A stretch of DNA of 64,000 nucleotides from Flavobacteriaceae bacterium. GTDB taxonomy: Bacteria; Bacteroidota; Bacteroidia; Flavobacteriales; Flavobacteriaceae. This document shows positions 1 to 64,000 of this stretch, one piece after another. The notes beneath the pieces were generated by a model that was given only the letters and a program-made list of their open reading frames with translations, searched no databases and had not been told where the DNA came from. How positions within the stretch are numbered: the first letter of the stretch is position 1; each line of letters opens with the position of its first letter. A program made the translations under genes and the position numbers. The stretch lies in contig JAQWIL010000005.1 of the NCBI GenBank assembly GCA_029248885.1, positions 62,001 to 126,000 of the forward strand, in the 5' to 3' direction.

Positions 1-942
1 ATGTATGGTGGAGATCGAAGTCGAAAAGAAAATCTAGTGGAATACGGCTTTCGACTCCCTGCAGCAATGGACAACCGACCCTTGAAGTATGAAGAGTTTG
101 AAACCATTCAAAATCAAGTGATTTATGTGAGCGCGACACCCGCTGACTATGAATTGGAACAAACAGAGGGAGTGTATGTCGAACAAATCATTCGTCCGAC
201 AGGGCTACTTGACCCGATCATTGAAGTCAGGCCAAGTCAAAACCAAATCGATGATTTGGTTGAAGAAATCCAAGTTCGTGCTGAGATAGATGAGCGTGTT
301 TTGGTCACAACACTGACCAAGCGCATGGCGGAAGAACTCACCAAATACCTATCGCGGATTTCGATTCGATGTCGATATATCCACAGTGATATTGATACGT
401 TGGAACGCGTGGAAATCATGCAAGATTTACGCCGCGGATTGTTTGATGTTCTTATCGGAGTCAACCTTCTTCGGGAGGGCTTGGACTTGCCAGAAGTCTC
501 CTTAGTTGCGATTATTGATGCAGATAAAGAAGGGTTTTTGCGATCTGCACGCTCACTCACTCAAACGGTAGGTCGAGCAGCCAGACATTTGAATGGAAAA
601 GCCATTATGTATGCGGATTCCATTACCAAGAGCATGCAAAAAACAATAGATGAGACAAACTATCGTCGGGAAAAACAACTCGCCTTTAACGAGAAACATG
701 GCATCACACCTACTCCACTTAATAAAGCCGTTGATCAGGTCTTTGGATATAAAACTGAAAAACAAGAAGAAATCCAACATGCCGCAGAGCCGGGCATGGA
801 ATATCTGACCACAGATCAGATCCAGAAGCTCATCCGCGAAACTCGAAAAGCCATGGAAGTTGCAGCAAAGGATCTTGATTTTGTTGAGGCCGCACGACTT
901 CGAGATCGAATGAAAAGCTTCCAAGACCATTTGAAAAACTGA
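1..942 (+). CDS. uvrB: UvrABC system protein B, C-terminal part (5' end outside window)
   Basis: UvrB is the damage-verifying helicase-like subunit of nucleotide excision repair. It takes over from UvrA and recruits UvrC. The reading frame is open from base 1 and begins inside the family's conserved [19 protein letters not shown] region, so only about the last 313 residues are present. Helicase motifs IV-VI are visible: [15 protein letters not shown] near residue 100, [16 protein letters not shown] near 153-168, and QTVGRAARH near 188. The C-terminal UVR domain (about residues 275-310, ending [13 protein letters not shown]) is the UvrC-contact coiled coil. The length after the helicase core is normal and the gene is intact up to its TGA. 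The in-frame ATG at base 1 is internal, not the real start. Confidence 0.97.
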
Positions 943-1020
943 TTTTTTTCAAAAAATTATTACCTTTCGTTTTTCTCAAATCATCTCCCGCATGCCTAAA
1001 TCAAAATAATACATGCAGCA

Positions 1021-1749
1021 ATGAACCCTCCAAGCCCCATGACACATCCAAAACAAGTCTTTAGACTACTGCAATCCCACAAGAACGAAAGAGGTATACA
1101 GCACTGGAATCGTCTCTACTCCACCAGGCAAGGTGGTCTCAAAAGCTATGGCATCGGGCTGACAGTATTACGCAAACTTGCCAAGACGATTGGACGCAAT
1201 CACGAACTCGCATTACAGCTTTGGGACAGTGATATTTACGACGCAAAGGTCATTGCTCTTCTTATAGATGATCCAAAAAAAATTAGTCTTAAACAAGTCG
1301 AAGAGCAAGTCGATGAAATGGACCATGGCCATTTGGTTCATGTGTTTTCAACTTGTAATGCGACGCTCTCAAAAACGCCTTTTGCCCTTGATCTTGCTGT
1401 TGATTGGATGAAAAGTGATTGTGATGTTCGAAAATGCTGTGGTTATGGATTGTTGTATGAGCTCTCAAAGTCAAAGAAGAAAAATACGCCTGATAACAAT
1501 TTCTTTTTGAAGTGGATGAAGCAAATTGAAATCAACTTTGATCAAGAACTCATTTCTGTACAAAGTGCGATGGGGTGCGCAGTTATGGGAATTGGAAAAC
1601 GCAATGTATCACTTCACAAGACTGCATTGGAATTGGCAAAAAAACTAGGACCGATTCCGTTTGAATCCAGTGGGGATAATTGTGCACCTATGGATTTGGT
1701 AAAACACCTCACAAGCGACTATTTACGAAGCAAATTCAAGTTGGAATAA
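1021..1749 (+). CDS. AlkD-like DNA alkylation repair protein
   Basis: This 242-residue protein resembles the DNA alkylation repair (AlkD/AlkC-type) HEAT-like repeat family, which forms an all-helical solenoid that cradles DNA and, in characterised members, excises alkylated bases. Visible support: a helical pattern throughout and the sequence GIGLTVLRKLAKTIGRNHELALQLWDS, with the family's alternation of LA, LW and DW helices (DLAVDWMKSD near residue 125). The C-terminal CAPMDLVKHL segment is conserved in a subgroup of these proteins. It lies 78 bases after uvrB on the same strand, so a repair pairing is plausible. ATG at 1039 (MTHPKQVF) is an alternative start. Glycosylase activity is inferred from the family only. 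Confidence 0.72.
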   Translation: MNPPSPMTHPKQVFRLLQSHKNERGIQHWNRLYSTRQGGLKSYGIGLTVLRKLAKTIGRNHELALQLWDSDIYDAKVIALLIDDPKKISLKQVEEQVDEMDHGHLVHVFSTCNATLSKTPFALDLAVDWMKSDCDVRKCCGYGLLYELSKSKKKNTPDNNFFLKWMKQIEINFDQELISVQSAMGCAVMGIGKRNVSLHKTALELAKKLGPIPFESSGDNCAPMDLVKHLTSDYLRSKFKLE

Positions 1750-1876
1750 TACAGCTTACATAAAACTATGAACAACCTAAAAGATGACGTGACGCTATAC
1801 ACATCTCTTTTTGTAGAAACTTATATTAAATAAAAAATCATATATTGCATATTATTAACCAAATCTTAGTAGAGAA

Positions 1877-2464
1877 ATGAACAATAACAAAGTTAGTGAA
1901 TCTCCTATTCTTATCCCCAAAGACAGTTATGTTGAGGGTTATGTCAAGTCCATCAAATCAATTCGGCTAGAATGTGCTTTTCATGGCACGATACTGACAA
2001 AAAATAAAGTTATTATTGATGAGGCGTCAGAAGTTACTGGAGATATTATTTGTGAGAACTTGATGCTTTTCGGACACGTAAAGGGAAATGTGTTTTGTAC
2101 GGGAAGGGTGACCATGAATGAAGGGTCATCTGTCGAAGGTAAAATTTATACCTCTTCTTTTACGAGTTTAACAGAAACCAATTCTAGCTTCATCGTGCAA
2201 ATTCCCAAAAAAAGCATACTCGAAAAAGTCAGAGGACTTTTAAACGATATGACAACTGAAGTTGGACTATCAAAAGACATTCTACTATCAACGATGAGAG
2301 AAACCTTCTATGAACACGTATTTGCTCGAAAAACAAATCCTAATGATTTGATTAGCCATGAGTTTACGCAACAAAAGAAAATTGTCAAACCCAAGGTCAA
2401 AGCAATTCTCAGTAATGGAGAAAATTCAGCTCAAACAGAGAAAAAACATCAGCTCGTAAAATAA
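1877..2464 (+). CDS. bactofilin family polymer-forming protein
   Basis: Bactofilins are right-handed beta-helix proteins that polymerise without nucleotide and act as cytoskeletal scaffolds, often for cell-wall enzymes. In this 195-residue protein, residues about 10-95 carry the repetitive short-strand pattern of the domain (SYVEGYVKS, ECAFHGTI, ASEVTGDIICENLMLFGHVKGNV, MNEGSSVEGKIYT). The glycine turns are regularly spaced. The C-terminal 95 residues are longer than in small bactofilins, partly basic, and may be a partner-binding tail; I do not recognise a domain in them. The stop codon touches the terminator-like hairpin shared with the convergent hsp20 gene. Family assignment is fairly sure; the specific role is not known. 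Confidence 0.75.
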   Translation: MNNNKVSESPILIPKDSYVEGYVKSIKSIRLECAFHGTILTKNKVIIDEASEVTGDIICENLMLFGHVKGNVFCTGRVTMNEGSSVEGKIYTSSFTSLTETNSSFIVQIPKKSILEKVRGLLNDMTTEVGLSKDILLSTMRETFYEHVFARKTNPNDLISHEFTQQKKIVKPKVKAILSNGENSAQTEKKHQLVK

Positions 2465-2486
2465 AAAACCAGCCCGTGGGCTGGTT
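2463..2486 (-). terminator. intrinsic terminator of the small heat-shock gene
   Basis: A perfect 8-bp stem (AACCAGCC / GGCTGGTT, 4-base loop) lies just beyond the stop codon of the minus-strand hsp20 gene. Read on the minus strand it is followed by a run of six T residues; on the plus strand no T-run follows. It therefore serves hsp20, although it overlaps the stop codon of the convergent bactofilin gene. Confidence 0.8.
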
Positions 2487-2491
2487 ATGAT

Positions 2492-2917
2492 TTAACGAAT
2501 TTCAATTTGCTTTTTGGGTTCTGGAATCGCTTCTTTTCGTTTGGGAAGAACGATGGAAAGCAAACCGTTTTTGTAATTGGCATTGATATTTTTCGTGTCA
2601 ATCGTTTCAGGAATCCGAAAACTGCGTGTAAAGGACGCATAGTCAAACTCTCTGCGTTTAAACTGCGTGTTGCCTTCCGCTGTTTCATTTTCAGCAGTGG
2701 TTGAAATGGTTAAGGTATCTTCTTCCAACTCCACATCAAAGTCTTTTTTCTTCTTGCCTGGAGCAACGAGCTCCAAATGAAAAGCATCCTCTTTTTCTGT
2801 GATATTTACCGCAGGGGTTTGATGTATTCTCGGTGTCAAGTCAATCCCAAAATCACGCGTGAAAAACTCATCAAATAAACTCGGAAACCAAGGGGTTGTT
2901 TTACGTATCATATTCAT
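2492..2917 (-). CDS. Hsp20/alpha-crystallin family small heat-shock protein
   Basis: This ATP-independent holdase binds unfolding proteins in the cytoplasm. The alpha-crystallin domain covers most of the protein: PAVNITEKEDAFHLELVAPG opens it, followed by DFDVELEEDTLTISTTAE, a FKRREFDYASFTRSFRIP strand pair, and the closing A-x-x-x-N-G-L-L-x-I-x-x-P signature (ANYKNGLLSIVLP). The C-terminal tail, rich in K, P and E, is typical. The longest open frame begins with TTG at 2941. The ATG at 2917 (MNMIRKTTPW) or 2911 (MIRKTTPW) is more likely, since family members begin close to a W-F-P-S-L-F-D-E motif. It is monocistronic, ends at its own terminator, and lies 105 bases downstream of sucC. Confidence 0.93.
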   Translation of the reverse strand: MNMIRKTTPWFPSLFDEFFTRDFGIDLTPRIHQTPAVNITEKEDAFHLELVAPGKKKKDFDVELEEDTLTISTTAENETAEGNTQFKRREFDYASFTRSFRIPETIDTKNINANYKNGLLSIVLPKRKEAIPEPKKQIEIR

Positions 2918-3022
2918 TATTTTAATTTTTAAGTTCAACAACCACCTACCAAATTGTGAACCAAATGAATATTGATGTCATAATGTCATTTATATACGTA
3001 GTTTTAATGCCATTTTGTCTGT

Positions 3023-4216
3023 CTATCGAAGAACCTCTTGCACCTTATCGGCAGCCTCTTGAAACAAAACAGCACTGTGAACAGCCAGTCCTGAATTGTC
3101 AATCAGCGCTTTGGCGATATCAGCATTGGTGCCTTGCAGACGTACGATAATGGGTACTTGAATCGAGTCGCCCATATTTTTATAGGCATCTACAATCCCT
3201 TGTGCAACGCGGTCGCAACGAACAATTCCACCAAAGATATTGACCAAAATCGCTTTGACTTTAGGGTCTTTGAGAATCAATCGAAAAGCCGTTTCGACTC
3301 GTGCAGCATCGGCTGTACCACCCACATCGAGAAAATTTGCTGGTTCTCCACCCGCCTGCTTGATCAAGTCCATAGTCGCCATGGCTAGACCTGCTCCGTT
3401 GACCATACAACCTACATTACCATCTAGAGCTACATAATTGAGTCCAACTTCTTTAGCCTCTACTTCAACGGGATTTTCCTCTCGCAAGTCGCGAAGTGCT
3501 TGATAATCCTTGTGACGAAAAAGCGCATTGTCATCTATGGATACTTTGGCATCAACAGCCAAAATTTTATCATCTGATGTTTTTAATACGGGGTTAATCT
3601 CAAAAAGAGATGAATCAGATTGTACATAGGCCGTGTAGAGTGCAGTTACAAAACGTACCATCTCTTTAAACCCATTGCCCGAAAGACCCAAATTAAACGC
3701 TACACGACGTGCCTGAAAAGGCATCAATCCAACTGCAGGGTCAACATCCTCCGTAAATATCAAATGTGGGGTTTCCTCAGCAACGGTCTCAATGTCAACT
3801 CCGCCCTCAGTCGAATACATAATCATATTGCGACCAGTAGAACGATTCAATAAAACAGACATATAATATTCCTCTGGTTCAGAATCACCAGGATAATAAA
3901 CGTCTTCAGCAATCAAGACTTGATGGACACGCTTGCCCTCTGGAGGGGTTTGTGGAGTGACCAAATCCATTCCTAGAATACTGCCAGCCACTTCCTCGAC
4001 CTTGTCGATACCTTTGGCGAGCTTCACACCACCGCCTTTGCCACGTCCTCCTGCATGAATCTGGGCTTTGATTACAAACCAAGATGTGCCTGTCTCTTCA
4101 GACAAGGCCTCGGCTGCTGTTACTGCGTCTTTTGTGTTTTGGGCAACTTTTCCCCTCTGTATACGAACCCCAAATGAAGATAAAATCTCTTTGGCCTGGT
4201 ACTCATGTACGTTCAT
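3023..4216 (-). CDS. sucC: succinyl-CoA ligase (ADP-forming) subunit beta
   Basis: The beta subunit of succinyl-CoA synthetase, a TCA-cycle enzyme that makes ATP or GTP from succinyl-CoA together with the alpha subunit SucD, which is not in this window. At 397 residues it has full family length. It begins with the conserved MNVHEYQAKEILSSFGV. The ATP-grasp domain carries KAQIHAGGRGKGGGVKLA (about residues 50-67) and the metal/ATP-binding FEINPVL near 210. The C-terminal CoA-ligase domain has NGAGLAMATMDLIKQAGG, FLDVGGTA and VNIFGGIVRCD. It is divergent from lysA, with a separate promoter for each. sucC without an adjacent sucD is usual in this phylum. Confidence 0.97.
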   Translation of the reverse strand: MNVHEYQAKEILSSFGVRIQRGKVAQNTKDAVTAAEALSEETGTSWFVIKAQIHAGGRGKGGGVKLAKGIDKVEEVAGSILGMDLVTPQTPPEGKRVHQVLIAEDVYYPGDSEPEEYYMSVLLNRSTGRNMIMYSTEGGVDIETVAEETPHLIFTEDVDPAVGLMPFQARRVAFNLGLSGNGFKEMVRFVTALYTAYVQSDSSLFEINPVLKTSDDKILAVDAKVSIDDNALFRHKDYQALRDLREENPVEVEAKEVGLNYVALDGNVGCMVNGAGLAMATMDLIKQAGGEPANFLDVGGTADAARVETAFRLILKDPKVKAILVNIFGGIVRCDRVAQGIVDAYKNMGDSIQVPIIVRLQGTNADIAKALIDNSGLAVHSAVLFQEAADKVQEVLR

Positions 4217-4234
4217 TGTCCTGTTTGTTTGCTA

Positions 4235-4263
4235 CAAAAATAGAAAACAAGCACCGATCACAA
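4235..4263 (-). promoter_or_regulatory. sucC: candidate promoter of sucC
   Basis: On the minus strand the -7 element TATTTTTG (4242-4235) exactly matches the Bacteroidetes consensus TAnnTTTG. It is preceded at 18 bases by TTG (4263-4261). The sucC start codon is 18 bases further downstream. The match is by inspection; the spacer is one base shorter than ideal. Confidence 0.5.
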
Positions 4264-4335
4264 CAGAGAATTATATATTTGTTTTGTTATATTTATAACA
4301 TTTTGTTGTATTTTTATATCATTCTCAAAAATGGT

Positions 4336-4366
4336 TTTGATATCAATGAGAACAAAGTTAAATTTG
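4336..4366 (+). promoter_or_regulatory. lysA: promoter of lysA
   Basis: TTTG at 4336-4339, a spacer of exactly 19 bases, then TAAATTTG at 4359-4366: a full match to the Bacteroidetes housekeeping promoter. The lysA ATG follows after 16 bases, so the 5' leader would be only about ten bases. Confidence 0.7.
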
Positions 4367-4382
4367 CAGCAAAATTATCCCG

Positions 4383-5603
4383 ATGGAAAATACCGTATTG
4401 ACATCGATAGCAAATCAATTTGGAAGTCCCATATACGTCTATGACGCAGATAAAATAGAACACCAATACAAGCGATTGACACAGGCATTTCAAAATGTGC
4501 CGCAATTGCGTATCAACTATGCCGTAAAGGCCCTATCCAATGTGAATATCCTCAGCTATATGCACAGTTTGGGTGCTGGCTTGGATACCGTCTCGATACA
4601 GGAGGTCAAACTTGGTTTGTATGCAGGAGTTCCTGCCCAAATGATCATCTTTACGCCCAACGGAGTTTCGCTTGAGGAAATCGAGGAAGCAGCAGCACTC
4701 GGGGTGCAAATCAATATCGATAACCTCTCACTACTCGAACAATTTGGGAACAAACACCCTGATGTTCCTGTATGTATTCGCATCAATCCCCATGTAATGG
4801 CCGGTGGCAATGCCAACATCTCTGTTGGTCATATCGACTCCAAGTTTGGGATCAGCATCCATCAACTGCCACATATTGTTCGGATTGTTGAGAATACAGG
4901 CATGCGGATCAACGGAATTCATATGCACACAGGCAGTGATATTCTTGATATCGATGTATTTTTACATGCGGCTGAAATTTTGTTTACCGCCGCAAAGTCC
5001 TTTCACGATCTCGAATTTTTGGACTTTGGGAGTGGGTTTAAGGTTCCTTATCATCCCAACGATATTGAAACGAATATCGAAGAATTGGGACAAAAACTCG
5101 GTGAGCGGTTTCAATCGTTTTGTAAAGACTACGGCAAAGAACTCACTTTGACTTTTGAGCCAGGCAAATTTTTGGTGAGCGAAGCGGGATATTTTCTCAC
5201 CCAAGTCAATGTAGTCAAGCAAACCACCTCAACGGTATTTGCGCAAGTCAATAGTGGGTTTAACCACCTCATCCGACCCATGCTCTACGGCTCACAACAT
5301 CATATCGAAAACATCTCCAATCCCAATGGGCGCGAACGGTTTTACTCTGTAGTGGGCTATATCTGCGAAACGGACACCTTTGCCAACAACCGCAGGATCA
5401 ATGAGATTTCGGAAGGCGATTTTTTGTGTTTCCACAATGCAGGTGCTTACTGTTTTTCCATGGCGAGCAACTACAACGCACGCTTCCGTCCTGCAGAAAT
5501 TTTCTGGCACCAAGGCGAAGCCAAATTGATTCGAAAAGCAGAAAAGTTTGATGATTTACTTCACAACCAAGTTGTTCTTGACTTGGCTGCGGTGAAGGTA
5601 TAA
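4383..5603 (+). CDS. lysA: diaminopimelate decarboxylase
   Basis: This PLP enzyme catalyses the last step of lysine synthesis, meso-diaminopimelate to L-lysine. It is a fold-type III decarboxylase of 406 residues. Residues 45-52 (NYAVKALS) contain the PLP-linking lysine (K49). HMHTGSDI (about 180) and the glycine-rich DFGSGF (about 216) help hold the cofactor. EPGKFLVSEAG near residue 260 and the C-E-T-D motif near 332 are substrate- and dimer-interface segments. The start follows the promoter by 16 bases. The gene ends exactly one base before the stop codon of the convergent mnmA, with no intergenic DNA. Confidence 0.96.
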   Translation: MENTVLTSIANQFGSPIYVYDADKIEHQYKRLTQAFQNVPQLRINYAVKALSNVNILSYMHSLGAGLDTVSIQEVKLGLYAGVPAQMIIFTPNGVSLEEIEEAAALGVQINIDNLSLLEQFGNKHPDVPVCIRINPHVMAGGNANISVGHIDSKFGISIHQLPHIVRIVENTGMRINGIHMHTGSDILDIDVFLHAAEILFTAAKSFHDLEFLDFGSGFKVPYHPNDIETNIEELGQKLGERFQSFCKDYGKELTLTFEPGKFLVSEAGYFLTQVNVVKQTTSTVFAQVNSGFNHLIRPMLYGSQHHIENISNPNGRERFYSVVGYICETDTFANNRRINEISEGDFLCFHNAGAYCFSMASNYNARFRPAEIFWHQGEAKLIRKAEKFDDLLHNQVVLDLAAVKV

Positions 5604-6779
5604 CTACCCAATCACCCCCGATCCAATCAACTCATCTTGAAGATACCAGGCAGCAAATTGCCCAGCGGCAATCGCAGACTGGGGTTGGTCAAAGACCATG
5701 TACAATCCTGTTGGTGTTGGGTGTAGCGTTGCTTTTGCCAATGGCTGGCGATAACGGATACGCGCCCATACCTGCATGGGCTCATGGGGTACAAGATCTG
5801 GGCGTACCCAATGCACGTCCTCTTGGACAATCCATAAGGCAGAGCGATACAGTCCAGGGTGAGACTTTCCTTCGCCAACATAAATAATATTTTGTTTTAC
5901 ATCCGTAGCCAGCACAAAGAGCGGGTCTTTGGTGCCGCCAACAGCTAGTCCTTTCCGCTGACCGATTGTAAAGAAGTGAGCACCCTCATGCGTTCCAACT
6001 TCTGTTCCGTCAGAAACCGAATAGATGTATTTTTGAGAAAGCCCTTCGGGCGTTTCTTCTCGCTTGATTTGATACATCGGATGGGAATCGGAAACCTGAA
6101 CAATACAACCTGTTTTGATGGCGAGTTGTTGCTGTAAAAATTCTGGTAAGCTCACCTTTCCCACAAAGCACAAACCCTGTGAGTCCCGCTTTTCCGCAGT
6201 GACCAAGCCTTGTTCTTTGGCGATCTTACGCACCTCTGGTTTGGTCAATTCCCCGATTGGAAACAGTGTTTTGGCCAATTGCGCCTGATTGAGTTGACAT
6301 AAAAAGTAAGATTGGTCTTTGTTGTTGTCTACCCCTGCCAACAAGCGGTAGTGCGTTGCTACTTCAATCTCCACTTGACCTTTTCGGCAATAGTGGCCCG
6401 TAGCTACAAAATCAGCTCCTAATTCCAATGCGATTTTGAGAAATACGTCAAATTTGATTTCACGGTTACACAAGACATCTGGATTGGGAGTACGCCCACG
6501 CTCATACTCGGCAAACATATAATCCACGATACGTTGTTTGTATTCCGCACTTAAATCCACCGTTTGAAAGGGAATCCCAAGTTTTTCAGCGACAAGCATC
6601 GCATCGTAACTGTCTTCGAGCCAAGGGCACTCTTTGGAGATGGTGACGCTATCGTCGTGCCAGTTTTTCATAAACAAGCCGATCACCTCATAGCCCTGCT
6701 GTTGCAACAGAAAAGCTGTCACACTCGAATCGACTCCACCAGAGAGTCCAACAACTACACGTTTTGAATCGAATTTCAT
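5604..6779 (-). CDS. mnmA: tRNA-specific 2-thiouridylase MnmA
   Basis: MnmA thiolates uridine-34 of tRNAs for Lys, Glu and Gln in the cytoplasm. This 391-residue protein starts with the ATP-pyrophosphatase PP-loop [10 protein letters not shown] (11-20). The two catalytic cysteines are present: C104 in [12 protein letters not shown] and C204 in [14 protein letters not shown] near 128 and DQSYFL near 155 are further family signatures, and the C-terminal beta-barrel (about 285-385) is complete. It is the last gene of the pyrG-yidC-mnmA run on the minus strand, 27 bases after yidC. There is no room for a terminator before lysA begins on the other strand. Confidence 0.97.
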
Positions 6780-6806
6780 CGCAAAGCAAAGGTAACCAAA
6801 AGCGAT

Positions 6807-8597
6807 CTAGCGACGGCGTCCTGTACGTTTTTGCTGTTCGGCTTGCTCCATAATCTCTTCCATCTTTCGCTGGAATCGACTTTGCTTTTTGGGTTTCTTT
6901 TTGTTTTCCTCAATCTGCAAAAAGATTTTTTCATCGTCGATGATATAGTTTTTAATCACCAACATAATCCCAATGGTAATGAGGTTTGAAATCAGATAAT
7001 ACAAACTCAAACCAGAAGCATAATTATTAAAGAAAAACAACATCATGATTGGCATGAGGTAAATCATAAACTTCATGTTTGGCATTCCAGGTTGGCTGGG
7101 TTGCATTTGCTGACCCATGGTCATTTTTGAATACACAAAAATGGCGATTGATGCCAAGAGCGGAAACAGACTCACATGATCTCCATAAAACGGAATGGAA
7201 AAGGGAAGGTCTAAAATGGCGTCATAAGACGACAAATCCTCCGCCCATAAAAAGGATTTTCCACGAAGGGAAAAGGCAACTGGAAAAAAGTAAAACAACC
7301 CCAAGAAAACGGGCAACTGCAACAAGCTCGGCACACAGCCAGCCATGGGGTTTGCCCCTGCTTTGGAGTAGAGCTTCATGGTTTCCTGTTGCTTTTTCGC
7401 ACGGTCATTTCCATATTTTTCGTTGAGCGCATTGATTTCGGGTCGCAATACTTTCATTTTTGCCTGTGACAAATATGATTTATAAGTCACAGGAGATAGT
7501 GCCAACCGAACGATAATTGTCATCACGATAATGGCAATTCCATAAGGCAAGAACCCACTTAACAATCCAAACAAAGGGAAAAACAAAAAGCGGTTCATCC
7601 ATCCGATGATTCCCCAACCAAAAGAGATGGATTCGGAAAGATTCTCATCATAGGTTTTTAAAATTTCATAATCTGTTGGACCGATAAACCAATCAAATGA
7701 CGTGTTTAAAGCCCCATTTTGAGAAGCGATGGCTGTTGTGGTTTCAAATCGTTTTAAAAACACCGAATCGTCGCTATTATCGGGGTTCATCAAAGAAGAT
7801 GACTCCGCATCAATCGACTCAAATTGGGTGGTTGGAATGAGAATCATGCTAAAGAAATGCTGTCGGTACGAAATCCAAGACACCTCTTTGTCTTTATCAT
7901 CGTCTTCACCCATCGCGGATAAGGCCTGTACTTTATCGCCTTCATACTGATAGGTCAGCTGCGTATATCGGTTTTCGTAATCAGCGCTAAGGGCATGGCG
8001 AAACCCATCCAAGCCCCAGTATAAATCGGTTTCAGGCTGAACGCTCAACCCACTTGAACGTATCCCAAATTGAAAACGATAAGCCTGACTGTCTTCTCTT
8101 TCTTTGGAGAGGGTATAAATATAGTCAAGTGTTCCTCCTGCGACTTGAGAACGCATCGTGAGTTGGTTCCCATCGAGAATGGGTAAAAAGTTCAAGTCAC
8201 GGGTATTGATCAACGCTCCGTTGGCTTCGATCCGCAAGTTGAAATCTGTGTTTCCATCTTTGACAACAAACACCTGTTCGTTGAGGTGATTGGTGTGTTG
8301 TTTGAGTTCAGCTTCTTGAATAAACCCTCCTTTGGATGTCACCGCCAAGCGTAACAACTCATTTTGTAGTGTTGTGACTTGTTCGGGAATGGAATCCATT
8401 ATAACGGGGGCATTGTTTACAACCGGAACGGTTGATTGTGGAGCATCATCCACTTGGGATTGGGTGGTTACGCCATTGGTCTCCAACTGCTCATTTTGCT
8501 CCATCATTTCCGACTGATCATACATCATCCAAATCAGAACGAGGAAAAGCAAAAAGAAACCGATAATTTGTAAGGGGTCTATTCTTTTTTCTTCCAT
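6807..8597 (-). CDS. yidC: membrane protein insertase YidC
   Basis: YidC inserts and folds inner-membrane proteins, alone or with SecYEG. The 596-residue architecture is that of Gram-negative YidC. There is one N-terminal membrane helix (about residues 10-26), a large periplasmic beta-sandwich domain (about 60-330), then five membrane helices (about 340-560), with SPVTYKSYLSQAKMKVLRPEINALNEKYG as the cytoplasmic C1 coiled hairpin. The typical PMAGCVPSLLQLPVFLGLFYF segment is present. The C-terminal tail is strongly basic, rich in K and R, and suits ribosome contact. It starts 6 bases after pyrG ends, so translation is probably coupled. Confidence 0.97.
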   Translation of the reverse strand: MEEKRIDPLQIIGFFLLFLVLIWMMYDQSEMMEQNEQLETNGVTTQSQVDDAPQSTVPVVNNAPVIMDSIPEQVTTLQNELLRLAVTSKGGFIQEAELKQHTNHLNEQVFVVKDGNTDFNLRIEANGALINTRDLNFLPILDGNQLTMRSQVAGGTLDYIYTLSKEREDSQAYRFQFGIRSSGLSVQPETDLYWGLDGFRHALSADYENRYTQLTYQYEGDKVQALSAMGEDDDKDKEVSWISYRQHFFSMILIPTTQFESIDAESSSLMNPDNSDDSVFLKRFETTTAIASQNGALNTSFDWFIGPTDYEILKTYDENLSESISFGWGIIGWMNRFLFFPLFGLLSGFLPYGIAIIVMTIIVRLALSPVTYKSYLSQAKMKVLRPEINALNEKYGNDRAKKQQETMKLYSKAGANPMAGCVPSLLQLPVFLGLFYFFPVAFSLRGKSFLWAEDLSSYDAILDLPFSIPFYGDHVSLFPLLASIAIFVYSKMTMGQQMQPSQPGMPNMKFMIYLMPIMMLFFFNNYASGLSLYYLISNLITIGIMLVIKNYIIDDEKIFLQIEENKKKPKKQSRFQRKMEEIMEQAEQQKRTGRRR

Positions 8598-8603
8598 CTT
8601 GGG

Positions 8604-10229
<1,626 letters not shown>

Positions 10230-10251
10230 CTATTTTTTTCCAATTCGTGGA

Positions 10252-10259
10252 CAAAAGTA
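10252..10259 (-). promoter_or_regulatory. pyrG: possible -7 element of pyrG
   Basis: TACTTTTG on the minus strand matches TAnnTTTG exactly, 28 bases before the pyrG start. No well-placed -33 TTTG was found at 19-20 bases, so this is only a weak promoter candidate. Confidence 0.3.
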
Positions 10260-10286
10260 CAAAACGACCATGACAAATTCATCGGA

Positions 10287-12068
10287 TTATTCATCGGTTA
10301 GCTCTATGGTTTCATATCCCTTGTGTTGGAGCAAATACACAGCTGTGTTTCGAAAGCCATTGGCTTGCTCCTGAAACAGGAATTTATTCTGTAAATATTG
10401 GGTTTCCCCAAGCTCAAAGCCATCGATCAATTCTTCCCGTATGGCAGTACGGAGTAACAAATCGGTCATCAACTCATACCCACGAATGGCATCGCGAGTC
10501 GGTACCGTACCATAGGTAGACTCAAAGCGTTCGTACAAGCTGGTCAATGCAATTGGATTGATATCATATGTCTCTGCGTAGGTAAACGATAAGTTCCCCA
10601 GATGTGATTTGTCGATGTTTTCATCGTCATATGCAGATGAGCGATCCAAGGTCATGAGTTTTGTTTTTCGGTCTTCATTTTGTTGGGCATTTAACATCGA
10701 AACCATACTGATAATCAGGTTGGTTTTTTTGGTTTCCAGAAAAACCCAGTTTTGCTCCAAATGCGAGGTAAGCGAGTCGATGAGTTCGGGTTTGACAAAA
10801 TTGAATTCTGGGTCGGGGTTTACAATTTCTGCCAAAGGGAACTGTTTTTTCAATCGATTTTGAGCCGCCAGATTTTCTGCATCTGCCACGATCACCACAC
10901 AGGGGTTTTCTGCCGATTGGTCTAGGGAGTCGATATAGCGATACATGCGTTCTCTGAGCAATTTTCGATCCGTTGAGCTATGCACAACGTTTTTGCGCAT
11001 GGTCAAAGGCTTGGTCGTGAGCGGGGAAACCAAGGGAAGCTTACGGTTTTCCAATTTTTCAGAGAAGGTATTAAAGTGTCTTGGCACAAAAGGCCCAACG
11101 ACAAAATCATAGGACGAAAAGTCATAGGCGTCCAAGAGTTGGTTGATCCGGAAATTACTGTTTTCCGTATCCAACACCGTGAAATCGATTGACAGGCCAA
11201 GTTCGACGAGGTCTTCCATGGCCAAGCGTGCGCCTGCATAGAAATCGAGGGATATGGTTTGTAAATTTCGTGTTTGTAAAATCTGATTCGTTTGCGCAAT
11301 CGAGTCAATCGGAACTGTTGGTAAGCGAAATGGTGCCATCAAAGCCACTTTTAATTCCGTCTGTCGAAACAAACTATCGCGAAGATTGACCTTTTCAATG
11401 ATCAAGTTGTTTTCTGTAGTGTAGGTCGGAGAATTGCGTTTGGGTAGGCGCAGAATCATTCCTGCCAGCAAACCCTTTTCAGACAACTCAGGATTGAGCG
11501 CAATCAGCTCTTCCTCACTCAAGCCAAACTTCACTTCCAAGCGGTAATAGCCCTCTTTGGGTTTTACCGTATAGTAGTTATAATTGGGGTCAAATGAGTT
11601 GGTTTCGACTGTCGCTTCTGGAATCACAAGCACTTGATCAATTGATATGACTGCATCTATTTCTGGATTTGCCGCTTTGAGTTCTTCAAGGGTAATCCCA
11701 TATTGATAAGCCACACGCCAAGGCGTTTCACCCTTTTTAACTGTGTGAGTATTGGCTTGGGGCTCTGGTTCTGGTGGAGATGGAATCTCTTTATACCGCG
11801 GAATCTTGAGTTTCATTTTCCGCTTTAAACCATCTTTGAGCTCGGGATTGTAGTACAACAACTGTTGCGCACTGATTTCATATCGTTTTGTCAAGCTAAA
11901 GCTGGTATCCCCTTTGCGGACTTTATGGATCAAAAAGTGTGTGCGATAGTCTTCATTGGGATCCTGTGCTTGCAGGTTTGCGGTGAGCAACCCAAACACA
12001 AGTCCAAAGAAGAAAAGCACACGCCTACTCCCACTCAATCGTGGCAGGCGGTTTAGAACTGATATCAT
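10287..12068 (-). CDS. LysM-repeat protein with periplasmic binding-protein-like domain
   Basis: A 593-residue exported protein. A signal peptide ([21 protein letters not shown], cleavage near residue 35) is followed by three LysM modules at about 48-90, 108-150 and 166-209, each with the [13 protein letters not shown]-like opening and an NPE-type end. The remaining 380 residues look like a type 1 periplasmic binding fold ([30 protein letters not shown]). It probably binds peptidoglycan in the periplasm; the ligand of the second domain is unknown. The chosen ATG lies inside the end of guaA (44-base overlap). TTG at 12038 is an alternative that would still leave a basic n-region. A LysM/binding fusion after guaA is common in Flavobacteria. 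Confidence 0.85.
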
Positions 12069-13551
12069 AAACTACTCGATTAATTCCTTTGACTCGATTG
12101 ATGATTTTATTGGAGATGTTTTGCAAAAAGGGATAGGGCAAATTCACCCAATCTGCTGTCATTCCATCGGTGGACTCCACAGCCCGTAGGGCAACGCATT
12201 TTTCATAGGTTCTTTCGTCTCCCATGACCCCTACGCTTTGCACAGGTAACAGGATTGCACCGGCTTGCCACACTTGGTCGTATAACCCTTCCTCTTTTAA
12301 TCCATCGATAAATATCGCATCGACCTCTTGGAGCATCTGTACTTTTTCGGCTGTGACATCTCCCAAAATCCGAATTGCCAAGCCTGGCCCTGGATAGGGA
12401 TGACGACCGAGCAAGTTAGCGGATAAGCCCAAGGTTTTACCAACTCGTCTCACTTCGTCTTTAAATAACATCCGAAGTGGTTCGACCACTTTTAGTTTCA
12501 TATAGCTAGGTAATCCCCCGACATTGTGGTGGGATTTGATCGTTGCAGAAGGACCATTAACAGATACAGACTCAATTACATCTGGATAAATCGTTCCTTG
12601 TGCCAACCAAGTAATCTTGGTTAAGGCAGTGGCTTCATCATCAAAAACATCGATAAACACCTTTCCGATGCGTTTGCGTTTTTCTTCTGGATCGGATACT
12701 CCAGCCAAGTGTCCCAAAAAGCGATCACTGGCATCGACACCCTTCACGTTGAGACCTAAGCCCTCATACTGCTGAAGCACATCGGTAAATTCATTTTTTC
12801 GCAATAGCCCATTATTGACAAAAATGCAATGGAGCTGAGACCCAATGGCTTTGTGTAAAAGCATGGCTGCTACCGTCGAATCGACCCCGCCCGAAAGACC
12901 CAAAACGACACGATCCTCTCCGATTTGATTTTGCAATGCTGCGATAGTCATCTCGGCAAATGAACTGGGTGTCCAATCTTGAACAACTTCAGCAATGCCG
13001 ACCAAAAAGTTTTCCAACAACTGTTTACCATCAGTGGTGTGATAGACTTCCGGATGAAACTGGATAGCATAAGTTGTTTCGCCTTCAATACGATAGGCGG
13101 CATTGTGAACATCATCAGTGCTGGCCAAACAAACTCCTCCTGTGGGTAGGGTTTGAATTGTATCACTATGGCTCATCCACACTTGTGTCCCTTGTGAAAT
13201 ACCCGTAAAGAGGGGGTCGTCGTTGATCGTTGTGAGTTTGGCACGCCCATATTCCCGTGTACTGGAAGGTGCAACCTTACCGCCCCCAAAGTGTGCCAGG
13301 TATTGGGCACCATAGCATACCCCAAGCAGGGGTTTTTTTCCTCGGATTTCTGCTAAATCGGGATGGGGTGCGTCATCGCCACGAACCGAAAAGGGCGAGC
13401 CCGATAGGATCACCGCTTTAAAAGTATCGATCTGTTTTGGTGGGTTGTTAAATGGATGTATTTCACAATAGATGTTCAATTCGCGTACGCGTCGAGCAAT
13501 TAGCTGGGTGTATTGTGAACCAAAGTCTAGGATTAAAACCTTGTTTTGCAT
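12025..13551 (-). CDS. guaA: GMP synthase (glutamine-hydrolysing)
   Basis: Converts XMP to GMP with glutamine and ATP. The class I amidotransferase domain carries the nucleophile motif [15 protein letters not shown] (near residue 77) and a FHPEVYHT His-Glu motif. The ATP-pyrophosphatase domain has the PP-loop [12 protein letters not shown] (near 215). The C-terminal dimerisation domain ends with the invariant KPPATIEWE. The open frame extends to a TTG at 13557, but ATG at 13551 ([13 protein letters not shown]) matches family starts and gives 508 residues. The 3' end overlaps the start of the following LysM gene by 44 bases. Confidence 0.97.
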
Positions 13552-13602
13552 GGTCAAAAATACGATTTCTACCTCGTACTATTTCTATTTCACTTGCTTT
13601 TT

Positions 13603-15198
13603 TTATAGCGAAAAGCACATAAAATCTTTTTCATTTGGATCGATATGCTTTATCAAAAAGGGAATCAAATCATCACCGTGTAGCAAAACAAACTCTGCAA
13701 AATTGACCCTGCGCTCTTGCAAATCGCCCATTGGAAATAATTGTTGTTGCAGTTCAGTCATGCGATTGATATGATCCACCAACTTTTTTCTTTGGGCCTT
13801 GAGCAGTCTTTTTTCGAGTCGGTCAATTCCCTTTTTTTGCTTTTTTTCCTGTGCTTCTACTGCTCCCAAAAATGAAGCGTCGGTTTGTTTGGCAAGCGCG
13901 TAAAGTGCGCCAAACTGCTGATCCAAATGGGTTTTGAGATCTCCCAAATCGATATCGATATTGCTGATTTGACGAACCCGATGGTTGATCAGCTCATTAG
14001 TTGGCAAGAACAAATCGGCAATTGAAATGTCCAATTTTTTGAGCTTTTGCTGCTGCTTGGCGCTGATCAACAAAACCGAAGACCGCAGTTTGAGCATGGG
14101 CATGGGCAAATCAAAACTCGCAAACACCTCGCTGAGCTGCAACCAATAGGCCAACTCCGAACCACCCCCAACAGTCACCAAATTGGGTAAAACAAGTTCT
14201 TGATAGATCGGACGAAACAAGGCATTGGGTGAAAATCGTTCGGGGTAAGATTTGATTTCCTTGATCAATTCCTGTTTGGAAAATGAAATCGCTGTATCGA
14301 CAACCCCATAGCTAGTTGTGGTTTTTTCGATGCGCTGCCGTCCCGACTCTCCCATATAAAACAAATTGATGTCTCTGGGATTGACCTGTGCTTTAATCTT
14401 AGTTTGCAAAGCATCATTTAGCTTTTTCACTGTCGATTCACTCCCCTTTTTGATGAGTTGCTCCTCGCATTCCCGTTGGATATAGGGCGCAAATTCTTGC
14501 TTGAGTCGTGGGTCATCCCCATCAACAATGACCAAGCCATAGCGACCAAAAAGCTGGTGAACCAAAAAACGAGTCGCATCTGCTAAATTGGAATGCGCGA
14601 CATAGCTTTGCGCAAAGAGATCCTGAAGTTTTTCCGCATACGGACGATCGCCCAAATGCTGTTTCCAAACCTCCAAAACTTGGTCTAAACCCTCTGTTGA
14701 GAAACGCCCCACTGGACCCGTCTTTTCTCTTGACCAGTGAACGCTTTGCCCATTGACTGCAAAGTGGTTGATTTCTTCAAAATCGTGATCCTCTGAGGCC
14801 ATCCAATAGACTGGCACATAGGAATTCCCGTCCTGAAGTGCGTTCCATTGGTTTGCAATATTTATGACGTCGATAATTTTATATAAAAAATAGAGCGGTC
14901 CCGTAAACAGATTTAGCTGATGCCCTGTGGTGATTGTAAAAGTCTTAGACGACAACAAGCTGTCGATCTGAGTGGTGGGCGCATCCTTGATATGATGGTA
15001 TTGGGCAGTGAGCACCTCTTTGAGGGTTTGTCGCTGTTGGGCGGTAAATCGCTTTTCCTGCTGTTGGACATGCGCTGCATCGGGTTGATTTGCAAACGGA
15101 CGATAATAACCCGCTAAAGCAGGATCGGAGTCAACCACACGACTTGCCAAGTCGGGCAAGCGCTGCGTTGTTGTATGTGGAATCCGATGAATTTGCAT
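13603..15198 (-). CDS. bshC: bacillithiol biosynthesis cysteine-adding enzyme BshC
   Basis: BshC is the presumed last enzyme of bacillithiol synthesis, adding cysteine to glucosaminyl-malate. The protein is about 531 residues, normal for the family. Diagnostic segments: TTGHQLNLFTGPLYFLYKIIDVINIA (about 92-117), PVYWMASEDHDFEEINHF, and GGGSELAYWLQLSEVF, followed by a long C-terminal coiled coil rich in Q, K and L. The open frame reaches 15216, but MQIHRIPHT at 15198 fits family starts. It implies a low-molecular-weight thiol other than, or besides, glutathione. The gene sits between rimO and guaA on the same strand, and its sister genes bshA and bshB are not in the window. Confidence 0.93.
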   Translation of the reverse strand: MQIHRIPHTTTQRLPDLASRVVDSDPALAGYYRPFANQPDAAHVQQQEKRFTAQQRQTLKEVLTAQYHHIKDAPTTQIDSLLSSKTFTITTGHQLNLFTGPLYFLYKIIDVINIANQWNALQDGNSYVPVYWMASEDHDFEEINHFAVNGQSVHWSREKTGPVGRFSTEGLDQVLEVWKQHLGDRPYAEKLQDLFAQSYVAHSNLADATRFLVHQLFGRYGLVIVDGDDPRLKQEFAPYIQRECEEQLIKKGSESTVKKLNDALQTKIKAQVNPRDINLFYMGESGRQRIEKTTTSYGVVDTAISFSKQELIKEIKSYPERFSPNALFRPIYQELVLPNLVTVGGGSELAYWLQLSEVFASFDLPMPMLKLRSSVLLISAKQQQKLKKLDISIADLFLPTNELINHRVRQISNIDIDLGDLKTHLDQQFGALYALAKQTDASFLGAVEAQEKKQKKGIDRLEKRLLKAQRKKLVDHINRMTELQQQLFPMGDLQERRVNFAEFVLLHGDDLIPFLIKHIDPNEKDFMCFSL

Positions 15199-15271
15199 GC
15201 CGTAAAGATACAACACAGATGGCTAGGGACTGATAAAGGAAATGTGATGAATCGTGAAAAGGAGTTATTTG

Positions 15272-16594
15272 TTAACTCTTCACTGCATGCGACTCTGTAG
15301 GGCTGGCGTAGAGATCAAAGTCTTCGGCTTGTTCAATCGTAACATCGACAAAATCGCCCAAACGCAAATAGTGGGTTTTGGCATCGATACGGATTTCGTT
15401 ATCCACATCTGGCGAGTCGTACTCCGAACGCCCGATATAGTAGTTTCCTTCTTTACGATCGATAATACAGCGTAGGGTTTTCCCGATCATCTGCTGATTG
15501 TTCTCCCATGAGATTTGGGATTGGATGGCCATGATTTCGTTGGCGCGCTGCTGCTTGACTTCGGCGGGTACATCGTCAACAAGTTGGTAGGCATGGGTGT
15601 TTTCCTCGTGGCTATAGGTAAAGCAGCCCAATCGGTCAAATCGGGTGTCGGATACCCATTGTTTGAGCAAGTCAAAATCTTCTTGGGTTTCGCCGGGATA
15701 GCCCACAATCAGGGTGGTGCGTATGGCCATATTTGGTACGCGTTCTTTGCAGGTGTTGAGCAGGGCGTTGGTTTTTGCAAAGGTGGTTCCGCGGCGCATG
15801 GATTTTAAAATGTTGTCAGAAATATGCTGTAAAGGCATGTCGATATACTGACAGACTTTTGGTTCGTCCCGAATCACGTCAAGGACATCGAGGGGAAAGC
15901 CCGTCGGAAAAGCATAGTGCAATCGAATCCATTCGATACCGTCCACGGTAACGAGTTGGCACAATAAGTCGGCCAATCGTCTTTTTTTATACAAATCAAG
16001 CCCGTAATAGGTCAGGTCCTGGGCGATTAAAATCAGTTCTTTAACGCCGTCGGCTGCGAGCTTTTTGGCTTCTTGCATGAGGGTTTCTATGGGAGTCGAT
16101 CGGTGTTTGCCTCTCATCAGCGGAATCGCACAAAACGAGCATGGGCGGTCACAGCCCTCTGAAATTTTTAAATAGGCATAGTGTCTGGGCGTTGTAGTTA
16201 GGCGTTCCCCGATGAGTTCATGCTTGTAGTTTGCACCTAAGGCCTTGAGTAACATGGGTAGGTCTGTGGTCCCAAAAAACTGATCGACTTCGGGAATTTC
16301 CTGTTCCAAATCATCTTTATAGCGTTCGCTCAAACAGCCCGTTACAAAGAGCTTATCGATGGTTCCAGCTTCTTTTTTCTTGGCAAAGTTGAGAATCGTT
16401 TGTACAGATTCTTCCTTGGCGTTATCGATAAACCCACAGGTATTGACCACCACGATATTGCCCTCTTTTTCATGAACGACTTGTTTGTTGTTGGCCTGAA
16501 GTTGTCCCATCAAAACTTCGGAATCGTAGATGTTCTTGGAACAACCCAAGGTGACGACATTGATGGTGTTTTTTTTAAGGGATTTTGTTCGCAT
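15272..16594 (-). CDS. rimO: ribosomal protein S12 methylthiotransferase RimO
   Basis: A radical-SAM enzyme that methylthiolates an aspartate of ribosomal protein S12. The N-terminal UPF0004 domain has its three cluster cysteines at C18, C53 and C87 (LGCSKN, NTCGF, TGCLSE). The radical-SAM cluster motif CDRPCSFC (C148, C152, C155) follows. The C-terminal TRAM domain covers about 370-435. The LGCSKN form together with EGCDRPCSFC distinguishes RimO from MiaB. It is ten bases downstream of ftsY on the same strand, so the two are likely co-transcribed. Confidence 0.96.
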   Translation of the reverse strand: MRTKSLKKNTINVVTLGCSKNIYDSEVLMGQLQANNKQVVHEKEGNIVVVNTCGFIDNAKEESVQTILNFAKKKEAGTIDKLFVTGCLSERYKDDLEQEIPEVDQFFGTTDLPMLLKALGANYKHELIGERLTTTPRHYAYLKISEGCDRPCSFCAIPLMRGKHRSTPIETLMQEAKKLAADGVKELILIAQDLTYYGLDLYKKRRLADLLCQLVTVDGIEWIRLHYAFPTGFPLDVLDVIRDEPKVCQYIDMPLQHISDNILKSMRRGTTFAKTNALLNTCKERVPNMAIRTTLIVGYPGETQEDFDLLKQWVSDTRFDRLGCFTYSHEENTHAYQLVDDVPAEVKQQRANEIMAIQSQISWENNQQMIGKTLRCIIDRKEGNYYIGRSEYDSPDVDNEIRIDAKTHYLRLGDFVDVTIEQAEDFDLYASPTESHAVKS

Positions 16595-16603
16595 ATTAGG
16601 CCA

Positions 16604-17524
16604 TTAAAACAATGAATCTACAAATTCTTTAGGACGAAATTCTTGCAAGTCTTCCATCCCTTCGCCAACCCCGATATATTTGACAGGCACTTGCATTTGA
16701 TCGCAAATTCCCAATACCACGCCCCCTTTGGCAGTGCCATCAAGCTTGGTGATGGCCAAGGCCGTGATTTCGGTAGCTTGTGAAAATTGACGCGCTTGCT
16801 CGAATGCGTTTTGCCCAGTAGAGCCATCGAGTACCAACAACACCTCATGGGGTGCATCGGGAATCGATTTTTGAATTACTCTTTGGATTTTTGCCAATTC
16901 ATTCATCAGATTGACCTTGTTATGTAGTCGTCCTGCGGTGTCAATAATGACATGGTCGACCCCTTGAGAGAGTCCAGACTCAACCGCATCGTAGGCCACA
17001 GAAGCCGGGTCACTGCCCATCTGTTGCTTGACAATCGGTACTCCCACTCTTTCTGACCACATGGTCAGTTGATCCACTGCTGCAGCGCGGAAGGTATCTG
17101 CAGCTCCGAGAAGAACTTGCTGACCAGCAGCGTGATAAAGGTGGGCAAGCTTTCCAATGGTGGTGGTTTTACCAACGCCATTGACTCCCACAACCAAAGT
17201 AACTCGGGGTTTGACTTCGCGCGGGCTTTCCTCTTGTAAGTCCAACAAAGTGGTGATTTCGTCTCGAAGGATCAAATGAAGCTCTTTGGCGTTCATGTAC
17301 TTGTCTTTGGCTACACGTTTTTCGAGAAGGTCTATGATTTTAAGGGTGGTATCCACACCGATATCCGCACTGATCAACACCTCTTCCAACTGATCCAATA
17401 CACTGTCATCGACCGTGCTTTTTCCAGCGACTGCTTTCCCAATTTTGTCGATAAGCGATTGCTTGGTCGGCTCGAGTCCTTTGTCTAATTTATCTTTGAA
17501 AAAAAACCGCTTGAAAATCCCCAT
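16604..17524 (-). CDS. ftsY: signal recognition particle receptor FtsY
   Basis: FtsY is the SRP-receptor GTPase that docks translating ribosomes at the inner membrane. The N-domain helices (LDKGLEPTKQSLIDKIGKA onward) lead into the G domain with P-loop VVGVNGVGKTTTIGKL. It also has DTFRAAAVDQL, DTAGRLHNK, the TKLDG guanine-specificity loop and the closing GVGEGMEDLQEF. The protein is short (306 residues) because it lacks the acidic A-domain, as usual in this phylum. The open frame reaches 17581, but that extension crosses the terminator of the upstream ribosomal-protein operon. ATG 17524 (MGIFKRFF) is the real start. Confidence 0.96.
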   Translation of the reverse strand: MGIFKRFFFKDKLDKGLEPTKQSLIDKIGKAVAGKSTVDDSVLDQLEEVLISADIGVDTTLKIIDLLEKRVAKDKYMNAKELHLILRDEITTLLDLQEESPREVKPRVTLVVGVNGVGKTTTIGKLAHLYHAAGQQVLLGAADTFRAAAVDQLTMWSERVGVPIVKQQMGSDPASVAYDAVESGLSQGVDHVIIDTAGRLHNKVNLMNELAKIQRVIQKSIPDAPHEVLLVLDGSTGQNAFEQARQFSQATEITALAITKLDGTAKGGVVLGICDQMQVPVKYIGVGEGMEDLQEFRPKEFVDSLF

Positions 17525-17550
17525 TCTTCTTTTTTGTAAATGTAAGAAAT

Positions 17551-17576
17551 AAAAAAAGCCACGAATCGTGGCTTTT
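17551..17576 (-). terminator. intrinsic terminator after rpmB-rpmG-DUF4295
   Basis: A 10-bp stem (AAAAGCCACG / CGTGGCTTTT, 3-base loop) continues into a T-run when read on the minus strand. It lies 21 bases beyond the DUF4295 stop and separates that operon from ftsY. The symmetrical A/T flanks could also stop plus-strand transcripts. Confidence 0.8.
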
Positions 17577-17596
17577 ATCATTGTTTAATATGGTTG

Positions 17597-17749
17597 TTAT
17601 TTTTTGGCAAGCCACTCGTTCACTTGTTCAGGAAGCATCGTGGATTCTACAAAAGTGTACGCATTAGATTTATCTCTTTTTACCATTTTAATGGCTTTGG
17701 TCAAACGCTTTGATGATGTTTGTAAAGTTGCAACGGTTTTCTTTGCCAT
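17597..17749 (-). CDS. DUF4295 small basic protein (probable ribosomal protein bL38)
   Basis: A 50-residue, very basic protein beginning MAKKTVATLQ and ending VNEWLAKK. DUF4295 proteins are found only in Bacteroidetes and are nearly always encoded directly after rpmG. As far as I recall, a protein of this kind was reported as the extra large-subunit protein bL38 in the Flavobacterium ribosome; I give that link from memory, not from a search. The start ATG is two bases after the rpmG stop, so it is translated as part of the rpmB-rpmG-DUF4295 operon. Below 60 codons it is easily missed by gene finders. Confidence 0.85.
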   Translation of the reverse strand: MAKKTVATLQTSSKRLTKAIKMVKRDKSNAYTFVESTMLPEQVNEWLAKK

Positions 17750-17751
17750 AA

Positions 17752-17934
17752 TTACTTAATTTCTTTGTGAACAGTCATTTTTTTCAGAATCGGATTGAAT
17801 TTTTTCAATTCAATACGATCAGGCGTGTTCTTTTTGTTTTTGGTTGTGACATATCGTGAAGTACCCGCAAGGCCTGAAGCTTTGTGTTCTGTACATTCTA
17901 AAATCACTTGAACTCTGTTTCCTTTTTTAGCCAT
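17752..17934 (-). CDS. rpmG: 50S ribosomal protein L33
   Basis: The start is [18 protein letters not shown], and the protein is 60 residues with the family's [22 protein letters not shown] core. The single Cys in ECTEHK, without CxxC pairs, indicates the zinc-free form. The open frame extends 54 bases further upstream to an ATG, but that would run into the rpmB gene's end region and add sequence foreign to L33. It is ten bases downstream of rpmB. Confidence 0.96.
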
Positions 17935-17944
17935 GACAATGTAT

Positions 17945-18178
17945 TTAGAGGACGCCTTGGGCTTTTGCTTCTTTGAGCACGGCCGCAAGTCCTTTTTTAT
18001 TGATGGTTTTTAAAGCAGACGTAGAAAGTTTGAGGGTAATCCACTTCTCTTGATCTGTCAAGTAGAAGCGTTTTTTGATTAAGTTTACTTCAAAACGTCT
18101 CTTTGTTTTGTTCATCGCGTGGGAAACATTGTTTCCAACCAACGCTTTTTTACCGGTAATTTGACAAACTTTTGGCAT
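17945..18178 (-). CDS. rpmB: 50S ribosomal protein L28
   Basis: A 77-residue L28 with the signature [21 protein letters not shown], then [10 protein letters not shown] and the family's [14 protein letters not shown] end segment. The zinc-binding cysteine pattern is incomplete (a single Cys near the start), as in many Bacteroidetes. It is the first gene of the L28-L33-DUF4295 operon, with a promoter candidate 29 bases upstream. Confidence 0.97.
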
Positions 18179-18207
18179 TGCAAAAATTGATTTTTGTAAT
18201 CGGAGTG

Positions 18208-18239
18208 CAAATAAACAATATTTTTAACGTATTGGCAAA
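18208..18239 (-). promoter_or_regulatory. candidate promoter of the rpmB operon
   Basis: On the minus strand TTTG (18239-18236), a 20-base spacer, then TTTATTTG (18215-18208), which differs from TAnnTTTG at one position. It lies between cinA and rpmB, where a new transcript is expected. Confidence 0.4.
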
Positions 18240-18252
18240 TGTTTTTTATCGT

Positions 18253-19494
18253 TTAGTCCAGCATTTTTCGCGCGAGCTCCAAGGCCTTATTGACAGTTTT
18301 CTGTATGGTTTTTTCTCTGTTTTTGCCAAAGGCAAAGCGTTCAACACGTTCAAAATCGGGTCCGACAAGGGCAATCAGCACGGTTCCCACTTCTGCATCG
18401 GAGTCGCCTTTGGCTGGTCCAGCATTGCCAGTTGTTGCAATGGCATAGGTACTTTTCATTCGCTCACGAACCCCTTTGGCCATCGCCAAAGCGACCTCCT
18501 CGCTCACCACAGTATGTGTTTTGATCAAATCATCAGATACTCCCAATACATCCTGCTTGGTCTGTGTTTTATAGGCAACAACTCCCCCATAAAAATAGGC
18601 CGAAGCACCGGGAATCGATGATAGTAATGCTGCAACACGGCCTCCTGTACAACTTTCTGCTACCGCGATGGAGGATTGTTTTTCGATCAACAAATCACCG
18701 ATTTGTGCCTCAATCGGGCGGTCAGATTCAAAGCCCGTGATAATCTCTCCAATCAATAGACGAAGACTGTCAAAATATTGATCGACTTCTTTTTGAAGTT
18801 GGTCTTCATCATCGCCACGCGCTGTAAGTCGCAATCGCACACGACCTAAATTTGGCAAGTAGGCGAGCTTGATATGTGTGGGTAGCGCTGCTTCCCATTC
18901 GTGGATGACTTCCGCAATGCGACTTTCACCCCATCCATAGGTCATCATGGTTTTGTGTATCAGAACAGGTCGCTTAAAATGGCTTTTGAGCTTGGGAATA
19001 AGCTGCTCATCCATAATATTTTTCATTTCATACGGTACACCTGGCAAGGCTACAAAAACAGTATTGTTTTTTTTCATCCACATCCCCACAGCCGTGCCAT
19101 ACCGATTTTCTAACAAAACGGCTTTAGAAGGCACCATCGCTTGGGCACGGTTCAGATCATTAATCGGCACATTGACATATTGCGCAAAGAGTTTTTCGAT
19201 ATGCGCCAATACATCTGGATTATGCACCAAGTCATCATCGAAAAAACGGCAAAAAGCAGTTTTTGTGATATCGTCTTTGGTCGGTCCCAAACCGCCTGTG
19301 AGCAAGACAAGGGAAACGCGTTGCTGCGCTGCTTCCATAGCATTGGTAATGGCATGCTCTGTGTCGGATACCGAGGTAATCTGAGAAACTTCAATCCCGA
19401 TGGTATTGAGTGATTTGGCAAGAAAGGCAGAATTGGAGTCCACAATCTGACCGATCAAAATTTCATCTCCAATGGTAATGATTTCTGCCTGCAT
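18253..19494 (-). CDS. cinA: CinA family nicotinamide mononucleotide deamidase-like protein
   Basis: A two-domain protein of 413 residues. The N-terminal molybdopterin-binding-like (COG1058) domain begins MQAEIITIGDEILIGQIVDSN and contains LLTGGLGPTKDD. The C-terminal CinA domain has SIAVAESCTGGRVAALLSSIPGAS, the NMN-deamidase active region, and TTGNAGP. Characterised homologues recycle NMN and can act on ADP-ribose; a competence role is only historical. Its ATG overlaps the stop of the upstream FAH gene by one base (TAATG), so translation is probably coupled. Confidence 0.94.
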   Translation of the reverse strand: MQAEIITIGDEILIGQIVDSNSAFLAKSLNTIGIEVSQITSVSDTEHAITNAMEAAQQRVSLVLLTGGLGPTKDDITKTAFCRFFDDDLVHNPDVLAHIEKLFAQYVNVPINDLNRAQAMVPSKAVLLENRYGTAVGMWMKKNNTVFVALPGVPYEMKNIMDEQLIPKLKSHFKRPVLIHKTMMTYGWGESRIAEVIHEWEAALPTHIKLAYLPNLGRVRLRLTARGDDEDQLQKEVDQYFDSLRLLIGEIITGFESDRPIEAQIGDLLIEKQSSIAVAESCTGGRVAALLSSIPGASAYFYGGVVAYKTQTKQDVLGVSDDLIKTHTVVSEEVALAMAKGVRERMKSTYAIATTGNAGPAKGDSDAEVGTVLIALVGPDFERVERFAFGKNREKTIQKTVNKALELARKMLD

Positions 19495-20105
19495 TATTTG
19501 ATATTCAAGGTAAATGCATGTTGACCCGCCAGATTTCCTGTCAGTTCATCCCCCCTTTGTACAAGACCCACCCCAGATGGTGTGCCAGTAAACAAAATAT
19601 CACCAATTTTGAGGGTGAAATAACGCGACACATAACTGATGATTTCATCAATGCTCCATAACATCTTGGCGGTGGTGTCTTTCTGAACGACCTCTCCGTT
19701 TTTTGATAGCTGAAAGTTAAGGTCGTTGATATTCGAAAATTGCGACTTGTCAAACCATTGGCCAACATAGGCAGCGCCATCAAAAGACTTGGCCTTTTCC
19801 CATGGCAATCCTTTGGTTTTAAGTTCGCGCTGTAGATCTCGAGCAGTAAAGTCCAATCCCAGTCCAATTTCGTCGTAATACTTGTGAGCAAATTTGGTTT
19901 GTATATGCTTACCAATACGGTTGATTTTAATAAGAACCTCCACCTCATGGTGAATTTCGTTGGAAAAATCTGGAATAAAAAACGGTTGCCCCTTTTGCCC
20001 CAAACACGAATCGGGCTTCATAAAAATGACAGGAGCATCTGGGCGATCGTTTTGGAGTTCTTCGATATGCTTTGCGTAATTACGCCCGATACAAATGAGT
20101 TTCAT
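19494..20105 (-). CDS. fumarylacetoacetate hydrolase family protein
   Basis: A 203-residue FAH-fold protein starting MKLICIGRNYAKHIEEL. The metal-binding acidic residues are present in EIHHEVEVLIKI and GLGLDFTARDLQ. FTGTPSGVGLVQRGDEL is the family's C-terminal signature. Small single-domain members act as acylpyruvate hydrolases or oxaloacetate decarboxylases; the substrate cannot be told here. The open frame extends to 20186, but the ATG at 20105 overlaps the stop of the exonuclease gene by one base (TGATG) and matches family starts. It is part of the tightly packed exonuclease-FAH-cinA run. Confidence 0.9.
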   Translation of the reverse strand: MKLICIGRNYAKHIEELQNDRPDAPVIFMKPDSCLGQKGQPFFIPDFSNEIHHEVEVLIKINRIGKHIQTKFAHKYYDEIGLGLDFTARDLQRELKTKGLPWEKAKSFDGAAYVGQWFDKSQFSNINDLNFQLSKNGEVVQKDTTAKMLWSIDEIISYVSRYFTLKIGDILFTGTPSGVGLVQRGDELTGNLAGQHAFTLNIK

Positions 20106-20875
20106 CAGGACTGATTTAGGGTGTTGAGTCGAATGGCAGTCAGTACCTTTTTGGTGTAGAGTGGAAAATCTGCTTCCAAAAGCCATCCGAAGTAGCCCGG
20201 TTCTTTTTCCAGTACCTCAACCACGGTCTTTCCCTTGTGCTTTCCAAATCCAAATATGGGTTCGTTTTCTTTGTTGGTGCGGATATATCCGGCGAAATCC
20301 ACACTGTTATGACGTGTGGTAAACTGACTCAGCATGTCCACATTGTTTTCCAAATCCTCATAGCGTTCGATTTGAGCTTTGAGCACCTCAAAAGTGGCTT
20401 TGGTGTCTGCGCTTGCACTGTGTGCATTATCGAGGTCTTTGTCACAATAAAAGCGATAAGCAGCCGTCAATGTGCGTTGTTCCATTTTATGAAAAACAGT
20501 TTGCACATCTACCGTTTTGTGTTTTTTAAAATCGACATCGATGTCTGCACGCAACATCTCCTCTGCCAGTAACGGAATATCAAATCGATCGGAATTGTAA
20601 CCCGCCAAATCTGACCCTTTAAACCATGTGTAGATTTCCGCAGCGATTTCATTAAAAACTGGGGCATTCGCGACCTTTTCATCGGTGATACCGTGTACGG
20701 CTGTCGCTTCTGCTGGAATGGGCATACCTGGATTGACCAACCATGTATTTTCTTCTTCAGAGCCATCTGGAAATGCTTTTAAAATCGAAATTTCAACAAT
20801 CCGATCTTTCGCGATATTTATCCCTGTGGTCTCTAGGTCAAAAAAACATATTGGCCGTTTTAATTCTAACTGCAT
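20105..20875 (-). CDS. DEDDh-type 3'-5' exonuclease with C-terminal DUF3820-like module
   Basis: A DNA polymerase III epsilon-like exonuclease of 256 residues. Exo I is CFFDLETTGINIAKDRIVEI, Exo II lies around GYNSDRFDIPLLAEE, and Exo III is HSASADTKATFEVL, with His and Asp in DEDDh spacing. After residue 215, FGFGKHKGKTVVEVL followed by YFGWLLE matches the small module found at the end of exonuclease X-like proteins. It probably degrades single-stranded or mispaired DNA in repair. Its start is one base from the end of the E2 acyltransferase gene, and its stop overlaps the FAH start. Confidence 0.9.
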   Translation of the reverse strand: MQLELKRPICFFDLETTGINIAKDRIVEISILKAFPDGSEEENTWLVNPGMPIPAEATAVHGITDEKVANAPVFNEIAAEIYTWFKGSDLAGYNSDRFDIPLLAEEMLRADIDVDFKKHKTVDVQTVFHKMEQRTLTAAYRFYCDKDLDNAHSASADTKATFEVLKAQIERYEDLENNVDMLSQFTTRHNSVDFAGYIRTNKENEPIFGFGKHKGKTVVEVLEKEPGYFGWLLEADFPLYTKKVLTAIRLNTLNQS

Positions 20876-20876
20876 G

Positions 20877-22163
20877 TTATAGTTGTTGTGAGCTGTCCCA
20901 ATTCTCGATTCGTTGTTTTAACGCTTTGATAAACAAACCACCCATTGCGCCGTTGATGATACGGTGGTCATAGCTGTGGGAAAGGATCATTTTGCGGCGT
21001 ATCCCGACAAAATCGCCTTTTTCGGTTTCGACCACTGCGGGTACTTTTCGAATCGCTCCCAAGGCAAGGATTCCCAGTTGGGGTTGATTGATAATCGGAG
21101 TACCCATCAAGCTGTCAAACATTCCAACGTTGGTAACCGTGTAGGTGCCGTCCTGAACATCATCTGGTAAAAGCGTTCCTTCACGAGCGCGCTTGGCCAA
21201 GTCATTGACCCTTTTGGTAAAGCCCACCAAGCTCAACTGGTCTGCGTTTTTAACGACGGGGACAATCAGATTTCCATCTGACAATGCAGTCGCCATCCCA
21301 AGGTTGATATTGCGTTTATGAATAATTTGATTTCCTTCTAAGGAAGAGTTGAGCAAGGGAAAATCGCGTAACACTTGGGCTGTAAGCATCATAAAAATTG
21401 GGGTGAATGTGATTTTTTCTCCCTCTCGCTGAAAAAAAGATTGTTTGATTCCCTCTCGCCAATCCCACAATTCGGTGACATCGACTTCGATAAACGACTG
21501 TACGTGTGCCGAAGTTTGCAAACTTTTATGCATGTGATCCGCAATCAGTTGCTCCATGCGAGACAACGCTCTAGTTCCACCACTTTCTGGTTTGGGAGAT
21601 GTAGTGATTTGAGCTGATGCTGAGTTGGCGTTGGGTTGCGAACTACGAGACTGCAAATAGTGCAATATATCTTTTTTGGTCACGCGCTCATTTTTGCCAG
21701 TACCGGGGATTTGTTGTAGCTCTGCTTCCGTTAAGCCCTCCTCTTTGGCAATGCTCTTGACTAATGGTGAAAAATAAGTGTCTCCGCTTGTGGTTGGTAA
21801 TATCGGCTTTGGCGGTGCGAGTATTTCTTTTGCTTTGCTTTCCAAGAAGTCTGCTTTATCCTCGGTGGATTCAGGAATTTCAGATGGGCTTTCTTCGGGC
21901 TCTTGAGCTTCTGGAAGTTCTTCCTCTGTTTCAATGATGGCAAGGGGTTCTCCGACAAGAACCACCTGATTTTCTTCAACCAGCTTTTTGAGGAGTTTAC
22001 CAGAAATTTCGGAAGGTACTTCGGAATCAACTTTATCGGTAGCAATTTCGACAACGGCATCATCAGCCTCGATGATATCACCTTCGTTTTTAAGCCATTG
22101 GGTAACGGTTGCCTCATCGACACTTTCACCCATGGCAGGTAGTAACAATTTGTACTCAGCCAT
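20877..22163 (-). CDS. 2-oxo acid dehydrogenase E2 component (dihydrolipoamide acyltransferase)
   Basis: The E2 core enzyme of a 2-oxo acid dehydrogenase complex. There is one lipoyl domain with the modified lysine K44 in IATDKVDSEVP. A flexible linker rich in E and P (about 80-120) is followed by the peripheral subunit-binding domain (YFSPLVKSIAKEEGL onward, 130-170) and the catalytic acyltransferase domain ending SHSYDHRIINGAMGGLF (His-Asp active site). The single lipoyl domain and sequence style suggest the branched-chain or a generic type rather than pyruvate dehydrogenase E2, which often has more lipoyl domains. E1 and E3 are not adjacent, so the substrate is open. Confidence 0.9.
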   Translation of the reverse strand: MAEYKLLLPAMGESVDEATVTQWLKNEGDIIEADDAVVEIATDKVDSEVPSEISGKLLKKLVEENQVVLVGEPLAIIETEEELPEAQEPEESPSEIPESTEDKADFLESKAKEILAPPKPILPTTSGDTYFSPLVKSIAKEEGLTEAELQQIPGTGKNERVTKKDILHYLQSRSSQPNANSASAQITTSPKPESGGTRALSRMEQLIADHMHKSLQTSAHVQSFIEVDVTELWDWREGIKQSFFQREGEKITFTPIFMMLTAQVLRDFPLLNSSLEGNQIIHKRNINLGMATALSDGNLIVPVVKNADQLSLVGFTKRVNDLAKRAREGTLLPDDVQDGTYTVTNVGMFDSLMGTPIINQPQLGILALGAIRKVPAVVETEKGDFVGIRRKMILSHSYDHRIINGAMGGLFIKALKQRIENWDSSQQL

Positions 22164-22180
22164 GTCGCAAAATTACGAAT

Positions 22181-23383
22181 TTAAACGATGCTTACTTCCG
22201 ATTTATTTTTCGATTTTTTGATGATTGCACCAGAGCCTCTGGAAAGCACATCGCTACTTCCGATAATTCGTTTGTTGTCGGCAGAAATAAACTTGTAGAT
22301 GTATCGCGTTTGGTGAAGTTGCATAAAGCTGATCACCTCATTCCATTGTATGGACCGCATGTCAAAAACAATTCCAGTTAATCCATTGGTCTCAACTTGC
22401 AAAGCCTCAAGAAGACTCTGGCATTGCTTTATACTGGGAAATATATTGGATTGTACTGATTTGTAGAGTGCGGGATTGACAGATAAGAGAATCCAATCAT
22501 TGACAAGGACTGGATTGGTTACATCCCGCCTAGACGACATGATTCTTTTGAATTTGCTAAACACAAGAGACCCCAACATAAATACAGAGTTCAAAAGCCA
22601 GTTGTGAGAAAAGTTTTTGTTGTAATAGTAAGACATTGCATTGAAAAATCGTTTTTCATATGCTTTGTTTTTAGGTGTGCTTTCCCCTTTGAAGTGAATG
22701 ACTTTCGCTTCGGATAGATAAAAATTGGTCAACCCTAATTTTAAGCTGCGGTGAGAGATGTCGATGTCCTCTCCGTACATAAAGAAATTTTCATCAAAGC
22801 CAGCAAGCTGATCGTAAAGGCGTTTTCGCAGAAACATAAAAGCACCAACCAGCACATCGGTCTTTCCACTTTGGTTTTGCGGAAGACGTAGATTGTAGTA
22901 TTGCCCAAATAAACGGGGCGCCAGTTTGAAAAGTCCCAAAGACTTGGATACAGCCGCCCGAATCGTGGGCAGGCCCCGCTTGGATTCTCGTAAAAACTCT
23001 CCTGTTCCGTCGGTAAGTTGTGGGCCAGAAATTCCCAAATTGGGCTTTGATTCATGGAGCGTGATAAACTGCTCAAACGTATTTTCAGAGACGACAGTAT
23101 CGGGATTTAAAATACACAGGTATCGTCCTTTGGCCAATTTTGCAGCTTGGTTGTTTGCCTTTCCAAAGCCGAGATTGTCAACATTAGCGATGACTCGTGT
23201 CGCAGGGAATTGTTTTCGCACCATGTCCACACTTTTATCAGCAGATGCATTGTCGATTACAATGACTTCTGCCCGAATATTTTTTGTGGCAGCATAAACG
23301 CTTTCCAAACACAAGTGTAAAAAATGCTCCACATTGTAGCTGACAATGATAACAGAAAGGTCGATCGTTTTAGATTGTTCCAT
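22181..23383 (-). CDS. glycosyltransferase family 2 protein
   Basis: A GT-A fold glycosyltransferase of 400 residues, likely acting at the inner membrane on surface polysaccharide or glycan precursors. Visible: [22 protein letters not shown] at the start, [24 protein letters not shown], the metal-binding CILNPDTVV (DxD-like NPD), and [12 protein letters not shown]. The C-terminal part has a membrane-associated stretch ([14 protein letters not shown] near 270) and a tail of about 110 residues that I do not recognise. The ATG at 23383 lies 14 bases inside the end of recR; the TTG three bases earlier is less likely. Confidence 0.88.
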
Positions 23384-23981
23384 CAAATGGGATTCTTTTG
23401 ACTATGCTTCTTCCAAGAGAGATTTCATCTGTATATTCGAGTTCGTCTCCAACTGAAACACCCCGAGCAAGTACGGACATCTGCACATCATATGCGCTGA
23501 GTTGCTTGTAAATAAAATAGTTCGTGGTGTCTCCCTCTACTGTTGTGCTTAACGCCAAAATGACCTCTTTTATTGCTCCTGATTTTACTTTTTCAACCAA
23601 ACTGCCAATTTGCAATTCCTGTGGGCCAATTCCATCCAGAGGAGAAATTTTTCCCCCCAAGACATGGTAAAGCCCTGTAAATTGAGCAGTGCTTTCAATG
23701 GCAATCACATCTCGAACATCTTCAACCACACAGACCAACTGCCGATCCCTTTTGGGGTTGGTACAGATGCTACAAGTGGGCTGGTCAGATACATTGTAGC
23801 AAGACTGACAGTATTGTATTTCAGTCCGTAGGAGTCTGATTGCTTCTGACAAATCCAAGCTCACCGACTCTGGTTGACGAAGCAAGTGCAAGACAAGTCG
23901 CATAGCTGTTCGCCGTCCGATTCCAGGCAGGTGTGCGATTTCCTCTACAGCTTGTTGCACAAATTTAGATGCGTATTCCAT
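23370..23981 (-). CDS. recR: recombination protein RecR
   Basis: RecR works with RecF and RecO to load RecA on gapped DNA. The 203-residue protein starts [29 protein letters not shown] (helix-hairpin-helix). The zinc finger C-x2-C-x9-C-x2-C (CQSCYN...CSIC) is intact, followed by the Toprim domain ([30 protein letters not shown]) and the Walker-B-like ending. The ATG at 23999 is further upstream, but MEYASKF fits the family better and keeps clear of the symporter promoter. It overlaps the downstream glycosyltransferase by 14 bases. Confidence 0.96.
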
Positions 23982-23998
23982 CGGGGCAAAGGTAATCA

Positions 23999-24030
23999 TT
24001 TGAAAGTATGAAGCAATCCAACTATCTTTG
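23999..24030 (+). promoter_or_regulatory. promoter of the sodium:solute symporter gene
   Basis: TTTG (23999-24002), 20-base spacer, TATCTTTG (24023-24030): a full Bacteroidetes promoter match. Only four bases separate it from the ATG at 24035, so the transcript should start at or very near the start codon. Confidence 0.6.
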
Positions 24031-24034
24031 ACAT

Positions 24035-25483
24035 ATGAGTAGCTACCTTCTTCTAATTATCCTCTTGGGCTATTTTGTGGTGTTGATGGGAATTGCGCGA
24101 CTGACAAGGGGGAAAGAAGACAACCAGACTTTTTTTATCGCCAACCGTTCTGCCCCTTGGTATGTGGTGGCTTTTGGCATGATTGGGGCCTCACTGTCGG
24201 GGGTTACCTTTATTTCCGTTCCTGGTTGGGTTGAGGTTACTGGATTTAGTTACTTCCAAATGGTCTTGGGCTATATTGTTGGCTATTTTGTGATCGGTGC
24301 TGTCCTTCTCCCGCTGTATTACAAATACAAACTCACATCCATCTACACCTACCTTTCAACTCGGTTTGGCGTACGAACCTACAAAACTGGAGCTTCCTTT
24401 TTTGTGTTATCGCGAATCGTAGGCGCAAGCTTTCGTCTCTATCTTGTTGCCAGTGTGTTGCAGTGGGTTATTTTTGATCAAATGGGCGTTCCGTTTTGGG
24501 TGACGGTCATCGCCACGATTTGCTTAATTTGGCTCTACACCCATAAATCGGGGATCAAAACCATTATCTGGACAGATGTATTGCAAACCCTATTTATGTT
24601 GGTCGCCCTTGGCTTGTCTGTATATTATATCCGAGCATCTCTGGAAATTGACAGTCTGTTTGGATGGCTCGGGCAACAAGACAATGCGCAAATCTTTTAC
24701 TTCGACGATTATAAAAGCCCTTATTTCTTTTGGAAACAGTTTGTTTCTGGGGCTTTAATTGCCATTGTGATGACAGGACTTGATCAGGATATGATGCAAA
24801 AAAACCTTGCTTGCCGAAGTCTTCGTGATGCACAAAAAAATATGTTTTGGTTTACGGTAGTGTTGACCATAGTCAATTTTGTGTTTCTATTGTTGGGTGC
24901 TTTGCTGACTGCCTATGCGATTGCCAATGGAATTGATGCCCAAGGCGACGAGCTCTTTCCAATCGTAGCTACCCAATCCCAACTCGGCCTTGGTCTTTCG
25001 GTCGTTTTCCTCTTGGGTCTTATTGCAGCTGCTTATAGCAGTGCAGATAGTGCGCTGACATCCCTGACAACAAGTATCAGCATCGATTTGCTAGACATCG
25101 AAAAACGACTTCAAACCGATCAGCAAGAATACGCCCGCAAGCGAGTTCATCTGATGGTTTCTGTGGTTCTGATCTTGGTCATACTTGCCTTTAATTATCT
25201 GATTACCGATAAAAGTGTGATTGCAAAATTATTTGAGTTTGCGGGCTATACCTATGGACCCTTATTGGGTTTGTATGCTTTAGGTGTATTGACCAGAGTT
25301 CAGCTTCGAGATCGTTGGGTACCATGGGTGGCGGTAAGCACGCCAATCATGGGCTACTGGATTAGTCAATGGACTTTACAGGTCTATGATTTTGACTTTG
25401 GCTTTTTTATCCTTGCGCTCAACGGAGCTTTATGTTTTTTCGGTTTACTGTTGATTCGTACCAAAGGAGCTAGACCCATTTGA
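24035..25483 (+). CDS. sodium:solute symporter (SSF family)
   Basis: A 482-residue inner-membrane transporter with about 13 predicted helices, the first starting at residue 3. SSF marks seen: [26 protein letters not shown] (helix 2, including the sodium-site serines), the conserved [15 protein letters not shown], and [18 protein letters not shown] (helix 8 region, sodium site). The substrate cannot be deduced from sequence. The gene is divergent from recR, and its 3' end overlaps the convergent fabH by 14 bases. A promoter ends only four bases before the ATG. Confidence 0.92.
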
Positions 25484-26489
25484 TCAGAGAACTCCCCCAA
25501 GTAAATCCACTTCCAAAAGCAGCGAGCATCACATGATCGCCAGTTTTGATTCGACCCTCTTCCCATGCTTCACAGAGTGCAATCGGAATGGATGCAGCAG
25601 TCGTGTTTCCGTAACGCATGATGTTGTTGTACACCTGATCATCTCGAAGGCCAAACTTTTTTTGGACAAACTGAGCAATACGCAAATTGGCTTGATGTGG
25701 AATCAACATATCGATATCACTGGGTTCTAAATTATTTTTGGCAAGCGCTTCAAGAATCACTTCTGAAAATCGAACAACCGCATTTTTAAAAACCAGTTGT
25801 CCATTCATATAAGGATGGTAATCCATGTCATCCGGATCGTAGTTTTCAAACACTTCATGTACCCATTTTTTGGTGTTCGGACCAATTAAAGAAAGTTCTT
25901 TGGCATGTTTTCCTTCTGAATGAAGGTGAGTGGACTGGATACCCTCGTCCAGATTATCATGTCGACTCACGACTGCAGCACCTGCTCCATCACCAAAAAT
26001 AACAGAGACTGTACGCCCTCGCGTGCTGAGATCGAGACCTCCAGAGTGATGTTCCGATCCGATGACAAGTATATTTTTATACATCCCTGTTCGGATATAT
26101 TGATCTGCAACAGACAATGCATAAATAAAGCCCGAACACTGATTTCGAACATCGAGTGCAGGACAGGTGCCAATTCCCATCAAGTCTTGAACCAAGACTC
26201 CTGACCCAGGAAAATAGTAGTCTGGACTTAGGGTCGCAAAGACAATCAAATCAATGTCATCCTTGTGAATTCCCGCACGTTCGATGGCCTGTTCGGAAGC
26301 TCTAACCCCCATGGTGGCAGTACCTTCAGGAGAATCCTTAGGAATAAAACGACGCTCTTCGATTCCTGTGCGTTCTACAATCCAATCATGACTTGTATCC
26401 ATGAACTCTGATAAATCATCATTGGTAACCCGATTATCTGGAACGTATTTGCCGAGTCCGATAATTTTTGAAGTGTATTGTTTAATCAT
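25470..26489 (-). CDS. fabH: 3-oxoacyl-ACP synthase III
   Basis: The condensing enzyme that starts fatty-acid chains from acyl-CoA and malonyl-ACP. At 339 residues it has typical length. The catalytic triad is complete: C118 (DVRNQCSGFIYAL), His in the PHQANLRI motif and Asn in GNTTAASIP. The glycine-rich C-terminal loop ([16 protein letters not shown]) closes the fold. It is not next to plsX or rpmF, so it may be a second FabH or a specialised homologue. It is expressed from its own promoter (26656-26687) with a leader of about 160 bases containing inverted repeats. It overlaps the convergent symporter gene by 14 bases. Confidence 0.93.
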   Translation of the reverse strand: MIKQYTSKIIGLGKYVPDNRVTNDDLSEFMDTSHDWIVERTGIEERRFIPKDSPEGTATMGVRASEQAIERAGIHKDDIDLIVFATLSPDYYFPGSGVLVQDLMGIGTCPALDVRNQCSGFIYALSVADQYIRTGMYKNILVIGSEHHSGGLDLSTRGRTVSVIFGDGAGAAVVSRHDNLDEGIQSTHLHSEGKHAKELSLIGPNTKKWVHEVFENYDPDDMDYHPYMNGQLVFKNAVVRFSEVILEALAKNNLEPSDIDMLIPHQANLRIAQFVQKKFGLRDDQVYNNIMRYGNTTAASIPIALCEAWEEGRIKTGDHVMLAAFGSGFTWGSSLIKWV

Positions 26490-26520
26490 TTGCTAAAAGT
26501 AAGGATTTGAATAGAAAAGT

Positions 26521-26653
26521 AAAAGGTGTACAAGTGCACACCTTTTCGTAATTAACCAAAAAAACAAACAAACCAAGAATATTTTGAAAAGGAGTCAAGC
26601 ATTTTTCATAGCAATAATTCCCTTTGTGAGAGTTGAATAACAACCTTTTCAAA
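26521..26653 (-). promoter_or_regulatory. structured 5' leader of fabH (candidate cis-regulatory RNA)
   Basis: In the predicted fabH transcript two inverted repeats occur before the gene. The first pairs TTTGAAAAGG (26653-26644) with CCTTTTCAAA (26592-26583), a perfect 10-bp pairing enclosing 51 bases. The second is a 9-bp stem AAAAGGTGT / ACACCTTTT (26546-26538 with 26529-26521, 8-base loop) that ends in U-rich sequence 31 bases before the fabH start, so it resembles an attenuator. A four-codon open frame (MKNA) lies in the first loop. No known riboswitch family is recognised. Confidence 0.4.
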
Positions 26654-26655
26654 TA

Positions 26656-26687
26656 CAAATATAGATAATGTTTAATCTTTTCACAAA
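26656..26687 (-). promoter_or_regulatory. fabH: promoter of fabH
   Basis: On the minus strand TTTG (26687-26684), 20 bases, TATATTTG (26663-26656). Both elements are exact matches, about 167 bases upstream of the fabH ATG. No equally good promoter was found for the divergent htpG gene. Confidence 0.6.
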
Positions 26688-26778
26688 TAATTTAAACAAA
26701 ATATATAAAAGTGTCATCTTGTCAGAAAGAAAACTATGGTATTTTTTTTGTAAAAGGTTTTGTAAAATCTAACGTAAT

Positions 26779-28656
26779 ATGAGTACAGGAAAAATCAATG
26801 TTGCTGTTGAAAACATCTTCCCGCTAATAAAGAAATTTTTATATAGTGACCATGAAATCTTTTTACGGGAATTGATTTCCAATGCGACAGACGCTACGCT
26901 AAAACTCAAACATCTCACACAAATCGAGGAAGCAAAAGTTGCATATAACAATCCACAAATTGAAGTTAAAGTGGACAAAAAGGCAAAAAAACTTCACATT
27001 ATTGATCAAGGCGTTGGAATGACTGCCGATGAAGTTAATAAGTATATCAACGAAGTTGCCTTTTCGGGGGCCGAAGAGTTTTTGGAACAATACAAAGACA
27101 GTGCAAAAGACAGTGGGATTATCGGTCATTTTGGCCTCGGGTTCTATTCTGCCTTTATGGTCGCCAAAAAAGTTGAAATCATTTCCAAGTCTTATAAGGA
27201 TGAGCCAGCAGCTCACTGGTCTTGTGATGGATCACCAGAGTTTACTTTGGAAAAACACGATAAAACTGATCGGGGAACAGAAATCATTTTGCACATCGAT
27301 AAGGATTCAAAAGAGTTTTTGGAAGAATCGAAAATTCGCACCTTGCTCACGAAATACAACAAGTTTATGCCCATTCCGATTAAATTGGGCACCAAAGAAA
27401 TCACCAAAACAGAGGGGGAAGGCGAAGATGCCAAGGAAATCAAAGAAGTCGTTGATGACATCATCAACAATCCTTCACCCGCATGGATTAAGAAGCCGAC
27501 AGATCTCGAAGATGAAGACTACAACAGTTTTTATCGAGAGCTTTATCCGATGCAATTTGAAGATCCCTTATTTCAAATTCATCTCAATGTTGACTATCCG
27601 TTTCATCTCACAGGGATTCTCTATTTTCCAAAAATTACGCAAGATCTCAATGTGCAAAAGGATCGGATTCAGCTGTATCAAAACCAAGTGTTTGTCACCG
27701 ATAACGTCGAAGGAATTGTTCCTGAGTTTCTCACCATGCTTCGCGGTGTTATCGATTCGCCCGATATCCCACTGAATGTGTCTAGAAGTTATCTACAAGC
27801 AGATGGTAATGTCAAAAAAATCAGCAACTACATCACTCGAAAGGTCGCGGATAAACTCAAGTCTCTCTTTAAAAAAGATCGTAAATCTTTCCAAGACAAA
27901 TGGAATGATATCAAAGTTGTGATAGAGTATGGAATGCTCTCAGAAGACAAGTTTTTTGAAAAGGCGAAAGATTTTGCACTCTACCCAACCACATCAGGTG
28001 AGTATTTGACTATTGAAGAGCTCAAAGAAAAAACCAAAGATGCACAAACAGACAAGGATGGAAAGCTCGTTCAACTCTATGCGTCCAATGTCGATGAACA
28101 ACATGCCTATATCGAAGCTGCTAAAGCGAAGGGATATACGGTATTACTCCTCGACTCTCCGATTGTCGGTCACCTTTTACAAAAGCTAGAAACAAGCGAA
28201 GAGAATATCAGCTTTGCAAGAGTAGATGCTGACCAAGTCGATAAACTCATTGTAAAAGAAGACACAACTCCATCTAAGTTGAGTGAAGAAAACCAAAACA
28301 AACTCAAATCACTCGTTGAAGACGTGGTGCCACAAACGACCTATACGGTCCAACTGGAATCGATGGATAGTCAAGCGATGCCATTTATGATCACCCAACC
28401 GGAGTTTATGCGCCGAATGAAAGAGATGCAACAAACAGGTGGGGGCGGTATGTTTGGAGGAAATATGCCTGAAATGTACAACCTGATTGTCAATGTTAAT
28501 CACCCCTTGGTGAGTCAGATTTTAGAAACCAAAACCAAGAAAAAGCAAGATCGATTGATCAAGCAATCTGTCGATCTCGCAAGACTGAGCCAAAATCTAT
28601 TGAAAGGGGAAGAACTCACCTCCTTTATCAATCGAAGCTTTGAGCTTATCAAATAA
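26779..28656 (+). CDS. htpG: molecular chaperone HtpG (Hsp90)
   Basis: Bacterial Hsp90, an ATP-driven dimeric chaperone of 625 residues. The GHKL ATPase domain has LISNATDATLKLK (N-box), DQGVGMTADEV (G1) and GHFGLGFYSAFMVAKK (G2). The middle domain has FPKITQDLNVQKDRIQLYQNQVFVTDN and the catalytic-loop arginine in LNVSRSYLQ. The C-terminal dimerisation domain ends near SFINRSFELIK. A short acidic linker (TEGEGEDAKEIKEVVDDIINN near 215) is typical of Bacteroidetes HtpG. It is followed by a strong terminator. The upstream region has a T8 tract close to the expected -7 position but no clear promoter match. Confidence 0.97.
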   Translation: MSTGKINVAVENIFPLIKKFLYSDHEIFLRELISNATDATLKLKHLTQIEEAKVAYNNPQIEVKVDKKAKKLHIIDQGVGMTADEVNKYINEVAFSGAEEFLEQYKDSAKDSGIIGHFGLGFYSAFMVAKKVEIISKSYKDEPAAHWSCDGSPEFTLEKHDKTDRGTEIILHIDKDSKEFLEESKIRTLLTKYNKFMPIPIKLGTKEITKTEGEGEDAKEIKEVVDDIINNPSPAWIKKPTDLEDEDYNSFYRELYPMQFEDPLFQIHLNVDYPFHLTGILYFPKITQDLNVQKDRIQLYQNQVFVTDNVEGIVPEFLTMLRGVIDSPDIPLNVSRSYLQADGNVKKISNYITRKVADKLKSLFKKDRKSFQDKWNDIKVVIEYGMLSEDKFFEKAKDFALYPTTSGEYLTIEELKEKTKDAQTDKDGKLVQLYASNVDEQHAYIEAAKAKGYTVLLLDSPIVGHLLQKLETSEENISFARVDADQVDKLIVKEDTTPSKLSEENQNKLKSLVEDVVPQTTYTVQLESMDSQAMPFMITQPEFMRRMKEMQQTGGGGMFGGNMPEMYNLIVNVNHPLVSQILETKTKKKQDRLIKQSVDLARLSQNLLKGEELTSFINRSFELIK

Positions 28657-28679
28657 GCGGATTCGGCTACCAATTCTGC

Positions 28680-28714
28680 CCCTTAACTTTTCTCAGAGTT
28701 AAGGGATTTTTTTT
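28680..28714 (+). terminator. intrinsic terminator of htpG
   Basis: A 9-bp stem CCCTTAACT / AGTTAAGGG with an 8-base loop is followed by A and eight T residues, 24 bases beyond the htpG stop. Confidence 0.9.
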
Positions 28715-28747
28715 AATTTAGGACATAATCATCCTAATTCTGTTCTT

Positions 28748-29053
28748 ATGTTTATTCTCACGAGTATTGTTTCTTTTTTAAAAGACAAATCTTACCGAAG
28801 TTTACTGCTTACCACTAACTTTTTTATTGGGCTCGGCACCGTTATTTACCATTTTGTCGAAGGTTGGTCATGGCTTGATTCCCTTTATTTATCAGTGATT
28901 ACCTTAACTACAATTGGCTATGGAGATTTTTCTCCGCAAACCGATTTGGGGAAAATTTTTACCTTGTTCTATATTGTGATTGGGGTTGCTTTAATCCTCG
29001 GCTTTTTTAATTCCCTCATGCTGCACTTTAAAAAACAACAAGACGCCCTATAG
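28748..29053 (+). CDS. two-helix potassium channel family protein
   Basis: A 101-residue inner-membrane protein with two membrane helices (about 18-36 and 67-90) flanking a pore loop that holds the K+ selectivity filter TTIGYGDFSP (TIGYGD at 55-60). This is the minimal KcsA-like pore, with no regulatory RCK or cyclic-nucleotide domain; a tetramer would be needed. The stop codon is directly followed by the ATG of the alkB-like gene with no spacer, so the two are co-translated. It is separated from htpG by a strong terminator and therefore needs its own promoter, which I could not place with confidence. Confidence 0.85.
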   Translation: MFILTSIVSFLKDKSYRSLLLTTNFFIGLGTVIYHFVEGWSWLDSLYLSVITLTTIGYGDFSPQTDLGKIFTLFYIVIGVALILGFFNSLMLHFKKQQDAL

Positions 29054-29653
29054 ATGGTCACCATAACTGGACATACAGCGTTACAACAACTGCCAGATGC
29101 AGAAATCAGCTATATCCCAGATTTTTTGCCCGCTGCTCTAGCCAATTCATATTTTGAAGACCTGTTTCACCACATCCCATGGCGACAAGACCCCATTACG
29201 GTATTTGGAAAAACCCACCCTCAACCACGACTCACGTCGCTACATGCCCATACCTTGGACTCGTATAGCTATTCGGGAATTGTGATGACACCCCAACCGA
29301 TGACGGAAACCTTGGAACGCATTGAAAGCAGAATTTATCAATTGTGTGATGCTTCCTTTACTACCGTCTTGCTCAACTTGTATCGCGATGGCAAAGACAG
29401 CAATGGGTGGCACGCAGACGATGAACCTGAACTTGGCAAAAACCCAATGATCGCTTCGGTGAGTTTGGGAGCACCTCGATTTTTTCATCTTCGACATAAC
29501 CATGCCCCCAAACAACGGTACAAGTTATTGCTCGAACATGGAAGTTTGTTGCTCATGGGGGGAGCGACACAACACTTTTGGAAGCATCAAGTTGCAAAAA
29601 CTGCAAAAAAAGTTGGCCCACGCATAAATTTGACCTTTAGAAAGGTTCGTTAA
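29054..29653 (+). CDS. AlkB-type 2-oxoglutarate/Fe(II)-dependent dioxygenase
   Basis: Resembles AlkB, which demethylates 1-methyladenine and 3-methylcytosine in DNA or RNA by oxidation. This 199-residue protein has the iron-binding H120-x-D122 in NGWHADDEPELG, the distal His in QHFWKH (H178), and the 2-oxoglutarate-binding arginines in RINLTFRKVR (R190, R196). The ISYIPDFL start and the nucleotide-lid segment PQPRLTSLH are typical of AlkB homologue 2/3-like bacterial proteins. It starts at the base after the channel gene's stop. A second alkylation-repair gene of another type (AlkD-like) lies at 1021. Confidence 0.92.
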   Translation: MVTITGHTALQQLPDAEISYIPDFLPAALANSYFEDLFHHIPWRQDPITVFGKTHPQPRLTSLHAHTLDSYSYSGIVMTPQPMTETLERIESRIYQLCDASFTTVLLNLYRDGKDSNGWHADDEPELGKNPMIASVSLGAPRFFHLRHNHAPKQRYKLLLEHGSLLLMGGATQHFWKHQVAKTAKKVGPRINLTFRKVR

Positions 29654-29681
29654 TCAAACTAATTCCTGCATATTTGTAGAG

Positions 29682-30380
29682 ATGAAACACACAATTGCCA
29701 AGTTATTTTTAATCATTCTTTTAGCGAGTTGTTCCGCTCCAAAAAAGGACATGCAAGTCACAGTGGAAGTCAAAGACCTTAAAAAAGGTACACTCTACCT
29801 CGAACGCATCCAAGACAGTGCTTTGATTGTAGTCGACTCAATATTTCTAGGCCATGAAGAAGCTGTTGTCTTACAAGCCGATCTGGATCACCCAGAGTTG
29901 TTTTACATTCTTCTGGATCGAAATCAAACAGATGATGCTGATAATCGAATTCCCTTTTTCGGGCAAGCTGGAGAGATTTCAATCCAAACCACTTTGGATA
30001 ATTATGTGACAAAAGCTCAAGTCTCTGGCTCACCAACGCAAGAAATCTACAATGCTTATCTTCGAGTTATCCGCCAATTTAACAACGAGGAACTCGATCT
30101 CCTTGCTGCTTATCTTCAAGCTCAAATCAGTCAAAATGCCGATAGTCTGGCCTTAGTCGAACAGCAATCTGCCAATCTATCCAAAAGAAAAATTCTGTTT
30201 ACTGTCAACTTTGCAGTCAATAATGCCAACAGCGTTGTTGCGCCTTATTTGGCTTTGTCCGATCTCTCAACCGTTTCGAAAAGTTTACTGGACACCATTG
30301 CAACTTCCATGTCCGGCGATGTCGCAAATTCTCGCTATGGAACGTTGTTGACGGAGTATCTATCGGAACTCGAGAATTGA
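29682..30380 (+). CDS. DUF4369 domain lipoprotein
   Basis: A 232-residue lipoprotein. A short signal with lipobox LLASC places the lipidated cysteine at residue 17. The following region (VTVEVKDLKKGTLYLERIQDSALIVVDSI ... GQAGEISIQTTLDNYVTKAQVSGSPTQ) matches the DUF4369 pattern, a beta-rich domain often fused to thioredoxin-like domains in Bacteroidetes. Here the thioredoxin part is absent and the C-terminal half is helical (about 120-230). Function is unknown; it is probably at the periplasmic side of a membrane. It follows the alkB-like gene by 28 bases and is convergent with manA. Confidence 0.8.
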   Translation: MKHTIAKLFLIILLASCSAPKKDMQVTVEVKDLKKGTLYLERIQDSALIVVDSIFLGHEEAVVLQADLDHPELFYILLDRNQTDDADNRIPFFGQAGEISIQTTLDNYVTKAQVSGSPTQEIYNAYLRVIRQFNNEELDLLAAYLQAQISQNADSLALVEQQSANLSKRKILFTVNFAVNNANSVVAPYLALSDLSTVSKSLLDTIATSMSGDVANSRYGTLLTEYLSELEN

Positions 30381-30392
30381 GTTGACACCCCT

Positions 30393-31358
30393 TTAGATGG
30401 TAACCATCAGTACTTCGGAATGATTCGCCTGTATGGTGAATTCTGTCAAGCAAGCCGGTAGTAATACGGTTGACCCGAAAGGCAGCTGGTAGGTGTTTCT
30501 ATCCACGGAAATTTCAGTATCGCCATGTACCGCCATCAAAACAACAAAAGAATCCAATTGGGCGGTTTGGATACTCATTTCTCCACGAACCGCAATAATC
30601 TCCGTTGTAAAATAGGGTGATTCAACCATAAGATTCCTTTTATTGGGTTCTGCTGTATATACGACCTTATGATCGTCGCGTTTTGCAAAATCGATAGCGT
30701 CAAGTGCCAGTTCGGTATGTAATTCTCTTGTATTGCCATCTTGGCCTGTTCGATTCCAATCAAAAATCCGATAGGTAACATCAGAAGTTTGTTGAATTTC
30801 GGCGAGTAAAATCCCAGCTCCAATCGCATGTACGGTTCCGGTTCGAATAAAAAACGTGTCTCCTCTTTTTACGCTTTCATAATGAAGTAGGTCTTCGATC
30901 TGACCGTTTTGAAGGTATTGTTGATATTCGTTTTGATCGGTGTCTTTGGAAAAACCCGCAATGAGTTGAGATCCAGGGTCAGCGTCCATAATGTACCACA
31001 TTTCATTTTTTCCAAAAGAGTTATGACGCTCTTTCGCCAAATGATCGTGGGGGTGTAACTGTACTGACAAGTCCTTTTGGGCATCAATATATTTAATTAG
31101 AACTGGAAAATCATTGCCAAAACGTTCATAAACAGACTTTCCCACCAGGTCGGCTTTGTAAATCTCAATAAGTTCATTGATTTTTTTCCCTTGTAGAGGA
31201 CCATCTGATACGACCGATTCATCACCAGAGACCGCAGACAATTCCCAGCTTTCTCCAATTTCATTCCCATGAAAGGGTTTATTGAGAAAATCCATCAACT
31301 TCCGCCCACCCCAAAGTCTTTCTTTGGAGATTGGCTTAAAAAACAGTGGATACAACAT
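30393..31358 (-). CDS. manA: type I phosphomannose isomerase (mannose-6-phosphate isomerase)
   Basis: Interconverts fructose-6-phosphate and mannose-6-phosphate for GDP-mannose and glycan synthesis. This is the short Firmicutes/Bacteroidetes type of 321 residues, a cupin. Zinc ligands are visible in SVQLHPHDHLAKERHNSFGKNEMWYI (His-x-His and Glu) and in the later FIRTGTVHAIG. The N-terminus LYPLFFKPISKERLWGGRKL is typical. It is the last gene of the idi-queD-manA run, two bases after queD. Confidence 0.93.
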   Translation of the reverse strand: MLYPLFFKPISKERLWGGRKLMDFLNKPFHGNEIGESWELSAVSGDESVVSDGPLQGKKINELIEIYKADLVGKSVYERFGNDFPVLIKYIDAQKDLSVQLHPHDHLAKERHNSFGKNEMWYIMDADPGSQLIAGFSKDTDQNEYQQYLQNGQIEDLLHYESVKRGDTFFIRTGTVHAIGAGILLAEIQQTSDVTYRIFDWNRTGQDGNTRELHTELALDAIDFAKRDDHKVVYTAEPNKRNLMVESPYFTTEIIAVRGEMSIQTAQLDSFVVLMAVHGDTEISVDRNTYQLPFGSTVLLPACLTEFTIQANHSEVLMVTI

Positions 31359-31360
31359 CC

Positions 31361-31768
31361 CTAACCTTTATAGTGAACATAATTTCTTGGCGTCTCAAAA
31401 AGTGTGACTTCCAATTGCTGATCAGCGGAAATATGAGGACGTAGCTTGTTCCAAATCACAACAGCAATATTTTCTGCAGTGGGGTTCAAGTTTGCAAACT
31501 CTGGCACTTGCTCGTTGAGGTTTTTATGATCAAAAGCATCCTCAACCTCGGCTTTAATTAGGTCTTTCAAAACTTTCATATCCATCACATAGCCCGTTGA
31601 TGAATCAATTTCGCCAGTGATATGCACAATCAACTCATAATTGTGCCCATGATAAAGTGGGTTATTACATTTGCCAAAAATCTCTTCATTTTTTTCGTCT
31701 GCCCAATCGGGTCGATACAGGCGGTGTGCAGCGTTGAAATGCGCCTTGCGGCTTACAGTTACAGTCAT
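31361..31768 (-). CDS. queD: 6-carboxytetrahydropterin synthase QueD-like protein
   Basis: Makes 6-carboxytetrahydropterin from dihydroneopterin triphosphate for queuosine or other 7-deazaguanine products. The 135-residue T-fold protein has zinc ligands H15 (FNAAHRL) and H40, H42 (YHGHNYELIV), catalytic C34 (GKCNN), and the late His/Glu region (HKNLNEQ). VTLFETPRNY near the end is a family signature. Its ATG overlaps the idi stop by one base (TAATG), so the genes are coupled. Pyruvoyl-tetrahydropterin synthase activity is a less likely alternative. Confidence 0.9.
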   Translation of the reverse strand: MTVTVSRKAHFNAAHRLYRPDWADEKNEEIFGKCNNPLYHGHNYELIVHITGEIDSSTGYVMDMKVLKDLIKAEVEDAFDHKNLNEQVPEFANLNPTAENIAVVIWNKLRPHISADQQLEVTLFETPRNYVHYKG

Positions 31769-32286
31769 TAATCTGGTTTTAAATCTTTATAAAACTTATC
31801 AAAGATAATGACAAACCAAACAGTATAGCGATCTGGGTTTTGGTCAATGTCGTTTTTTACCTCCTCTAGGGGCATCCATTTCCAAGACGAAACCTCATCT
31901 GGATTGACTACAGGGTCGTTCTCGTAATGGCCCAAAAGAACATGGTCGAATTCGTGTTCGGTGAGCCCATTGTCGAATGGCGCTTTATAAATAAATGAAG
32001 TCACCTCTGTTAATTCGGTGGAAAACCCCATTTCTTCTTGTAATCGTCTCTTTCCTGCTTGTATATTTGTCTCCCCATCGCGCTGATGACTGCAACAGGT
32101 GTTTGTCCATAGCCCTGGGGAATGGTACTTGTGTTTGGCACGTTGCTGAAGCATCAATTCTCCTTTTGCGTTAAGGATAAATACAGAAAATGCACGGTGA
32201 AGAAGCGCTTTTTGATGTGCCTCTAACTTTGGCATCAACCCAATGGGACTGTCTTGCTCATCTACCAGTATCACTTGTTCTTCCAT
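31768..32286 (-). CDS. idi: isopentenyl-diphosphate delta-isomerase (type 1)
   Basis: Interconverts IPP and DMAPP. It is a Nudix-fold enzyme. The start MEEQVILVDEQDSPIGLMPKLEAH matches family starts, so the longer frame up to 32331 was cut. The catalytic cysteine lies in WTNTCCSHQRDGE and the metal-binding Nudix-like segment in AGKRRLQEEMGF. WKWMPLEEVKNDI closes the domain. It is the first gene of idi-queD-manA and divergent from the metalloprotease gene. Confidence 0.95.
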   Translation of the reverse strand: MEEQVILVDEQDSPIGLMPKLEAHQKALLHRAFSVFILNAKGELMLQQRAKHKYHSPGLWTNTCCSHQRDGETNIQAGKRRLQEEMGFSTELTEVTSFIYKAPFDNGLTEHEFDHVLLGHYENDPVVNPDEVSSWKWMPLEEVKNDIDQNPDRYTVWFVIIFDKFYKDLKPD

Positions 32287-32348
32287 ATGCGTCATAAAGG
32301 TACGTAAAACTAGAATTGGAAAGGACCTCAATTTCTTTCATTTTTACT

Positions 32349-32356
32349 TATCTTTG
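32349..32356 (+). promoter_or_regulatory. -7 element of the metalloprotease gene
   Basis: TATCTTTG matches TAnnTTTG and lies 21 bases before the ATG at 32378. No TTTG or TTG was found at the right upstream distance, so only the -7 half is supported. Confidence 0.4.
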
Positions 32357-32377
32357 CTAACCTCAAATCTATCAGTC

Positions 32378-34255
32378 ATGAAAATCACTCATTCCATTGT
32401 CCTACTACTGATTACTTGTTTTTCTTTTTCGCAACACCATCTTCTTGATGAAATCTCTCTGACTGAAAAAGCTCAGCTTGCCGAGGTAATTGTGGAAGGG
32501 CAAGTCATTGACAAAAAATCATACTGGGACAAAGACCGTAAAAACATCTACACGGTTCATACCGTTTCGGTTAGCACTGCTTATAAAGGAGGTTCCAATC
32601 CGTATCTATATGTTGTGTCTCTTGGCGGCACAGTTGGGCTGGAGGCCTTGATTGTTAAGCCCTCCTTAGATATCAGTATGAACTCGGCAGGTGTTTTTTT
32701 GACAAAAGCCACAGCCCTTTCCTTAGTGGGTTTTGATTCGACAAAAAAGTTATATCAGACCATTGGGGCAAGTCAAGGGTTTTATAAATACGATATCATC
32801 AACACGCGAGCGACCAATCCCTTTCAAAGCATAAAGCCAACTACCCTAGATGAACGATTGAAAAGCATTTTAAAAACTGCTCCAAAGCAACTTAAAGCGA
32901 TCGATTATTTTGATGTCGATGCAGAAAAAGGGGTTCTTATTCAAAACATTGCCGCCGAGCTCACTACGATACATGATGTTAATCCTCTGGAAGTAGTCGC
33001 TGGAAATGAGTCGACACTGACCATTACAGGGCTTGGCTTTGGAGACACTTCTGGCTCGGTTTATTTTAAAAATGCAAATATTGGTGGTAGTGGCTATTTT
33101 GAAGCCCTACAAACCCAAATCGTCAGTTGGACAGATACTGAAATTGTTGTTGAGGTACCTGGAAACGCTGGCACTGGTGTCGTTATAGTTCAAGTAGGCG
33201 AATCAACCACTTACGTTCAAGCTCCCAGCATTACAGTAACCCATGCATTCCTTACACTCCAACATACCGATACAAGTTTTCAGGTTCGAAATGGAGAGCG
33301 AGCAGAGTATCCAATTCATCATATCGGCGGGTTTCACCCGCTGATCGTGGATCCTTTAGGCAATTTTTCTGAAAATGCTTATGTTTTTACATACAACGAA
33401 GACTTTATAGACAATACACCCGCAGTCCTTTCTTTTGAGGATGGATTTGATGAAATCGTTTGTAATTCTGGAATCCGATTTGAAATCAATGACCAAACGA
33501 CGACTCCAAATACACAAGAACAGGAGAGCCTCAATGTCATTGCCTTTGACTCGATCTCAGAAGGCACTTTGGGTCATACAATAGGACGATTCGCAGGGGC
33601 TTACATAGATTGTAACGTCATTGAAAAAGTTGATGAACCCAATGATACAATCTGTGCAGATATATTTTGGGTTTTTTCTGAAATTGATTTTGTATTTAAC
33701 AATCAAATCTCTTGGGACTTTGATTTGGATGGGAATACAGCGTTGACTGAATATGATTTTAACGCTGTCGCTCGGCATGAAATCGGTCATGCTGCAGGAC
33801 TCGGACACGTGATTAATGAAGATGAAATAATGCACTATAGATCTGGTAAAGGGTCCCTTGCGTATTTGTTGTCCGATCCCATTTATAGCCCCGTGACCGA
33901 TAAAATTAACACCGATATCGAAGCCGTAATGAAAAATATAAATCTTGGAATCCTAGCTCCTGATTTTTCAGAATGCTACACATTCTTGGATATTAATACT
34001 TATAATCCATCGCTTCCCTTGGTCGAAATCTACCCCAACCCAACGGTGGATTATCTGTATATTTCAATGCAACAACCCATCCAAACGTTCGATATGTTTA
34101 CAGTAAATGGAGAGAAAGTCACAGGCGCCATCGAAACCAAAGAGCTAAACTCTTCAGATTGGAGATTGAATCTATCTTCCTTATCCTCAGGAATATACTT
34201 CCTCATTTTACAAGTTGATGATAAAACCTACACACAACGGATCGTAAAAAACTAA
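32378..34255 (+). CDS. secreted zinc metalloprotease with IPT/TIG domain and T9SS sorting domain
   Basis: A 625-residue secreted protein. The signal peptide MKITHSIVLLLITCFSFSQ fixes the start at 32378; the open frame itself begins earlier. Residues about 201-287 form an IPT/TIG immunoglobulin-like domain (ITGLGFGDTSGSVYF). The zinc site HEIGHAAGLGH (467-477) is of the metzincin type, followed by a plausible Met-turn (DEIMHYRS near 482-489). The end (549-625) is a type A T9SS sorting domain starting EIYPNPTVDYLYIS and closing SSGIYFLILQVDDKTYTQRIVKN. It is expected on or outside the cell surface; the substrate is unknown. It is followed at 63 bases by prfC, which has its own -7 element. Confidence 0.88.
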   Translation: MKITHSIVLLLITCFSFSQHHLLDEISLTEKAQLAEVIVEGQVIDKKSYWDKDRKNIYTVHTVSVSTAYKGGSNPYLYVVSLGGTVGLEALIVKPSLDISMNSAGVFLTKATALSLVGFDSTKKLYQTIGASQGFYKYDIINTRATNPFQSIKPTTLDERLKSILKTAPKQLKAIDYFDVDAEKGVLIQNIAAELTTIHDVNPLEVVAGNESTLTITGLGFGDTSGSVYFKNANIGGSGYFEALQTQIVSWTDTEIVVEVPGNAGTGVVIVQVGESTTYVQAPSITVTHAFLTLQHTDTSFQVRNGERAEYPIHHIGGFHPLIVDPLGNFSENAYVFTYNEDFIDNTPAVLSFEDGFDEIVCNSGIRFEINDQTTTPNTQEQESLNVIAFDSISEGTLGHTIGRFAGAYIDCNVIEKVDEPNDTICADIFWVFSEIDFVFNNQISWDFDLDGNTALTEYDFNAVARHEIGHAAGLGHVINEDEIMHYRSGKGSLAYLLSDPIYSPVTDKINTDIEAVMKNINLGILAPDFSECYTFLDINTYNPSLPLVEIYPNPTVDYLYISMQQPIQTFDMFTVNGEKVTGAIETKELNSSDWRLNLSSLSSGIYFLILQVDDKTYTQRIVKN

Positions 34256-34305
34256 GTGCGGCTAAACTCTAGCAAAAAATCACTTCTGATTCGTAAGATT
34301 CGTGG

Positions 34306-34313
34306 TATTTTTG
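34306..34313 (+). promoter_or_regulatory. prfC: -7 element of prfC
   Basis: TATTTTTG matches TAnnTTTG, only five bases before the prfC ATG at 34319. The upstream -33 is poor (TTCTG around 34284-34288). If used, the mRNA would be leaderless or nearly so. Confidence 0.4.
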
Positions 34314-34318
34314 CCATC

Positions 34319-35905
34319 ATGAATTTTGAAGCAGAAATTGCACGTCGTCGAACTTTTGGGATTATCTCTCACCCAGATGCTGGGAAAACAACACTGACTG
34401 AAAAACTCCTCCTTTTTGGTGGAGCGATCCAAGAAGCAGGTGCTGTCAAATCCAATAAGATTAAAAAAACGGCAACAAGCGACTTTATGGAGATCGAACG
34501 GCAACGTGGTATTTCTGTGGCGACCTCTGTATTGGCATTTCATTACAAAGACAAAAAAATCAATATCCTAGATACCCCTGGCCACAAGGATTTTGCGGAG
34601 GATACATTTCGTACGCTCACAGCTGTTGACAGTGTCATAGTCGTTATTGATGTAGCCAAAGGGGTGGAAGAGCAGACGGAAAAACTCGTTGAAGTGTGTC
34701 GGATGCGAAACATTCCGATCCTCGTGTTTATCAATAAACTCGATCGTGAGGGAAAAGATGCTTTTGATCTGTTGGACGAGGTCGAGCAAAAACTCGGCTT
34801 TCAGGTGGTTCCCTTGAGTTTTCCCATTGGGATGGGTTATGACTTTCAAGGAATTTACAATTTGTGGGAAAAGCGCTTACGTTTGTTTAACGAGGGCAAC
34901 AAAACCCAAATTTCAGAAAGTATCGATTTTGACAACATCAATGATCCGAGTTTGTCCGATCATATCGGCGAAAAGGCAGCCAGTCAGTTGAGAGAAGACA
35001 TTGAGTTGGTCACGGAAGTGTACCCACACTTTGATCCAAAGGCTTATTTGAATGGGGATCAGCAACCTGTTTTCTTTGGTTCTGCCTTAAATAACTTTGG
35101 CGTGCAAGAGCTTTTGGATGCCTTTATCGAAATTGCACCTCCTCCATTGGCCAAAAACAGCGAGGAAAGATTGGTCAAGCCGGATGAGAAAGATTTTAGC
35201 GGATTTGTTTTTAAAATCCATGCCAATATGGATCCCAAGCACAGAGACCGTTTGGCTTTTATTAAAATTGTTTCGGGTAAGTTTATGCGAAACACACCCT
35301 ACCTTCACGTTCGTCATAACAAAAAAGTAAAGTTTAGTAGTCCAAATGCTTTTTTTGCTGATCGAAAAGAAGTAGTTGCTACATCTTATCCGGGAGATAT
35401 TGTCGGGCTTCACGATACAGGAAACTTCAAAATCGGAGATACACTAACCACTGGTGAGAGCTTGCACTTTAAGGGGATTCCGAGTTTTTCACCCGAACAC
35501 TTTAGATACATCAACAATGCCGATCCGATGAAAGCTAAACAACTCGCAAAAGGCATCGATCAATTAATGGATGAGGGGGTCGCTCAACTCTTTACCCTCG
35601 ACCTCAATGGCCGTAAAGTGATTGGAACCGTCGGGGCACTTCAGTTTGAGGTCATTCAATATCGACTTGAGCATGAATATGGCGCAAAATGTAGTTATGA
35701 AAATCTAAATGTACATAAAGCTTGTTGGATAGAAACTGCCGAAATATCTCACCCTGAATACATTGATTTTATTAGAGTCAAAGCCAAGTTTTTGGCGAAA
35801 GACAAACAGGGGCAACAAGTATTTTTAGCTGACTCTGCTTTTTCTCTTCAAATGACAAAAGAAAAGTACCCTGCTATACAATTTCACGCCACATCAGAAT
35901 TCTAA
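34319..35905 (+). CDS. prfC: peptide chain release factor 3
   Basis: A GTPase that removes RF1 and RF2 from the ribosome after termination. The start MNFEAEIARRRTFGIISHPDAGKTTLTEKLL holds the P-loop; the frame's earlier ATG-less extension is discarded. G2-G5 motifs are visible: RQRGISVATSVLAF, DTPGHKDFAEDTFRTL, NKLDREGKD, and a later SALNNFG. Domains II and III follow, with the family's VGALQFEVIQYRLEHEY. At 528 residues it has full length. It sits between two T9SS cargo genes but is itself a housekeeping gene. Confidence 0.96.
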   Translation: MNFEAEIARRRTFGIISHPDAGKTTLTEKLLLFGGAIQEAGAVKSNKIKKTATSDFMEIERQRGISVATSVLAFHYKDKKINILDTPGHKDFAEDTFRTLTAVDSVIVVIDVAKGVEEQTEKLVEVCRMRNIPILVFINKLDREGKDAFDLLDEVEQKLGFQVVPLSFPIGMGYDFQGIYNLWEKRLRLFNEGNKTQISESIDFDNINDPSLSDHIGEKAASQLREDIELVTEVYPHFDPKAYLNGDQQPVFFGSALNNFGVQELLDAFIEIAPPPLAKNSEERLVKPDEKDFSGFVFKIHANMDPKHRDRLAFIKIVSGKFMRNTPYLHVRHNKKVKFSSPNAFFADRKEVVATSYPGDIVGLHDTGNFKIGDTLTTGESLHFKGIPSFSPEHFRYINNADPMKAKQLAKGIDQLMDEGVAQLFTLDLNGRKVIGTVGALQFEVIQYRLEHEYGAKCSYENLNVHKACWIETAEISHPEYIDFIRVKAKFLAKDKQGQQVFLADSAFSLQMTKEKYPAIQFHATSEF

Positions 35906-35952
35906 TTTTTTTATTATTTTTTTTTGCTTAACCATTACCCCCCAAATTTTAA

Positions 35953-37692
35953 ATGGAGAATCTACTATCCTATTCCTATATATCGAATGTTAAAAGAGTT
36001 ATCACTCTTTTATTACTGACAACATACTCAATCGTACACTCGCAAACCGCATTTCAGCTTCCCTATAATGAAAGCTTTGAATCAGGAATAGGAGATTTCA
36101 CGCAAGATACTACTGACGAGTTTGACTGGACTAGATGGTCTAATGCTACCCCATCAAATGGGACCGGCCCTTCGGCTGCGGCAGATGGCACCTTCTACCT
36201 CTTCATAGAGGGAAGTGGCAACTCTAATAAAACTGCAAATTTGTTATTGGAAAACATTTCCTTTGACAATACAATCACGACTGCTCATATTCAGTTTCAG
36301 TATCACATGAGAGGAGAGGACATTGGAAGTTTGAAACTACAAGTTCAGAACGCAGACAGCACATGGAAAGACCTGTGGAGTGAGAATGGAGAACAAGGAA
36401 ATATTTGGCTTAATAAGGGAGTAGATATATCAAACTACATTGGAAACAATCCTTTTTCTTTGCGATTTTCTGGAACGACAGGGGGAGGTGCGTTCTCAGA
36501 TATTGCAATTGATAATGTTGCCATTATTGAAGGAACAGATGCTACTCCACCTATTATTACATTAGTTGGCGATGCTCACATAAGTTTAGAGATTGGTGGC
36601 ACTTATGTTGAAGAAGGAGCAACCGCTATTGACAATTTTGATGGAGATATCACAAACCTTATTGTTATTGCAGGAGATGTGGTTGACACTCAAACTTCAG
36701 GAACATACACTGTAACCTATAATGTCACTGATTCAGCTGGAAACAGTGCTCTGGAAGTTGAGCGTGTTGTTGAGATAAACCCTGACACCCAACCCCCTGT
36801 TATAACTTTACTTGGATTAGAATATGTTTCCCAATTTAGTGAACCAATTGAAAGTGGTTTCTCTAAAACACTAGGCGGTTTGTTAGTACCTATAAACCCA
36901 CCAGAATCCTCAAATACTACAAATCAACATATAACAGGTTTTAGAGACTTCGTATTACCGCGCATAATACCTTGTTCTGGTTTAGTCACATACTCAGAAG
37001 CAATAGAACTCATGAATTCAATTGGAGCTCGATTACCCACTCTCAAAGAACTACAAGCCAACGTGACAGAAGGAACTGGTTGTGGATATGATTCAAAATT
37101 AATTTGGACACAAAGCCTAGGTGAAAATGAAGGTGAAAGATGGGTGGATTATGGTAGCTTTAGCAATTCTTCCCCTGAATCTAGAAGAGAGACGTCTACA
37201 GCTTACGTGAGTTATGTGTTTGACAATTCTCCATTGACTCCCTTGCCCTTTGAACTTCTCTTGGGCGATACATACATAGACCCAGGATTCACAGCAGAGG
37301 ATAATGTTGATGGAGATATCACTAGCCTTGTTGTTACTGGAGGTGATCCCATTGACTCGTCTATTGAAAACTCATATATTATAACCTATAATGTTAGGGA
37401 TACTGCAGGTAATCATGCCACAGAAGCCACCAGGAAAGTACAGATTGTATCTACGCTAAGTATTCGTGATGATCATATTTCTATAACTCAAATGCTATAC
37501 CCAAATCCGGCACTTGAATGGATTAAAATTGAAAAATTATTAACCCCAAATGAGTACACTATCTACAACTCTCTTGGTAAGGTAATAGGGAACGGAAAAA
37601 CGGAAAAAAATATTTATGTGGGCAACTTGATAAAAGGAATGTATTTTTTGAAACTTAAAAATGGGAATACTTTTCAATTCATAAAAAAATAA
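35953..37692 (+). CDS. T9SS-secreted adhesin-like protein: MAM-like, two DUF5011 Ig-like domains, lectin-like insert
   Basis: A 579-residue secreted protein. A signal peptide ending near residue 30 (TTYSIVHSQ) is followed by a MAM/concanavalin-like domain (about 31-192: YNESFESGIGDFTQ, SDIAIDNVAI). A complete DUF5011 Ig-like domain comes next (197-275: YVEEGATAIDNFDGDITN). A second DUF5011 opens at 279-290 (PPVITLLGLE) but resumes only at about 429-498 (LGDTYIDPGFTAEDNVDGDITS). The roughly 138 residues between (TYSEAIELMNSIGARLPTLKEL, IWTQSLGENEGERWVDYG, STAYVSYVFD) look like a C-type-lectin-like domain inserted in it. A type A sorting domain (LYPNPALEWIKI) ends the protein. It is the first gene of the accessory run to 40415. 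Confidence 0.82.
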   Translation: MENLLSYSYISNVKRVITLLLLTTYSIVHSQTAFQLPYNESFESGIGDFTQDTTDEFDWTRWSNATPSNGTGPSAAADGTFYLFIEGSGNSNKTANLLLENISFDNTITTAHIQFQYHMRGEDIGSLKLQVQNADSTWKDLWSENGEQGNIWLNKGVDISNYIGNNPFSLRFSGTTGGGAFSDIAIDNVAIIEGTDATPPIITLVGDAHISLEIGGTYVEEGATAIDNFDGDITNLIVIAGDVVDTQTSGTYTVTYNVTDSAGNSALEVERVVEINPDTQPPVITLLGLEYVSQFSEPIESGFSKTLGGLLVPINPPESSNTTNQHITGFRDFVLPRIIPCSGLVTYSEAIELMNSIGARLPTLKELQANVTEGTGCGYDSKLIWTQSLGENEGERWVDYGSFSNSSPESRRETSTAYVSYVFDNSPLTPLPFELLLGDTYIDPGFTAEDNVDGDITSLVVTGGDPIDSSIENSYIITYNVRDTAGNHATEATRKVQIVSTLSIRDDHISITQMLYPNPALEWIKIEKLLTPNEYTIYNSLGKVIGNGKTEKNIYVGNLIKGMYFLKLKNGNTFQFIKK

Positions 37693-37831
37693 TTAGCAGG
37701 TCATTTTCACGAAAAACAAACACTATGATTTCTCAAAAACATTTTCGAAATATTACCAGAAAGTTTTTAAGGTGTGTTTGGCATGATTTATGAGAAATTA
37801 ATAATTAGTTAACCTACTAAACACCTATTTC

Positions 37832-38422
37832 ATGGACACTCAACCCCAATTCAAACTTATAAATACGAGATTTCAAATTGCATTCTTTTTTTCTTTTTTT
37901 TATTTCCTTTTTGCATCATGTGTGAGTGATAATATTGTAACCGAGCAGCCAAATAATGATACGCCACCCAGCGAAGAGCAGACTGACAATCTACCACCTG
38001 ACAACCCTGCTCCAACGTTTACACTCCAAACATCCGACGGACAAAATATCAATCTAAGCGATTACCAAGGTAAAGTCGTCACTCTTTTTTTCTTTGGATA
38101 CGGTTGTCCTCCTTGTAAAGCAGTAGCACCTAGTATTCAAGAGCAGCTTGCCACCCCTTATGAATCAAACGATGACTATGCTATTTTAGGACTCGATGTG
38201 TGGGACGGTAATTCAGCGGGTGTTGATGCTTTTAAATCTGCTACTGAAGTTCGTTTTCCATTGTTACTCGAAGCAAGTTCTATTGCACGTGATTATGAAA
38301 CCACCTACGACAGGCTAGTGGTTGTTGATAAGGACGGAGGAATTGTCTTTTTGGGTACACAGAACGCTATGGGTGATCTTGAATCCGTAAAAAATCTAGT
38401 GATCTCGTTGCTAGGCAGTTAA
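37832..38422 (+). CDS. redoxin/TlpA-like thioredoxin-fold lipoprotein
   Basis: A 196-residue lipoprotein with lipobox LFASC (lipidated C30), then an acidic, proline-rich linker (about 35-63). A thioredoxin-fold domain of the AhpC/TSA-redoxin type follows: PAPTFTLQTSDGQNINLSDYQGKVVTLFFFGYGCPPCKAV. The active site is C-P-P-C. DRLVVVDKDGGIVF near the end is the conserved cis-proline-side strand, although the usual cis-Pro before V is replaced (DRLVVVD). It is probably anchored at the periplasmic face of a membrane and carries out thiol-disulfide exchange. It stands 139 bases after the T9SS adhesin gene and 35 before a TlpA-like gene. Confidence 0.85.
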   Translation: MDTQPQFKLINTRFQIAFFFSFFYFLFASCVSDNIVTEQPNNDTPPSEEQTDNLPPDNPAPTFTLQTSDGQNINLSDYQGKVVTLFFFGYGCPPCKAVAPSIQEQLATPYESNDDYAILGLDVWDGNSAGVDAFKSATEVRFPLLLEASSIARDYETTYDRLVVVDKDGGIVFLGTQNAMGDLESVKNLVISLLGS

Positions 38423-38457
38423 TAATCGACTAGTCGCATTCATTAATAAAAGACACC

Positions 38458-38946
38458 ATGAAAAAGAATACATATTTTTTTATAGTATTTGTCATAATCA
38501 TGCAAACTGCAAAAGCACAGACTGTATATGATTTTTCGCTAAAAGACATAGACAACCAGACCCATAACTACACTGATTTGATAGGAGAAAAACTCACTAT
38601 TATCGACTTTTGGGCCACTTGGTGTAAACCTTGTTTGAAAGCCATTCCGAAGCTCAACGCCATTTATTCTGATTATCGTGATAAAGGTGTTGAAGTTTTA
38701 GGTGTAAATTGTGATGGCCCCCGAAGCATCTCTAAAGTAGGTCCACTCAGTAATGCTTTAGCAATTGAATACCCCATTTTACTCGATATAGACAGTGAGT
38801 TACGCATGGACTTAAGTGTTAGCTCTTATCCAACCTTACTCATGATAAACGAAAAGAGTAAAATTGTTTGGGTGCATGAGGGCTATGTCGCTGGAGATGA
38901 AAAACTTATAATAGAGAAAATTGAACAGCAACTGAATGTCAACTAA
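38458..38946 (+). CDS. TlpA family disulfide reductase
   Basis: A 162-residue periplasmic thioredoxin-fold protein. The signal peptide MKKNTYFFIVFVIIMQTAKAQ is followed by VYDFSLKDIDNQTHNYTDL and the active site FWATWCKPCLKAIP. A cis-proline lies in SSYPTLLMIN and the ending is DEKLIIEKIEQQL. The C-K-P-C site suggests a reductase. The stop codon is two bases from the start of the DUF6029 gene, so the two are translationally linked. Together with the preceding redoxin lipoprotein it gives two different thioredoxin folds in one short operon. Confidence 0.9.
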   Translation: MKKNTYFFIVFVIIMQTAKAQTVYDFSLKDIDNQTHNYTDLIGEKLTIIDFWATWCKPCLKAIPKLNAIYSDYRDKGVEVLGVNCDGPRSISKVGPLSNALAIEYPILLDIDSELRMDLSVSSYPTLLMINEKSKIVWVHEGYVAGDEKLIIEKIEQQLNVN

Positions 38947-38948
38947 AA

Positions 38949-40415
38949 ATGCGCTGTTTTAAAATCCTTCCATTAATAATATTGCTTGTAATCTTGGGAA
39001 ATTCTGTTTTTGCGCAATTTAGCGGTAGCAATTTGGGAGAGTTTCAATACGGACAACTCCCCAACGATACGACTGCTGTGGCAACAATCTACGATAGACT
39101 CGCAACAAGTTATAACGTCCATTCTTTCAAGGTTCGAGCAGTATTTGAGGGATTTCAAACAGGCGTTACAGGGGGAGATTACTTGAATCTGTCCCAGCTT
39201 ACACTTCGATATAAAAAAAGACCATTAGAAATAGAGGTAGGAAATTTTTATGAAACAATAGGTCGAGGAATTCTTTTGCGCTCCTTTGAAGTACCGGGCG
39301 CAATCTTGGAAGATATTAGTTTTCGGTCGCGTCACTATTTTCATCGTGACATCTTGGGTGTGAATGCTAAGTACAGGGTATCGAATTTCGAAGCAAAACT
39401 AATATATGGGAGGCCCTTAAACTATGTCTTTCCTCCAACTTTAGAAAAAGAAAAGCGGCGACCTGATGAAATCACTGCTTTGTACGCTGAATACACTTTG
39501 GGGAAACATACGTTAGGCGGAGCAGTAATGACTCACGCCAACGAGGACAATCAAAGTCAATATCTGATGGTTACTGCCAATGGTAAGCTTTTTGGGAAAT
39601 GGTCTTACTACTCCGAAATTGCCAAAAATTATAGTGATTATAAAATTTTTGATTTTTCAAAAAATGCTTCCTTTGCTTTCTATACTAACGTCAACTATTC
39701 TATAAAAAATTTTGGTGCAAGTTTTGAATATAAAAATTATAAAAAATTTGTCATTGGTGCTGGAATAAATGAACCCCCAGCAGGTATCAAAGAACACACT
39801 TATAGTGTACTAAATCGAAGCACTCATGTTTTACAACCCGAAAATGAGACAGGGTTTCAGTTTGAACTATTTTATACATTTCCAGATTACAGCATATTAA
39901 CCATAAACACAAGTCAAGCATCTAATGTTACCCACACTCGTTTTAATTTTCAAGAATATTTTGTGTCCTATGATTTTACTGCTGCAGATAAAATAGATTT
40001 CAAGCTGTTTATTGATTATGCAGAAGACCCTTTTAAGCTAGAACAGCAGCGCATTTCCTTGGGGATTCAGACAAGTTGGGCTTTGTTGAGGACATCTGAA
40101 GTAGAAATAAGATATGAGGCACAACAATTTGAGCGCTTGGGTAATACTGTTCAAAATCATGTATTTGGATTGGGCTATAATTTTTCAACAAAGCTTTCTG
40201 CAAACATTCTAGGTGAATACAGCTCTGACCCTTTTCTTTCAGAGGATGAAACGGAGACTTGGTTAGGGGGAGGATTACGGTATAAACTGGATCGCAAAAA
40301 TAGCTTACAAGCCTTTGTTGGAAGTCGGCGAGGCGGACCAGCTTGCCAAGCGGGAGTTTGCTATGAGGTTCTTGATTTCAATGGAGTTGAGTTGCGTTTT
40401 ACTTCAAGATTTTAA
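38949..40415 (+). CDS. DUF6029 family probable outer-membrane beta-barrel protein
   Basis: A 488-residue protein with a signal peptide (MRCFKILPLIILLVILGNSVFAQ). Long stretches of alternating residues with aromatic girdles follow (LRYKKRPLEIEVGNFYETIGRGILLRSFE, YSEIAKNYSDYKIFDFS, VRFNFQ-type strands), ending VLDFNGVELRFTSRF with a terminal Phe as in outer-membrane barrels. This matches DUF6029, which in Bacteroidetes is repeatedly found next to TlpA-like genes. The function is unknown. Two cysteines near the C-terminus (GGPACQAGVCYEV) could be the target of the neighbouring thiol oxidoreductases. That is inference. Confidence 0.78.
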   Translation: MRCFKILPLIILLVILGNSVFAQFSGSNLGEFQYGQLPNDTTAVATIYDRLATSYNVHSFKVRAVFEGFQTGVTGGDYLNLSQLTLRYKKRPLEIEVGNFYETIGRGILLRSFEVPGAILEDISFRSRHYFHRDILGVNAKYRVSNFEAKLIYGRPLNYVFPPTLEKEKRRPDEITALYAEYTLGKHTLGGAVMTHANEDNQSQYLMVTANGKLFGKWSYYSEIAKNYSDYKIFDFSKNASFAFYTNVNYSIKNFGASFEYKNYKKFVIGAGINEPPAGIKEHTYSVLNRSTHVLQPENETGFQFELFYTFPDYSILTINTSQASNVTHTRFNFQEYFVSYDFTAADKIDFKLFIDYAEDPFKLEQQRISLGIQTSWALLRTSEVEIRYEAQQFERLGNTVQNHVFGLGYNFSTKLSANILGEYSSDPFLSEDETETWLGGGLRYKLDRKNSLQAFVGSRRGGPACQAGVCYEVLDFNGVELRFTSRF

Positions 40416-40458
40416 CACCTTTTATAAAAACTGTTTTGATGTAGAGGAATCAATTAGA

Positions 40459-40486
40459 TAAAAAAATCCCGCCATATAGCGGGATT
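40459..40486 (-). terminator. intrinsic terminator of the rpoBC-DUF3467 operon
   Basis: An 8-bp stem AATCCCGC / GCGGGATT with a 6-base loop, followed on the minus strand by a T-run (complement of the A-run at 40459-40464). It lies 8 bases beyond the DUF3467 stop. Confidence 0.88.
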
Positions 40487-40494
40487 GACTCATT

Positions 40495-40803
40495 TTATGC
40501 TTCTCCGGGTGGGCCAAAATTGAGCGGAATTGGTGGTTGCTCATAATCTTTAATCTCACCGTGAGCATTTTCAAAACGCTGTACATTATCATTCAGAGCC
40601 TTTACAAAACGCTTGGCGTGTTGTGGCGTGAGGATAATTCGTGAACGCACCTTTGCTTTTGGAGAACCTGGCATGATGTTGATAAAATCAACGACAAACT
40701 CCGAAACGGAGTGATTGATGATTGCCAAGTTTGAATAGATTCCCTGTGCGGTTTCCTGATCAAGCTCAATGTTGATTTCTTTTTTCTTCTTAGAATCACT
40801 CAT
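40495..40803 (-). CDS. DUF3467 domain protein
   Basis: A 102-residue protein starting [32 protein letters not shown]. The core [44 protein letters not shown] is diagnostic of DUF3467, a small family of unknown function. In Bacteroidetes it regularly follows rpoC, which suggests a role with transcription; this is inference. The ATG overlaps the end of rpoC by 8 bases (ATGAGTGA), so translation is coupled. The GTG two codons earlier is an alternative start. It ends just before the operon terminator. Confidence 0.9.
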
Positions 40804-43800
40804 TCCCACTCAAATTAAACTCCTTTTTGGCTAATAGCTCCTCATATTCGTCTGTGTAACCAACGATGATATCATTGTACGCGCGGTTTCCTGTACCCGC
40901 TGGGATTTTATGTCCAACAATTACATTCTCCTTTAGTCCTTCTAGTGTATCGATCTTACCGCTAACCGCAGCTTCGTTCAATACTTTTGTCGTTTCCTGG
41001 AAGGATGCCGCAGAAATAAATGACTTGGTCTGAAGAGATGCTCGGGTAATTCCTTGAAGGATAGGTGTCGCCGTTGCATTTACCGCATCACGCGCTTCAA
41101 CAAGAGCCTTATCATCACGACGCAACAATGAATTTTCATCGCGCAACTGACGAGCAGTAACGATTTGACCAGCTTTTAAGTTTTCAGAATCCCCAACCTC
41201 GGTGATTACCTTACAGCCAAAGAGCTGATCGTTTTCCGTGATGAAATCGTATTTATGCACGAGTTGGTTTTCGAGGAAAGTAGTATCACCAGAGTCCTCA
41301 ATTCGCACTTTACGCATCATTTGACACACGACAACTTCAAAGTGCTTGTCATTGATTTTTACCCCTTGTAATCGATATACTTCTTGTACTTCATTTACTA
41401 GGTACTGCTGTACTGCAGATGGGCCTTTGATGTTGAGAATATCATTTGGTGTAATCGAACCATCGGAAATTGGCATACCTGCTTTGACAAAATCATTTTC
41501 CTGTACCAAAATCTGATTGGAAAGTTTTACCAAGTACTTCTTGATTTCGCCAGTCTTCGATTCCACAATGATTTCGCGGTTACCACGTTTAATCTTTCCA
41601 AGGATAACTACTCCATCAATTTCTGACACAACGGCAGGATTTGATGGGTTACGAGCTTCAAATAGCTCAGTAACTCTTGGAAGACCACCCGTAATATCAC
41701 CAGACTTGGCAGACTTACGTGGGATTTTCACGAGGATTTTACCTCCTTCAATCGCCTCGCCGTCATCAACCATGATGTGTGCCCCAACAGGTAAGTTGTA
41801 GGACTGCAATGTATTTCCTTTTTTATCTTTAATCAATAAAGTCGGAATCAGTTTCTTGTCTCTGGTTTCTGTAATTACTTTCTCTTGGAAACCAGTTTGC
41901 TCATCAATTTCAACTTGGAAGGTAACTCCCTGTTGGATGTTTTCGTATCCAATTTTACCAGTAAATTCAGAAACAATTACTCCATTATAGGGATCCCAAC
42001 GACAAATCTCATGGCTCTTTTTGATTTTCTGTCCGTTTTTAACAGAGATAAATGAACCATAAGGAATGATGTTATTACTCAGGGCAATACCCGTTTTACT
42101 ATCAACCAATTTGTACTCGGTTGTACGGGAAATTACCACCTGAACTTCATTGCCATCAGCATCTTTTCCAGGGACCACTTTGAGGTCCTCAAGCTCAACA
42201 GTACCATCAAATTTGGCAATGAGCTTGTTTTCCTCAGAAATGTTTCCTGCAATACCTCCTACGTGGAAGGTACGAAGTGTTAGCTGTGTTCCTGGCTCTC
42301 CAATGGATTGTGCGGCAATCACACCAACAGACTCTCCAATTTGAACCATTTTACCATTGGCTAGGTTTCTTCCGTAGCACTTGGCACAAATTCCTTTTTT
42401 GGCCTCACATGTCAACGGAGAACGAACCTCAATCTTGTCGATTGGAGATTTCTCAATAACCTTCAAGTGTTGATCCAAAATCTCTTGACCTGCCTCGACA
42501 ATTACCTTGCCATCTTTTGGATTGATTACATCAAATAAAGCCACACGACCAATCACACGGTCACCAAGCTTTTCAACAACTTCTTCGTTTTTCTTTAATG
42601 CCTCCACGGTAATTCCGCGAAGAGTACTACAATCTTTGGTATTGACAATCACATCTTGCGCAACGTCGTGTAAACGGCGCGTAAGATAACCAGCATCTGC
42701 TGTTTTCAGTGCCGTATCTGCAAGTCCTTTACGTGCTCCGTGCGTGGATATGAAGTACTCTAAAATCGAAAGCCCTTCTTTAAAGTTGGATAGAATTGGA
42801 TTTTCAATAATCTCACCACCTCCAGCAGTTGATTTCTTTGGCTTGGCCATCAAACCACGCATTCCTGTCAACTGACGGATTTGTTCTTTAGAACCTCGCG
42901 CACCAGAATCAAGCATCATATACACAGAGTTGAAGCCCTGTTGGTCTTCACTGATTCGCTTCATCGCAAGTTCAGTAAGGGTCGCATTGGCAGATGTCCA
43001 AACATCAATCACCTGATTGTATCGCTCATTATTTGTAATGAGACCCATGTTGTAGTTGGTAATAATACCATCTACCTGACCATTGGCCTCATCGATTAAT
43101 TTTTGCTTATCCGCTGGAATAATAATATCTCCTAAGCTAAAGGAAAGTCCTCCTTTGAAGGCAAAGGAATAACCCATCTCTTTGATCTCATCCAAAAACG
43201 CAGCGGTTTCTGGTACAGATGTCACTTTCAAAATATCCCCAATGATATCACGAAGAGATTTCTTTGTGAGAACCTCATTGATAAAGCCTGCCTTTTCAGG
43301 AACAACTTGGTTGAACAAAACACGACCAACCGTGGTTTCAATCAACTGATTAGTCAATTCACCATTATCATTAAAGTCTTTCGCTCGAACCTTGATGATT
43401 GCGTTCAGGTCAACAATCTTTTCATTAAAGGCAATATTGACTTCTTCATCACTGTAGAAAGTAAGACCTTCTCCCTTGACTGGGTGCTCTTTGGTTGACT
43501 TTCTTGCTTTGGTCATATAATACAGACCCAAAACCATGTCTTGAGAAGGTACCGTAATTGGCGAACCGTTGGCTGGATTCAAAATATTGTGAGATGCAAG
43601 CATCAATAACTGAGACTCTAAAATAGCCTCAGGTCCCAATGGCAAGTGAACAGCCATTTGATCACCATCAAAGTCAGCATTAAATGCAGTACAAGCCAAG
43701 GGGTGTAATTGAATCGCTTTCCCTTCAATCAGTTTTGGTTGGAAAGCTTGAATTCCCAAACGGTGAAGGGTGGGAGCACGGTTTAATAAAACGGGATGCC

Positions 43801-45103
43801 CTTTGATGACATTTTCCAAAATATCCCATACAACTGGCTCGCGCTTGTCGATGATCTTTTTGGCAGATTTAACCGTTTTGACGATTCCCCTTTCAATGAG
43901 TTTTCGAATCACAAATGGCTTATAGAGTTCCGCAGCCATGTTTTTTGGTAATCCACACTCAAAAAGTTTCAATTCAGGACCAACAACGATTACAGATCGT
44001 GCTGAGTAGTCAACACGCTTACCGAGTAAGTTTTGACGAAAACGTCCCTGCTTACCTTTCAGAGAATCCGAAAGAGATTTTAACGGACGGTTTGCATCTG
44101 ATTTTACAGCAGATGACTTTCTTGTGTTATCAAACAAAGAGTCCACAGACTCTTGTAGCATTCGTTTTTCGTTTCGCAAAATCACCTCAGGTGCTTTAAT
44201 CTCGACCAAACGCTTAAGACGATTGTTACGGATGATGACTCTTCGATATAAATCATTTAGGTCAGACGTGGCAAAGCGACCACCATCAAGTGGCACCAAA
44301 GGACGAAGCTCTGGTGGGATGACAGGAATGGTTTTCATAATCATCCACTCTGGTCGGTTTTCGCGATTTTTATTGGCTTCCCGCAACGATTCGACAACTT
44401 GAAGGCGTTTTAGCGCTTCTGTTTTTCGTTGTTTCGACGTTTCATTGTTGGCTTTGTCGCGCAACTCGTAAGACAAACCGTCCAAGTCAATTCGACTCAA
44501 CAATTCAATAAGACACTCTGCACCCATTTTCGCAATAAACTTTTCTGGGTCTGAGTCTTCGAGATATTGATTTTCTGTTGGGAGTTTTTCAAGAATGTTG
44601 AGATACTCCTCCTCTGTCAGGAAGTCCATTTTTTGGACTGGCTCCCCTTCTTCGTTGGTCGCTCCACCTGCCTGAATGACGACATATCGCTCATAATAAA
44701 TAATCATGTCGAGTTTTTTCGACGGAAGACCAAGAAGGTAACCAAGTTTATTGGGAAGTGAACGGAAATACCAAATGTGTGCAACAGGAACAATCAGACT
44801 AATATGACCAACACGGTCCCGACGAACTTTTTTCTCCGTAACCTCTACACCACAACGGTCACAAACAATCCCTTTGTAACGAATTCGCTTGTATTTTCCA
44901 CAAGCACATTCAAAATCCTTAATAGGACCAAAAATACGCTCACAAAACAGACCGTCTCTCTCGGGCTTGTGTGTACGATAATTAATCGTTTCGGGCTTTA
45001 AAACCTCACCACGTGATTCTGCAAGAATCGTTTCTGGTGATGAAAGACCAATAGAAATTTTGTTAAAACTGATGGGTTGCTGATTGTCGTTAAATCTTGC
45101 CAT
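40796..45103 (-). CDS. rpoC: DNA-directed RNA polymerase subunit beta'
   Basis: The largest RNA polymerase subunit, 1435 residues. The N-terminal zinc ribbon has [35 protein letters not shown]. The catalytic magnesium site [12 protein letters not shown], the trigger-loop region ([25 protein letters not shown]) and the second zinc site ([20 protein letters not shown]) are all visible. Near the C-terminus [32 protein letters not shown] is typical. No truncation or intein is seen. It is 20 bases downstream of rpoB. Confidence 0.98.
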
Positions 45104-45123
45104 TGTTTACTAAACGGATTTAA

Positions 45124-48100
45124 TTATTCTTCTAAACGTATATCGAGTCCAAGACCCTTGAGTTCGTGCATCAATACATTGAAAGATTCTGGTAGCCCTG
45201 GTTTTGGCATGGCTTCGCCTTTCACGATGGTTTCGTATGTTTTCGCACGTCCGGCCACATCATCTGATTTGACCGTAAGTATTTCTTGTAGTGTACTAGA
45301 AGCACCATAGGCCTCAAGTGCCCAAACTTCCATTTCCCCAAAACGCTGTCCACCGAACTGCGCTTTACCACCAAGTGGCTGCTGGGTGATCAATGAGTAT
45401 GGCCCAATTGATCTAGAGTGCATTTTATCATCCACCATATGACCGAGTTTGAGCATATAAATCACACCAACAGTTGCTGGTTGATCAAAGCGTTCTCCAG
45501 TTCCGCCATCATATAAATAAGTATGGCCAAACTGAGGGATACCTGCTTCCTTGGAGATTTCATCTACTTGGTCACTTGATGCGCCATCAAAAATTGGTGT
45601 CGCAAAAGTTTTACCTAGCTTCTGCCCTGCCCAACCTAAAACGGTTTCATAAATCTGTCCGATGTTCATTCGGGATGGTACCCCAAGTGGATTCAGTACA
45701 ATATCAACTGGCGTTCCATCTTCCAAAAATGGCATGTCTTCCTGGCGTACGATTCGCGCAACAATTCCTTTGTTACCGTGACGGCCAGCCATCTTATCTC
45801 CTACTTTTAGCTTACGCTTCTTGGCGATATAAACCTTAGCGAGCTTTAAAATACCTGCAGGAAGTTCGTCTCCAACCGAAATCGTAAACTTATCTCGTCG
45901 AAGTGCACCTTGTAAATCGTTTTCTTTGATTTTATAATTGTGCATCAAATTGTTGACCAAACCATCGACATGATTGTCAACAGTCCACGTACCGCTAACC
46001 AAGTGAGCGTAATCATCAACTGCGTTTAACATTTTCAAGGTAAACTTCTTCCCCTTTGGCAAGACTTCCTCACCGAGGTCATTGAAAACACCTTGACAAG
46101 TTTTACCATTAAGAAGTGAAAATAACTTCTCAACAAGAAGTGATTTCAACTCTTTAAACTTCACTTCAAACTCATCCTCGAGTTCAAGCAATTCTTGTTT
46201 GTCTTGGGTTCGGCGTCTCTTATCCTTGACAATTCGCGTAAAGAGCTTTTTGTCGATAACCACCCCATTGAGTGAAGGAGGTGCTTTCAAAGATGCATCT
46301 TTCACATCGCCTGCTTTATCACCAAAAATGGCGCGCAATAGCTTTTCCTCAGGTGTCGGATCCGATTCTCCTTTTGGTGTGATTTTTCCAATCAGAATAT
46401 CACCTGCGTTTACCTCAGCGCCGACACGAATCATACCATTATCGTCCAAATCCTTAGTGGCTTCTTCACTGACGTTTGGAATATCGTTGGTCAACTCCTC
46501 TTTACCGAGTTTGGTATCGCGAACTTCCAAAGCATATTCGTCAATGTGAATGGATGTAAAAATATCATCCCGAACCACTTTTTCAGAAATCACAATTGCA
46601 TCCTCAAAGTTATACCCCTTCCAAGGCATAAAAGCGACTTTCATATTTCGACCAAGTGCGAGCTCGCCATTTTGTGTGGCATAGCCCTCACAAAGAACCT
46701 GGCCTTTTTCAACACGGTCTCCAACTTGAACAATTGGCTTGAGGTTGATGGTAGAACCTTGGTTGGTTTTTCTAAACTTTACCAAAGGATATTCTTTCTC
46801 ATCAGACTCAAAACTGATCAAATGATCTTCTTCGCTTGAATTGTATTTAATTTTAATGACATTGGCATCAACGTATGTCACCACACCGCCTGCTTCAGCA
46901 TTGATCAAGACTCTAGAGTCTTTGGCAACCTGACGCTCGAGTCCTGTTCCTACGATTGGAACTTCTGGGCGTAGTAATGGCACTGCCTGACGCATCATGT
47001 TTGAGCCCATCAATGCACGGTTCGCATCATCATGCTCCAAAAATGGAATTAGCGATGCAGAAATCGATGCAATCTGGTTTGGTGCAACGTCCATATAATC
47101 GACTTGCGATGGCTCAACAACCGGATAATCTGCTTCGGAACGAGCGATCAACTTGTCCACATTAATTTTTCCGTCATTATCTTTGGAAACGTGCGCTTGT
47201 GCAAATAGCTTTTCTTCCTCTTCCTCAGCGGTGAGATATTGCATTTCACTGAAATCAACGACCCCATCGTTGACTTTGCGATATGGCGTCTCGATAAACC
47301 CGAGGTTATTTACTTTTGCAAATACACTTAAAGAGGATATCAAACCAATATTTGGTCCCTCTGGCGTTTCGATTGGACACATACGACCATAATGGGTATA
47401 GTGAACATCGCGCACCTCAAATCCTGCTCTTTCTCTTGAAAGACCACCAGGGCCTAAAGCGGAAAGTCGTCGTTTGTGCGTAATCTCAGCAAGTGGATTG
47501 GTTTGATCCATAAACTGAGAGAGCTGATTGGTTCCAAAGAAAGAGTTGATAACAGAAGACAAAGTCTTTGCGTTAATCAAGTCAATTGGAGTAAACACCT
47601 CGTTGTCACGAACATTCATTCGCTCACGGATGGTACGTGCCATTCTTGAAAGACCCACTCCAAACTGAGAAGAAAGTTGCTCACCTACTGTACGGACACG
47701 ACGGTTTGACAAGTGGTCAATATCATCGATCTCCGACTTGGAGTTGATCAACTCAATCAAATACTTAATGATGGTGATGATATCATCTTTGGTCAAAACT
47801 TGTTTGTCCATTTCAATATCAAGACCTAATTTTTTATTCATTCGATAACGTCCAACTTCTCCGAGGTTATACCTTTGGTCAGAGAAAAACAGTTTATCGA
47901 TAATCCCACGAGCGGTTTCCTCATCGGGTGGTTCAGCGTTACGCAACTGACGGTAAATGTGCTCGACCGCTTCTTTTTCAGAGTTGGTTGGATCTTTTTG
48001 AAGCGTGTTATGGATAATTGCATAATCGGCCGATGCGAGGTCTTCTTTGTGTAGTAAAACCGTTTTCGAATTGGCTTCCATGATTTGGTCGATGTGTTCT

Positions 48101-48930
48101 TTCTCAAGAATCGTATCTCGGTCTAGAACAATCTCGTTTCTTTCAATCGAAACAACCTCACCAGTATCTTCATCAACAAAGTCTTCAAACCAAGTGTTGA
48201 GAACACGAGCAGCTAACTTTCTGCCCAATACTTTTTTCAAACCAGCTTTGGATACTTTGACTTCCTCAGCAAGATCAAAAATCTCTAAAATGTCTTTGTC
48301 TCTTTCAAAACCGATTGCACGGAAAAGAGTCGTAACAGGTAATTTCTTTTTACGGTCGATGTAAGCATACATCACACTGTTGATGTCTGTGGCAAACTCA
48401 ATCCAAGACCCTTTGAACGGAATTACTCGAGCCGAGTAAAGTTTTGTTCCATTTGCGTGGAATGACTGGCCAAAGAAAACACCTGGAGACCTGTGTAATT
48501 GTGAAACCACAATCCGCTCGGCACCATTGATCACAAATGTACCACTTGGCGTCATGTATGGAATGGTTCCTAAAAACACATCTTGTACAATCGTTTCAAA
48601 ATCCTCATGCTCAGGGTCTGTACAATACAACTTCAATCGTGCTTTTAGCGGTACGCTATAAGTCAACCCCCGCTCAATACATTCGATGATGGAGTATCGT
48701 GGTGGGTCAACAAAATAGTCGAGAAACTCTAAAACGAACTGATTTCGAGTGTCGGAAATCGGAAAATTCTCTTTAAAGGTGTTAAAGAGACCTTCGTTGT
48801 CACGTTCGTTTGACTTGGTTTCTAGTTGAAAAAAGTCTTGAAAAGATTTGATTTGTATGTCCAGGAAATCAGGGTAATCAGGCGTTTGGATAGCCGAGGA
48901 AAAATTGAGTCTTTCAGATGTTGTAGACAT
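45124..48930 (-). CDS. rpoB: DNA-directed RNA polymerase subunit beta
   Basis: The second-largest RNA polymerase subunit, 1268 residues from ATG 48930 ([30 protein letters not shown]). A TTG two codons earlier opens the longer frame but is not needed. The rifampicin-binding region is readable as [47 protein letters not shown], with the usual sensitive-type residues at Q, D, H, R and S positions. Later motifs GRHGNKGI and [24 protein letters not shown] are conserved. It is separated from rplL by 114 bases that hold a strong hairpin. Confidence 0.98.
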
Positions 48931-48993
48931 GAACAAAAATGTGTTTGATACAAAAATTAATACAGCAATGCTGCTATCGTTTTAAAAACGACG

Positions 48994-49024
48994 CTAAGGC
49001 CAACGGAAAAATCCGTGGCCTTAG
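48994..49024 (-). promoter_or_regulatory. hairpin between rplL and rpoB (partial attenuator or RNA processing site)
   Basis: A 13-bp stem with one bulged A: CTAAGGCC / GGCCTTAG outside, ACGGA / TCCGT inside, AAAA loop. On the transcript it is followed by a short U-rich stretch rather than a full T-run. In other bacteria the rplL-rpoB gap carries a partial terminator and/or an RNase III site that sets the ratio of L7/L12 to polymerase. The same role is inferred here. Confidence 0.6.
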
Positions 49025-49044
49025 AGATGTTTGTTGGGTAGGGT

Positions 49045-49422
49045 TTATTTTAACTCTACCTCTGCTCCAGCTTCTTCTAAAGAAGATTTTAGGCCTTCTG
49101 CTTCGTCTTTGGCTATGCCCTCTTTGATTGGGCTTGGTGCGTTGTCAACCAGTTCTTTAGCTTCTTTCAAGCCAAGACCAGTCAATTCCTTAACCAATTT
49201 AACGACAGCAAGCTTAGAACCACCAGCAGCTTTGAGAATCACGTCAAATTCTGACTTCTCTTCACCACCAGCGTCACCACCTGCAGCAGGGCCTGCAGCA
49301 ACTGCAACCGCAGCAGCAGCCGGCTCAATGCCATACTCTTCTTTTAAAATCTCTGCCAACTCATTCACTTCTTTTACGGTGAGGTTGACCAACTGTTCTG
49401 CAAAATCTTTTAAATCTGCCAT
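49045..49422 (-). CDS. rplL: 50S ribosomal protein L7/L12
   Basis: The stalk protein, 125 residues. It has an N-terminal dimerisation helix pair ([31 protein letters not shown]), an alanine/glycine-rich hinge ([20 protein letters not shown], about 34-53) and the C-terminal factor-binding domain ([47 protein letters not shown]). It is directly downstream of rplJ and upstream of the rpoB hairpin. Confidence 0.98.
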
Positions 49423-49458
49423 TTTGAACGTATTTATAATAAAGTTATGTTAACAATT

Positions 49459-49980
49459 TTATGCTTCCTTTTCAGAAAGCGTTTTTATAATTCCAGCGAG
49501 GGCTCCGCCACTTGATTGAAGTGCAGAAACCACATTTTTTGCAGGAGATTGAAGTAGGGTAATGATTTCCCCAATCAATTCTTCCTTAGACTTAATGTTG
49601 ACAAGTGCATCTATTTGGTCGTCGCCCAAATAAACAGCTTCTTCGATATAAGCGCCTTTCAAAATCGGACGATCCGATTTTTTACGAAAGTCCTTGATTA
49701 CCTTAGCTGGTCCGTTTCCTGTTTCAGAAAACATCATTGCTGTGTTGCCTTTAAGGACACCTGTTAGGTCACCAAAATCTTTATCTGAAGCTTCCATGGC
49801 TTTCGCCAACAATGTATTCTTAACAACTGTCAGTTTTACTCCCGCCTTGAAACATGCGCGACGCAGGTTTGAAGTCGATAGCGCATCCAAATCCGAGACA
49901 TCCGTTAAATAGATGTTTTGATTTTCTGCCAACTGTGCTGTTAGGTCTTCGATAGCATGTACTTTCTCTTGTTTCGTCAT
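49459..49980 (-). CDS. rplJ: 50S ribosomal protein L10
   Basis: The base of the ribosomal stalk, 173 residues, with the family's N-terminal globular domain (LTAQLAENQNIYLTDVSDLDALSTSNLRRACFKAGVKLTVVKNTLL) and a C-terminal L12-binding helix (NVVSALQSSGGALAGIIKTLSEKEA). Only 20 bases separate it from rplA, so the folded L10 leader known from E. coli between these genes is absent at that position. Confidence 0.97.
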   Translation of the reverse strand: MTKQEKVHAIEDLTAQLAENQNIYLTDVSDLDALSTSNLRRACFKAGVKLTVVKNTLLAKAMEASDKDFGDLTGVLKGNTAMMFSETGNGPAKVIKDFRKKSDRPILKGAYIEEAVYLGDDQIDALVNIKSKEELIGEIITLLQSPAKNVVSALQSSGGALAGIIKTLSEKEA

Positions 49981-50000
49981 AATATAGATTTCGCTATCCG

Positions 50001-50690
50001 TTAATCATTTTTAAATTCCACAGGGATGCATGGACTCATTGTACTCGACATAGATACACTCTTAATGTATGCTCCTTTTGCGCTTGACGGCTTGAGTTTG
50101 ACCAATGTCTGCAAGAGCTCACTGGCATTTCCCAAGATTTTATCAGCATCAAAAGACACCTTTCCAATGGAGGCATGCACGATGCCTGTTTTATCGACTT
50201 TGAAATCAATCTTACCACCCTTCACGTCGCTTACGGCCTTGCCAACATCCATCGTAACGGTTCCCGTTTTTGGATTCGGCATCAAACCACGAGGGCCTAG
50301 CACACGACCTAAAGGTCCCAGCTTACCCATAACGCTCGGCATGGTGACGATAACATCAACGTCTGTCCATCCATCTTTGATTTTCTGCAAATATTCATCT
50401 AGCCCCACATAATCAGCGCCAGCTTCTTTTGCTTCGGCTTCCTTATCAGGAGTTACCAAAGCCAATACCGAAACTGTTTTACCGGTTCCATGAGGAAGAG
50501 TAACTACACCACGTACCATTTGGTCGGCCTTTCGAGGGTCTACACTCAAACGGACAGCCAAGTCAACTGATGCGTCAAACTTGGTGGTCGTTATCTCTTT
50601 AACCAACGATGCAGCATCTGCCAAGGAATACAAGCTCGCACGATCAATCTTTGATAGTGCCTCTTTTCTTTTTTTGGAAATTTTTGCCAT
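50001..50690 (-). CDS. rplA: 50S ribosomal protein L1
   Basis: The L1-stalk protein of 229 residues. Two-domain fold motifs are readable: [33 protein letters not shown] and [30 protein letters not shown], then [24 protein letters not shown]. In many bacteria L1 represses the L11-L1 operon by binding its own mRNA. It is 17 bases after rplK. Confidence 0.98.
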
Positions 50691-50707
50691 TGTATTTCAA
50701 TTGATGG

Positions 50708-51145
50708 TTAAAAAGGAGCTTGACCTTTAACTGTTAGCCCCATTGATCTAGCGGTTCCCGCAACCATTTTCATGGCTGACTCAACCGTAAATGCATTTAA
50801 ATCTTGCATTTTATCTTCAGCAATGTTGCGCACTTGATCCCAAGTTACGCTTGCTACTTTGCTTCGGTTGGGTTCCCCTGATCCTTTTTTAACCTTTGCG
50901 GCTTCCAAGAGTTGAACGGCTGCAGGTGGTGTCTTTACAACAAAATCAAATGATTTATCTGCATAGACGGAGATCACAACTGGTAATACTTTACCAGCTT
51001 TATCTTGGGTTCTTGCATTGAACTGTTTGCAAAACTCCATGATGTTCACTCCTGCGGCACCTAAAGCGGGTCCAACCGGTGGCGATGGATTCGCAGCACC
51101 TCCCCGAACTTGTAGCTTTACTACTTTACTTACTTCTTTTGCCAT
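50708..51145 (-). CDS. rplK: 50S ribosomal protein L11
   Basis: The 145-residue L11 of the GTPase-associated centre: [40 protein letters not shown] at the start, then [19 protein letters not shown], and the C-terminal rRNA-binding domain ending [14 protein letters not shown]. It starts 64 bases after nusG. Confidence 0.98.
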
Positions 51146-51209
51146 TGTTTAAACGTATTGACCTCTCCGCATGAAAGCTGCTTTGAAATCGGATAATTGT
51201 AACACTTAA

Positions 51210-51761
51210 TTATATTTTCTCTACTTGCATGTAGGAAAGCTCTAGTGGGGTCTTTCGACCAAATATTTTCACCATCACTTCCAACTTGCGTTTTTCTTCA
51301 TTGATATTTTCAATCGTTCCATTGAATCCATTAAAAGGTCCATCAATAACTTTTACAGTTTCTGATAATGTAAATGGAATCGCAACATTATCGGACTGAG
51401 CCGCCAATTCATCGACTTTCCCAAGCATTCTGTTAACTTCAGAACTACGAAGCGGAACTGGCTCGCCACCTTTGGTTTCCCCCAAAAATCCGATTACGTT
51501 TGTAATCGAACGAATCACGTGTGGAACTTCCCCAGACAAATTGGCCTTCACCATAATATAACCTGGAAAGAACACACGCTCTTTATTAATTTTTTTTCCT
51601 TTTCGGATTTGTATCACTTTTTCAGTTGGTACAAGAACGTCCTCCACAAAACTTGAAAGACCATGTCTTTCAATTTCAGACTCGATATAGGTCTTAATTT
51701 TATTTTCCTGGCCACTCACTGCCCGAACAACATACCACTTTTTTTCATCTGTATCTGTCAT
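51210..51761 (-). CDS. nusG: transcription termination/antitermination protein NusG
   Basis: Binds RNA polymerase and links transcription with translation or Rho. The protein is 183 residues. The NGN domain is KKWYVVRAVSGQENKIKTYIESEIE ... VFFPGYIMVKANLSGEVPHVIRSITNVIGFLG, and the C-terminal KOW domain is ETVKVIDGPFNGFNGTIENINEEKRKLEVMVKIFGRKTPLELSYMQVEKI. It is eight bases downstream of secE. Confidence 0.98.
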   Translation of the reverse strand: MTDTDEKKWYVVRAVSGQENKIKTYIESEIERHGLSSFVEDVLVPTEKVIQIRKGKKINKERVFFPGYIMVKANLSGEVPHVIRSITNVIGFLGETKGGEPVPLRSSEVNRMLGKVDELAAQSDNVAIPFTLSETVKVIDGPFNGFNGTIENINEEKRKLEVMVKIFGRKTPLELSYMQVEKI

Positions 51762-51769
51762 CGTTGTGA

Positions 51770-51955
51770 TTATGAAATGAGTTGGAAATAAAATTTAATG
51801 GCTCGTGAAAGAACTGAATCAGCACCCCATATGGCAAGGGAAAAGAGAATCGAAAAAACAATGACAACTGTTGTGAGTCGTTGTAATTCGGACCAAGACG
51901 TCCAAGTCACATGTTTTTTTAGTTCCTCAAAAGAATCTTTCACATATTGAATCAT
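51770..51955 (-). CDS. secE: preprotein translocase subunit SecE
   Basis: The small essential SecYEG subunit, 61 residues: MIQYVKDSFEELKKHVTWTSWSELQRLTTVVIVFSILFSLAIWGADSVLSRAI. It has the amphipathic helix with the conserved V-T-W motif and one membrane helix. The open frame goes on to 52003, but that part overlaps the tRNA-Trp gene, so ATG 51955 is the start. The gap to the tRNA is only 18 bases. Confidence 0.95.
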   Translation of the reverse strand: MIQYVKDSFEELKKHVTWTSWSELQRLTTVVIVFSILFSLAIWGADSVLSRAIKFYFQLIS

Positions 51956-51973
51956 AGCAATACTTACAATTTG

Positions 51974-52046
51974 CACGGGTTGAGAGGCTCGAACTCCCGA
52001 CACCTGGTTTTGGAGACCAGTGCTCTACCAACTGAGCTAAACCCGT
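51974..52046 (-). tRNA. tRNA-Trp (anticodon CCA)
   Basis: A complete cloverleaf on the minus strand. The acceptor pair is ACGGGTT / AACCCGT with G discriminator. The D-arm is GCTCAGTTGGTAGAGC, the anticodon loop CTCCAAA gives CCA, and the T-arm contains GTTCGAG. The 3' CCA is not encoded (CAA follows). It lies between tuf and secE, as in many bacteria. Confidence 0.97.
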
Positions 52047-52115
52047 CTCTGTTGGTGTTCGCGCTCCTGTACCTCACTTTTCGAAGTTCGATACACCTTA
52101 TTTAATCTGTTACAA

Positions 52116-52143
52116 AAGGTGTCATGCATCAGCATGACACCTT
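52116..52143 (-). terminator. terminator-like hairpin after tuf
   Basis: A perfect 12-bp stem AAGGTGTCATGC / GCATGACACCTT with a 4-base loop, 24 bases past the tuf stop. Only a short T-run (four T, two of them in the stem) follows, so it may be a partial terminator or a processing hairpin between tuf and tRNA-Trp. Confidence 0.65.
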
Positions 52144-52167
52144 ATATAATGAACGTATATTAATAAT

Positions 52168-53355
52168 TTAGTCTAGGATTTCTGTCACCTGACCAGCTCC
52201 TACCGTACGACCACCTTCACGGATCGCAAATCGCAAACCAACGCTTAATGCAATGGGTTGGATCAAATCTACCTCGATCGTTAGGTTGTCACCAGGCATT
52301 ACCATTTCAATTCCGCTAGGAAGGTTGATGTTACCAGTAACGTCTGTTGTACGAACATAAAACTGAGGACGGTAATTGTTGTGGAATGGCGTGTGACGAC
52401 CACCCTCTTCTTTTTTCAGAATATACACCTCAGCTTTGAACTTGGCATGTGGAGTAACTGAGCCTGGCTTACAAATTACCATACCTCTTTTGATATCTGT
52501 TTTCTCGATACCACGTAGAAGGATTCCTACGTTGTCACCCGCTTCACCGCGATCTAATATTTTACGGAACATCTCAACACCAGTAATGGTAGAGTCTAGT
52601 TTTTCAGCTCCCATACCGATAATGTCAACTGCATCTGCAGTATTTGCAACACCTGTTTCGATTCGACCAGTTGCTACTGTACCACGACCTGTAATTGAAA
52701 ATACATCCTCGATTGGCATCAAGAAGTCTTTATCAACATCACGTTTTGGCAATTCAATCCAGCTATCAACCTCTTCCATGAGTTTCATGACTGAGTCAAC
52801 CCACTTTTGCTCCCCGTTCAGGGCGCCAAGAGCAGATCCAAGAATAACAGGACCATTGTCACCGTCATAGTCATAAAAACTTAATAGCTCACGTACTTCC
52901 ATCTCGACGAGTTCAAGTAATTCCTCGTCATCAACCATATCAGCTTTGTTTAGGAATACAACAATACGTGGCACCCCAACCTGACGTCCAAGAAGGATGT
53001 GCTCGCGAGTTTGTGGCATCGGACCATCTGTCGCAGCAACCACAAGGATCGCTCCGTCCATTTGTGCAGCACCAGTAACCATGTTCTTGACATAGTCGGC
53101 GTGACCAGGACAGTCAACGTGTGCATAGTGACGGTTTGCCGTTTGATATTCAACGTGTGAGGTATTGATTGTAATCCCTCTTTCTTTTTCCTCAGGTGCG
53201 TTGTCAATTTGGTCAAAGCTTCGCGCCTCTGAATATCCAGCGTCAGCTAATACTTTGGTGATTGCAGCCGTAAGAGTTGTTTTTCCGTGGTCAACGTGCC
53301 CTATCGTTCCAATGTTTAGGTGGGGTTTCGACCGATCAAAAGTTTCCTTTGCCAT
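52168..53355 (-). CDS. tuf: elongation factor Tu
   Basis: The GTPase that delivers aminoacyl-tRNA, 395 residues. The G domain has [19 protein letters not shown], the Switch II region [25 protein letters not shown] and NKADM. Domains II and III are intact ([35 protein letters not shown]). Only one copy is in the window. The upstream context normally made by the four-tRNA cluster is displaced by inserted genes, and tuf has its own -7 element. Confidence 0.98.
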
Positions 53356-53387
53356 AATGTATTTCGTTTATGCTTTTAAAATGAGCG

Positions 53388-53395
53388 CAAATATA
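53388..53395 (-). promoter_or_regulatory. tuf: -7 element of tuf
   Basis: TATATTTG on the minus strand, an exact TAnnTTTG match 32 bases before the tuf start. The nearest TTG upstream is at 15 bases, which is too close, so the -33 half is uncertain. Confidence 0.45.
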
Positions 53396-53517
53396 ATTAT
53401 TTATTATTAACAATCCTTGCTGTCATCTTAAAAATTTTCGATTTACAAGCAAAGGGGATTTAATCAACTTTTCTACTGCAAAAAATCAATAATAAAATTG
53501 GTGAATCACAGCCGACT

Positions 53518-53572
53518 CTTTGCGCTTTGCTAGACCCTAAATACCATTACATGATTAACAAAGCAAGCAAAG
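53518..53572. repeat. imperfect inverted repeat upstream of tuf
   Basis: CTTTGCGCTTTG (53518-53529) pairs with CAAAGCAAGCAAAG (53559-53572), with two extra bases in the second arm and a 29-base loop. It lies in the 237-base gap between tuf and the 2TM gene, 20 bases past the latter's stop. It could be a terminator stem without a T-run, or an insertion boundary. Apart from the tuf -7 element, I see nothing else in 53356-53592. Confidence 0.4.
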
Positions 53573-53592
53573 GCAAACATTTAATGACGTAG

Positions 53593-53844
53593 CTAACTTC
53601 TTTTGTGCTTTTTATTCAGTTTTTCCACTTCCTTCTCGACTGAAAAGAATGGGTTGAAAACCGAAAAATAATGAGAGACTAAACCAATGCCCCAACCCAA
53701 AAACGAGAAAATAGCCCAATTAACGTGACCATTATCGTAGAGATCTACACCAAATAAAAATATGTTGGCAAGAATATAAACCAGAAGATGTGATTTAAAG
53801 CTGACGATGTTTTCAGCTCTTTCAAGGATTTGCTGTTCGTTCAT
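53593..53844 (-). CDS. 2TM domain protein
   Basis: An 83-residue membrane protein: an N-terminal helix (NEQQILERAENIVSFKSHLLVYI), two membrane helices (about 17-35 and 42-62, the second with AIFSFLGWGIGLVSHYFSVF), and a basic tail (EKEVEKLNKKHKRS). This fits the small Bacteroidetes 2TM family, whose function is unknown; related domains occur at the N-terminus of histidine kinases of the LytS type. It lies in the segment that separates the tRNA cluster from tuf. Confidence 0.75.
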   Translation of the reverse strand: MNEQQILERAENIVSFKSHLLVYILANIFLFGVDLYDNGHVNWAIFSFLGWGIGLVSHYFSVFNPFFSVEKEVEKLNKKHKRS

Positions 53845-53878
53845 GATATTGAGATTTAGAATCTAAAGATAAATAAAT

Positions 53879-54118
53879 ATTGGGTATAAAAAAGGCGCAC
53901 CAAACAAGCTCACAGCTGAGGTCAAACAAAAGGTACAATCCGTCTTAGATGGTGCTATTGATAGCATAGATCTAAACGAGTGTACTACTGCAGAACGTAT
54001 ACGTTTGATCGAGATAGGATTGAGGTATACTTTGCCTACTATGAAGCAGGTAGAAAAATACCCGGATACAGAGTATCAGAGCATAGACTTTAAGAACCTA
54101 ATAAAGTGGGTGGATTAG
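53879..54118 (+). pseudogene. start-less phage-like gene fragment
   Basis: An 80-codon open stretch with no ATG, GTG or TTG start: the frame is closed upstream by TAA at 53870 and the first possible codon is ATT. The translation contains KKGAPNKLTAEVKQKVQSVL, then DGAIDSIDLNECTTAERIRL and YTLPTMKQVEK. The PKGAPNK-like opening and the rest resemble small DNA-packaging or HTH-like proteins of Bacteroidetes phages. This similarity is a judgement by eye. Five of its seven clear isoleucine codons are ATA, which is rare in the neighbouring ribosomal genes. Its stop overlaps the stop of the convergent T9SS gene. Probably the truncated remnant of an integrated element. Confidence 0.55.
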
Positions 54119-54732
54119 TTCTTTACAACCTTATAACTCACTTCTTCGTTCTCTACTTTATCAAGTGCTTTAACTATGTAAGTAGCAGAGGAAAGGTGCG
54201 ACATATCAATCGTATTTCCTTTTAGTGCCATTACTTTATTCCCTGCCATATCGTATACTTCAATGTCGTACTCTTTATCGCTGTTTAGTGCTAATAAAGA
54301 TGATGTAGGGTTGGGATAGAGTGTAGGGGTAAAATCTGATTGTTCCTCAAAAGATAAAGAGTTATTAAAATCATTTCCCAACGTTGTAAATTCATAAATA
54401 TAAAAAGCCGAAAAGTCTTCATAAGCATAATCTATTATTGTTCCTGCAGGGTGTAATAGTGGTAAAGATTGAATTCCTTCATCATTATTGTTCACCCCTA
54501 AAAGAATACCCTGAGTTTCGCTGCTTGGGTCATTTTTTTCGGGGAAAAATTTATATCCCCTTGCACTATCGTTCCCGAATAGTCTAATGTACCATACTTT
54601 ACCGTTAGGAACTGTTAGTTGCCCATCATAGTATGGATTAACCGAAATAATGTCAGTTAATTCTAAGCCGCTTGGAATTTGAGAGTTTCCAAACATAGGC
54701 GCAATCAATAGTAAGAGTAATAGTTTCTTCAT
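54115..54732 (-). CDS. T9SS-secreted protein of unknown function
   Basis: A 205-residue secreted protein. The signal peptide MKKLLLLLLIAPMFGNSQ is followed by a beta-rich domain of about 110 residues (LTDIISVNPYYDGQLTVPNGKVWYIRLFGND ... FYIYEF) that I do not recognise. The C-terminal type A sorting domain starts TLYPNPTSSLLALNSDKEY, has VYDMAGNKV and SSATYIVKA, and ends SYKVVKN. It lies directly downstream of the four-tRNA cluster and overlaps the stop of a phage-like fragment. It is therefore likely cargo acquired at this site. Confidence 0.82.
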   Translation of the reverse strand: MKKLLLLLLIAPMFGNSQIPSGLELTDIISVNPYYDGQLTVPNGKVWYIRLFGNDSARGYKFFPEKNDPSSETQGILLGVNNNDEGIQSLPLLHPAGTIIDYAYEDFSAFYIYEFTTLGNDFNNSLSFEEQSDFTPTLYPNPTSSLLALNSDKEYDIEVYDMAGNKVMALKGNTIDMSHLSSATYIVKALDKVENEEVSYKVVKN

Positions 54733-54882
54733 CGTATTGTTTTTAGTGGTACTAATTTAAGGAAAAAATAGAAGTGGGTAAAAACAGGAAAAAAAGAAGA
54801 AATGGGAAAAAGAGTTCGTTTGAAGTTCGTTTTAAGAATCTGAAAAATGAGCTTGAATTACGTAACTCTCTGATAATCAGTG

Positions 54883-54954
54883 AGCCAATGACGAGATTTG
54901 AACTCGTGACCTCTTCCTTACCAAGGAAACGCTCTACCCCTGAGCTACATCGGC
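54883..54954 (-). tRNA. tRNA-Thr (anticodon GGT)
   Basis: Minus-strand cloverleaf: acceptor GCCGATG / CATTGGC (one G-U pair), discriminator T, D-arm GCTCAGGGGTAGAGC, anticodon loop TTGGTAA giving GGT, and T-arm with GTTCAAATC. No encoded CCA. It is the last tRNA of the four-gene cluster, and the ~1.5-kb insertion begins after it. Confidence 0.95.
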
Positions 54955-54983
54955 AGTGCAGGCCGTTTGGCATGACCTTGTTG

Positions 54984-55056
54984 AGCGGGAGACCGGGTTC
55001 GAACCGGCGACATTCAGCTTGGAAGGCTGACGCTCTACCAACTGAGCTACTCCCGC
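54984..55056 (-). tRNA. tRNA-Gly (anticodon TCC)
   Basis: Minus-strand cloverleaf: acceptor GCGGGAG / CTCCCGC, discriminator T, D-arm GCTCAGTTGGTAGAGC, anticodon loop CTTCCAA giving TCC, and T-arm GTTCGAACC. No encoded CCA. Confidence 0.97.
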
Positions 55057-55075
55057 ATTATTAAACTTTCGATAG

Positions 55076-55157
55076 TGGGGAGAGCAGGATTCGAACCTGC
55101 GAAGGTAAAACCAACAGATTTACAGTCTGTCCTCGTTGGCCGCTTGAGTATCTCCCC
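55076..55157 (-). tRNA. tRNA-Tyr (anticodon GTA)
   Basis: A class II tRNA of 82 bases: acceptor GGGGAGA / TCTCCCC, discriminator A, anticodon loop CTGTAAA giving GTA, a long variable arm, and T-arm GTTCGAATC. No encoded CCA. Confidence 0.97.
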
Positions 55158-55183
55158 AAAATGTCAATGATCTAATTTAGTTG

Positions 55184-55257
55184 AGCCGATGGAGGGACTC
55201 GAACCCACGACCTGCTGATTACAAATCAGCTGCTCTAGCCAGCTGAGCTACATCGGC
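55184..55257 (-). tRNA. tRNA-Thr (anticodon TGT)
   Basis: First tRNA of the cluster. Acceptor GCCGATG / CATCGGC, discriminator T, D-arm GCTCAGCTGGCTAGAGC, anticodon loop TTTGTAA giving TGT, and T-arm GTTCGAGTC. No encoded CCA. It is preceded by a short hairpin (ACCGCTT / AAGCGGT at 55262-55277) in the primary transcript. Confidence 0.97.
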
Positions 55258-55280
55258 AACTACCGCTTGAAAGCGGTTTG

Positions 55281-55312
55281 CAAATGTATCTAATTATTTT
55301 TTTTTATTCAAA
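55281..55312 (-). promoter_or_regulatory. promoter of the tRNA Thr-Tyr-Gly-Thr cluster
   Basis: TTTG (55312-55309), 20 bases, TACATTTG (55288-55281), both exact consensus matches, 23 bases before the first tRNA. It makes the cluster independent of the rpsU-recombinase-hpf genes upstream. Confidence 0.65.
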
Positions 55313-55334
55313 GCATTTTTGTTTCAAAAATTGT

Positions 55335-55634
55335 TTACGAAATTCGCGCTTTTTCTTTTCGTCGCTTTAACATCCGTTCGGCAGTAGAGGCAGCCATGTC
55401 GATCGACTTTTCAAACGATTCACTTTTTTTACCAACGACCACATCATCACCAGGGATATTTACGCGTAGCTCAACAGATTTATTGGTCTGACTCGATTGG
55501 TTGTCGAGGTTTAAATACAAGTCAACACTCACGATACGGCTGTAATACAAGCTGAGTTTTGACAATCGTTTGTCAATATAATTTTGCAGGTTGGAATTCA
55601 TGGAAAAGTGTACGGTTTGAATATTTATTTTCAT
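55335..55634 (-). CDS. hpf: ribosome hibernation-promoting factor, short form
   Basis: A 99-residue HPF/RaiA-fold protein that binds the small ribosomal subunit and inactivates ribosomes in stationary phase. MKINIQTVHFSMNSNLQNYIDKRLSKLSLYYSRIVSVDLYLNLD and VELRVNIPGDDVVVGKKSESFEKSIDMAASTAERMLKRRKEK show the beta-alpha-beta-beta-beta-alpha pattern with a basic last helix. It lacks the C-terminal dimerisation domain of long HPF. It is 24 bases downstream of the recombinase gene. Confidence 0.93.
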   Translation of the reverse strand: MKINIQTVHFSMNSNLQNYIDKRLSKLSLYYSRIVSVDLYLNLDNQSSQTNKSVELRVNIPGDDVVVGKKSESFEKSIDMAASTAERMLKRRKEKARIS

Positions 55635-55658
55635 AATGCTAGTGTTTATGCCCTGCGA

Positions 55659-56540
55659 CTAGGCGCGTGGATGGGCGGTTAGATAATCCTGTTTCATTTT
55701 GGGGAGTTGTACTTTGGCATAGATTTGAGTCGAAGACAGACTTTTATGTCCCAAAATTTCTTTAATACTGTTGATGTCTGCGCCACGATTGAGCAAATGC
55801 GTTGCAAAGGTGTGTCGCAATACATGCGGACTGACTTTCTCTTTGGTGGAGACTTTGGCGAGGTAGGTAGTCACACATTTATAGATGTGCGATGGGTTGA
55901 GCTCCTTTCCTTTCCGACTGACAAACAACCACTTGGATCCTTTGGCTTTTTCAATTTGATTTCGATGAGCTAAATAGCCATCCATTTGTGAAATGACCTT
56001 TGGCAACAATGGAATAATCCGGGTTTTATTTCGCTTTCCCACAACTTGCAATTGTCGGTTGTTTCGATCAATCGCATCCAAGGTCAACGAAAGCAACTCC
56101 GCACGTCGCATTCCAGTTGTGTACAAAAGTTCAAGAATCAACGCATCGCGTGACCCTTCAAAATCGCTATGGTCATACATCTCAATCACTGCACGAAACT
56201 CTTTTTCTGTCAAAGGCACTACCAATTTTGGTGTCGCCTTCAGCTGACGGTGAAATTGCATCGGCGACTGATCGATCTCGCCTATTTTTTGTAAAAACCG
56301 AAAGTAACTCTTTAGAGCAGAACATTTTCTATTGATGCTTTGGCTCTTAAGGCCCGTAGATGATAGGTGTACAATCCATTCCCGAATAATGGGATATTCG
56401 ACTTGCGCCAAGTTAGTCAGTTGGTAGTGCGATTTACAATAGGTCGCAAATCTTTCAAGGTCTTTTCGGTATGCGTTTTGGGTATGTGGAGAAAAGCGTT
56501 TCTCCAATACAATGTAGTCGATAAAAGCTGATAAGGACAT
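55659..56540 (-). CDS. tyrosine recombinase, XerC-like
   Basis: A 293-residue site-specific recombinase from ATG 56540 (MSLSAFIDYIVLEKRFS). The N-terminal SAM-like DNA-binding domain occupies about 1-95. The catalytic set is complete: R145 (TGMRRAEL), K169 (VGKRNKTR), H239 and R242 (HVLRHTFATH), H265 (LGHKSLS) and nucleophile Y274 (TQIYAKV). Size and composition fit a XerC/XerD-type chromosome-dimer resolvase rather than a phage integrase. Placement between rpsU and hpf is common in Flavobacteria, so I take it as a core gene and not as the integrase of the element next to tRNA-Thr. Confidence 0.9.
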   Translation of the reverse strand: MSLSAFIDYIVLEKRFSPHTQNAYRKDLERFATYCKSHYQLTNLAQVEYPIIREWIVHLSSTGLKSQSINRKCSALKSYFRFLQKIGEIDQSPMQFHRQLKATPKLVVPLTEKEFRAVIEMYDHSDFEGSRDALILELLYTTGMRRAELLSLTLDAIDRNNRQLQVVGKRNKTRIIPLLPKVISQMDGYLAHRNQIEKAKGSKWLFVSRKGKELNPSHIYKCVTTYLAKVSTKEKVSPHVLRHTFATHLLNRGADINSIKEILGHKSLSSTQIYAKVQLPKMKQDYLTAHPRA

Positions 56541-56554
56541 AGACAAAACTAAGA

Positions 56555-56590
56555 CACCGAACACAAGTTAGTAAAAACTCATGTTCGGTG
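56555..56590 (-). promoter_or_regulatory. hairpin between rpsU and the recombinase gene
   Basis: CACCGAACA (56555-56563) pairs perfectly with TGTTCGGTG (56582-56590), and AGTT / AACT can extend the stem inside. No good T-run follows on the transcribed strand, so a partial terminator or processing hairpin is more likely than a full stop. Confidence 0.5.
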
Positions 56591-56617
56591 CAATATTTTT
56601 GTTGCTTAATTGGAGGT

Positions 56618-56812
56618 TTAGATTTCCTCTTTATCGCGGAGTTTTTGAATGTACTGCGCTTTTTGAATTTCCGCACGACGTGCGACAGAAGGTTTTGTAA
56701 AGTTTTTGCGTTCACGCAATTGTCTCATAGCGCCTGTGCGATCAAATTTTCTTTTGAAACGCTTGAGAGCGCGATCGATATTTTCTCCGTCTTTAATTGG
56801 TATAATTAACAT
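56618..56812 (-). CDS. rpsU: 30S ribosomal protein S21
   Basis: A 64-residue bS21 (MLIIPIKDGENIDRALKRFKRKFDRTGAMRQLRERKNFTKPSVARRAEIQKAQYIQKLRDKEEI). Unlike almost every other gene here it has a strong Shine-Dalgarno sequence 9 bases before its ATG. In Bacteroidetes bS21 is part of the protein pocket that hides the anti-Shine-Dalgarno end of 16S rRNA, so translation of rpsU can rise when bS21 is missing. It is driven by a complete consensus promoter and heads the rpsU-recombinase-hpf group. Confidence 0.97.
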   Translation of the reverse strand: MLIIPIKDGENIDRALKRFKRKFDRTGAMRQLRERKNFTKPSVARRAEIQKAQYIQKLRDKEEI

Positions 56813-56820
56813 AAGCTACG

Positions 56821-56830
56821 ACCTCCTTCC
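56821..56830 (-). promoter_or_regulatory. rpsU: strong Shine-Dalgarno site of rpsU
   Basis: GGAAGGAGGT on the minus strand, with AGGAGG 9 bases before the ATG. This is exceptional for the window: other starts I checked lack such a site. It fits autoregulation of bS21 through the sequestered anti-Shine-Dalgarno. Confidence 0.8.
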
Positions 56831-56844
56831 TTTAATATTTGCTG

Positions 56845-56874
56845 CAAATATAAGTTTAATTTGCAAGTCGGCAA
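56845..56874 (-). promoter_or_regulatory. rpsU: promoter of rpsU
   Basis: TTG (56874-56872), exactly 19 bases, TATATTTG (56852-56845). The ATG lies 32 bases downstream, leaving room for the Shine-Dalgarno site in the leader. Confidence 0.65.
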
Positions 56875-56878
56875 CGGT

Positions 56879-58039
56879 TTATTTTAAAATTTGCTTGGCA
56901 ATCACAACTTTCTGAATTTCAGAAGTACCTTCTCCAATTGTACAAAGCTTGGCATCGCGATAAAATTTCTCGACAGGAAATTCTTTGGAATAACCATACC
57001 CTCCAAAAATCTGCACCGCTTCATTGGCGATATGAACACAGGCCTCTGAGGCATACAATTTGCACATGGCACTTTGTTTGGTCATCTTTTTGCCTTCGTT
57101 GATCATTTGACTTGCTTGTTGGGTGAGCAACTCTGCTGCTTCAATTTGTGTGGCCATATCCGCAAGCTTAAAAGATATCCCTTGAAAGCTACTGATTGGC
57201 TTTCCAAACTGAACACGCTCTTTTGCATATTGAAGTGCGGCTTTATAAGCCCCACGAGCAATTCCCAAAGACAATGCAGCAATCGAAATTCGGCCACCGT
57301 CCAAAATTTTCATTGACTGGACAAATCCTTCCCCAACTTCGCCAAGACGATTTTCGTCTGGAATCCGACACTGGTCAAAAATCAGTTCAGCAGTTTCTGA
57401 GGCACGCATCCCGAGTTTATCCTCTTTTTTCCCAGATGAAAATCCAGGAGTACCACGCTCAATCACAAAGGCAGTCATTCCGTGGCTGTCCCCTTTTTCT
57501 CCAGTTCGGAAAATCACAACAGCTACATCTGAGGAGATGCCATGTGTAATAAAATTTTTAGTTCCGTTCAGTATCCAATGATCTCCGTCTTGAATGGCAG
57601 TTGAATTCATACCACCTGCATCCGAACCCGTATTGTGCTCTGTCAAACCCCAAGCACCAATCCATTCACCAGAAGCTAGTATGGGCAACCAACGTGATTT
57701 TTGAGACGCTGAACCAAATTTTAAAATATGGTTGGTACACAATGAGTTGTGTGCTGCGATTGACAAGCCGATGGACGGATCAACTTTCGAGATTTCTTGA
57801 ACCACAGCCACATATTCGTGATATCCAAAACCTGAACCACCATATTCTTCTGGGACAAGCATCCCGAGGAAACCGTAAGAACCCGCTTGTTTCATCACCT
57901 CGACAGGGAAGTGCTGCGCTTCATCCCAATCCATCACATGTGGTTTGATGAACTGATGAGCAAAATCACGTGCCGAGTCTGCAACAAGTTGTTTCGTTTC
58001 TGTAGCCGTTTCTATCATGTCATAAGAAGCAGTATCCAT
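56879..58039 (-). CDS. acyl-CoA dehydrogenase
   Basis: An FAD enzyme of beta-oxidation or branched-chain amino-acid breakdown, 386 residues. Segments seen: GFLGMLVPEEYGGSGFGYHEY, WGLTEHNTGSDAGGMNSTA (FAD/substrate loop), KNFITHG, RVQFGKPISSFQG, IQIFGGYGY-type segment (AVQIFGGYGYSKEFPVEKFYRDAKL), and IGEGTSEIQKVVIAKQIL, where the Glu of the EGTSE motif is the short-chain-type catalytic base. The exact chain-length preference cannot be read. ATG 58018 (MIETATE) is an alternative start. It is 19 bases after the helix-hairpin-helix gene. Confidence 0.94.
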   Translation of the reverse strand: MDTASYDMIETATETKQLVADSARDFAHQFIKPHVMDWDEAQHFPVEVMKQAGSYGFLGMLVPEEYGGSGFGYHEYVAVVQEISKVDPSIGLSIAAHNSLCTNHILKFGSASQKSRWLPILASGEWIGAWGLTEHNTGSDAGGMNSTAIQDGDHWILNGTKNFITHGISSDVAVVIFRTGEKGDSHGMTAFVIERGTPGFSSGKKEDKLGMRASETAELIFDQCRIPDENRLGEVGEGFVQSMKILDGGRISIAALSLGIARGAYKAALQYAKERVQFGKPISSFQGISFKLADMATQIEAAELLTQQASQMINEGKKMTKQSAMCKLYASEACVHIANEAVQIFGGYGYSKEFPVEKFYRDAKLCTIGEGTSEIQKVVIAKQILK

Positions 58040-58058
58040 ATCTATTTCAGCAATTTTT

Positions 58059-58877
58059 TTATTTCAAATATAAGGCAATTCTAGCAATGCGTATCGAATC
58101 GAGTTGAAATTTATCCGCAATTGATTTCCAGCTGATTTTCCCGTCACGAAATGTCCGATATGCCACAATGCGACTTGCCAAACTGGTACTGATATAGGGG
58201 GTTTTTGCCAAATCAGAAATCGTGGCCGTGTTGAGATCAATCGAATGATTGGGCACAGAGTCCAACGAAAATGACTCCCAAAGATTTGTTAAGGTTGGCG
58301 TATCGATCCCCCAAATATCTTGCACCTGATCTCTGACCAAAAAACCATTGAGTTCTTGACGAGATGATAGAATCCTTGCGGCCAAAACGGGCCCGATTCC
58401 ATAGACAGCCTCCAAGTCTTGCGCAGTAGCAGTATTGAGCTGTTTTTTACGTCTTTTCGTTTTCTTTACATGATGTTTGGTTTGCCATTTTGGAAATCGA
58501 ATAAGTGGCTCAATTTCTTGCCATTTTTGGTCTGGTATGCCAGCGAATTCTTTAAACTCCTGGGCGGTTTGAAAATAGCGTTCTTGACCAACACGAGATT
58601 GAATGGTAGCTACTATAGACTTTGGCAAATCCAAGCGATAGGCATGCCATGCTGAAAGTCGATTGGGGTTAAAGGGATAGATGGTGTCTTTCTTCGTCGA
58701 TTGCTGCTGTAAGGAGTCCCGCTTGGCGACAAGATGATCAGGCAAGGGGTGTAAAAGTGTTGTGTCGTGTTGTTCTTGACTTACAAAAAACAGTAAAAAA
58801 TGTCCAACAACAAAAACCAATGCTAAAAAAAGTAACCCACGTCTTTGTGGACGTGTCCATCGCGAAAATTGGGGCAT
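58059..58877 (-). CDS. helix-hairpin-helix (ComEA-like) DNA-binding protein
   Basis: A 272-residue protein from ATG 58877 (MPQFSRWTRPQRRGLLF). The open frame runs much further upstream, but that part overlaps the symporter gene. One membrane helix (GLLFLALVFVVGHFLLFFVS, about 14-33) anchors it. Three helix-hairpin-helix units of the ComEA kind are visible: NRLSAWHAYRLDLPKSIVATI, LNTATAQDLEAVYGIGPVLAARIL and LNTATISDLAKTPYISTSLASRIV. Such proteins bind DNA, in some bacteria during uptake; here only membrane-anchored DNA binding is inferred. Confidence 0.83.
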   Translation of the reverse strand: MPQFSRWTRPQRRGLLFLALVFVVGHFLLFFVSQEQHDTTLLHPLPDHLVAKRDSLQQQSTKKDTIYPFNPNRLSAWHAYRLDLPKSIVATIQSRVGQERYFQTAQEFKEFAGIPDQKWQEIEPLIRFPKWQTKHHVKKTKRRKKQLNTATAQDLEAVYGIGPVLAARILSSRQELNGFLVRDQVQDIWGIDTPTLTNLWESFSLDSVPNHSIDLNTATISDLAKTPYISTSLASRIVAYRTFRDGKISWKSIADKFQLDSIRIARIALYLK

Positions 58878-58897
58878 ACTGTATTGATTTTTACTGT

Positions 58898-60487
58898 TTA
58901 AGCTCGCACAGCTTTTAAATATCTTTGCAATTCTTCTTTGACCTTTGGATACAGGAAGAACAAACCAATCATATTTGGAAAAACAAGTGCCAGAATCATG
59001 GCATCTGAAAAAGTCCAGACCGCAGACATGTCTCCGGCTGCACCAATAACAATAAACAACAAGAACAAAATTTTGTAGGTGTAGTCTGATATTTTGCTTT
59101 TTCCGAAAACAAACATCCATGATTGCAAACCATAGTACGACCACGAAATCATGGTTGATATCGCAAACAAAACGACTGCAATTGTTAAAAATGGTCCAGA
59201 AAATGAAATGTAATTGGCAAAGGCGGCGGCTGTAATCGCAGCGCCTTCAGCTGCCACGCCGTCAATCATCACAATACCGTTTTCTCCGCCATAGCTAAAT
59301 ATGGTTTGGTCACCGTTAAAAATAATAATAACTAGTGCCGTCATGGTGCAAATAATAACGGTATCGATAAAGGGTTCGAGCAAGGCAACCAGCCCTTCCG
59401 AAGCAGCATATTTGGTTTTTACCGCTGAGTGCGCAATGGATGCAGAACCAGCACCCGCCTCATTGGAAAACGCTGCTCTTCGAAAACCAGTGATCAATAC
59501 CCCTAACAGACCCCCTAGACCTGCTTGTGGATTGAATGCCTGTGTGAAAATCATGGCAAAAGCATCATCTACAAATGAAAAGTTTGTGAGGATTATATAC
59601 AAACAAGCCCCAACATATAAGAGCGCCATAAAAGGCACTATTTTTTCGGTCACGGATGCGATTCGTTTGATTCCTCCAATAATGATAATTCCAACAAAAA
59701 TCATCATCACTACTCCGATGATTGTTCGTGCACTCCCGCCTTCCATACCAAATGAGCTCACCAACTGCATGGCTGCTTGGTTAGACTGGGCGGCGTTTCC
59801 TCCTCCAAAAGATGCACCAATACACAGTAAGGCAAAGGTGACAGCAAGAAAACGACCCATACGCGCAAATCCTCTTTCTTTAAGCCCTTTTGTCAGATAA
59901 TACATGGGGCCACCATAAACAGTTCCATCCTCTCCAATATCACGGTATTTGACACCAAGGGTACATTCAACAAATTTTGTGGACATCCCAATCAGTCCAC
60001 ATAGAATCATCCAAAATGTCGCACCAGGCCCACCAATGGCAATAGCCAAAGCGACTCCAGCAATATTTCCATTACCAACCGTTCCTGAAACGGCCGTAGC
60101 AAGTGCTTGAAAATGACTGACCTCACCGTCTTTACTTTCGTCTTTAATCGTATCAACAACGTCGCCGTCAACAACATTTACTGCTGCTTTTTGATCAACT
60201 TGGTGGTGATCGATATGATCGAATTTCCCACGAACGACGTTAATCGACAAAGGAAAACGACGCACGTTGATAAACCCAAAATAAGTTGTAAAAAACAAAG
60301 CGCCCCCAACAAGTAGAAAAATAATCGTTGGAATGGATGTTCCCGGAAAATTGTGTAAAACAACCGCACCCCACCAATCTGCTATTGGCGTAAACGCCTC
60401 ATTGATGCGGTCGTCGAGACCACGATCTTGCGCAAAAGAAAAGGATGAGAAAAAAAGTGCGATGGCTGTAAAAATAAATCGTTTCAT
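58898..60487 (-). CDS. alanine/glycine:cation symporter family (AGCS) transporter
   Basis: A 529-residue inner-membrane sodium-coupled amino-acid symporter. The N-terminus looks like a signal peptide (MKRFIFTAIALFFSSFSFAQ), followed by about ten helices. AGCS signatures: SHFQALATAVSGTVGNGNIAGVALAIAIGGPGATFWMILCGLIGMSTKFVECTLGVKYR and the later GFRRAAFSNEAGAGSASIAHSAVKT. Between helices 1 and 2 there is an extra hydrophilic loop of about 40 residues rich in D, V and K (FDHIDHHQVDQKAAVNVVDG). It is nine bases downstream of the PspC gene. Confidence 0.93.
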   Translation of the reverse strand: MKRFIFTAIALFFSSFSFAQDRGLDDRINEAFTPIADWWGAVVLHNFPGTSIPTIIFLLVGGALFFTTYFGFINVRRFPLSINVVRGKFDHIDHHQVDQKAAVNVVDGDVVDTIKDESKDGEVSHFQALATAVSGTVGNGNIAGVALAIAIGGPGATFWMILCGLIGMSTKFVECTLGVKYRDIGEDGTVYGGPMYYLTKGLKERGFARMGRFLAVTFALLCIGASFGGGNAAQSNQAAMQLVSSFGMEGGSARTIIGVVMMIFVGIIIIGGIKRIASVTEKIVPFMALLYVGACLYIILTNFSFVDDAFAMIFTQAFNPQAGLGGLLGVLITGFRRAAFSNEAGAGSASIAHSAVKTKYAASEGLVALLEPFIDTVIICTMTALVIIIFNGDQTIFSYGGENGIVMIDGVAAEGAAITAAAFANYISFSGPFLTIAVVLFAISTMISWSYYGLQSWMFVFGKSKISDYTYKILFLLFIVIGAAGDMSAVWTFSDAMILALVFPNMIGLFFLYPKVKEELQRYLKAVRA

Positions 60488-60496
60488 AGAAGAAAG

Positions 60497-60724
60497 TTAA
60501 AGGTCAAAAACTGAGGTTCGTTTGGCATAGACCAGATCTTTGAGTCGGAGCCAGAAGGCAAGGGTAAGATAAACCGCAAAGCCAATCCCCAAGGAAAAAA
60601 AACTAATATAAATAAAAAATAGGCGGACTGGTCTGGCACGCATTCCCAAACGATCTGCAAGACGTGAACAGACTTCAAAGCCATGCCGTTCCAGCTGGTG
60701 ACGAATGCGATGTGCTACCCTCAT
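60497..60724 (-). CDS. PspC domain protein
   Basis: A 75-residue protein starting MRVAHRIRHQLERHGFEVCSRLADRLGMRARPVRLFFIYISFFSLG. The PspC fold (a helical cytoplasmic part that reads G-x-x-x-x-L-x-x-x-L-G-x-x, then one or two membrane helices) is recognisable. It is a family of envelope-stress sensors or small membrane proteins; no pspA or pspB gene is near. The open frame starts earlier at 60943, but that would overlap the end of the DUF2851 gene. The ATG is 13 bases after that gene's stop. Confidence 0.8.
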   Translation of the reverse strand: MRVAHRIRHQLERHGFEVCSRLADRLGMRARPVRLFFIYISFFSLGIGFAVYLTLAFWLRLKDLVYAKRTSVFDL

Positions 60725-60737
60725 GCTTACAAATATA

Positions 60738-61997
60738 TCAAGTTTGTATGAACTCTTGCCCAAATGAGCAGGAAAGACACTTTTTTTGGTCGCAATACGC
60801 ATGCTTAAGTTGGAGCAAGGCCTGACTGTCAAGCGCCGATGCAGCACTGACTCCCAAGGAAGAAAATGCGCGTATGGTACTATTCGACTCTGCCTGAATC
60901 GAGCTCGCCCACGAAATGAGATCATCTGTTTTGTTGATCCCATGCGCTTTGTAGTAGCAAAACAAAAATGGAATCAAGGTGTTGATAATCAGCAAATCAA
61001 GAAATGATTTACTTAATCCTTTCTTTCGCTTTGTGTGCTCTTTACCAAATACATGATGGGTTGACCAATAGTCCGATGTGGATACATGAAATACCTGCTC
61101 AACATTTTTTTGTGGGTCTCCCTCGACAATCTTGTCCAGGAGCTGTGAGTGAAGAACATAAAGCTGTGCCAATTGAGACAAACGGATGGTGGGGAAACCA
61201 CTGGGGCGCATTCTAAAAAATTTGACTTTCTCATTGACAGTATTCAATTGAAGTTTGTGTTGTGCATAGCGATATTTTTTTTGGAGCTTTTCCAAATAAG
61301 CGTCGTCCATTTCAGTTTTCAACATCTCTGCTTGACCAAACAGCAAAGCTTCCAATTCCTCATGATCTTGGGTCTTTCGAATAATAGAAAAAGGAATCGA
61401 TTGCGCAATCGCTGCAAACGCTAAGCCATTGACAGAGAGTCCAAATCCTTTGGCCAGAGCAATAAACAAAACATTTTCCCAGTCGTTGGCAGTTTGCTCG
61501 AGCCATTGCTGAAACACTTTGGTTTTTTGAGCCAGTCGTTCCACATAAAGACGATCAAAAAAAGCCATTTGTTTAAATCGGTCGATGTGTTTGATTCGGT
61601 TTGCACAGGGAATCCAAAGATCAGAAGTGGATAGTTCTTGGTAGCGGTGTATGAGTGTCTTGTCAACAAAATCACGCAAAACAACGGTGGCTAATGGATG
61701 GTCATCCGAAGTAAAAACAGGCATATCCTCCTCCCATACCACATGAAGAATGACATTGTCATAGGCCTTATCGATATGGTGATTATGAGCGTACCAGTCC
61801 GAGCTTTTGATGTGCATTTCTACATGCCCCGCCCAAGTCATCTTATCCAATTGGAGTTGCGCAAACAAAAAATCAGGACCACTGTTGGTGTTGCGCTGCC
61901 CAGCTCGTACGACAACCAGTTCCCGCTGGTCGGTCGTCATCATCGGTTTGTTAGCTAGCTGTTGCTGCCATAGGTAATACAGTAGTTTTTCATTCAT
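60738..61997 (-). CDS. DUF2851 family protein
   Basis: A 419-residue protein of unknown function, frequent in Bacteroidetes. The diagnostic N-terminal segments are MNEKLLYYLWQQQLAN, GQRNTNSGPDFLFAQLQLDKMTWAGHVEMHIKSSDWYAHNH, and YDNVILHVVWEEDMPV. These look like a metal- or nuclease-like beta core with conserved Gly, Asp, Glu and His. The C-terminal 200 residues are helical and end in a cysteine cluster (CDQKKCLSCSFG), possibly a metal site. The start chosen is ATG 61997; the GTG before it is less likely. It is 18 bases after the rhodanese gene. Confidence 0.85.
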   Translation of the reverse strand: MNEKLLYYLWQQQLANKPMMTTDQRELVVVRAGQRNTNSGPDFLFAQLQLDKMTWAGHVEMHIKSSDWYAHNHHIDKAYDNVILHVVWEEDMPVFTSDDHPLATVVLRDFVDKTLIHRYQELSTSDLWIPCANRIKHIDRFKQMAFFDRLYVERLAQKTKVFQQWLEQTANDWENVLFIALAKGFGLSVNGLAFAAIAQSIPFSIIRKTQDHEELEALLFGQAEMLKTEMDDAYLEKLQKKYRYAQHKLQLNTVNEKVKFFRMRPSGFPTIRLSQLAQLYVLHSQLLDKIVEGDPQKNVEQVFHVSTSDYWSTHHVFGKEHTKRKKGLSKSFLDLLIINTLIPFLFCYYKAHGINKTDDLISWASSIQAESNSTIRAFSSLGVSAASALDSQALLQLKHAYCDQKKCLSCSFGQEFIQT

Positions 61998-62015
61998 CAC
62001 ATTTGGGGCACGCCT

Positions 62016-62399
62016 CTACTCTATCACTTCACCTTCCCACTCCAAAATACCTCCTAGTAAATTATAGGCTTCGGCAAAGCCCAAGTCGCGCATCAATTGT
62101 ACGGCTTGCGCGCTCCTCGCCCCCGAACGACAATATACATAGTACGATTTGTTCTTGTCCAGGCTGTTGATTTCGTCGATAAAACCAGGACCCATTCGCA
62201 GGTCGATGTTTTTTGCGTTGGGAATGTATCCGCTTTCAAATTCTTCTTCTGTGCGTACATCCAACACAACTGATTCGGGTTGATCGATTAAGGCCTGAGC
62301 CCATTCATTTTGTGATAGATCTGACATGCTATTTTGTTTGGGCCCAAGATACATACAGCCCGTTAATAATAAAACAATAAACAAATAGTTTTTCCACAT
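62016..62399 (-). CDS. rhodanese-like lipoprotein
   Basis: A 127-residue lipoprotein: signal with lipobox LLTGC (C15), then a single rhodanese domain (SVVLDVRTEEEFESGYIPNAKNIDL) with the active-site loop YVYCRSGARSAQAVQLM (nucleophile Cys in CRSGAR). ILEWEGEV ends it. Periplasmic, membrane-anchored sulfur-transfer or persulfide handling is likely; the donor is unknown. It is divergent from the marR gene and shares its control region, which carries two palindromes. Confidence 0.9.
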   Translation of the reverse strand: MWKNYLFIVLLLTGCMYLGPKQNSMSDLSQNEWAQALIDQPESVVLDVRTEEEFESGYIPNAKNIDLRMGPGFIDEINSLDKNKSYYVYCRSGARSAQAVQLMRDLGFAEAYNLLGGILEWEGEVIE

Positions 62400-62442
62400 C
62401 CATTAAATGTATAAAAAATTTTAGTGAATTAAAAATTAGTAC

Positions 62443-62474
62443 TATATTTGTATATACAACAATTGTAAATACAA
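62443..62474 (+). promoter_or_regulatory. marR promoter with two palindromic operator sites
   Basis: The -7 element TATATTTG (62443-62450) overlaps a perfect palindrome TTGTATATACAA (62448-62459). Three bases on, a second one follows, TTGTAAATACAA (62463-62474). Both fit TTGTAwATACAA, with centres 15 bases apart. They cover the -7 element and the expected transcription start, directly before the MarR-family gene, so autorepression is the natural reading. The -33 region (TTTAG) is weak. Confidence 0.65.
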
Positions 62475-62480
62475 TTCAAT

Positions 62481-62900
62481 ATGTTAGCAAGATCATTAGT
62501 CATTCAGAGTATGCGTTTAGGCCAATTTATGAGTGATGAAATCAGTTGTGCTTTACACCCTTATGGGTTGAGTATTCAGCAGTTTAATGTATTGCGAATT
62601 TTACGGGGATGTCAGGAAAAACCAGCATCACTGCAATACATCACCTCTCGAATGATTCACAAAACGAGTAATACAACGCGGATTGTGGATCGATTATTGG
62701 AGAAAAAACTGGTCGATCGGAAGCCCTGTGCTGAAAACCGAAGGATGGTTGAAATCAACATCACCGAAGCGGGGCTTAAACTCCTGAACAGCATTGATCC
62801 TGTGATTGATAAAAAAGAAAATGAAGTCGCAAGCAGACTGTCCGAAAAAGAATTGACAACCCTGTTAGACAACTATAAAAAACTATTCGTTACACTTTAA
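62481..62900 (+). CDS. MarR family transcriptional regulator
   Basis: A 139-residue winged-helix dimer. LSIQQFNVLRILRGCQEKPASLQYITSRMIHKTSNTTRIVDRLLEKKLVDRKPCAENRRMVEINITEAGLKLL covers the DNA-binding domain: recognition helix in TSNTTRIVDRL, wing in CAENRRMVEI. It starts seven bases after the second palindrome. A cysteine in the wing (KPCAENRR) could sense oxidants, but that is only a suggestion. It is followed 15 bases later by a YceI gene and a CDGSH gene, which are its probable targets. MarR next to yceI is a known arrangement in Flavobacteria. Confidence 0.92.
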   Translation: MLARSLVIQSMRLGQFMSDEISCALHPYGLSIQQFNVLRILRGCQEKPASLQYITSRMIHKTSNTTRIVDRLLEKKLVDRKPCAENRRMVEINITEAGLKLLNSIDPVIDKKENEVASRLSEKELTTLLDNYKKLFVTL

Positions 62901-62915
62901 TCTAAATTCTATATT

Positions 62916-63473
62916 ATGAAAATCAAATCCTATTTTTTACTTACGTTATTGCTAATGACGACTGTCGCATTTGGCAGTATTAAGCCGATTCCCATTACCG
63001 CTGCCACGATTGAGTGGAAGGCCTATAAAATTGCCTATGAGCGTTGGGGTACAATTGAACTGGAAAGTGGTGAGCTCGATTTTGAAGAAGGCACACTGAC
63101 AGGAGGAAACTTTGTGGTAGACATGACGAGCATACAAGTGACCAGCCTTGAGGGGAAAAAGAAAGCGAACTTGGAAAAACACCTTCGCTCTGCTGATTTC
63201 TTTGGCGTAGATCAATTTGCAAGTGCCACCATGGTGATCACTGCAGTCGAACAAACTGCTGATGGATATTCGGTAACTGGAGATTTTACAATCAAAGGGC
63301 AAACCCATCCCGTGATTTTTCCCATGACTGTTGATGGCAATACAGCTACAGCCAAAGTCAAAATCGATCGCTCCAAATACAATGTTCGATATGGTTCTGA
63401 CAGTTTTTTTGACAACCTCGGAGACCGTGTCATCTACAATGAGTTTGACCTCAATGTTACATTAACATTTTAA
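62916..63473 (+). CDS. YceI family periplasmic protein
   Basis: A 185-residue exported lipocalin-like protein. The signal peptide MKIKSYFLLTLLLMTTVAFGS is followed by ATIEWKAYKIAYERWGTIELESGELDFEEGTLTGGNFVVDMTSI and HLRSADFFGVDQFASATMVI, then GDFTIKGQTHPVIFPMTV and FDNLGDRVIYNEFDLNVTLTF. YceI proteins bind isoprenoid-like hydrophobic ligands; the ligand here is unknown. It is in one transcription unit with marR. Confidence 0.94.
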   Translation: MKIKSYFLLTLLLMTTVAFGSIKPIPITAATIEWKAYKIAYERWGTIELESGELDFEEGTLTGGNFVVDMTSIQVTSLEGKKKANLEKHLRSADFFGVDQFASATMVITAVEQTADGYSVTGDFTIKGQTHPVIFPMTVDGNTATAKVKIDRSKYNVRYGSDSFFDNLGDRVIYNEFDLNVTLTF

Positions 63474-63485
63474 AAATTGAAAGCT

Positions 63486-63569
63486 ATGAAAATCGATCGT
63501 CCAAAATGCGGATGTGGAAACACACAAAACCCCAACGGGTATTGTGATGGATCGCACAACAATAAATAA
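63486..63569 (+). CDS. 27-residue CDGSH iron-sulfur protein
   Basis: A very short gene 12 bases after yceI. The product ends CGCGNTQNPNGYCDGSHNNK. The ligand set of the CDGSH family is complete: Cys8, Cys10, Cys20 and His24, preceding the C-terminal NNK. One more residue than in the mitoNEET motif lies between the second and third Cys. Such proteins hold a 2Fe-2S cluster and act in redox or cluster transfer. It is probably the third gene of the marR operon. At 28 codons including the stop it would be skipped by most gene finders. Confidence 0.75.
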   Translation: MKIDRPKCGCGNTQNPNGYCDGSHNNK

Positions 63570-63582
63570 TTTTTCATTTGAG

Positions 63583-63613
63583 TTGTCTAGTTGATACTTG
63601 ATTTATATATTTG
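63583..63613 (+). promoter_or_regulatory. promoter of the trp operon
   Basis: TTG (63583-63585), 20 bases, TATATTTG (63606-63613), both consensus. The leader-peptide ATG follows after eight bases. Confidence 0.6.
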
Positions 63614-63621
63614 ACTCGTAA

Positions 63622-63669
63622 ATGAAAAATATCAATACTTGGTGGTCTGCTTGTTACGCACAGTCGTGA
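63622..63669 (+). CDS. trpL: trp operon leader peptide
   Basis: A 15-residue open frame, MKNINTWWSACYAQS, between a consensus promoter and a terminator hairpin in front of trpE. Codons 7 and 8 are tandem TGG (63640-63645). This is the arrangement of attenuation leader peptides, in which ribosome stalling at Trp codons under tryptophan shortage prevents the terminator from forming. Because the transcript start is so close, the leader-peptide mRNA would have almost no 5' untranslated region. Confidence 0.8.
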   Translation: MKNINTWWSACYAQS

Positions 63670-63692
63670 GACACACCTCGTATATACATACC

Positions 63693-63724
63693 AAAGGGCT
63701 TGTCATCACGACAGGCCTTTTTTT
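63693..63724 (+). terminator. trp attenuator
   Basis: A 12-bp stem (63693-63704 with 63710-63721, two G-U pairs, 5-base loop) runs into seven T residues (63718-63724), 13 bases before the trpE ATG. GCTTGT occurs both in the leader frame (63649-63654) and in the 5' arm, so the 3' arm has an alternative partner. A full antiterminator was not worked out. Confidence 0.8.
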
Positions 63725-63736
63725 ATTGTGAAACCT

Positions 63737-64000
63737 ATGAAGTACGCACTACAGACACATCATCGCAAATTGCTCGTAGATACCATGACGCCTGTCAATA
63801 TGTATTTGAAAATCAGAGACAATTTCCCAAATAGTATTCTTTTGGAAAGCTCGGATTATGGGGTCAACGACAATAGTGTGGCCTATATCTGTTTTAATCC
63901 CATTGCGGATATCAAGCTCCAAAATCAGATGTTGTCCATGCGCTATCCCGATGGGAAATCCAAACAAATCCAACTGACAGATAACGAACGTGTGGCCAAG
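63737..64000 (+). CDS. trpE: anthranilate synthase component I, N-terminal part (3' end outside window)
   Basis: The first 88 codons of TrpE, which with TrpG converts chorismate to anthranilate. The translation reads MKYALQTHHRKLLVDTMTPVNMYLKIRD, then SILLESSDYG and VAYICFNPIADI. The LLESS motif, with its serine, is the tryptophan feedback-inhibition site of the family, and TPVNMYLKIRD also belongs to that pocket. The gene continues past the window end. Position after a Trp leader peptide and attenuator agrees with the identity. It is the first structural gene of a probable trp operon. Confidence 0.9.
   Translation, partial: MKYALQTHHRKLLVDTMTPVNMYLKIRDNFPNSILLESSDYGVNDNSVAYICFNPIADIKLQNQMLSMRYPDGKSKQIQLTDNERVAK

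Follow-up and report, generated by a model that had tools for sequence, protein, structure and literature searches.

The region upstream of trpE, at the end of the window (the whole 64,000-nucleotide stretch of flavobacterial DNA analyzed here, on whose forward strand the trp features described below lie), very probably encodes a ribosome-mediated trp attenuator in which an almost leaderless RNA carries the leader ORF. The initial annotation had described a trp attenuation leader on an almost leaderless RNA, and that reading is retained, although the class of element had already been described as RF01692: Bacteroid-trp RNA is catalogued in Bacteroidetes, and the class is therefore not new. What is new here is the antiterminator strand, together with signs of a near-leaderless layout in about half of the relatives.

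In the proposed mechanism, RNA polymerase would start about 3-4 nt before the leader AUG, and the ribosome, with no Shine-Dalgarno site to bind, would load at the 5' end of the RNA. When Trp-tRNA is scarce, the ribosome would stall on UGG UGG, whereupon a protector hairpin would be opened and GUCGUGAGACA freed to pair with the upper 5' arm of the terminator, its loop, and the first bases of its 3' arm as these emerge; the terminator would then be unable to zip and trpE would be transcribed, the fold having been obtained in silico and its in vivo effect being proposed. When tryptophan is ample, the ribosome would reach the UGA inside the antiterminator strand and mask that strand, and the terminator would form. 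On an untranslated leader, folding in silico suggests that the terminator would win once its 3' arm is out, with help from the protector hairpin, a step that is least clear in the window's genus.

The trp leader and its conservation

The window closes with the trp operon, in which trpE, G, D, C, F, B, and A run in one direction (names from translations); the genome assembly comprises 1.51 Mb in 38 contigs and is 78% complete. The first gene of trpEGDCFBA, trpE (63737 to 64000, continuing beyond the window end; named from its translation), begins with the ATG at 63737, and a GTG in the same frame lies at 63728. Ahead of it, a -33 TTG element (63583 to 63585) begins 30 nt before the G of the -7 box TATATTTG (63606 to 63613, read directly), which has the Bacteroidota form TAnnTTTG. 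The leader ORF MKNINTWWSACYAQS (15 codons, 63622 to 63669; ATG 63622, TGA 63669) carries tandem Trp codons, TGG TGG, at 63640 to 63645, and is followed by an intrinsic terminator (63693 to 63721, -16.5 kcal/mol) with a 12-bp stem and a 5-nt loop (arm 63693-63704, loop 63705-63709, arm 63710-63721) and by a T7 tract (63718 to 63724). The promoter, the 15-residue frame with its TGG pair, the 12-bp hairpin with T7, and the trpE ATG had all been pointed out in the initial annotation, and all were found where it had placed them; its gap of eight bases between the -7 element and the leader ATG likewise proved to be exactly 8 nt by direct reading.

Upstream of the leader, a gene at 62916-63473 ends in FFDNLGD..IY.EFDL and is presumably YceI-like, and this gene is separated from the leader by a small CDGSH-motif ORF (about 63486-63569). 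As judged by eye, a similarly ending ORF stands ahead of the trp leader in relatives from other genera (G138, G211, G091, G072, and G251).

Conservation was surveyed with trpE as the anchor, to keep the leader from influencing which genomes were chosen, in a sample of 153 Flavobacteriaceae genomes made up of 100 places and 25 loci among the best-listed TrpE matches and 28 loci from another search. TrpE was matched in 277 of 299 family genomes, and because the sample was taken best-first from these matches, divergent TrpE is under-represented. A leader ORF with in-frame TGGTGG was present in 151 of the 153 sampled genomes, the two misses being G117, whose contig ends there, and G004, which reads TGG TCG; homologous regions lacking conserved TGG codons, which had been named beforehand as the finding that would count against a trp attenuation leader, were not the pattern seen. 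By the rule used, with terminators searched only 3' of the leader, all 151 leaders were followed by a terminator, whose stem pairs were formed in 98.3% of cells in a 148-sequence alignment that leaves out the near-identical same-genus leaders G005, G006, and G009. The corrected leaders hold three Trp codons in 135 cases and two in 16; in four genomes (G138, G211, G091, and G129) a chance upstream TGGTGG was set aside and the true leader entered the counts, and loci L032-L061 stand outside the counts.

The same-genus G004 holds a decayed leader (L008 1300-1500) with TGG TCG and with TATATTTA in place of TATATTTG; the copy keeps an intact terminator and the TCGTGA core described below. Upstream of trpE in three Pedobacter loci (L115, L117, and L118) there is a non-tandem W-L-W leader, with 6 nt between box and ATG and a GC-rich terminator partly complementary to the leader end. 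In the comparison that yielded these loci, L114, which has a partial trpE, was skipped.

A chance TGG TGG frame standing before a constitutive terminator, with no regulation, would be in keeping with the loss of the second TGG and of the box G in G004, but it is contradicted by the conservation of the tandem codons across the sampled genomes. A model, R1, made from 55 leaders of other genera with the window's genus excluded, also argues against chance, as it found the window leader (64.3 bits, E 6.7e-10) as its sole match at E ≤0.001 in the window's own genome. Coincidence of this kind is extremely improbable.

Predicted antiterminator pairing and folding of the growing transcript

An antiterminator was not obvious by eye in the initial annotation, and a conserved one emerged by computation. 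Its 5' strand, GUCGUGAGACA (63663-63673), overlaps the leader stop codon and pairs with UGUC-a-UCACGAC (63701-63712) in a helix of 11 bp with one bulged A, at -12.9 kcal/mol vs. -16.5 kcal/mol for the terminator; the 3' strand covers part of the terminator 5' arm, the loop, and the beginning of the 3' arm. The TCGTGA core of the 5' strand is exact in 143 of 151 corrected leaders. Since it does not stand in one constant frame with the Trp codons (frames 0, 1, and 2 in 106, 33, and 4 of the 143), the core is kept as RNA and not as peptide; its UGA serves as the leader stop in 94 of these leaders, with the stop further on in 33 and earlier in 16.

Across the 148 aligned leaders, the eight antiterminator pairs form in 85.1% of cells, the end pairs being formed in 49 of 148 and 77 of 142. 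The check by folding and covariation that had been suggested for flavobacterial trpE upstream regions yielded two-sided compensated variants within the family (UCGCGA:UCGCGA and CGUAAG:CUUACG), although two-sided change occurred at only three of the eight pairs; with so little variation in the core, covariation within the family is thin. None of 500 shuffles reached the observed pairing and covariation values, in a control that ignores kinship, and RNAalifold on the full alignment predicted the terminator alone. Pairs with the first two bases of the terminator 3' arm, which exclude the top pairs of the terminator, form in 147 and 144 of 148 leaders. The 11 bp of the window are not general, 6-8 bp being usual in the family. 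The helix extends at one end or the other (column 49 without G42 in 67 of 148, the reverse in 39, both ends in 10, and neither in 32; A2 columns 42-49 and 117-124), and it appears to hold a constant length.

In the minimum-energy fold of the window leader, a protector hairpin (1:2, 63635 to 63683) pairs the Trp-codon region with the CACC/GUAU region 3' of it. The corresponding hairpin pairs at least four of the six motif bases with upstream codons in 140 of 148 leaders; beyond the motif, 4 or more nt of the Trp codons are paired in 131 of 148, and the mean fold is -16.2 kcal/mol vs. -10.8 kcal/mol for shuffles; in the window, two of the six motif bases and 5 Trp-codon nt are paired.

Switching was simulated by folding growing transcripts, the ribosome being assumed to cover 16 nt counted from the A-site codon. 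With the ribosome stalled at Trp, the antiterminator formed in 151 of 151 leaders at 3, 4, and 5 nt of exposed 3' arm, and with the ribosome at the stop codon, the terminator formed in 124, 146, and 150 of 151 at the same three lengths, the antiterminator never being preferred. Untranslated RNA gave the antiterminator in 50, 44, and 31 of 151 (3, 4, and 5 nt exposed) and the terminator in 150 of 151 once 8 nt of the 3' arm were out; a control with shuffled spacers gave the antiterminator in 59, 43, and 37 of 151 (3, 4, and 5 nt). In the window's genus, untranslated RNA favored the antiterminator in eight of nine leaders at 3-6 nt exposed, and in the window itself it did so until 63716 was out, with the terminator from 63718 on.

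Equilibrium folding gave a different picture. With the full terminator present, the stalled state folded into the terminator in 142-144 of 151 leaders and into the antiterminator in 7-9, and full-length equilibrium folding reproduced the complete switch logic in 11 of 151. The stalled state of the window leader keeps the antiterminator fold after the terminator has been made in full; when the first Trp codon occupies the A site, seven of nine same-genus leaders do likewise with the full terminator present, and these are all seven of the 151 that do so. As modeled, the switch is thus kinetic in most genera and in the window's genus is favored at equilibrium too, kinetic control being needed outside that genus because the equilibrium fold gives the terminator under stall. 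A mutually exclusive antiterminator freed by a stalled ribosome is accordingly predicted in silico, with equilibrium folding in most other genera speaking against it.

Outside the family, 31 loci were considered, of which nine were without a leader by the rule and 22 had one, some of them doubtful (e.g., L283); five same-family loci of 30 fetched were set aside. Under stall and with 5 nt of 3' arm exposed, the antiterminator formed in 17 of 22 leaders vs. 49 of 220 shuffles, and with 3 nt exposed it did so in 18 of 22 vs. 115 of 220; L281, L282, and L288 gave no antiterminator at 3 or 5 nt. Both strands are replaced in some of these loci by other complements, such as GAGAAGC:GCUUCUC and GAACAGC:GCUGUUC. 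These modeled out-of-family results are supportive, not decisive.

The same complementarity could be read otherwise, with UCGUGA and UCACGA either making a pseudoknot that involves the terminator loop or serving as an inverted site for a protein, and with tryptophan being sensed by other means. Such a reading is quite unlikely. It would account for a core more nearly invariant than a helix needs, for the victory of the terminator at equilibrium in most genera, and for the four or five bases that pair with the loop itself. Three observations weigh against it: the two pairs with the 3' arm, formed almost throughout the alignment, reach beyond the loop and exclude the terminator top; both strands have been swapped for other complements in several out-of-family loci, albeit with mixed controls; and the strand is mostly buried, in 140 of 148 leaders, by a hairpin that also involves codons after Trp. 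A ribosome-released antiterminator remains the preferred reading.

Promoter geometry and the predicted near-leaderless start

Published maps, in the portions available, place TAnnTTTG at -12 to -5 (PMC9723704) and the transcription start 4-5 nt after the box (PMC6847099). On this box geometry, the trp RNA of the window is predicted to begin at 63618 or 63619, which leaves 3-4 nt ahead of the AUG; transcripts reading through from the gene upstream would carry a longer leader. Among 149 relatives with an assigned box, the form is TAnnTTTG in 147 and TAnnTTTA in 2, and the -33 TTG lies 29-30 nt ahead of the box G in 128. Of the same-genus loci, nine of ten keep the box intact, the exception being L008 with its TATATTTA.

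The gap between the box and the start codon in these 149 leaders is 4-5 nt in 43, 6-9 nt in 33, 10-22 nt in 68, and more in 5, and thus at most 9 nt in 76. This count had a lower limit of 3 and required 140 nt before the leader, so G243 and G291 (34 and 5 nt in a separate count) were left out. No gap below 4 nt was seen among 139 leaders counted without a lower limit, and among the corrected leaders no exact -7 box ended within 3 nt of the chosen start; a lower bound of this kind is what one would see were the transcript required to include the AUG. In the 139 leaders assigned earlier, which were used for comparison with ordinary genes, a gap of at most 9 nt occurred in 69, as against 10 of 87 ordinary genes taken from 20 other genera (Fisher P 2e-9, a value that is too small because spacer class follows clades). 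The short spacer is nevertheless not the product of one event, since well-supported branches force at least four changes of spacer class; a TrpE tree of 53 tips (52 labeled) shows five changes vs. about 16.5 for shuffled labels. Where the trp spacer is short, the genome as a whole shows no excess of short-spacer genes (5/49 vs. 5/38). Outside the family, the gap is at most 9 nt in 13 of the 17 leaders with a box, and five of these 13 form one Pedobacter-like group. The promoter sequences thus support a near-leaderless layout that is common in the family and also present outside it.

An ordinary leadered attenuator, in which the switch is real and the relevant RNA starts further upstream, through read-through of the CDGSH-type gene or from a weaker promoter, would dispense with near-leaderless initiation. 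Leaders with gaps of at least 10 nt do exist in the family (73/149), most Bacteroidetes mRNAs are leadered according to the available parts of the published maps (PMC9723704; PMC6847099), and nothing resembling a terminator turned up in a pattern scan of the interval from the upstream gene to the leader. Set against these points are the retention of the box throughout all but one of the same-genus loci, its fixed spacing from the -33 TTG, the clustering of gaps at 4-5 nt with none shorter, and the many genes of the same genome in which the box stands 4 or 5 nt before an ATG. A leadered form is therefore unlikely, though it keeps more weight than the other alternatives considered here, and an almost leaderless RNA is preferred.

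The last of these arguments draws on a sample of the window's own genome (the window, L002, and L259-L278). There, 71 ORFs have a box within 44 nt, with a gap of 3-5 nt in 24 and of at most 9 nt in 31, compared with 6 and 10 of 87 in other genera. A box followed after k nucleotides by an ATG and 60 open codons was found 19 times at k=4 and 13 times at k=5 in this genome (468 kb, 494 boxes) and 7 and 6 times, respectively, in 20 other genera of the family (800 kb, 1020 boxes); three altered boxes gave no peak at k=4 or 5 in the own genome. As claimed for the host in the initial annotation, Shine-Dalgarno sites are lacking: AGGA, GGAG, or GAGG occurs at -20 to -4 in 11 of 309 sampled own-genome ORFs, where shuffles lead one to expect 20.1. 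The accessible portions of published maps report 5.5% leaderless transcripts in F. psychrophilum (PMC9723704), 3.7% with leaders under 10 nt in B. thetaiotaomicron, and, among predicted leaders in F. johnsoniae, 87% above 10 nt and 13% at 10 nt or less (PMC6847099). Relative to these shares, the own genome seems to hold an unusually large class of apparently leaderless genes, and the short 5' end predicted for the trp leader would agree with many of them. This class could be the signature of a streamlined marine lineage dependent on leaderless translation and is perhaps a more interesting lead than the trp leader itself.

Bacteroid-trp RNA and other known systems

The RF01692 model aligns over its full length (1-131) to 63599-63704 with 32.9 bits (E 0.036 in a 301-base search), short of the gathering score of 49 bits, and in the own genome, searched under strict filters, nothing matched at E 0.001; the model matches in 207 of 299 same-family genomes, 183 of which exceed the cut-off. 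Since R1 finds the window leader, and since several genomes in the R1 alignment (G063, G067, and G142 among them) score above the RF01692 cut-off, the window leader is, as judged by these sequence models, a divergent homologue of Bacteroid-trp outside Rfam's curated threshold. The two share the position before trpE, a Trp-rich leader, and a hairpin across the Trp codons, and the Rfam model terminates in GGCUUGUC, part of the 5' arm of the window terminator; they differ in that leaders of the window's genus are shorter, with WW and not WWW, and the Rfam consensus structure contains the Trp-codon hairpin only, without terminator or antiterminator. No T-box or riboswitch family of Rfam reached its gathering score in the window, and none was among the three Rfam matches at E up to 10 over 63500-63800; the PrrF and suhB matches are terminator look-alikes far below their cut-offs. 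Three candidates emerged when the sampled own genome was scanned for further amino-acid leaders, and of these only the trp leader was convincing.

Bacteroid-trp was listed as a cis-regulatory candidate in Bacteroidetes by Weinberg et al. (2010; PMC2864571), in whose main text, as far as available, no mechanism for it was found. The accessible part of a 2019 paper noted it before the trp operon of Flavobacterium psychrophilum, and that of a 2021 transcriptome paper reported strong clues for leader-peptide attenuation before amino-acid operons (PMC9723704). In the literature on Bacteroidota searched, no description of this antiterminator or of near-leaderless trp leaders was found, a weak absence given that subscription papers and supplements fell mostly outside its scope. 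Older computational surveys of attenuation by the Lyubetsky group may cover Bacteroidetes. With the present analysis, an Rfam family that was catalogued but poor in mechanistic detail gains an antiterminator that can be tested, and the relatives offer a natural experiment on the need for a 5' leader, the same switch seemingly operating with predicted leaders of 0 to about 18 nt and a few longer. It is possible, although we incline slightly against it, that trp attenuation in Bacteroidota commonly relies on leaderless loading and a loop-seeking, kinetic antiterminator and not on a more stable alternative fold; the ribosome would then bind the AUG as it leaves the polymerase and be in step from the first codons, and the antiterminator would have to win before the terminator 3' arm emerges.

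The E. coli trp attenuator follows a four-segment logic, with tandem Trp codons and a stop codon in the 1:2 region, and its trpL has a Shine-Dalgarno site and a 5' leader. It differs from the window leader in that the antiterminator strand of the latter is predicted to target the terminator loop and both arm tips, not the 5' arm alone. Leaderless short-ORF attenuators are also reportedly known from mycobacteria (Canestrari, 2020), where polycysteine sORFs share the leaderless arrangement and differ in amino acid and phylum. A similar layout is that of trpL of Sinorhizobium meliloti (rnTrpL/peTrpL), whose leader-ORF AUG stands, according to the available portions of the reports, at the RNA 5' end and which attenuates transcription of trpE (PMC7298713; PMC10117765). 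The mechanistic variant envisaged in the initial annotation is accordingly supported, as an almost leaderless RNA, by promoter geometry, but with S. meliloti trpL as a precedent it is not new as such. The two systems belong to different phyla and differ in sequence, the window's host phylum being without Shine-Dalgarno sites, and, where the AUG of S. meliloti trpL is terminal, a 5' leader of 3-4 nt is predicted for the window and one of 0-1 nt for 43 of 149 relatives.
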